Part shown: positions 1 through 20,264 of the stretch, in pieces
Numbering within the stretch: the first letter of the stretch is position 1
Layout: every line of letters starts with the position of its first letter
Origin: a virus
Length of the DNA: 20,264 bases
Strand: one strand, 5' to 3'
IMG/VR virus record: IMGVR_UViG_3300007541_000324
Span: 1 to 20,264 of that record
Program-made: the position numbers and the translations under genes
Notes under the pieces: model-generated
The model's input: only the letters and a program-made list of their open reading frames with translations
What the model was told of the DNA's origin: nothing
The model's database searches: none

Positions 1-270
1 GTAAACATTGCCAGCACGACCAAGTGTACCCAAACCACCAGCCATTGTTTGACCAGCTTGACCAAGTAAAGGAGCAAACGCACCAACACCAGAAGTTCCT
101 AATTGCTGTGCTTGCAGTTGAGCAGGAGACATACCAGAGACTTGGTATGCAGGAAGACCACCTTCTGGCTCTATAGAAGTCAACTGTTTAGCTAGATCCA
201 TCAGACCTAACTTGTATGCTTCTATCTGAGGGGCTTCCCTCGATATAACTTCTGTATATTCTGTAGCCAT
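1..270 (-). CDS. Virion internal/structural protein, N-terminal 90 residues (runs off the left edge)
   Basis: The gene starts with ATG at 270, overlapping the previous gene's stop in a TAATG junction (translational coupling). An AAGGG stretch lies just upstream. The frame stays open to base 1, so exactly 90 codons are present and the C-terminus is missing. The protein begins MATEYTEVISREAPQIEAYK and continues with a Gln/Ala/Gly-rich region (SPAQLQAQQLG, then GQAGQTMAGGLGTLGRAG). It has no signal peptide and no clear membrane segment in the visible part. The opening resembles, from memory, uncharacterised proteins that lie next to internal virion proteins in marine phages. Its position at the end of the tail block fits an internal or ejected protein. 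No enzymatic motif is visible. Confidence 0.75.
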   Translation of the reverse strand, partial: MATEYTEVISREAPQIEAYKLGLMDLAKQLTSIEPEGGLPAYQVSGMSPAQLQAQQLGTSGVGAFAPLLGQAGQTMAGGLGTLGRAGNVY

Positions 271-1961
271 TAAGCCCTTCCTTCTAGATTACGCATAAAA
301 GAGTACAGATTTCTTGCACCTCTTCTACGATCGCCACCGCCAGCACCTCGTACTGCTTGTTCGGTTAGCACAAATTCACCGTCACTTAATAAAGCTGGTA
401 TAGAATCACTTTTACCAGTTCCTGGACCAACTATCTCACCACCTTCTGCGGCACGAGTAATAGCTGGTAGTCCCATAACTGCCTGACTAGCAGGAGCAAG
501 ATAAGGATTAACAAAGTTAGCAGCCGTGTAAGTAGGACTAGTCGCAAAGTCATACACACGCTGTGCAGACTGTTGTGGTTCAATCAAACCTTGATAGTAA
601 GGATTTCTACCAAAGAACTTGGCTGGATCAAAACCGTACCTTTCTGGTTCTCTTTCTAAGTAATCAAAGCCTGTTTCACGCGAGACAAGTCCAGGAGGTT
701 CGATATCAGGCTCCTTGAATATATTTGTACCTAACAGTGCATCACTTGCCATACCAGCACCGACAGCGGTAGCGGCAAGAGGACCATATTTGGCAAGGAT
801 ATTAGGTGCAGAAGATTTAATTGCGGCATCTATAGCGTTTTGTGTGATTGTTTGTTGAGCGGCAGTTGAAAGTTCAGGTAGACCCTGTGCCGCCAAAGCC
901 GCATTACGAGAGGCTATCGTGCTTGCCGCATCTTGTGCTCCTTGCGCACTAGCAGCCGCGACATCTGGTTGAATGCTTGCACGGCTAGGGCTGAGATAAT
1001 CACTGTAAAAATCCCCTATACCGTATTGATCTCCAGGAGTAGCTACCTGCTTGAGTGCTTGGCCTAGTGTTGGGCGAGGGGCTGTCAGTGGGCTTACAGC
1101 AGGAGGCTGTACATTCACAGGACTAAATTGACCTTGTGGCAAACCTGTCTGCTGTTGAGCTAAGTCTTGGAAAGTGAACTGAGGACTTTCCACAGGAGGT
1201 AGTGGAGCTCTTGTGATACTTTCTGCTGTTCCAGCCGGATAAGCTACTGCACTAGCCGCTTGCGCGGCTCTGTCTGCTACCGCTTGCTGTGCTGTAGTTA
1301 CTGCGTCTGGTGTAGCGGCTGTGAATGGATTATCCAAAGAGAATGCCTCTCTGAAACCTACATCGCCAAGTTGACCAGATGCGGCCGCTTTACTACCAAA
1401 GAATTCACCACCACGGAAGGCCATGTTGCCCAAACCAGCTAGACCACCTGTAATCAAAGCACCTTTTAACGAATCTTTGAAGTTTTGCCCCGATACTAAC
1501 CCTCCTGCCAAACTGCCTAAACCACTTGCAAAAGCAATCGGCATAGCAGGTAGCAAGAAAGGAGCCACGATAGGCAGTACAATAGGAGCAATCTTTTTGA
1601 GTACCCCACCAACCTTTTTAACAGCCTTCTTGATTCCTTTGAATAACTTCTTCAAAAAGAATTCTGGCTGACCAGTGGTGGGGTTTATTGAATTCAGTTC
1701 ATTTCCAACGATATAACGCTCTGGCTCAATGCCCATTTCTTGCATCTGGGCAAATAGCATATTTTTCAGGCGTGGGTTGGAATCTAAGACTTCCATCGGC
1801 ACGACGGTTTCGCCTTCAGCCGCATGGACAATGTAGGTATCACCGTACCTACCAAAATCGGCTAACATCTCAGCCGTTTCGCGCATTTGTGGCAGACCAT
1901 GTTGGGTATCCAACATAGGCTGATCTACGATTTCGTATCCTAAACCTGCGAGACCTTGCAT
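270..1961 (-). CDS. Putative internal/ejection virion protein with cationic amphipathic segment
   Basis: This 563-residue protein has no enzymatic motif that I recognise. Residues 101-125 are rich in Lys and Phe (FFLKKLFKGIKKAVKKVGG) and run into a hydrophobic Pro/Ala/Leu/Ile stretch at about 124-158, a layout suited to membrane insertion. A long Ala/Gln/Pro-rich low-complexity middle follows. Near residue 450 there is FFGRNPYY, which resembles the repeated FLGNNPYY motif of the protein encoded upstream of the endolysin. The C-terminus carries GPGTGKSDSIPALLSDGEFV and a basic GDRRRGARNLY tail; from memory this signature recurs in marine phage virion proteins. The ATG start follows an AGAGGAAACGAGGAT stretch. 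Its place after the nozzle-like gene suggests a protein carried inside the capsid and ejected with DNA, but this is inference. Confidence 0.75.
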   Translation of the reverse strand: MQGLAGLGYEIVDQPMLDTQHGLPQMRETAEMLADFGRYGDTYIVHAAEGETVVPMEVLDSNPRLKNMLFAQMQEMGIEPERYIVGNELNSINPTTGQPEFFLKKLFKGIKKAVKKVGGVLKKIAPIVLPIVAPFLLPAMPIAFASGLGSLAGGLVSGQNFKDSLKGALITGGLAGLGNMAFRGGEFFGSKAAASGQLGDVGFREAFSLDNPFTAATPDAVTTAQQAVADRAAQAASAVAYPAGTAESITRAPLPPVESPQFTFQDLAQQQTGLPQGQFSPVNVQPPAVSPLTAPRPTLGQALKQVATPGDQYGIGDFYSDYLSPSRASIQPDVAAASAQGAQDAASTIASRNAALAAQGLPELSTAAQQTITQNAIDAAIKSSAPNILAKYGPLAATAVGAGMASDALLGTNIFKEPDIEPPGLVSRETGFDYLEREPERYGFDPAKFFGRNPYYQGLIEPQQSAQRVYDFATSPTYTAANFVNPYLAPASQAVMGLPAITRAAEGGEIVGPGTGKSDSIPALLSDGEFVLTEQAVRGAGGGDRRRGARNLYSFMRNLEGRA

Positions 1962-2002
1962 ATCCTCGTTTCCTCTGTCTTAAACTCAAATATGCAGGGT
2001 GC

Positions 2003-2031
2003 GTTAAATCCTGTATTGACGCTTGGCTCAA
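2003..2031 (-). promoter_or_regulatory. Weak candidate promoter overlapping a dyad
   Basis: The 111-base gap between the genes at 2073 and 1961 holds TTGAGC (2031-2026), a 17-base spacer and TTTAAC (2008-2003) on the minus strand. Each hexamer matches 4 of 6 sigma-70 consensus bases. An inverted repeat TATTGA...TCAATA (2014-2033) overlaps the -35 and the spacer. No U-run follows, so it is not a terminator. A phage-encoded polymerase could use unrelated signals, so this stays tentative. Confidence 0.22.
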
Positions 2032-2072
2032 TAATACGCTAGACTTTCTACCTCAGCAACTTATACCACAAA

Positions 2073-2372
2073 TCAAGGTGTGCTTACAGTCACTGTCCCT
2101 AACGCCATTGTGCCAGAAACCCCATTAGGATGGGGAGTGTTGGCTTTTGTGATTTTCAAAAAGCCTTCTTGTTCGAACACGTCTCCAGGAGCTAGTCCTG
2201 AATCATGAGTCTGCAAATCTGTCAGTGTGAGTTTTGTATACCTTGCATCTCCAGGATTTTGAACCTGTCGTATAAATAACTCGAACGAACGCTGTATATC
2301 TGCTTGATGCTGTTGGTTGTATTGCTTAGGCGCATTGGGAAAGAACGGTCTTGTTAAACTACGGGAAGACAT
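2073..2372 (-). CDS. Small virion protein ending in one copy of the GTxxLGTxxV fibre repeat
   Basis: This is a 99-residue protein. Its N-terminus is polar (SLTRPFFPNAPKQYNQQHQ) and leads into a predicted helix (DIQRSFELFIRQVQNP). A short beta-type region follows (KLTLTDLQ, then GLAPGDVFEQEGFLKI). Residues 84-96, GVSGTMALGTVTV, match the core of the repeats in the fibre protein at 9207-10307 and in the zinc-ribbon protein at 11720-12442. The start ATG at 2372 overlaps the previous stop (TAATG), with GGGAG about six bases upstream. It lies between the nozzle-like gene and the internal protein gene, so it is probably a minor tail component. No function can be assigned. Confidence 0.8.
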   Translation of the reverse strand: MSSRSLTRPFFPNAPKQYNQQHQADIQRSFELFIRQVQNPGDARYTKLTLTDLQTHDSGLAPGDVFEQEGFLKITKANTPHPNGVSGTMALGTVTVSTP

Positions 2373-4291
2373 TATCTACTCCCATCTGGACGGAGGTCAA
2401 CTCGAGGTGTTCCTAACCGCCATTGCGTCCCTACAGTATTTGATTCTACTTTCACAGCAAACGATCTGCCTCTTAAACGCACAAACGTTTGTTCTGTAAA
2501 TTGCTCAACAGGAGTAGTAGCTGTTTGAGTCACAGTAGAATCATCCTCTTGTAAATACTGTCCTCCAGGAAAATTCCTTGCTTCTAAAGTAAATACCGCA
2601 GAAGGGTTACTCACAGTAGAGGCTGAAAACGTAAGATCTGGTATGAGCCTACTCAAGAAAACAAAATCGTTACCCGCCTCAATACTCAACTGACTACTTT
2701 CAATATAACTGGTGATTGCCACAGCAGGGTTTTGGCTACCGTCATCCAAACCATTCTCATGTAAATACAGGTAACCGTCTGTACCTGCGGCAATAGGAAA
2801 CTGGTTTATTCCTTTATCTTGCCAAGCAGTTCTGGCTAACGTGCCTATACTCCACGTTTGCTCTGCATAGTTATAAATAACATACCTATCACACTCCGCT
2901 GAAGTTGAAGAGGGGTAAAACCACCAGACCTCAGAAAAAGAGCTGTTAACACAAGCAGCCACAATTTCTGCAGAATTAAAGTTAAAGTCATTGAAAATGT
3001 AAGACCTTACAGTGCAGGGTAACTTTTGGACTTGTCCGGTATACACATAGAAGTCTCCTTCTCCCATCCAGAACACATTATCATCTACTGCAACCGCCGC
3101 CATAGGGCCGACCAACGTAGAATTTTCAGTTAACTGGTTTATGCCGAACGTGAAGGGAGGTCCAAGATACTGCATAGCATGGACAGAGGTGTCTGTAAAA
3201 ATAAGGATCTGTTGTCTCGTTTCTATGGCTGTGAGTATTTCAGAACCAGAACCAAGCCTTAGACTACCTGCGGTGTTTGTTGCAGTAGACTGCCACTCGG
3301 TAAGGTTTTCCTGTGAGCTAAACCGCACCAACAAAGGGTCTTGTGTGCCTATATTATCTTCTGCGTCACACCCAAATACAATGACGTGTCTGTCTCTGTC
3401 ACTAACTAATATTTGTTTTGCTATTGTCGGAGTGGTTGCATCTGCCCCAGCAACATCGGACAAAGCTGTCGCTCTATTTGTGCCTAAAACGTCTGTATTG
3501 GTATCCCAATAATAGATACCTCCGTCTCGCACACAGAACAACAAATCTTCCCCATAATTATCCTGCCTCCAAATCCGCAACTGGTTGACAGCGGTGAACG
3601 GAACAGGCTCTCCCCAAGCTGAAGTACCCCATGTTCCTGCTCCCCATCCTGTACCAGCAACCACAACACCAAGACCGACATTTATCTGGTATTGAGCGGA
3701 AACAGACGCCCCTCCATTACCTGTGTCTGAGGCATTTGCGTTTACTTCTGTAGGTGATAACTGGCCGTCTACAGTAATATCTGCAATACTTGTCCCCGCA
3801 GTTCTAGCAACAATATCGTAGGTATTCCCAGTTATGTTTGTGACCTCGTATTCTTGATTCAATACCCCCGCAGTAATATTACCACCTAGACTCACAGCAC
3901 TTGAAAAAGTAATAAAATCGCCTTCTGCACAACCATGACTTACATGAGTAACAGTTATTGTAGAAGAACCGTTAGTTGCGGAAAAAGTGATAGAACCTGT
4001 TGGTGTAGTTCTGAGCGGTGTAATGTCCCAAAAATAACCACCTTGATCTATGTAGAATTTAGAGCGCGTACCTACGCCAGTCAATAGCGTACCAGAAAGA
4101 TTAACCCAGCTATGAATAGAACGACACGCGCCTAAAAAGCTATAAACAGATTTTTTTACCCACCCGCCGATTTTTTGCGGGAACCCCAAATGAAATCTTG
4201 TTTTATCAGAGTCAAACCAACCACCTTCATTACTATATGAAGTGTTGTCCCTATTGATCCCAGGTCTAAAAGATAGCTTAGTAAGAGGCAC
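2372..4291 (-). CDS. Putative tail nozzle/tubular protein (P22 gp10-like or T7 gp12-like)
   Basis: This 639-residue protein starts with GTG at 4291, preceded by AGGAG six bases upstream; no nearby in-frame ATG exists. It opens with PLTKLSFRPGINRDNTSYS and GGWFDSDKTRF and closes with WRLGTPRVDLRPDGSR. Both ends resemble, from memory, large marine podovirus tail proteins. The body is rich in short beta strands with aromatic turns (LRIWRQDNYGEDLLFCVRDG, HVIVFGCDAED, ILIFTDTSVHAMQYLGPP, VWWFYPSS), as expected for a beta-propeller-like tail nozzle. Residues 215-227, GWGAGTWGTSAWG, form a Trp-Gly motif also found twice in the fibre protein at 9207-10307. By size and position it probably plugs or extends the short tail. 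That role is inferred from length, fold texture and context rather than from a diagnostic motif. Confidence 0.65.
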   Translation of the reverse strand: MPLTKLSFRPGINRDNTSYSNEGGWFDSDKTRFHLGFPQKIGGWVKKSVYSFLGACRSIHSWVNLSGTLLTGVGTRSKFYIDQGGYFWDITPLRTTPTGSITFSATNGSSTITVTHVSHGCAEGDFITFSSAVSLGGNITAGVLNQEYEVTNITGNTYDIVARTAGTSIADITVDGQLSPTEVNANASDTGNGGASVSAQYQINVGLGVVVAGTGWGAGTWGTSAWGEPVPFTAVNQLRIWRQDNYGEDLLFCVRDGGIYYWDTNTDVLGTNRATALSDVAGADATTPTIAKQILVSDRDRHVIVFGCDAEDNIGTQDPLLVRFSSQENLTEWQSTATNTAGSLRLGSGSEILTAIETRQQILIFTDTSVHAMQYLGPPFTFGINQLTENSTLVGPMAAVAVDDNVFWMGEGDFYVYTGQVQKLPCTVRSYIFNDFNFNSAEIVAACVNSSFSEVWWFYPSSTSAECDRYVIYNYAEQTWSIGTLARTAWQDKGINQFPIAAGTDGYLYLHENGLDDGSQNPAVAITSYIESSQLSIEAGNDFVFLSRLIPDLTFSASTVSNPSAVFTLEARNFPGGQYLQEDDSTVTQTATTPVEQFTEQTFVRLRGRSFAVKVESNTVGTQWRLGTPRVDLRPDGSR

Positions 4292-4310
4292 AAATATCTC
4301 CTAAACAACG

Positions 4311-4391
4311 TTAACCATTAAGAAAGGTCAAATTTGCCCATACTTGATCAGCAGCAGAACCAAGCAAAGCTGTGACTGTGATGGGGTCCAT
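4311..4391 (-). CDS. Possible 26-residue micro-gene
   Basis: A short ATG-to-TAA frame encodes a peptide starting MDPITVTALLGSAADQVWAN. It has a moderately placed TTAGG motif upstream. It fits neatly into a 113-base gap between two genes in an operon that otherwise leaves almost no gaps. Its end (DQVWANLTFLNG) resembles the end of the preceding 116-residue protein (NEIWAKMEALNAT). This suggests a duplicated tail fragment or a decayed paralogue. Only gap-filling, the possible ribosome site and this short similarity support it. Confidence 0.35.
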   Translation of the reverse strand: MDPITVTALLGSAADQVWANLTFLNG

Positions 4392-4404
4392 TTAATTAAC
4401 CTAA

Positions 4405-4755
4405 CTACGTCGCGTTTAAGGCTTCCATTTTAGCCCATATTTCATTTGCGGTTGCCGTAGGGTCAAAAGGCACCCACACGCCAGAATTTGGTATTGTTTC
4501 AGTAGGAGCCTCTTCCCATTCACCCCAATCTTCTCCATTAGTTTGTAAGTAATTCTGCAAATCAACTTTTGTAGCAAAAACAGAAAAATCACCGCTGGCA
4601 CCGTCTTTGGAGATACCTACATAATAAAAATTTTGTGGTGAAGGGTCACCTGAAGGAACGGCACAGGTTCCTATAACCTGATTCTCTCCCGTGTATAAAA
4701 ACTCAGGCTGTGTTCCATCTGCGTTCAAAGTGTACTTTATTACTTGATGTGGCAT
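4405..4755 (-). CDS. Hypothetical protein, small acidic
   Basis: The 116-residue product is acidic and Trp-containing (GEDWGEWEEAPTET, NSGVWVPFDP), with an early section that may form beta strands (PEFLYTGENQVIGTCAVPSG, NFYYVGISKDG). It has no signal peptide or membrane segment. The start ATG at 4755 lies inside the end of the glycosyltransferase gene, giving a 53-base overlap. It has a good GAGGTG motif about four bases upstream, and no later in-frame start would keep most of the protein. It sits between a glycosyltransferase and the nozzle-like gene and could be a small tail or chaperone protein. I do not recognise the family. Confidence 0.7.
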   Translation of the reverse strand: MPHQVIKYTLNADGTQPEFLYTGENQVIGTCAVPSGDPSPQNFYYVGISKDGASGDFSVFATKVDLQNYLQTNGEDWGEWEEAPTETIPNSGVWVPFDPTATANEIWAKMEALNAT

Positions 4756-5476
4756 TTTGCACCTCGTGCTGGTAAGCGTATTGTCCTGTGAATAAATATG
4801 CCCCCATATGCCCTAGTTGACACCACGGAGCGAGCCAAACTTCTCCACCCAACTCTCTATACGAATGACAGAAACTATAGTCTTCAGATAATAGTTGATT
4901 ATCTACATTTATTACTTTAAAAAAATCATATGTTTTATCTGGCTTTGCAACAGTCCCTGACCACTGCCGTTCTACATACCAACCAACATGAGGTTTTAAC
5001 TTTTCAAAAACGGCTCTTTTTATGAGCATAAAACCAGTGCCGATATGTTTAACTTGAAACGGCGTATTTGGGTCTTGCATAGAATGACCTTCTAGCTCAT
5101 TAACATTAAATATGCCTGTTAGTTTACTAAGGTCTGGATGATTACGAATTGCTCCTTCTTTTATGTCGGACCAATTGATTCCTTTCATTGGTACAGCCCC
5201 GCCTATGAGGTCTTTACCAGTTTTAATCATTTTAGCAATATCGTTCGGATTAAATTTTTGGTCTGCATCTATAAACATAAGATAGTCTGCATCTGTGTCC
5301 AAAAATATTTTTGCAATTTTGTTTCTGGCTCTTTGCACTAGGCTCTCGTTTCCAACAAAGACATTCGTTAATTTTATCCTATTAACCAAACACGCTTCTT
5401 GAAAATTAAGTATAGATTCCGTGTATTCTGAGCAACACACCCCTCCATACATAGGAGTACCGACGACTATGTGCAT
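4703..5476 (-). CDS. Glycosyltransferase, GT-A fold with DxD motif
   Basis: This 257-residue protein shows the marks of a nucleotide-sugar-dependent GT-A glycosyltransferase. The N-terminal strand MHIVVGTPMYGG is followed by SLVQRARNKIAKIFL (about 45-59) and the metal-binding DxD motif in FIDADQKF (D70, D72). IGTGFMLIKRAVFEKL (145-160) matches the acceptor region typical of the fold. SEDYSF (E198, D199) fits the catalytic-base segment and LGHMGAYLF supplies a His (223) likely to bind the metal. The start ATG overlaps the previous stop (TAATG) behind AGAGG. No signal or membrane segment is seen, so it should act in the host cytoplasm. Lying among fibre and tail genes, it may glycosylate a virion protein or modify a host surface precursor. 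The donor and acceptor cannot be read from the sequence. Confidence 0.85.
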   Translation of the reverse strand: MHIVVGTPMYGGVCCSEYTESILNFQEACLVNRIKLTNVFVGNESLVQRARNKIAKIFLDTDADYLMFIDADQKFNPNDIAKMIKTGKDLIGGAVPMKGINWSDIKEGAIRNHPDLSKLTGIFNVNELEGHSMQDPNTPFQVKHIGTGFMLIKRAVFEKLKPHVGWYVERQWSGTVAKPDKTYDFFKVINVDNQLLSEDYSFCHSYRELGGEVWLAPWCQLGHMGAYLFTGQYAYQHEVQNATSSNKVHFERRWNTA

Positions 5477-6354
5477 TAGCTAACCTCTTTAAGTATTTCG
5501 TCTGGAACGTAGTTAACTAAGCTTTGTTCATCTAACAAAGAAAACCCTCTTCTTTCTGCAAAAATTCTAGGATTGTCCGCCCACTTTTCTGCCAAAGCCT
5601 CCATCCATTGGAGAGTCATTTCATGTGTAGGTGCTTTACCTTCCTTTAAAAGTTCCATTTCTGTATGAAGATAAGCGTCTAACTCTAATTGCGCCTGTGC
5701 TCCATTTATACCAAGCTCAAAAAGATAAATATGATTACCCTCATCTATCCTACCCCCAGACGCTCTTGCAGATATAAGTGCCTGTTTTAAAGCCGTCATA
5801 ATGTGGTACTTTACTTCTTCTTTTTCGTATTCTTCTTCTGTAATCCCTTCTTTTTTTACGTGGGCCAAAAGATTGTTGTATTGGTTTATAAACGAGTTAA
5901 TTTTTCTGACCGCTCCCCCCACTAACTCTTTAGAATGCTCCATAGCAACTTGCATTCTTTCTATTTTTAGTTCAATCGTCTGCCTTTCAAACAAGTCCCC
6001 TGTTTCTTGCAGTTTACTTTCCCAACGCTCAAGTTTTATTTTAGCTTTTTTAGAATTAAAGTAGGCTTCTGTTAAAGCTACTTTTGTGTTTTCAATTTCA
6101 GCTAACGTAAATTTCATTGCTCTAATCGGAGTTAATGCAGTTACATCAACTGTGACTGCCATAAATTGAGAATGAGATTTGTGAAAATTACTAGAAGCGT
6201 CTCTGATCGCAGGAAGGTTCTTTGCAATGTTTGCAACCATTTGTTTATATTCAGGCTTATCTTGCGGTAGGCACGGAGATATACTCTCTCTAGTAACCAA
6301 ACTATAAGAATCTTTTCTGTTGTTTCCTAAGTTAGAAACCGTTTTATTCTTCAT
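5476..6354 (-). CDS. Hypothetical helical protein of the tail module
   Basis: The 292-residue product is mostly alpha-helical by composition. Residues about 80-180 form long charged heptad-like stretches (FTLAEIENTKVALTEAYF, FERQTIELKIERMQVAMEH), suggesting a coiled coil. The C-terminal third contains HIYLFELGINGAQAQLELDA and ends in a polar helical region. It lacks a signal peptide and membrane segments. The start ATG at 6354 follows the previous stop by three bases, and GGAG lies a little further upstream than usual. It sits between an adhesin and a glycosyltransferase. A structural rod, a chaperone for the fibre or a partner of the glycosyltransferase are all possible. I do not recognise a named family. 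Confidence 0.75.
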   Translation of the reverse strand: MKNKTVSNLGNNRKDSYSLVTRESISPCLPQDKPEYKQMVANIAKNLPAIRDASSNFHKSHSQFMAVTVDVTALTPIRAMKFTLAEIENTKVALTEAYFNSKKAKIKLERWESKLQETGDLFERQTIELKIERMQVAMEHSKELVGGAVRKINSFINQYNNLLAHVKKEGITEEEYEKEEVKYHIMTALKQALISARASGGRIDEGNHIYLFELGINGAQAQLELDAYLHTEMELLKEGKAPTHEMTLQWMEALAEKWADNPRIFAERRGFSLLDEQSLVNYVPDEILKEVS

Positions 6355-6357
6355 AAT

Positions 6358-7884
6358 TTATTGGACTCCACCGCCATCATTTGAACACCCGCCTAAATAA
6401 TATCTATTACCAACCAAATCACCAAAGTCGCTTGTGTTTCCTGTTGTGGATATAGTGAGATACTGGATTACATTTTGGTCATCATAACTACCTGTATATA
6501 TACGACCGCCCGCAAATGTCACCCTAGTTGTGGAGCTACAAGCGGCCATACCCGAGGTGTTTGTGAGCAAATCCCCAAAATCTCCGGTGTAACCAGACGT
6601 AGAAAAGGTGTTGTAATATATACCATTTGTGAAATTAAGGCCGTTTGTACTACCGGGCTGATAAACCCCCCTAGTAGAACTAGACCCTCCACAGTTATAT
6701 CCGGCAAAATTTGGGGCGCAATTACCGTAGTTTGAGGAGTTTCCTGTGGTGGCGGTAGTTATTCTTTGAAAGTCTTGGAAACCTTGGCCGTCATAACCAG
6801 ACTCCCCGCCCATGTAATGAATATGCGTTGGACTGGATATACACTCTCCATATCTTCTACCGTAGCTGTAACCGTGATCTAGCAAATCACCAAAATCAGT
6901 GGCATTTCCTGTAGATGCAATAGTTACATAATCAATACGGTTGGTTGAGTAATAGTCTACTCCGCCGAGGAAACAAGCCCTAGTGGAGTTGTTCCCTCCA
7001 CCTAATTGGAATCTTCCTATGGTTAAGTCGCCAAAATCCGACCAGTTTCCTGAAGAAGTTATGCTTCCGTAGTCTATGAAATTAGCGTAAGTAAACCCCG
7101 ACCCAGTTCCCCCTGCGGCCAACCCCCGCGTAGTTGATGCGGCAGAAGTTATGTCACTTATGGAGTGTGTAATATCTCCGTAATCAGTAGCATTACCTGT
7201 ACTGCTTATTGTTATTTTGCTAATAGTGGCATATCTATTTGAGGCTCCGTCATCTGCTCCCCCCATAAATAACCCGATAGGTAACGCAGTGGGTGTCACA
7301 GAATTAGAAGAGCTACTATACGAGCCGTATCCTGCGCTGTTTTGCGCCCGAACTTGGAAAGTGTAAGAGGTGCCGCCAGTCAACCCAGTTACAGTTATCG
7401 GAGTACCAGCCGCCGTTGCTGTAATACTTCCCGGAGTTGAAACGGCTTGGTAATTTATAATAGTTGCGCCACCAGTCTGTGTTGGGAAAGACAGATTTGT
7501 AAACGCAACAGTTGCTTGTTCTTGCCCCGCCGTCGCTGTACCTATGGTTGGGGCGTTTGGGACAATAGCAGCTACAGTAGAAGATGTATTGCTGTTAGCC
7601 GCCGTACTACCAAAGGGATTAGTAGCGGTTACGACACAACGTACAGTAGCCCCAACGTCAGTAGAAGTAATGGTATAACTACTAGATGTAGCTCCGCTTA
7701 TATTAGAACCGTTTCTCTGCCACTGGTAAGCGTAGGTAGGGGTAGTAATACTAGTCCATGTACCAGTAGTGGTGCTAATAGTTTGATTATAGACGGGGGT
7801 CGAGTCACTTAAAGCGGGGGCAACAGTGTTGACGGGTGCTTCCCCGCCCTTACCGCCGACTAACATTAGCATTATACCAGACAT
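6358..7884 (-). CDS. Receptor-binding adhesin: Ig-like, fibronectin III and kelch-like propeller domains
   Basis: This 508-residue protein begins MSGIMLMLVGGKGG, a short hydrophobic-glycine lead. Residues about 18-106 look like an Ig-like domain (YAYQWQRNGSNISG, SYTITSTDVGATVRCVV). Residues about 110-198 look like a fibronectin type III domain (PNAPTIGTATAG, TVTGLTGGTSYTFQVRAQN). From about 202 there are six imperfect repeats of roughly 45-50 residues plus a short seventh remnant. They share a pattern of (S/T)TR near a GG pair, then IxYxTIxxTGNxxDFGDL, which suggests a kelch-like beta-propeller. Ig and FN3 modules are common spacer or adhesion domains on phage fibres, and the propeller is the likely host-binding part. 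The gene follows the tail fibre by 13 bases, with AGGAAG before its ATG. Confidence 0.8.
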   Translation of the reverse strand: MSGIMLMLVGGKGGEAPVNTVAPALSDSTPVYNQTISTTTGTWTSITTPTYAYQWQRNGSNISGATSSSYTITSTDVGATVRCVVTATNPFGSTAANSNTSSTVAAIVPNAPTIGTATAGQEQATVAFTNLSFPTQTGGATIINYQAVSTPGSITATAAGTPITVTGLTGGTSYTFQVRAQNSAGYGSYSSSSNSVTPTALPIGLFMGGADDGASNRYATISKITISSTGNATDYGDITHSISDITSAASTTRGLAAGGTGSGFTYANFIDYGSITSSGNWSDFGDLTIGRFQLGGGNNSTRACFLGGVDYYSTNRIDYVTIASTGNATDFGDLLDHGYSYGRRYGECISSPTHIHYMGGESGYDGQGFQDFQRITTATTGNSSNYGNCAPNFAGYNCGGSSSTRGVYQPGSTNGLNFTNGIYYNTFSTSGYTGDFGDLLTNTSGMAACSSTTRVTFAGGRIYTGSYDDQNVIQYLTISTTGNTSDFGDLVGNRYYLGGCSNDGGGVQ

Positions 7885-7897
7885 AGCTTACTTCCTA

Positions 7898-8977
7898 TTA
7901 AGATACCGAACCAGATACGACGCAAACAGTACCGCTAATAAATAATATGGTAGCAACGCCTCTAGTCAATAAGGTCATAGAAGCCTTGTCGCTGTCAACG
8001 CCCGCGATGTAAGCCGTAGTGATTGAACACGTTATCGTTATGCTTCCAGAGGTATTATTAAAAATACTAACCGCGTCGCCTTCTGAGAAAGTCGCATCTG
8101 GTATAGTAATGCTACCGCCAGAACCTACCTGAACGTATTTACCTACATCACCTGTAGCTAAGGTATAAGAGCCTGTCTTAGTTCCAACAGGAGCCACATT
8201 ACTCGTGCCGACATCATTGGTTCCATCAGCAGTACAGTTACTCAAATTACCTGCACTTGGAGTACCAATATCGGGAGTAGTTAGACTTGGACTAGTGCCA
8301 AATACTAATGCACCAGAACCTGTCTCATCTGTGACCGCAGAAGCTAAATTGGCTGAAGACGGTGTGCCTAAGAAAGTAGCAACACCCGAACCAAGAGAGG
8401 TTATGCCAGTACCACCGTTAGCGACAGGCAAAGTGCCTGTTACGTTAGTTGTTAAATCGACATAAGTAGTTGAGGTAGACCCTGTACCGCCGTTGGCAAT
8501 AGGAAGTGTGCCTGTGACATCTGAAGTTAAATCTACGGTGTTAACCGGAACATTAGCATTAGCATCGACAACTGCCGCCGTTGCACCCGCGCCGTCGAGG
8601 TAGACAACTTTAGTTTTACCTGTAGCAATAGTGACGTTAGCACCGGAGCCTTGTGAAATGTTTATAGACTGACCGCCTGTAGTGGCATTCTCGATATACA
8701 TAACACGAGAAACCGTGTTTGGCCCGATAGTCAGTGTTCTAGTCGCCGTTAGGGTTGCACTAGATGTGACCTTAAAATACAACGCACGGGCTGGATCAGT
8801 TGCGCCGTCTGCTACCGTAGTGGTAGCGTCAGCGTCAGTAGCAAACCCATCCTGCGTGTTGTAACCCAGAGCTTCACCGATCAGCTCAAGGTTGGTGTTT
8901 GTACTCGTACCCCAAGTGCCGCTTTCATCACCTGTCGCGATTTCTTTGAGGCGTAAATTATTGACGTAAGTAGCCAT
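7898..8977 (-). CDS. Tail fibre protein
   Basis: The 359-residue protein starts MATYVNNLRLKEIATGDESG, followed by a WGTSTNTNLELIGEALGY segment typical of the virion-anchoring end of short phage fibres. The middle carries two close copies of a DVTGTLPIANGGTG-type unit and then LVFGTSPSLTTPDIGTPSAG, phrases that recur in phage tail fibres. The last 100 residues are rich in alternating beta-type residues (TGSYTLATGDVGKYVQVG, DAVSIFNNTSGSITI). Its ATG lies behind GGAG with a seven-base spacer. It sits directly before the Ig/FN3/kelch adhesin, so the two may form one host-recognition structure. The assignment as a fibre is firm; the exact receptor is unknown. Confidence 0.85.
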   Translation of the reverse strand: MATYVNNLRLKEIATGDESGTWGTSTNTNLELIGEALGYNTQDGFATDADATTTVADGATDPARALYFKVTSSATLTATRTLTIGPNTVSRVMYIENATTGGQSINISQGSGANVTIATGKTKVVYLDGAGATAAVVDANANVPVNTVDLTSDVTGTLPIANGGTGSTSTTYVDLTTNVTGTLPVANGGTGITSLGSGVATFLGTPSSANLASAVTDETGSGALVFGTSPSLTTPDIGTPSAGNLSNCTADGTNDVGTSNVAPVGTKTGSYTLATGDVGKYVQVGSGGSITIPDATFSEGDAVSIFNNTSGSITITCSITTAYIAGVDSDKASMTLLTRGVATILFISGTVCVVSGSVS

Positions 8978-8994
8978 TTGAGTTCTCCGTTAAA

Positions 8995-9210
8995 TTAGAG
9001 GGACGCCTCGCCAGAAGCTGAAGGAACGCTCGTAGCGTATATCTTCATACTTTGCTTCAAGTTTAAGGTTTGTCCACAATCTGAGCAAGTGTCTGCTTCT
9101 AGCTCGCTCTCATCTAAATCGTAACCGCAGTTAAGACAGTACACCTCAATTTCGTGTTTACATACTATGGTTGAATCATCAACCTTTATAGCTTCATTCA
9201 ATTTTCTCAC
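8995..9210 (-). CDS. Small zinc-ribbon protein
   Basis: This is a 71-residue protein with two CxxC knuckles, C25-C28 (CLNCG) and C42-C45 (CSDCG), separated by 13 residues. That is the layout of a rubredoxin-like zinc ribbon. It starts with GTG at 9210, sharing GTGA with the previous stop. A strong AAGGAGA ribosome site seven bases upstream settles this start. It has no membrane segment. It sits between the repeat fibre and the tail fibre, so it could be a fibre-assembly or virion zinc protein. Zinc ribbons also occur in regulators, and the sequence alone does not decide the role. Confidence 0.8.
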   Translation of the reverse strand: MRKLNEAIKVDDSTIVCKHEIEVYCLNCGYDLDESELEADTCSDCGQTLNLKQSMKIYATSVPSASGEASL

Positions 9211-10307
9211 GCGGCGATCTCCTTCCAGACAGTAGATTGGCTAGGTGTGGTTTCATTCCAGACAGTAGATTGACTAGGTATAATCTTACTCCAAACTACA
9301 ACATCTCCTATGATGCCTGTCGCAGCCACTCCTATGGGATAAACCTTTGCTGTGCCTATTTGTGTTGTAGACCCAAGAGCAGTTGTGGCTTGCACCCCTG
9401 TGGGGAAAACATTCGCACCTGCTTCAACAGTAGCAGTACCTAATGCGGTGGTTCCTGATACCCCAGTAACATTTACGGTAGCACCAGCTTCTACTGAAGC
9501 TGTTCCTAACCCAGTAGTTCCTACTACACCAGTTGGGTAGACATAGGCTTCTGCAATGATTACATCACCGACAGCACCAGTAGCTGAGACGCCTGTCGGA
9601 TAGACGCCTACACCTTCAGCGACACTGGCTGTGCCTAGCCCAGTAGTTCCAGATACACCTGTAGCCGCAACAATAGCGTCACCTGTTATTGTCGGACTTC
9701 CAAGCTCTCCTGTAGCCGCGTTTCCAAGGACTTCGACAACACCGTCAGAATTAGCAGCCACATTACCAAGAGCAGTGGTAGCCTCAAGCCCAGTGGGGAA
9801 TATGCTTACTGCCTCTTGGACAGTTACTGAGCCTATCTGTCCAGAGGCTTGGAGTCCTAAAGAAGTACCCCAAGAACGCTGACCCCAAAAACCTCGACCC
9901 CATCCATCGAAACGAACAGTCTCGTTCCATACAGCGTAATTAGCTACGCCTGTAGCAGAAACACCAGAGACACTAACTATCGTATCACCACCAACAGATT
10001 CTTCACCCAATGCCGATGTTCCAGCAACACCTGTCACAGAAACAGTAGCTACGCCTGTAACAGTTGGGCTTCCTAAACTTGTTGTTCCAGCAACACCTGT
10101 AGGACTGATATTTGCTGGTGCTATTGTGGTTGTAGTTCCTAAAGAGGAAGTTAAACCAAAACCAGTAACAGAAACATCAGCGTTAGCCTGAACAGTTATA
10201 GAACCTAGGGACGTAGTCGCCTCTAGAGAAGAACTACCCTCTCCGTAAGCCTGATTGCCCCATCCGTCTCTACCCCATCCTTGGAAGCTAACGGTTACAT
10301 CAGTCAT
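9207..10307 (-). CDS. Repeat-built fibre/structural protein
   Basis: The 366-residue protein is built from about twelve imperfect repeats of roughly 22 residues. Their consensus runs TTxLGTxxVxxGxxVxPTGVxG, with alternating small and beta-branched residues, as expected for a beta-helical or fibrous rod. Two Trp-Gly motifs interrupt it, GWGRDGWGNQAYGEG at 10-24 and GWGRGFWGQRSWG at 135-147. The C-terminus ends in two copies of PSQSTVWNETT-type units of 11 residues. It has no Cys, signal peptide or membrane segment. Start ATG 10307 is six bases after the previous stop and lacks a well-placed Shine-Dalgarno sequence, so expression may depend on coupling. Similar repeats in two other proteins here suggest a shared virion building block. 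Confidence 0.8.
   Translation of the reverse strand: MTDVTVSFQGWGRDGWGNQAYGEGSSSLEATTSLGSITVQANADVSVTGFGLTSSLGTTTTIAPANISPTGVAGTTSLGSPTVTGVATVSVTGVAGTSALGEESVGGDTIVSVSGVSATGVANYAVWNETVRFDGWGRGFWGQRSWGTSLGLQASGQIGSVTVQEAVSIFPTGLEATTALGNVAANSDGVVEVLGNAATGELGSPTITGDAIVAATGVSGTTGLGTASVAEGVGVYPTGVSATGAVGDVIIAEAYVYPTGVVGTTGLGTASVEAGATVNVTGVSGTTALGTATVEAGANVFPTGVQATTALGSTTQIGTAKVYPIGVAATGIIGDVVVWSKIIPSQSTVWNETTPSQSTVWKEIAA
9223..9279 (-). repeat. Tandem 33-base repeat at the 3' end of the fibre gene
   Basis: Two copies of ttccagacagtagattg(g/a)ctaggt on the plus strand start at 9223 and 9256. They match at 23 of 24 bases. The 33-base period encodes an 11-residue unit (PSQSTVWNETT / PSQSTVWKE), so the repeat keeps the frame. 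The near identity suggests recent duplication. Confidence 0.85.
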
Positions 10308-10313
10308 TGACTA

Positions 10314-10763
10314 TTATGCAATCCTAATGATGGCGTTGCTAGAGTCAGCTGTTGGGAAAACAATAGTAAAGTCACCTGCTGTTGAAGTTTTATCACTACC
10401 AAAATCCAAGACAGCAACAGAAGGATCACCAGATTGAGTATCGTTAAAAATTAACGCACCTCTTGCAGTGATCGTAGCGGTTGACCAAGTAGTGTCATTA
10501 AAGTCCAAAAAAGCAGTAGTACCAGAACTGGTAGGTGCTACTGTTGTTAAGGAGTTACCTTTTGCTGTGTAGCCTGTTCCAGATACTTCGTTGGTAGCTG
10601 AATACGCAGTAGTAGTCGCATCCAAACTAGCTGAACTGGTATACAGCGCAATATTAAAAGTATCGGCAGTTGTACCTGCACGAACCACAGTAGTTCCAAA
10701 AGCGTGAATACCATTAAGGAGTTCTACTTTGAAACTTGTACACATTGCTTGAGTTATCGCCAT
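10314..10763 (-). CDS. Small virion structural protein
   Basis: This 149-residue protein starts MAITQAMCTSFKVELLNGIH. It contains DTFNIALYTSSASLDATTTA, then GTGYTAKGNSL, and ends DFTIVFPTADSSNAIIRIA. The composition (Thr/Ser/Ala, alternating beta strands) fits a jelly-roll-like virion protein. From memory these phrases recur in marine phage structural genes, where the protein is usually annotated only as hypothetical or structural. The ATG follows GAGGGTCAGATA and lies ten bases after the previous gene. Its neighbour is the repeat fibre, so a fibre base or capsid decoration role is possible but not shown. Confidence 0.75.
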   Translation of the reverse strand: MAITQAMCTSFKVELLNGIHAFGTTVVRAGTTADTFNIALYTSSASLDATTTAYSATNEVSGTGYTAKGNSLTTVAPTSSGTTAFLDFNDTTWSTATITARGALIFNDTQSGDPSVAVLDFGSDKTSTAGDFTIVFPTADSSNAIIRIA

Positions 10764-10773
10764 TATCTGACCC

Positions 10774-11073
10774 TCACAGTTTGCTAATAATACGAGCCAT
10801 ATCGCTATGACCCTGTTTGACTAACATGGCAGACAAAGTAGTTCTGTCCGATCTGATAGCCTCCTTCATGTAGAATAAGATCAGTTGTCTGATCCGCTCC
10901 TTATAAACCAACGCTTGCGCCTTAACCATTTCATCCGCTGTATCACTAACTTCAATTAACTTGTCTAAAGCTCTTTCAGTAAGTTCTTCAGGGGTAAAAC
11001 CCCTGTTAGAAGTTGTATATACCTTCACGTCAGGAGTTTCTGATGTAGCTTGTGCTTGTACGCCATTCATCAT
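10774..11073 (-). CDS. Hypothetical protein, helical
   Basis: The 99-residue product starts MMNGVQAQATSETPDVKVY and continues TTSNRGFTPEELTERALDKL, after which it is almost entirely helical and charged (KAQALVYKERIRQLILFYMK, then AIRSDRTTLSAMLVKQGH). No Cys pairs, signal or membrane segments are visible. Its ATG shares ATGA with the stop of the connector-like gene before it. The nearest GGAG is about 12 bases away, so translation may depend on coupling. The family appears, from memory, in marine phage structural operons without a known role. Position next to a connector-like gene suggests an assembly or virion protein. Confidence 0.7.
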   Translation of the reverse strand: MMNGVQAQATSETPDVKVYTTSNRGFTPEELTERALDKLIEVSDTADEMVKAQALVYKERIRQLILFYMKEAIRSDRTTLSAMLVKQGHSDMARIISKL

Positions 11074-11723
11074 GATACTGCGGGTCTCCTAACTAATCCT
11101 GTTCTATATGCGTCTGTAATTTCTTTGGCTTCTCCGAAGTTCTTCAACGTTACCACCGCTTCCATAAACCTTTGGTTGTAGTTCTGCATCAAATCTTGTT
11201 CACCTTTCATATAAGTGTAGGCTTCAATCAAACTACCATACAACATAGCGATTTCAGCATTTTCACTGAGCCAAGTCGTACCACTGTCAGATCCAGCAGT
11301 GAGACTAACAGGACGATAAAAGTAATGAAGCTCAACAGCAAGATTAGCATTAGGAGTAGGGCCAAGTATGAAATACCCTGTATCAAAGAGCGCGTAATAT
11401 TTTGGATTTCCTGTAACCGTTGCATCAGGGTTGTATTCCTGTACATAGTTCACGTCTTTATAGTCTAAAAAGACTACATCCCCATCCGAATTTGTGTAAG
11501 AAAGGGAAAACGGAGCTAAAAAATCGCTTGGACAAACTAAATATTTATCATTTGCGGTTGTGTTCGCAGTAGCATTTTTACGGAAAAATGTAAGCTGTAC
11601 ATTTTTGAGAATACGCTCTTCTGCCGCACGGATAAACAAAGGTAGATTATTTACAAAACTAGTCTCAGAGTTCTGAGTGTAGTCTTGTATTGCCGTTTTA
11701 AGTTGATCGTATGTAAAGCTCAT
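11070..11723 (-). CDS. Putative head-tail connector/adaptor-like protein
   Basis: This 217-residue protein begins MSFTYDQLKTAIQDYTQNSE, then carries FIRAAEERILKNVQLTFFRK, CPSDFLAPFSLSY, GNPKYYALFDTGYFILGPTP and ELHYFYRPVSLT. It ends with a helical AMLYGSLIEAYTYMKGEQD region. A helical bundle around a small beta domain suits connector or adaptor subunits that assemble as rings under the portal. Its ATG shares ATGA with the end of the zinc-ribbon/cupredoxin gene. No strong Shine-Dalgarno motif precedes it. The alternative is a minor tail protein. I rate the connector role as a reasonable inference from sequence texture and position, not a certain assignment. Confidence 0.6.
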   Translation of the reverse strand: MSFTYDQLKTAIQDYTQNSETSFVNNLPLFIRAAEERILKNVQLTFFRKNATANTTANDKYLVCPSDFLAPFSLSYTNSDGDVVFLDYKDVNYVQEYNPDATVTGNPKYYALFDTGYFILGPTPNANLAVELHYFYRPVSLTAGSDSGTTWLSENAEIAMLYGSLIEAYTYMKGEQDLMQNYNQRFMEAVVTLKNFGEAKEITDAYRTGLVRRPAVS

Positions 11724-12442
11724 GCTGAAACCGTATTGACTTTATAACCCATTCCACTATGCACAGAACAATATGTATATAGCGTTGGAGCACCTATTGC
11801 TACATCAATTTGCGTGTAAGCACCCGCTGATCCCGGAGTCCCATTGTAGGTAACACCTGTCGTGTATTCTACTCCACCGCCATGTGTGCCATCGGGCGTT
11901 GTGGAAAAACGCAAAGGATGGCCTGAATTTGAGCTATCCGATTGATCATATCGATATATCAAACCTTCTGTTACATCTCGTCCCAAAAATCCCGGTTGCG
12001 CTCCGTCTTGATAATAAACGTTGCCCCCTCCCGGATTGGATACTGTGATTGAATACGTTGCTTCAATCGGAACTACACTAACCGTTCCTACACTCGTAGT
12101 TCCTGAAACTCCTGTAGGCTCGACAGTCACACTAGTGGCTACTTGAACTTGAACAGTCACGCTACCAACGCATCCTACACCCGTCACAGGACCTAGGGAT
12201 TCGTTTTCAACAACAGGGATGCCGACATAAACATTGTATGGCTCTACCCTGTCTGGTCTTGGATTGTATAGAGCTTGTGGGTCAGCTGGTACAGTTATAG
12301 GTTCTAATTGAGGGTGCTTTGGCTCGTAGCACTCTTGGCAAACCTTAAAACCAGTCCATTCAACTTGCATAGACAAATAAGGGTATTGCTGACCACAACG
12401 GTCGCAAATAGCATTTGACTGTACCCCTATTGCGTATGACAT
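11720..12442 (-). CDS. Three-part virion protein: zinc ribbon, fibre repeats, cupredoxin-like domain
   Basis: The 240-residue protein has an N-terminal zinc ribbon with C13-C16 (CDRCG) and C35-C38 (CQECY). It then has KHPQLEPITVPADPQALYNP and two repeat-like units at about 84-123 (GPVTGVGCVGSVTV, PTGVSGTTSVGTVSV) like those of the fibre at 9207-10307. Residues about 128-238 look like a small beta-sandwich, with GHPLRFS (H175) and YTYCSVHSGMGYKV (C225, H228, M231). The spacing His ... Cys-x2-His-x2-Met resembles the type 1 copper site of cupredoxins, where Cys-x2-His-x4-Met is usual in plastocyanin. Copper binding is an inference. The ATG at 12442 overlaps the previous stop (TAATG). Context is the connector-to-fibre region. 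Confidence 0.75.
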   Translation of the reverse strand: MSYAIGVQSNAICDRCGQQYPYLSMQVEWTGFKVCQECYEPKHPQLEPITVPADPQALYNPRPDRVEPYNVYVGIPVVENESLGPVTGVGCVGSVTVQVQVATSVTVEPTGVSGTTSVGTVSVVPIEATYSITVSNPGGGNVYYQDGAQPGFLGRDVTEGLIYRYDQSDSSNSGHPLRFSTTPDGTHGGGVEYTTGVTYNGTPGSAGAYTQIDVAIGAPTLYTYCSVHSGMGYKVNTVSA

Positions 12443-13122
12443 TACACAACCCTATAAAAATTTTGATTTGGCGTTAATTTTAAGTTAGCTCTATCTCTGT
12501 CTTCAGATGCCGCCCTTTCAAACTCCTCTTCATAAATAGCTTTGAGCATTTGAGTTCTATCTGGTGCTCTTTTCAAACTAATATAGTAAGCCAAGCCAGC
12601 GGCCAAACAAGGATAAAAACGGAAAGGCATTTCCAAAGTATTCTGTGCTGTATCCGCATCATCCATTCTTACCAATCTGTCATAAACCAGCGTATATGCT
12701 TGGTCTGGAGTAGGCCACACTTCAACTGTTGGGTTAATAGTGCGGTCAACATAAAATTCTGTAGGTCTAGCTTGTGTTAATTTACTAGGTATATTTAGAA
12801 ACTCTTGGCGACTAACTCTAGAAATAATAATATCTTGTTGATTACTAGCACCTGCGTTAGTTCTTATTACCGCTGACAAAATGTCAATTGTGTCTGCACC
12901 CAAGCTATACGAGGCAGTACCTTGAACTAAAGAAACAGTTGACTGCTCTATTGTCCAACGATTTAACCCCCTATTAGCCCAATCAGCCAGCATTAAATTC
13001 AGGCTACGACGAGCAGATTTTAGATCATAACCAGTTTTAGGCTCTAACCCACAACGCTCAAACGCTTCCTCAATGTACTCAGCTACATCAAGCTCAAAAT
13101 CTTTGGAACCAGAAACAGTCAT
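12442..13122 (-). CDS. Putative head-tail adaptor (P22 gp4-like or T7 gp11-like)
   Basis: This 226-residue protein shows a helical N-terminus (AEYIEEAFERCGLEPKTGYD, then LKSARRSLNLMLADWANRG) and the phrase LNRWTIEQSTVSLVQGTASY. A beta section follows (SLGADTIDILSAVIR, RPTEFYVDRTINPTVEVWPT), then a C-terminal helical domain (MPFRFYPCLAAGLAYYISLK). From memory this combination marks adaptor or tail-tube proteins of podoviruses that join the portal to the tail. The start ATG lies behind GAGGA with a suitable spacer and ten bases after the previous stop. It sits upstream of the connector-like and nozzle-like genes, as expected for a tail-completion set. Which of the two named models it follows cannot be decided here. 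Confidence 0.65.
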   Translation of the reverse strand: MTVSGSKDFELDVAEYIEEAFERCGLEPKTGYDLKSARRSLNLMLADWANRGLNRWTIEQSTVSLVQGTASYSLGADTIDILSAVIRTNAGASNQQDIIISRVSRQEFLNIPSKLTQARPTEFYVDRTINPTVEVWPTPDQAYTLVYDRLVRMDDADTAQNTLEMPFRFYPCLAAGLAYYISLKRAPDRTQMLKAIYEEEFERAASEDRDRANLKLTPNQNFYRVV

Positions 13123-13132
13123 CTGTTATTCC

Positions 13133-13372
13133 TCAGCTACAAGGGCCGGAACGACCACCTCTAGACTTTTTAGTCCTGTGAGCACTACCACCACAAGACA
13201 TCATCGCCTCTCTTTTTCGAGGTGAACACATCATACCACCATCTTCAGCCTTTTTTCTTTTTGGGAAACCAGCTTGCATATTCGCGTAGGCTTCCGGAGA
13301 AATGGTAGAATTTTTCTTTGATCGAGAAGTACCTGCTCTTTTGCGCTTGTTTATATTTTCATACAAACTCAT
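13133..13372 (-). CDS. Small strongly basic protein
   Basis: I choose ATG 13372 as start because AGGTGA lies five bases upstream, giving a 79-residue product beginning MSLYENINKRKRAGTSRSKK. An earlier ATG at 13414 overlaps the previous stop but has a poorer ribosome site. The protein is rich in Lys and Arg and contains STISPEAYANMQAGFPKRKK. Its C-terminal half holds three Cys residues in CSPRKREAMMSCGG and the final GPCS. No membrane segment is seen. The opening resembles, from memory, a common unnamed marine phage family. The high charge and place beside another basic protein suggest nucleic-acid contact or capsid packing, which is inference. Confidence 0.75.
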   Translation of the reverse strand: MSLYENINKRKRAGTSRSKKNSTISPEAYANMQAGFPKRKKAEDGGMMCSPRKREAMMSCGGSAHRTKKSRGGRSGPCS

Positions 13373-13413
13373 ATTAGTCACCTGCTCCGTTTCTTGGCCT
13401 CTAGTAATCGGCA

Positions 13414-13629
13414 TTACCCACCCATACTCATCAAAATCCGCAAAATAACGTCACTATTGATAACACCACCAAAAACAATAGCTCCTACTAAAATCCATTT
13501 TGCTTGAAAAACAGCTTTTTTGACTTCTTTCATGTCAAAATGCAAAGAGTCAACAGTGCTTCTAATATGCGCTTGATTAGTCCGCAACTCTGTTATTTCA
13601 AGTTCCAAATCATGTACCGTTTTTGCCAT
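13414..13629 (-). CDS. Coiled-coil plus C-terminal membrane anchor protein (XhlA-like layout)
   Basis: The start at 13629 (71 residues) is chosen because GGTGAG lies seven bases upstream; an earlier GTG at 13644 would overlap the previous gene and has no better site. Residues about 4-40 form a heptad-like charged helix (HDLELEITELRTNQAHIRST, then VDSLHFDMKEVKKAV). Residues about 44-66 are hydrophobic (WILVGAIVFGGVINSDVIL), a likely single membrane span. An N-terminal coil with a C-terminal anchor is the layout of XhlA-type lysis accessory proteins. Gene order places it among structural genes, away from the endolysin, so a lysis role is only one option. A membrane-associated assembly factor is another. 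Confidence 0.7.
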   Translation of the reverse strand: MAKTVHDLELEITELRTNQAHIRSTVDSLHFDMKEVKKAVFQAKWILVGAIVFGGVINSDVILRILMSMGG

Positions 13630-13637
13630 AGGTATGC

Positions 13638-13922
13638 TCACCACGCTTTACAAGACCAGTATCTCGCTGAAAACTTATCTTTTGCAGTAGCACAGTTATG
13701 ACGTGCTCTAAAAGATTTACGACGTGCTGGCTGGTCTTTTTTGATGCTCATATTTGGGTCACCAAAACGAACTAGTTTTACCTCGCTTCCTTTTTTAGCT
13801 AATACAGCAGACTTTTTAGGGCCGTTCGGTGTTCTTTTTGGTTTGTTGTATCCAGAAAAAGTTTCACCTCGATAATTAAGCCTACCTGATGGAGTTCTCT
13901 TAACATCTTTAGTGGTTGCCAT
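13638..13922 (-). CDS. Conserved small basic protein of unknown function
   Basis: This 94-residue, strongly basic protein contains TPSGRLNYRGETFSGYNKPK, VKLVRFGDPNMSIKKDQPAR and RRKSFRARHNCATAKDKFSA, then ARYWSCKAW at the end. From memory the KLVRFGDPNM...RRKSFRARHxC...RYWSC arrangement is shared by an uncharacterised family frequent in aquatic phages. A His and two Cys residues in the last 25 positions could bind a metal, but this is not established. The ATG overlaps the previous stop in TAATG, with GGGAG nine bases upstream. Very high charge suggests nucleic-acid binding. I know no proven function. Confidence 0.8.
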   Translation of the reverse strand: MATTKDVKRTPSGRLNYRGETFSGYNKPKRTPNGPKKSAVLAKKGSEVKLVRFGDPNMSIKKDQPARRKSFRARHNCATAKDKFSARYWSCKAW

Positions 13923-14668
13923 TACAATGCGCTCCCATTATCGATTAAAACACCCTCAAACGTAGCTGAGACTGCGTTTATCTGGTTTTTGTTACAAATA
14001 GCACGGACTTCGATATCTGTTTTCTCTTCTAATCTTATGGGATAAGTAAAAGGAAACAGTATTTCACCACCTGTCACATCTATCTTTGTTCTAGTTCTAA
14101 ATACACCGCCTGATTCTCTAGTCACAAACCTTATGGTCATGTAAGCACCAGAAGTGTCAGTTCCATGAGTAGCTGTGCCTTGGTTTATATACAGGGTTTT
14201 ACCAGCAGGGACGGTATACACAGCCATTAAAGTCTGATTTTCGCCAGAAGTTATCTGGGCGTAAGTAGTACCACCATTGCTTATAGTGATATTTCCAGCA
14301 GGTGAAGTAGCACCAGATACAAACGCCCTGAACACTCTTCGGTAGGTGTTTGTTGTAGTGAATGTACCACTACCATTTAAGGTAACTTCTTCCGTTTGGT
14401 CTAGATAATTGGCATCTAAACCAGATAAAGTCACTTTTACACCAGCATCCGTAGCACCAGAAGCAGAAGTGACAGTCATCGCCAAAGCACTTGCAGGATA
14501 AGCGTATATCCCGCCAGCATCCCATATAGTCTCGTCCACATTGATAATGTTTGGGTTATATCCATATTTGAACAAAACAGTATGGTAGGAAATTTGACCC
14601 CGAGCCACTTGTAGCTCAAATGGCTCTGAGGTTCCTACTCTACTTATTGACGATACTTCTCTAGCCAT
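13922..14668 (-). CDS. Virion structural protein, beta-rich
   Basis: The 248-residue protein starts MAREVSSISRVGTSEPFELQ. It contains GYNPNIINVDETIWDAGGIY, then YPASALAMTVTS, a GLDANYLDQTEEVTLNGSG segment and ENQTLMAVYTVPAGKTLYIN. The rest is alternating beta strands ending in ATFEGVLIDNGSAL. From memory these phrases mark a widespread marine phage virion family without a settled name. No Cys-rich site or membrane segment is present. Start ATG lies behind AGGTAAAAAC and nine bases after the previous gene. It lies downstream of the capsid gene beside two other small structural proteins, so it may be a head-surface or head-completion protein. Confidence 0.75.
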   Translation of the reverse strand: MAREVSSISRVGTSEPFELQVARGQISYHTVLFKYGYNPNIINVDETIWDAGGIYAYPASALAMTVTSASGATDAGVKVTLSGLDANYLDQTEEVTLNGSGTFTTTNTYRRVFRAFVSGATSPAGNITISNGGTTYAQITSGENQTLMAVYTVPAGKTLYINQGTATHGTDTSGAYMTIRFVTRESGGVFRTRTKIDVTGGEILFPFTYPIRLEEKTDIEVRAICNKNQINAVSATFEGVLIDNGSAL

Positions 14669-14676
14669 GTTTTTAC

Positions 14677-14952
14677 CTAGCTATAAAAGACGGTCATTGC
14701 CGTAATATTGGTAGCGGCACTGATATAAATATCACTGCACCGTATCCCTTCATCAGGAATATTCACAGAGTGAGAGTCACTAGCTAGAAAATCAATATCT
14801 AGCGCAGTTGCCCCACCATTACCATCTGTAATTGTCAGCCTGCCTGCACCACCACCACTGGTTAAAACCTGTATCTGGCGAACTCGAGCAGGACCGACTC
14901 CAGCCGATCCCGTTCCAGTGAGGCGTTTGGCTCTTACATCAGAACCAGCCAT
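14677..14952 (-). CDS. Small virion structural protein
   Basis: The 91-residue protein begins MAGSDVRAKRLTGTGSAGVG and carries ARVRQIQVLTSGGGAGRLTI, a DGNGGATALDIDF turn-strand unit and a final ISAATNITAMTVFYS strand. This reads as a compact beta-sandwich, similar in texture to small head proteins. The ATG follows GGGGGTTGAT, a suitable ribosome site, 13 bases after the previous stop. No metal or membrane motif is visible. It lies in a run of three structural genes just after the terminator that follows the capsid gene. Assignment to the virion rests on context and on the family being common in marine phage structural operons. Confidence 0.7.
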   Translation of the reverse strand: MAGSDVRAKRLTGTGSAGVGPARVRQIQVLTSGGGAGRLTITDGNGGATALDIDFLASDSHSVNIPDEGIRCSDIYISAATNITAMTVFYS

Positions 14953-14965
14953 ATCAACCCCCTAA

Positions 14966-15421
14966 TTAAGAAAGGTTATTGTTTTGGATATACAGAATAG
15001 TAACTGTTGCTACACCAGCAGTTCCGTCACCAGCAGTTGCAGTGAAGTCTGCTAATACTTGTAGGTCTGTAGTTCCAACATCAGTTGCTTCTGTGTCCAA
15101 CGTACCACGAGTAGTTCCAGCAGACTGAACACTGGTAGACGGGATAAACGCATCTGCATCAGCAGAAGTACCTACAACAACGGTAGATGCAGTTCCATCA
15201 TCATTAGCTGTAGTCACGTTAAGGATAGCGTCTACAATTTGAGAGTTAGCAGGAATGGTAGCAACTACTTGGTTTGCACTAGTCGCACCTGCAATGTCGA
15301 TAACTTTAGACTGCGCCATCAGAACGTAGCCGACGTTCGCAACATTAGTACCAACGGTAGATCCAGTAGTATCTTTGATAGTCCCAGCTTTGATAGGACC
15401 AGAGAAAGTGGTAGTACCCAT
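14966..15421 (-). CDS. Virion structural protein, first gene after the capsid terminator
   Basis: I choose ATG 15421 as start, giving 151 residues and MGTTTFSGPIKAGTIKDTTG. It lies nine bases after AGAGG, whereas an earlier ATG at 15442 has no good site. The protein continues GTNVANVGYVLMAQSKVIDI and a long beta-type region (QVVATIPANSQIVDAILNVT, DLQVLADFTATAGDGTAGVA) ending in VTILYIQNNNLS. No Cys or membrane segment occurs. The opening resembles, from memory, head-associated proteins in marine phages. It is the first gene after the terminator. The 107 bases upstream hold no convincing sigma-70 promoter, so it may depend on read-through or a phage-specific promoter. Confidence 0.75.
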   Translation of the reverse strand: MGTTTFSGPIKAGTIKDTTGSTVGTNVANVGYVLMAQSKVIDIAGATSANQVVATIPANSQIVDAILNVTTANDDGTASTVVVGTSADADAFIPSTSVQSAGTTRGTLDTEATDVGTTDLQVLADFTATAGDGTAGVATVTILYIQNNNLS

Positions 15422-15528
15422 AAAGAAACACCTCTTGCACAAGGATTCGCTTTACAGAAAGTGCAACATCAGGGGGCATAGACCTGTCTGCAAAGCTATT
15501 GTGATGCCCTTCTGTGAAAACTATACGC

Positions 15529-15560
15529 AAAAAAAGAGGGGGACACAAGTGTCCCCCTCT
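15529..15560 (-). terminator. Intrinsic terminator after the major capsid gene
   Basis: On the minus strand AGAGGGGGACA (15560-15550), a CTTG loop and TGTCCCCCTCT (15545-15535) form a perfect 11-bp GC-rich stem. Six U residues (15534-15529) follow directly. It starts 28 bases after the capsid stop codon, so it should limit transcription of the genes that follow. On the plus strand the stem is also followed by a T-run after GC, so it could act in both directions, though no plus-strand gene reaches it. Confidence 0.9.
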
Positions 15561-15568
15561 GCTTTTTT

Positions 15569-15584
15569 CGTTTCACGTGAAACG
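15569..15584. promoter_or_regulatory. parS-like palindrome (candidate ParB-binding site)
   Basis: CGTTTCACGTGAAACG is a perfect 16-bp palindrome placed four bases after the capsid stop codon and eight bases before the terminator stem. It matches 14 of 16 bases of the bacterial parS consensus TGTTTCACGTGAAACA; the only differences are the two outermost, symmetric bases. Neither strand has a U-run directly after it, so it is not a normal terminator. I saw no second CACGTG core in the window and no ParA or ParB gene. Binding by host ParB is inferred. Confidence 0.6.
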
Positions 15585-15588
15585 AATG

Positions 15589-16497
15589 TTACGCGCCTTG
15601 CGAACCGAACACACAACGTGGGTCAGATACACCAAAGCTGTAACGCTCACGGGCCTTATAGCGCACGTTGCCAGTCTCAAAATCACCTTCCATAGAAGTC
15701 TTGATTGGAGAACGAACAAAATGCTTGAAGCCGTTTGGCGCATCAGTCTTGATGAAGAAGCCGTCTGGGTCAGTGAGGAAGTGATTCACCACATAACCAT
15801 CTGGCAACATACCCATGCTCTTAAGAGCATTGATGTCGTTGTCCGCTGTAGCCGGACGCAGGTTAGAAGCCATCAGACGTTCTGCAACAAATTGCAGTGC
15901 TGGTGGAACAATCAACTTACGACCTTGCAAAGCGATTTTCAAACCACGCTCATCGATAAATGCCGCGATGTCAATCAATGATTGCTCGAGGGATGTCTCA
16001 TTGAGGTCAGCTTGAGTTGCAAGGGTGTTAGACAGGTTGCCACCACCCACAGTTGGGTGAGCGGTTGAGCAAAGCTCTACGCCATCACCAATAGGGAAGT
16101 TGCTATCAAAGGCATTGTTAAGAACAGATGCGGCTTTGACCTGCTTAGTGTTAGCCATACTGCGAGCCAAAGCACGAGTGTAGCGAGAGCTAAGTCGGTC
16201 GTAAAGGTTATCCTCTACGGCTTCTTCAGTAATCGCGAACGCCAATGCAATGGTTTCGTGAGTGTAGCGGGCTGTGTATGCTTCGTTTGCAGTATCGTAT
16301 GCGACACTTGCGCCTTCACCCTTAACAGGTGCTTGACCAAAGCCAGACAGCATTACTTCCTCTTCAAATGCGCGATCTGAAGATTCCGTCTCAAAGATTT
16401 CGGCATGCTCATTGTCATACCTGTCGTACTCCATACCGAACAGAGCGTTGAGTCCTGGCTCCAGTTCTTTGAGGAGTTGGGAACGAGTTATAGCCAT
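15589..16497 (-). CDS. Major capsid protein, HK97 fold
   Basis: The 302-residue protein starts MAITRSQLLKELEPGLNALF. It contains an early acidic segment (ETESSDRAFEEEVMLSGFGQ), then TARYTHETIALAFAITEEAV and VEDNLYDRLSSRYTRALARS, the long spine-helix region. GDGVELCSTAHPTVGGGNLS and LKIALQGRKLIVPPALQFVA match Mu gpT-type and related major head proteins. The end is KARERYSFGVSDPRCVFGSQ. There is no signal or membrane segment. The ATG follows GGAGAATAGGAA, a strong site suited to high expression. Upstream are scaffold-like and decoration-like genes, the usual order. The strong terminator just after the gene fits separate control of capsid output. The assignment is firm. Confidence 0.9.
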   Translation of the reverse strand: MAITRSQLLKELEPGLNALFGMEYDRYDNEHAEIFETESSDRAFEEEVMLSGFGQAPVKGEGASVAYDTANEAYTARYTHETIALAFAITEEAVEDNLYDRLSSRYTRALARSMANTKQVKAASVLNNAFDSNFPIGDGVELCSTAHPTVGGGNLSNTLATQADLNETSLEQSLIDIAAFIDERGLKIALQGRKLIVPPALQFVAERLMASNLRPATADNDINALKSMGMLPDGYVVNHFLTDPDGFFIKTDAPNGFKHFVRSPIKTSMEGDFETGNVRYKARERYSFGVSDPRCVFGSQGA

Positions 16498-16509
16498 TTC
16501 CTATTCTCC

Positions 16510-17127
16510 TTATACACCAGCACCAGTACCGTTAGCACCGTAACGATAGAAGTGATTGTTTAGTTGGACGATAGCCAAACGACCAGCGACTGTTGCGTCA
16601 TCGTTATCAGGAGAATCCTCAAAACCGATGATACGCAAATTCAGCGTGTTGGTTGTGTTAGCAGTTGATACAGCAAGCTCTGCACTTGACTTACCAGTAG
16701 TATTATTACCAGAGGCGGCAGTTGCAAAGTTAGCGTTAGCGTGGATTAAGGAATCCGCGGCCGCAGCATCACAGTTGATCAAGAATAACTGATCAGGGTG
16801 TGAAGCAATTAAAGCGGTTGCGGCAGTTCCTGATTTGACAGCGGCAGTTCCGGGCCACTTATTACCAAAAGTGACGTTGCCGTTCAAGTCAGTATACTGA
16901 CATCCAATAAAAGCACCCAGTAGAGGCACTGTGCCACCAGCGGCCGATCCTACAACGTCAACCAGACCATTTGCTAGGGGAATAACGGGAGTTCCTTCGT
17001 AGATTACACTGGAAGTACCCGCTGTTCCCGCAGTCTGGATCTTGTAGGAGACCACACCATTGGTGTTAGCACCTGCACCGAGCATTTGATATGGGCGTAG
17101 CCCAAATGCGGCATCTATATTAGCCAT
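16510..17127 (-). CDS. Probable head-decoration or capsid-associated protein
   Basis: The 205-residue protein begins MANIDAAFGLRPYQMLGAGA and contains NGVVSYKIQTAGTAGTSSVI, YEGTPVIPLANG, LLGAFIGCQYTDLNGNVTFG and NKWPGTAAV. It ends RLAIVQLNNHFYRYGANGTG. The Gly/Ala/Thr-rich, beta-type sequence fits a small capsid-surface or decoration protein. It precedes the major capsid gene by 12 bases, a frequent place for such proteins. From memory MANxxAxFGxRPxxxL openings recur next to capsid genes of marine phages. The start ATG has AGGA about nine bases upstream. A minor head-shell subunit is the main alternative. Confidence 0.7.
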   Translation of the reverse strand: MANIDAAFGLRPYQMLGAGANTNGVVSYKIQTAGTAGTSSVIYEGTPVIPLANGLVDVVGSAAGGTVPLLGAFIGCQYTDLNGNVTFGNKWPGTAAVKSGTAATALIASHPDQLFLINCDAAAADSLIHANANFATAASGNNTTGKSSAELAVSTANTTNTLNLRIIGFEDSPDNDDATVAGRLAIVQLNNHFYRYGANGTGAGV

Positions 17128-17147
17128 TGCTCAGATCCTTTAGTTGT

Positions 17148-17600
17148 TTAGTCGTTATTACCACGACCAAAAGTTACACGAGACTGCCTATTATTTTCAA
17201 TAGGCATTGACGGATGTTGCTCCCTCATAAGATCATTATCAACAGCAGTCATTTGATCTTTCGTACGTTGACGATAGTAATCATTGCGCTGTTCTCTCAT
17301 CTCATCAGGGAATCTTGCAAGTACCAGACCGCCCACACCAATAACACCTGCGTGTTTACCATCTTGAATGGTTGGTGCTTCAAAATCAGGGTACTCATCA
17401 GCGCGAACAAGTTCAAAGCCTTCGCGTAGCCGAGCAGATAGGTTCTTTTTATCATCATAACCCATGACAGATTCACGGATCCAGCGATGAACAAAACCTT
17501 CTGGGGGAGGTGGTGCGTCCAGTGTTGACGGTGGTCTCCAAGGTTGTGACTTAGAGGATTTTGCCCTTGTGTGGGCAGTGCGTGGGCTTTTATCTATCAT
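17148..17600 (-). CDS. Hypothetical protein of the head operon
   Basis: The start at 17600 (150 residues, MIDKSPRTAHTRAKSSKSQP) is preferred because GAGGA overlaps the previous stop with a short, proper spacer. An earlier in-frame ATG at 17645 would overlap the scaffold-like gene by 38 bases. The product has a basic, Ser-rich N-terminus with WRPPSTLDAPPPPEGFVHRW, then NLSARLREGFELVRADEYPD, IGVGGLVLARFPDEMREQRN and an Asn/Asp/Arg-rich tail ending in GRGNND. No membrane or metal motif is seen. It lies between the scaffold-like gene and the decoration-like gene, so a head-assembly role is likely. The family is not one I can name. Confidence 0.7.
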   Translation of the reverse strand: MIDKSPRTAHTRAKSSKSQPWRPPSTLDAPPPPEGFVHRWIRESVMGYDDKKNLSARLREGFELVRADEYPDFEAPTIQDGKHAGVIGVGGLVLARFPDEMREQRNDYYRQRTKDQMTAVDNDLMREQHPSMPIENNRQSRVTFGRGNND

Positions 17601-17607
17601 AGATTCC

Positions 17608-18507
17608 TCACGAAGTTTGTTGCATACGGAGCAGTTGCTTCGCATACTGTTGTTCAGTTATACCAAGTTTTTTGGAAATTGCAACTTGAGAGGGAGTTAG
17701 TTTGACTTGTTGCTTACCTCCTCTAGTTCCCCCACGATTGGCAGAAGCCACTTGTGGGCCAGACTTAGCCTTTGGTTTTGGTTCAGCGATCTTAAACTTA
17801 TGCGGAAATTCGGACCGCATCCGCCTATCTACTTCTGCATAATACTCATCGCTTGTAGGATCATACCCTTCTTGCTCAGTTAACTGCTTATGTAGATAAA
17901 GCGCAGTAAGAGTCATTGGCTCATCAGCACCAAACCACTCATTTCGCTCTGCCCAAGCCTCTGCTTTAGCATCTGGCTTAGTAGCTTTAGGCTGTTGCGC
18001 TTGTGGGACTTGAACCTGTTGTTGTGGTTGGGTTTTTCTACGCTCTTGCTCTTGTTTAACATACTGAAGTCTTTCTTGCTGACCAGCTAATGCCGCGAGA
18101 CGTTTTTGCACTTCAAATTGTGCATCTGTATCACCACGATCATACGCTCTTTTTAACTCTTGCTTCAGGAGTTGTTCTTCCGTATTTACACGGTTTTCAA
18201 ACTCTGTGACGTAAGAAGCATCTAAAGATGTGCGTTGCTGATTAGATTCTTCAAGTTGCTTTTTTACAGCTTGAGCATATTCCAATGCCGCTTGTTCACG
18301 TCTTTCTGCTTCCCGCATTTTTGCGGTTAGTTTACTAATACGCTTTTTAACGCCATCACTATACTGTTCTAGCTCATCTTCCTCTGATTTAGCTTGATGT
18401 TCTTCTTGTACTTCTTGTACTTCTTCTGTAGAATCATCTTCTACTTCGACAGAGATGGATTCATCTTCATCGTTTTCAACTTCTTCTTTCAGGGCTTCTT
18501 TAGGCAT
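17608..18507 (-). CDS. Scaffolding-like protein
   Basis: The 299-residue protein starts with a very acidic region (residues about 5-50, EEVENDEDESISVEVEDDST). A long charged helical stretch from about 55 to 165 (KRISKLTAKMREAERREQAA, QEERLQYVKQEQERRKTQPQ types) is likely a coiled coil. A Gln/Pro/Lys linker follows, then a short basic C-terminus with KLTPSQVAISKKLGITEQQY. Acidic and coiled-coil body with a small basic C-terminal helix pair is the usual layout of capsid scaffolds, where the end contacts the coat protein. Position two genes before the coat gene, together with GroES upstream, supports that role. The ATG lies behind GGAG with a five-base spacer. Confidence 0.7.
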   Translation of the reverse strand: MPKEALKEEVENDEDESISVEVEDDSTEEVQEVQEEHQAKSEEDELEQYSDGVKKRISKLTAKMREAERREQAALEYAQAVKKQLEESNQQRTSLDASYVTEFENRVNTEEQLLKQELKRAYDRGDTDAQFEVQKRLAALAGQQERLQYVKQEQERRKTQPQQQVQVPQAQQPKATKPDAKAEAWAERNEWFGADEPMTLTALYLHKQLTEQEGYDPTSDEYYAEVDRRMRSEFPHKFKIAEPKPKAKSGPQVASANRGGTRGGKQQVKLTPSQVAISKKLGITEQQYAKQLLRMQQTS

Positions 18508-18521
18508 GGTTACTCCCCATG

Positions 18522-19016
18522 TTACAGGTGCAGGATATCATCAGGGCTACTAATGCGAGCAATGATCTCATCATCATTAAGAATTCTCACTTCGCCACCC
18601 TCTATCTTGAAACGGCTACCAGCATACCGCCCGAAAATAACCCAGTCGCCTTCTTTACACCAAGGCTCTATGTCATCTCCAAACTTATCTAAATCTTTGT
18701 ATGCCAGAGGTCCGACTTTGAGAACATATCCACAAACTGTGGCAACACGTTCTTTTTCTTGAAACTCACTGGTTAAAATGATCCCACCATCTGTTTTCTT
18801 TTTACCCTGATAAGGCAATATCAAAACACGCCAACCTGTTGGGGTAGGCAATCTTTCCATCGCACTTTCTGGGATTTTAGTTGGGTCTAAAACAACCTCA
18901 TTAGCATCTACATAGGCTTCTGCTAATAAACCGTTATCTTCTGGTGGTGGGGGTGGTGCTTTTTTGTTGGCTCTTTCTCTAGCTATATGCTCTGGTACAA
19001 ATAATGAATCACTCAT
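18522..19016 (-). CDS. groES: Phage GroES-type co-chaperonin with an N-terminal extension
   Basis: The 164-residue protein carries a GroES/Cpn10 core from about residue 57: TPTGWRVLILPYQGKKKTDG, then the mobile-loop end GGIIL at 77-81 and the typical VGYVLKVGP-like strand (here CGYVLKVGPL). GDWVIFGRYAGSRFKIEGGE and ILNDDEIIARI complete the core. The family is usually about 95 residues. Here about 55 residues precede the core, including a run of five prolines, and a short tail follows. It should work with host GroEL to fold virion proteins, as T4 gp31 does for the coat protein. It lies directly before the scaffold-like and capsid genes. Its ATG overlaps the previous gene by eight bases, and a weak AAAGAAG precedes it. 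Confidence 0.85.
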   Translation of the reverse strand: MSDSLFVPEHIARERANKKAPPPPPEDNGLLAEAYVDANEVVLDPTKIPESAMERLPTPTGWRVLILPYQGKKKTDGGIILTSEFQEKERVATVCGYVLKVGPLAYKDLDKFGDDIEPWCKEGDWVIFGRYAGSRFKIEGGEVRILNDDEIIARISSPDDILHL

Positions 19017-19206
19017 CTTCTTTAGATACCTTTTTCAGCAGGTCTTTTAGATCCTGTTCAGTTGTTGCAAGCTCACCGAGTCTAGCTCTGAGTTCCTTGT
19101 ATGCGACAAAATCTGAGACAGGACCATAACAAATTGCTTCCTGTATCATACTTTGTCGTTCGCGAACATTCTTTAACATTTTTTCATAAATGTAAAGGTC
19201 TGACAT
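19009..19206 (-). CDS. Small helical hypothetical protein
   Basis: The 65-residue protein starts MSDLYIYEKMLKNVRERQSM and ends in a charged helix (YKELRARLGELATTEQDLKD, then LLKKVSKEDE). A coiled-coil interaction protein is likely from composition. It has one Cys, no signal peptide and no membrane segment. Its ATG shares TAATG with the endolysin stop, and its end overlaps the start of the GroES gene by eight bases, so it is translated in a coupled chain. From memory similar small proteins lie between lysis and head genes in marine phages. Its function is unknown. Confidence 0.7.
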   Translation of the reverse strand: MSDLYIYEKMLKNVRERQSMIQEAICYGPVSDFVAYKELRARLGELATTEQDLKDLLKKVSKEDE

Positions 19207-19628
19207 TAGATATATTCACCTGTTTTGATCATTTGGGCTACTTCGGTAGCTCTTGACCCCACTTGCTCTGCCCAGCGAGAATCTAAGAACTCCTTAGATG
19301 CAGTTTCCCAATCTGAGTTTGACATCGCAAACAATGCTTTCTCAAACTTCATCAAACGCGGCATCCCTAAATTAAAAGCAAGGTTTATCATTGCGTCCCT
19401 GCGTACTTCATCAAGACCACTAAACCAATCAAAATTTGAACCAAGTTCTTTAACGCACCTATCTATGTCGTTGCTGAGCAAATAGTCTACTTCGTCGTCG
19501 GAGAGACCTAACCCACCATCTTGGTCTATGTTGCGCCCAACACCGATAGTCAAATACCCTGCAGAACATTTGTAGGCGTGTGAACGTACTCCCTCGTGGC
19601 GACGAAGAATCTCTACTACTTTATCCAT
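19206..19628 (-). CDS. Endolysin, T4-type GH24 lysozyme with Glu-Cys-Thr active site
   Basis: The 140-residue protein is a muramidase of the T4/P22 type that cuts the glycan chains of peptidoglycan. It opens with MDKVVEILRRHEGVRSHAYK, then CSAGYLTIGVGRNID. E12, C21 and T27 fit the E-x8-(D/C)-x5-T spacing of the catalytic triad, with Cys in place of the usual T4 Asp20. The rest, MINLAFNLGMPRLMKFEKAL and SRWAEQVGSRATEVAQMIKT, is typical of the second lobe. No signal peptide is visible, so release should depend on a holin. A holin-like gene lies two genes upstream. The ATG follows AGGTAATAATT. The length is usual for the compact family. Confidence 0.9.
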   Translation of the reverse strand: MDKVVEILRRHEGVRSHAYKCSAGYLTIGVGRNIDQDGGLGLSDDEVDYLLSNDIDRCVKELGSNFDWFSGLDEVRRDAMINLAFNLGMPRLMKFEKALFAMSNSDWETASKEFLDSRWAEQVGSRATEVAQMIKTGEYI

Positions 19629-19633
19629 AATTA

Positions 19634-20137
19634 TTACCTGTTAAGTAAGCCAGCTATACCTACATACGGGTTTTGATAAGCAGGCATTGGTCCTAGCGTT
19701 ACACTAGGTGGGGCAGGGGTAATTGGTAAATACAGGTCTTCTGGGATCTCTTCCGGCAAAAACATTTGTCCTTCGTACTTCGGGTTACGTATCCCTCTGG
19801 GATCTGTTGCCGGTGGCTGTGCGGCAGCGGGAGTTTGGTTGTACGCAGGGTTGTTACCCAAAAAAGCAGCGAGGTCTATGCTCTGCACCGGTGCGGCCCT
19901 AAATCTTTCTTGGTCTAGCCCTCTAACGGAGGGAGTGTCTATGTTAGTGGGGTTGCCATTACGCATAGCATTGATCTGGCCGTCGGTCAGGTAAGCAGGC
20001 TCGTAGTTCTCAAAGTAAGGAACAGTGGTTTGCGCAACGGGGGCAGCAGTCTGGGCGGTTATTTGTGCTACCGCATTAGCGTCATAATAAGGGTTGTTAC
20101 CCAAAAAAGTCGCTAGGTCTATGTTTTGGTTAGGCAT
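19634..20137 (-). CDS. Proline-rich hypothetical protein with duplicated FLGNNPxY motif
   Basis: The ATG at 20137 is chosen because it forms TGATG with the previous stop and has AGAGGA at proper distance; a GTG one codon earlier (20140) is too close to it. The 167-residue product has two copies of the motif IDLA(T/A)FLGNNP(Y/A)Y, near residues 6-18 and 87-99. The rest is rich in Pro, Ala, Gln and Thr (ANAVAQITAQTAAPVAQ, YNQTPAAAQPPATDPRG) with EGQMFLPEEIPEDLYLP late and an end in NPYVGIAGLLNR. It looks mostly disordered. It sits between a holin-like gene and the endolysin, so a lysis or virion-accessory role is possible. I do not recognise the family. Confidence 0.7.
   Translation of the reverse strand: MPNQNIDLATFLGNNPYYDANAVAQITAQTAAPVAQTTVPYFENYEPAYLTDGQINAMRNGNPTNIDTPSVRGLDQERFRAAPVQSIDLAAFLGNNPAYNQTPAAAQPPATDPRGIRNPKYEGQMFLPEEIPEDLYLPITPAPPSVTLGPMPAYQNPYVGIAGLLNR
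19847..19866 (-). repeat. Copy 1 of the FLGNNP-coding repeat
   Basis: The plus-strand bases agggttgttacccaaaaaag recur exactly at 20090-20109, and partial identity continues to aggtctatg. The repeat encodes FLGNNP in the same frame, so it looks like a duplication within the gene. Confidence 0.85.
20090..20109 (-). repeat. Copy 2 of the FLGNNP-coding repeat
   Basis: These 20 bases are identical to 19847-19866 on the same strand. The copies are 243 bases (81 codons) apart, which preserves the reading frame. Confidence 0.85.
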
Positions 20138-20264
20138 CACTCTTCCTCTTTTTTACTGCTACTCGCACTGGCTCCAAAATAAAAAGAAATAATCGCGCTC
20201 ACCAAACCACCCATATAACCTAAAACGAGGTTGATTAACTCCATGGAGTTTTGCTCTGGCGGCA
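20137..20264 (-). CDS. Holin-like membrane protein, C-terminal 41 residues (runs off the right edge)
   Basis: The frame is open from base 20264 to a TGA at 20137-20139 that overlaps the next ATG. The visible end starts PPEQNSMELINLVLGYMGGL and continues VSAIISFYFGASASSSKKEE. A membrane span is likely (LINLVLGYMGGLVSAIISFYFG), followed by a short polar, charged tail. Membrane spans ending in a YFG motif and a Ser/Lys-rich tail are familiar in three-span phage holins. The endolysin two genes downstream supports a lysis role. A small internal ATG (20244) could also begin a 35-residue product. Only one span is in view, so the class is not certain. Confidence 0.6.
   Translation of the reverse strand, partial: PPEQNSMELINLVLGYMGGLVSAIISFYFGASASSSKKEEE

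Follow-up and report, generated by a model that had tools for sequence, protein, structure and literature searches.

A predicted cupredoxin domain with a type 1 copper ligand set on a putative tail protein of a marine phage

The stretch of viral DNA analyzed here, 20,264 nucleotides long and covering positions 1 to 20,264 of the IMG/VR record IMGVR_UViG_3300007541_000324, is referred to below as the window. It contains a gene whose product joins a cysteine-rich N-terminus and a repeat region to a C-terminal beta domain with the motif C-x2-H-x2-M. This raises the question of whether a phage tail protein can carry a cupredoxin, and what a copper site would do on a virion. No report of a cupredoxin, blue copper, plastocyanin-like or copper-binding domain in phage virions was found in the open PMC literature, and within that literature the cupredoxin appears to be unreported as a phage virion module.

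The gene, its anchor and its stalk

The coding sequence is located on the minus strand and reads from 12442 to 11720, starting with ATG and encoding 240 amino acids: a zinc-ribbon anchor, a repeat stalk and a C-terminal cupredoxin domain, as seen in the full-length model. The sequence-only reading had placed an open reading frame at 11720-12442, and the frame was found there; a plus-strand reading of the same interval was rejected, as it contains many stops. The gene lies between two genes of the SU10-adaptor type on the minus strand, one upstream (12442..13122, PF24175, E 1.2e-15) and one downstream (11070..11723, PF24175, E 1.5e-23), which are present in 126 and 142 of the 168 related loci, respectively. 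This order of neighbors recurs across the related viral contigs, and the gene is therefore assigned to the head-tail module. The annotations of homologues name tail fibre, baseplate or virion structural proteins. Judged by the position between adaptor-type genes and by these annotations, the product is probably a virion protein. A search for mass-spectrometry detection of any carrier protein found none, and none of the S-CREM2 virion proteins gp123, gp84 and gp85, for which virion proteomics exist, contains such a domain.

Several other minus-strand genes of the window can be mentioned here. A glycosyltransferase-2-like gene (4703-5476; PF00535, E 2e-4, slightly under the cut-off; phrog_1574) lies within the structural module, and a GroES-type co-chaperonin (18522-19016; Cpn10, E 3.5e-13) is encoded near the head genes. 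Directly after the repeat-fibre gene, 8995-9210 encodes a protein of 71 aa in which two CxxC pairs and weak zinc-ribbon matches were seen.

The N-terminal domain comprises residues 9-45 (12308..12418, minus strand), with the cysteines arranged as C13-x2-C16 and C35-x2-C38. By its two CxxC knuckles and its small predicted beta fold (AlphaFold2 pLDDT 90-95) it is a zinc ribbon, as had been proposed from the sequence, with the zinc itself predicted; the Pfam DZR match is weak (E 0.16). Among the relatives (L001-L174), 18 keep all four cysteines; in 38 the whole set has given way to S-S-G-E, and in 19 to C-T-G-V. Since the replacement is joint, the anchor fold would exist both with and without zinc. 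The anchor is followed by the stalk or linker of residues 60-125 (12068..12265, minus strand). The "fibre repeats" noticed earlier correspond to two copies of the pattern TGVx(2-5)VGxVxV, at residues 87 and 110, in a region of low pLDDT that is disordered in the single-chain model. The same repeat pattern is matched eight times in the fibre-like product of the gene at 9207-10307, and in some relatives the stalk consists of Pro-Ser-Pro-Thr instead of the TGV repeats.

The C-terminal domain and its relation to cupredoxins

The C-terminal domain covers residues 126-240 (11723..12067, minus strand). The AlphaFold2 model of this region, built from an alignment of 79 sequences, is all-beta with nine strands and has a pLDDT of 96.6 and a pTM of 0.90. 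In the model, the first histidine stands directly before a strand, the cysteine closes the last strand but one, and the second histidine and the methionine fall in the loop that leads to the final strand; this predicted placement along the strands is the cupredoxin order. As far as the strand order shows, the outcome that the sequence-only reading had named as a refutation, a predicted fold that keeps the four residues far from one another, did not arise. A Foldseek search of the PDB returned the cupredoxin domain of nitrite reductase as its top match, and 27 of the best 50 matches, counted by their listed names, are cupredoxin-fold proteins (nitrite reductase, rusticyanin, multicopper oxidases, plastocyanin). 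Most of the others have Ig-like folds or are the SO1698 peptidase. The fold comparison alone is insufficient, because no PDB match reached an E-value below 1e-3 and the TM-scores lie at 0.5-0.6. Fold matches in BFVD include three small proteins from Pithovirus and Marseillevirus records that are labelled "beta-sandwich proteins" (A0A481Z6J5, A0A481Z7Q7, A0A481YVH3; E ~1e-5 to 1e-4).

The putative ligands are H175 in the sequence GHPL (11918..11920), C225 (11768..11770), H228 (11759..11761) and M231 (11750..11752), all on the minus strand; these positions, as well as those of the four ribbon cysteines, had been given correctly in the sequence-only reading. All four are conserved. H175 aligns with the cupredoxin histidine, C225 and H228 are aligned in the profile comparisons, and the axial M231 is replaced by leucine in four distinct relatives (L030, L042, L050 and L133, the last of which also carries Asp in place of the first histidine). 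As read from the residues, the type 1 copper ligand set His, Cys, His, Met is complete and in the standard order. C-x2-H-x2-M is also the spacing of amicyanin. The motif occurs once in the 40,524 six-frame residues of the window. Chance does not account for it, since H, C, H and M are all retained in 216 of the 224 distinct homologous domains. The others are three domains with H-C-H-L, one with D-C-H-L, two with (Y/N)-S-Q-M and two truncated repeats.

Loss of the ligands in close relatives had been named beforehand as evidence that would count against the cupredoxin-like site, and it was found in only two distinct sequences, the (Y/N)-S-Q-M relatives L024 and L049. These share about 83 per cent identity with the window domain, and their reading frame and gene order are intact despite the loss. 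In both, H, C and H disappear jointly across 50 residues, which supports one shared site. The SSAQ loop common to the two sequences may reflect a single event that removed the cysteine and the second histidine, with the first histidine changed to different residues.

Searched as a single sequence against Pfam, NCBIfam and the PDB, the window protein gave nothing useful, and only profiles succeeded. The window domain taken alone matches no Pfam model, PF00127 (Copper-bind) included, and it is therefore filed as a cupredoxin relative and not as a Copper-bind member. True bacterial cupredoxins were retrieved with PF00127 and compared with the window family by hhalign, which gave E 3.3e-7 for one family profile (A1) and 2.1e-5 for a second (A2), with the ligands aligned. 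The A1 score of 41.8 compares with 17.7 for the reversed profile, and the highest score among 60 column shuffles is likewise 17.7. With the four ligands masked, the A1 score falls to 22.4; the direct link to cupredoxins therefore depends to a large extent on the ligand motif. Against the PDB, the A1 profile found no cupredoxin at E < 1 (pseudoazurin, E 1.8), and phmmer searches with the L447 and L074 domains found no match. An invented generic cupredoxin-like query matched no phage.

The connection becomes stronger through a second type of phage domain, collected from gp9-type proteins and tail spikes in a profile (A5). In profile comparisons of the hhalign type, the window family matches this second type with E 2.2e-18, and the second type matches the true cupredoxins with E 3.7e-14. 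With the ligands masked, both links of the chain persist (E 3e-12 and E 3.8e-8, respectively), and the reversed and shuffled controls score far lower. In the PDB, the A5 profile retrieves nitrite reductase (E 8e-5), amicyanin (1e-4), rusticyanin (7e-4) and also plastocyanin, with cupredoxins making up nearly the whole list. The domain of phage P-HM1 alone finds plastocyanin 1b3i (E 7e-5); the family HMM built without second-type sequences matches the P-HM1 domain only at E 0.009. The PF00127 gathering cut-off of 21.2 bits is passed by two phage domains, the second domain of L074 taken alone (22.1 bits) and the P-SSM2 gp298 tail spike (23.3 bits). The proposal of a cupredoxin-like C-terminal beta domain is thus borne out for fold, homology and ligand set by AlphaFold2, Foldseek and the profile chains, and the domain is almost certainly a genuine, distant cupredoxin relative with the cupredoxin fold and the type 1 ligand set. 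The binding of copper itself is, in our judgement, likely.

Spread of the module and its possible role

The domain is widespread, matching at least 554 stretches in IMG/VR. A search with the anchor alone (L387-L546) showed that 134 of 158 complete genes have no cupredoxin domain, most of them being about 100-113 amino acids long. One such gene, L389, was examined over its whole length and is flanked by the same pair of adaptor genes. Because most proteins with the same anchor at the same locus are without it, the domain is an optional, mobile module. The idea that the short relatives reach the domain through a frameshift was rejected, since the reading frame that follows them is that of the adaptor or of a distinct gp9-type protein. 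Twelve contigs have, directly downstream, a separate protein of about 216 amino acids ending in the second-type domain, and all five of these that were scanned begin with T4_gp9_10_N.

The second-type domain matches about 330 phage records, nearly all of cyanophages, and the 25 listed among them are mostly baseplate wedge-fibre connectors. The gp9-type connector of T4-like cyanophages ends in a domain that has the full H...C-x2-H-x2-M arrangement, e.g., GAHPFRI...YYQCTIHSQMNGTITV; examples are L382:1472-2704, L384:1457-2677 and L549:1640-2821. In Prochlorococcus phage P-SSM2, the tail spike gp298 (L383:305-3589) carries an S74 chaperone domain together with a second-type Copper-bind domain, and in P-HM1 the second-type domain is combined with a subtilase. 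Outside phages, the first-type domain is found in marine bacteria (L175-L181; SAR86, Porticoccaceae and others), in large proteins with cadherin repeats, subtilase or RTX repeats. In the Porticoccaceae protein (L176) it adjoins an imelysin domain in an EfeO-like order; in EfeO, a cupredoxin domain precedes the M75 domain.

The explanation we favor, and consider on balance the likely one, is that the product is a small protein which serves for display on the head-tail or tail assembly in a marine phage and carries a copper-stabilized cupredoxin. In this model, the zinc-ribbon N-terminus would anchor the protein to the virion and would be followed by a flexible repeat stalk, with the cupredoxin domain as the exposed tip. 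Free copper is almost absent from the bacterial cytosol, so the site would probably take up copper outside it, either in the periplasm or once the virion has reached seawater. The metal would make the tip rigid, and the tip might then touch the host surface or decorate the tail like an Ig-like domain. A display role is suggested by the occurrence of the anchor without the domain in most genes at the same locus, by the same kind of domain ending T4_gp9_10_N proteins, and by its presence on an S74 tail spike. For the display or adhesion role of the tip as such, we see about even chances.

Part of this evidence could also be read as a beta-sandwich that binds carbohydrate or a receptor, with copper being incidental. 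The terminal position on tail-type proteins fits such a function, and 12 of the 79 members weakly match CBM_4_9 (best E 4.5e-4). The one CBM match examined in detail, however, is below the curated cut-off and ends before the ligand loop, and carbohydrate binding leaves the conservation of the ligands unexplained. This possibility is tentative and rather unlikely as a full account, and it is compatible with the copper-tip explanation rather than exclusive of it.

Somewhat less probable, and unlikely in our view, is a cupredoxin fold in which the four residues bind another metal or form a metal-free packed core, with stability as their sole role. Many surface beta-sandwiches are metal-free, and the (Y/N)SQM relatives, full-length, in frame and syntenic without the ligands, indicate that the fold manages without metal. 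The retention of all four ligands in 216 of the 224 distinct domains speaks against this, as does a lone cysteine that has no disulfide partner. Moreover, the substitution of the axial methionine alone by leucine, together with the joint loss of H, C and H, is what is expected of a type 1 site.

Beyond the display of a copper-stabilized tip, a more far-reaching role can be imagined, in which the copper-loaded tail or baseplate cupredoxin would dock on host surface proteins that handle copper; virions would then act as copper ligands in seawater, and their copper state would affect adsorption. We regard this as improbable. With equally low confidence, such docking could be likened, for copper, to the iron "Trojan horse" that has been proposed, or seen as mimicry of host cupredoxins.

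The option of a redox or electron-transfer function, also raised in the sequence-only reading, gained no supporting evidence. A blue copper protein that moves electrons during adsorption, e.g., to or from periplasmic or membrane carriers of the host, would agree with the complete type 1 ligand set, and plastocyanin genes are carried by cyanophages for host metabolism. Plastocyanin is mentioned in a review on phage-carried host-metabolism genes (PMC5083919). However, no partner protein, signal peptide or redox neighbor was seen in the window, and the carriers of the module are structural proteins. A free virion has neither a partner nor an electron path, which is why electron transfer is not put forward here, and this reading is very improbable. 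Finally, a chance motif in a domain unrelated to cupredoxins would agree with the lack of any cupredoxin model match for the window sequence alone, but it is contradicted by the profile chains with their reversed, shuffled and ligand-masked controls and by the two phage domains above the Copper-bind cut-off, and it is hardly credible.

If the site holds copper, the blue-copper domain would be a frequent structural element in the tails of ocean phages and virions would be copper carriers, which would offer a concrete handle on the function of unnamed tail domains. The assignment also gives a name to a domain in hundreds of genes labelled "hypothetical" or "virion structural". A direct test is possible with a single recombinant domain that is small and well folded, for which the natural relatives without ligands are ready controls.

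Comparison with known copper and phage tail proteins

The closest known systems are amicyanin, plastocyanin and pseudoazurin (PF00127; TIGR02656/02657), which share the beta-sandwich, the histidine before a strand, and the Cys-His-Met group at or after the end of the penultimate strand; with amicyanin, the C-x2-H-x2-M spacing is also shared. The phage domain, with its predicted copper, differs from them in that its first histidine is followed by Pro and not by Asn, and in that a long conserved Gly/Thr-rich insert separates this histidine from the cysteine. It is also fused to a presumed virion anchor and a stalk, whereas the known proteins are free periplasmic electron carriers. Foldseek and profile matches are likewise shared with the type 1 domains of multicopper oxidases and copper nitrite reductases. 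Axial Leu variants and the His-Pro pair occur in laccase-type sites, as in the phage domains. In contrast to these enzymes, the phage protein has a single such domain, and no type 2 or type 3 copper ligands were seen in it.

Among phage proteins, phrog_28581 matches the anchor and stalk of the window protein, and phrog_27200, phrog_30742, phrog_693 and phrog_708 match its C-terminal domain. Their labels are unknown function, tail fibre and baseplate wedge, and none is described as copper or cupredoxin. The gp9/gp10 baseplate wedge-fibre connectors of T4-like cyanophages bear a related type 1 domain at the C-terminus, but their anchor is T4_gp9_10_N and not a zinc ribbon. Metal sites of another kind, the nearest theme in the literature searched, are known from the HxH tail fibres of T4 (gp37) and Alteromonas phage R22Y, which bind iron and for which a relevance to ocean metals has been proposed (PMC11705849). 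Both systems would place a metal site on the phage tail, with copper predicted in the present case; the HxH site holds octahedral iron on pairs of histidines in a trimeric fibre and has no cupredoxin site (PMC11705849).

Follow-up and report, generated by a model that had tools for sequence, protein, structure and literature searches.

A candidate orphan parS site after the capsid gene of a lytic-type phage of water bacteria

We analysed a 20,264-base stretch of viral DNA (hereafter, the window), which is a fragment of a phage structural module with its genes on the minus strand. The capsid protein encoded here shares 73–74% identity with its counterparts in Pelagibacter phage HTVC023P and phage DSL-LC04, and 42% with those in Caulobacter phages such as GB2A. 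The gap following the capsid gene contains a parS-like palindrome and an intrinsic terminator, and the features of this region are as follows.

15589 to 16497, minus strand: major capsid protein gene, with its stop codon 4 bp from the 16-bp site.
15567 to 15586, no strand: 20-bp perfect palindrome TTCGTTTCACGTGAAACGAA, whose minus-strand RNA folds as a stem with a 4-nt loop (sequence, folding).
15569 to 15584, no strand: 16-bp parS-like site, with outer C..G where the consensus has T..A (match to consensus).
15570 to 15583, no strand: parS core GTTTCACGTGAAAC, two inverted GTTTCAC half-sites (sequence; same core in relatives).
15535 to 15560, minus strand: intrinsic terminator hairpin AGAGGGGGACACTTGTGTCCCCCTCT after the capsid gene, a stem and then T7 on the minus strand (15529–15535).
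14966 to 15421, minus strand: downstream gene, encoding a cement protein homologue 76% identical to the annotated one of phage DSL-LC04.

The open reading frame of the cement protein homologue can be read from a TTG codon at 15442, and its likely start is the ATG at 15421. In the transcript, the end of the capsid gene at 15589 is followed by the palindrome (15586–15567) with A6 at its edge, the terminator stem (15560–15535), and T7; the transcript thus ends in two hairpins, of which the palindrome is the upstream one. The plus strand of the terminator hairpin carries T6 (15563–15568), which together with T7 on the minus strand suggests that the terminator could work bidirectionally. The terminator is found in nearly all relatives, whether or not the palindrome is present.

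An earlier sequence-only reading had described CGTTTCACGTGAAACG at 15569–15584 as a perfect 16-bp palindrome sharing 14 of 16 bases with the bacterial parS consensus. Position and count are exact, and both differences from the consensus, TGTTTCACGTGAAACA, are outermost bases; the palindrome is indeed perfect, but its full extent is 20 bp. Its placement in a non-coding gap just after the capsid gene is also correct, since the local genes lie on the minus strand, with 15589 as the last base of the capsid gene. The same reading had set aside a terminator role because there is no U-run. An intrinsic terminator has a G+C-rich stem directly followed by a T-run, and the earlier reading is right that no such run comes after the palindrome itself, whose next bases on the transcribed strand are A6. 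However, the strong terminator at 15535–15560, which does have this arrangement, had been overlooked, and the exclusion was too strong.

The 14-bp core is exactly that of parS, formed by two half-sites placed back-to-back. Half-sites are defined as GTTTCAC or GTTCCAC, both of which are bound in Pseudomonas, and P. aeruginosa ParB recognises GTTTCAC (PMC10419367). Over 16 bp the site is within two mismatches of TGTTTCACGTGAAACA, the rule applied in PMC10197239, although this is a general bacterial consensus that may not be the host's own. Proximity to parAB and oriC on the same replicon, which is usual for parS but not strictly defining, is not seen here. Dinucleotide shuffles predict 0.15 matches with three or fewer mismatches per window, and three were observed; the other two (at 672 and 5046) are weak and fall within open reading frames.

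Capsid relatives were gathered by protein similarity, and further loci were added later by pattern search. The three nearest capsid relatives (93–94% identity) have TCGTTTCACGTGAAAC at the same spot, and the core is identical and in the same place in L004, L005, L006, L263, L267, L271, L284, L299, and L294. L263, L267, L271, L284, and L299 came from pattern searches, and some are the same contigs as L004, L005, or L006 or close copies of them; L294, also found by pattern search, is more distant (73%). The outermost bases of the 16-mer vary among relatives (C..G, C..A, T..G, T..C), whereas the inner 14 are invariant, with the core having been the search pattern for some of the aligned loci but not for L004, L005, and L006. 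At four-fold degenerate sites of the capsid gene, the window and its near relatives are 45–53% identical (44–76% over all pairs, and 44–53% for the more diverged pairs), so low an identity that neutral sequence is near saturation for most pairs. In L005 the core persists although both the terminator and the downstream gene have changed. Within this clade the palindrome often reaches past the parS site, to as much as 22 bp. The genome of L006, a 60-kb relative, contains one copy.

The proposal that related phages should carry the palindrome after the capsid gene is borne out in all near relatives examined, but distant ones mostly lack it. Relatives at 89% capsid identity or less are mostly without the site at this place, while the terminator is nearly always there. 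No site within one or two mismatches was found in most relatives, near-complete genomes and named isolates among them. The relatives are metagenomic and many contigs are short, which makes absence elsewhere in those genomes uncertain. Another clade (L045, L046, L050, L051, L058, and L061) has a perfect palindrome of its own, CGAACAATTGTTCG, in this gap between capsid stop codon and terminator; in L069 and L083 it is degenerate. It resembles a LexA-type box, and is perhaps another DNA-binding site.

Recurrence was assessed in 2.1 Mb of DNA selected by capsid similarity alone with three different capsid queries, using as controls all 420 palindromes obtained from permutations of the half-site GTTTCAC, parS included. 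The parS core has five exact matches at three unrelated places: the capsid gap, a gene boundary in L055, and a position upstream of GroES in L548. The other 419 palindromes have three matches altogether, and only parS recurs at several places in the family. About 0.007 exact matches are expected per palindrome, which gives a Poisson probability of 6e-8 for three places and 3e-5 for two, with the window's own place left out. L530 has TGTTCCACGTGAAACA at the place corresponding to that in L548. A Roseobacter-phage-like set (set C) contained no parS in 0.86 Mb.

Family contigs found through the motif extend the range of contexts. Among the matches listed, the 14 bp occur inside a GroES-like gene (EEDVSRET, VSRET frame); they also occur inside the gene next to a GroES-like gene (L097, NVSRET frame), at gene starts (MFHVK..., FHVK frame), and at gene boundaries, and L156 has five copies. 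The GroES copies sit in a variable N-terminal stretch, and V.RET is present in only five of 174 distinct GroES-like proteins, exactly those with the DNA site, which rules out a peptide (VSRET) as the explanation of these copies. Since the same 14 bp appear in different frames or in non-coding sequence, what recurs is the DNA, rather than a peptide or an RNA hairpin. On the capsid tree the places fall into separate groups, implying at least six changes. Conservation, recurrence, and the comparison of frames together indicate a sequence maintained by selection as DNA. Separately, five parS copies lie within about 1 kb in viral contigs at L156:10536–11461 and L111:2658–3443; the L156 contig encodes distant capsid and GroES relatives of those in the window and has no ParB_N domain.

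The core is also common across IMG/VR as a whole, where it is present in at least 120 contigs, as against 22 and 20 for two control palindromes of the same composition. Among the matches listed, 63% of parS copies have the consensus T..A flanks, and 52% lie outside open reading frames of at least 100 amino acids, compared with 19% for the two controls (p = 1e-4). Contigs bearing ParB were rejected as the explanation for parS in viral contigs, since ParB_N was found in only five of the 37 longer parS-bearing contigs among the matches listed. Part of this signal will nevertheless be plasmid-like phages and chromosomal pieces. A third control, GTTCTACGTAGAAC, fell within the family in 47 of 120 contigs among the matches listed, almost always at a single conserved coding position in the adaptor gene. 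This position (VLRRT) accounts for about 40 contigs with adaptor homologues of window positions 12442–13122 (for example L377, L411, and L428), which we take as a codon coincidence in a very abundant family. Because the family is so abundant in IMG/VR that GTTCTACGTAGAAC matched it too, we rejected the family's share of parS-bearing contigs (13 of 119 among the matches listed) as stand-alone evidence, and rely on the capsid-selected counts.

A separate cobavirus-like group (L142, L230, L262, L278, and L315) carries a perfect TGTTTCACGTGAAACA immediately behind the stop codon of a small gene; a terminator follows 8 nt later, so that the arrangement matches the one in the window. L315 was tested and, over the ribonucleotide reductase region, its DNA resembles that of Roseobacter and Lentibacter phages; the other four were grouped with it by their common parS context. 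The 57.8-kb contig of L278 has three perfect copies and no ParB_N. Seven named phages similar over the ribonucleotide reductase region have no site within two mismatches. Among isolated phages related to the window, HTVC027P and Alcaligenes phage vB_Af_QDWS535 each have a good site. In HTVC027P, CGTTTCACGTGAAACA at 16412 lies in an open frame giving ...HQYAFHVKH... (flanks read by eye), and we count it as weak because it may be a protein coincidence. The QDWS535 site, TGTTCCACGTGGAACA, is a single piece of evidence and lies within a short annotated open reading frame; both sites may be coding coincidences. A 168-kb contig of the bacterium Salinisphaera hydrothermalis C41B8 (L341) encodes a 55% capsid relative together with neighbouring structural genes, which perhaps belong to a prophage of the window's family.

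The sequence-only reading had noted that the window encodes no ParB, and we likewise found no ParB_N domain there. A scan for further copies and ParB-like genes, which it had proposed, gave a single copy of the site and no ParB_N in the 60-kb relative L006. ParB_N was also not found in HTVC027P, QDWS535, and the others searched, a result that depends on relatives, the window being a 20-kb fragment, and that applies to proteins recognisable as Pfam ParB_N, as a dissimilar ParB would be missed. A cognate ParB on the same phage, as in phage ParABS cassettes, was thus not found in the window and the relatives searched. L006 has genes for a DNA polymerase, a thymidylate-synthase-like protein, a 5-hmdU DNA kinase, and a terminase, and no integrase was seen among the 20 of its proteins scanned. 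The thymidylate-synthase-like protein, a glycosyltransferase, and the 5-hmdU DNA kinase lie together at L213:12290–15452 of this relative. This set of genes points to hypermodified thymines; with the kinase present, thymines may be so altered that ParB is hindered.

The palindrome might instead act as RNA, as the first hairpin of the two-hairpin 3' end of the capsid transcript, where it would pause polymerase or shield against 3' exonucleases, with its likeness to parS being coincidental. A strong terminator comes soon after it, and its stem has 7–8 bp. Counting outwards from the core, the second and third pairs are conserved in almost every member, and one double change (TT/AA versus AT/AT) is seen there; a minority of relatives have unrelated small hairpins or palindromes in the gap, such as CGAACAATTGTTCG. 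Tandem-hairpin intrinsic terminators likewise consist of a stem-loop and then a terminator stem with a T-run. However, the first stem in the window is AT-rich, lacks its own U-run, and does not vary in sequence. Several members have a broken or wobble pair beside the core, yet none departs from the 14 core bases, loop included, and this also applies to the loci found independently of the pattern (L004, L005, and L006). The loop ACGT is itself self-complementary, as a dimer site needs but an RNA loop does not, and the same 14 bp are found elsewhere in the family in coding DNA and far from terminators. A general requirement for an RNA hairpin in the capsid gap is ruled out, since significant folding was detected there in only about 29% of the 58 relatives. 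Although it is the strongest of the alternatives, we consider a purely RNA-based explanation unlikely.

A conserved DNA palindrome does not reveal which protein reads it, and the site could belong to another dimeric DNA-binding protein, such as a phage or host regulator or a Noc-like relative of ParB; the clade that keeps CGAACAATTGTTCG at the same spot would fit this. We regard such a protein as an improbable reader, because the core is that of parS base for base, copies in viral contigs mostly have the full consensus with its T..A flanks (among the matches listed), and they share no promoter context, being found downstream of genes, within genes, and between genes. A chance palindrome, for which one could cite the single copy in the window and the many relatives without it, is very hard to reconcile with three unrelated places in 2.1 Mb and conservation at near-saturating divergence, and the capsid divergence of the near relatives argues against assembly duplicates of one genome.

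The site is therefore more than chance, as the sequence-only reading had held, because it is conserved in close relatives and recurrent in the family. The parS assignment of that reading gains from conservation in the near clade and from varied frames and gaps in which parS, alone of 420 palindromes, recurs, and is weakened by the lack of a site at this place in most same-capsid relatives beyond the nearest clade. From two perfect half-sites in the parS arrangement, and the gene content of a relative in which no integrase was seen, we infer an orphan parS that borrows host ParB. The site is probably a real docking site for host ParB in a DNA phage of water bacteria. With moderate confidence, and judging from sequence comparisons, we propose that it is an orphan parS of host type on a lytic-type phage genome, which would load host ParB clamps on phage DNA. 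Against this, the extended palindrome and the good RNA hairpin beside the terminator are not needed by parS alone, and these features make an RNA role, alone or additional, possible.

ParB recruits SMC. It also binds parS and closes there into a CTP clamp, which slides and engages ParA (PMC12704722). The window's site is like the chromosomal parS of bacterial ParABS systems in its 14-bp core, its palindromic form, and its non-coding location, but it is on a phage genome, in single copy, with no parA or parB nearby and not at oriC, and its binding is putative. Phages and plasmids with ParABS cassettes encode the partition proteins themselves and use a site sequence specific to them. These cassettes (P1, N15, and extrachromosomal mycobacteriophage prophages; PMC7157519) also place a centromere-like site on phage DNA, but the window's site matches the type found on host chromosomes, and the searches for a ParB_N domain to go with it were negative. 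In the P22 carrier-state association, phage DNA is reported to be kept and asymmetrically inherited before lysogeny, a physiology that a phage parS might serve, and the ParB/parS pair there is apparently a means to follow phage DNA (PMC4697819). The open-access literature searched, with subscription journals and preprints outside the search, contained no report of parS on such phages.

As an orphan parS, the site would be bound by host ParB after entry or replication of the phage DNA. The bound ParB would close as a CTP clamp and slide onto flanking DNA, and host ParA (and SMC) would then treat the phage genome like a small chromosome. The most likely benefit would be a phage genome kept or positioned at the nucleoid and inherited when infection stalls in slow-growing hosts (a carrier state), while sequestering ParB with one site seems weak. 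In the window's lineage, the site would have been placed behind the capsid gene, in one of the few stretches that do not have to encode protein, and there it would double as an extra hairpin ahead of the terminator. More tentatively, the pattern of recurrence may mean that lytic-type podoviruses of a widespread group have repeatedly and independently gained a bacterial centromere site, even in variable coding stretches, and would borrow host ParB-CTP clamps (and ParA/SMC) for DNA placement or inheritance with no partition protein of their own.

Most phages known to exploit the chromosome-segregation machinery are temperate or plasmid-like and bring partition genes of their own. If our interpretation is correct, a host centromere site alone would be a minimal way for a lytic-type phage to capture ParB, and it would offer a clue to the persistence or placement of such genomes in water bacteria that divide slowly.
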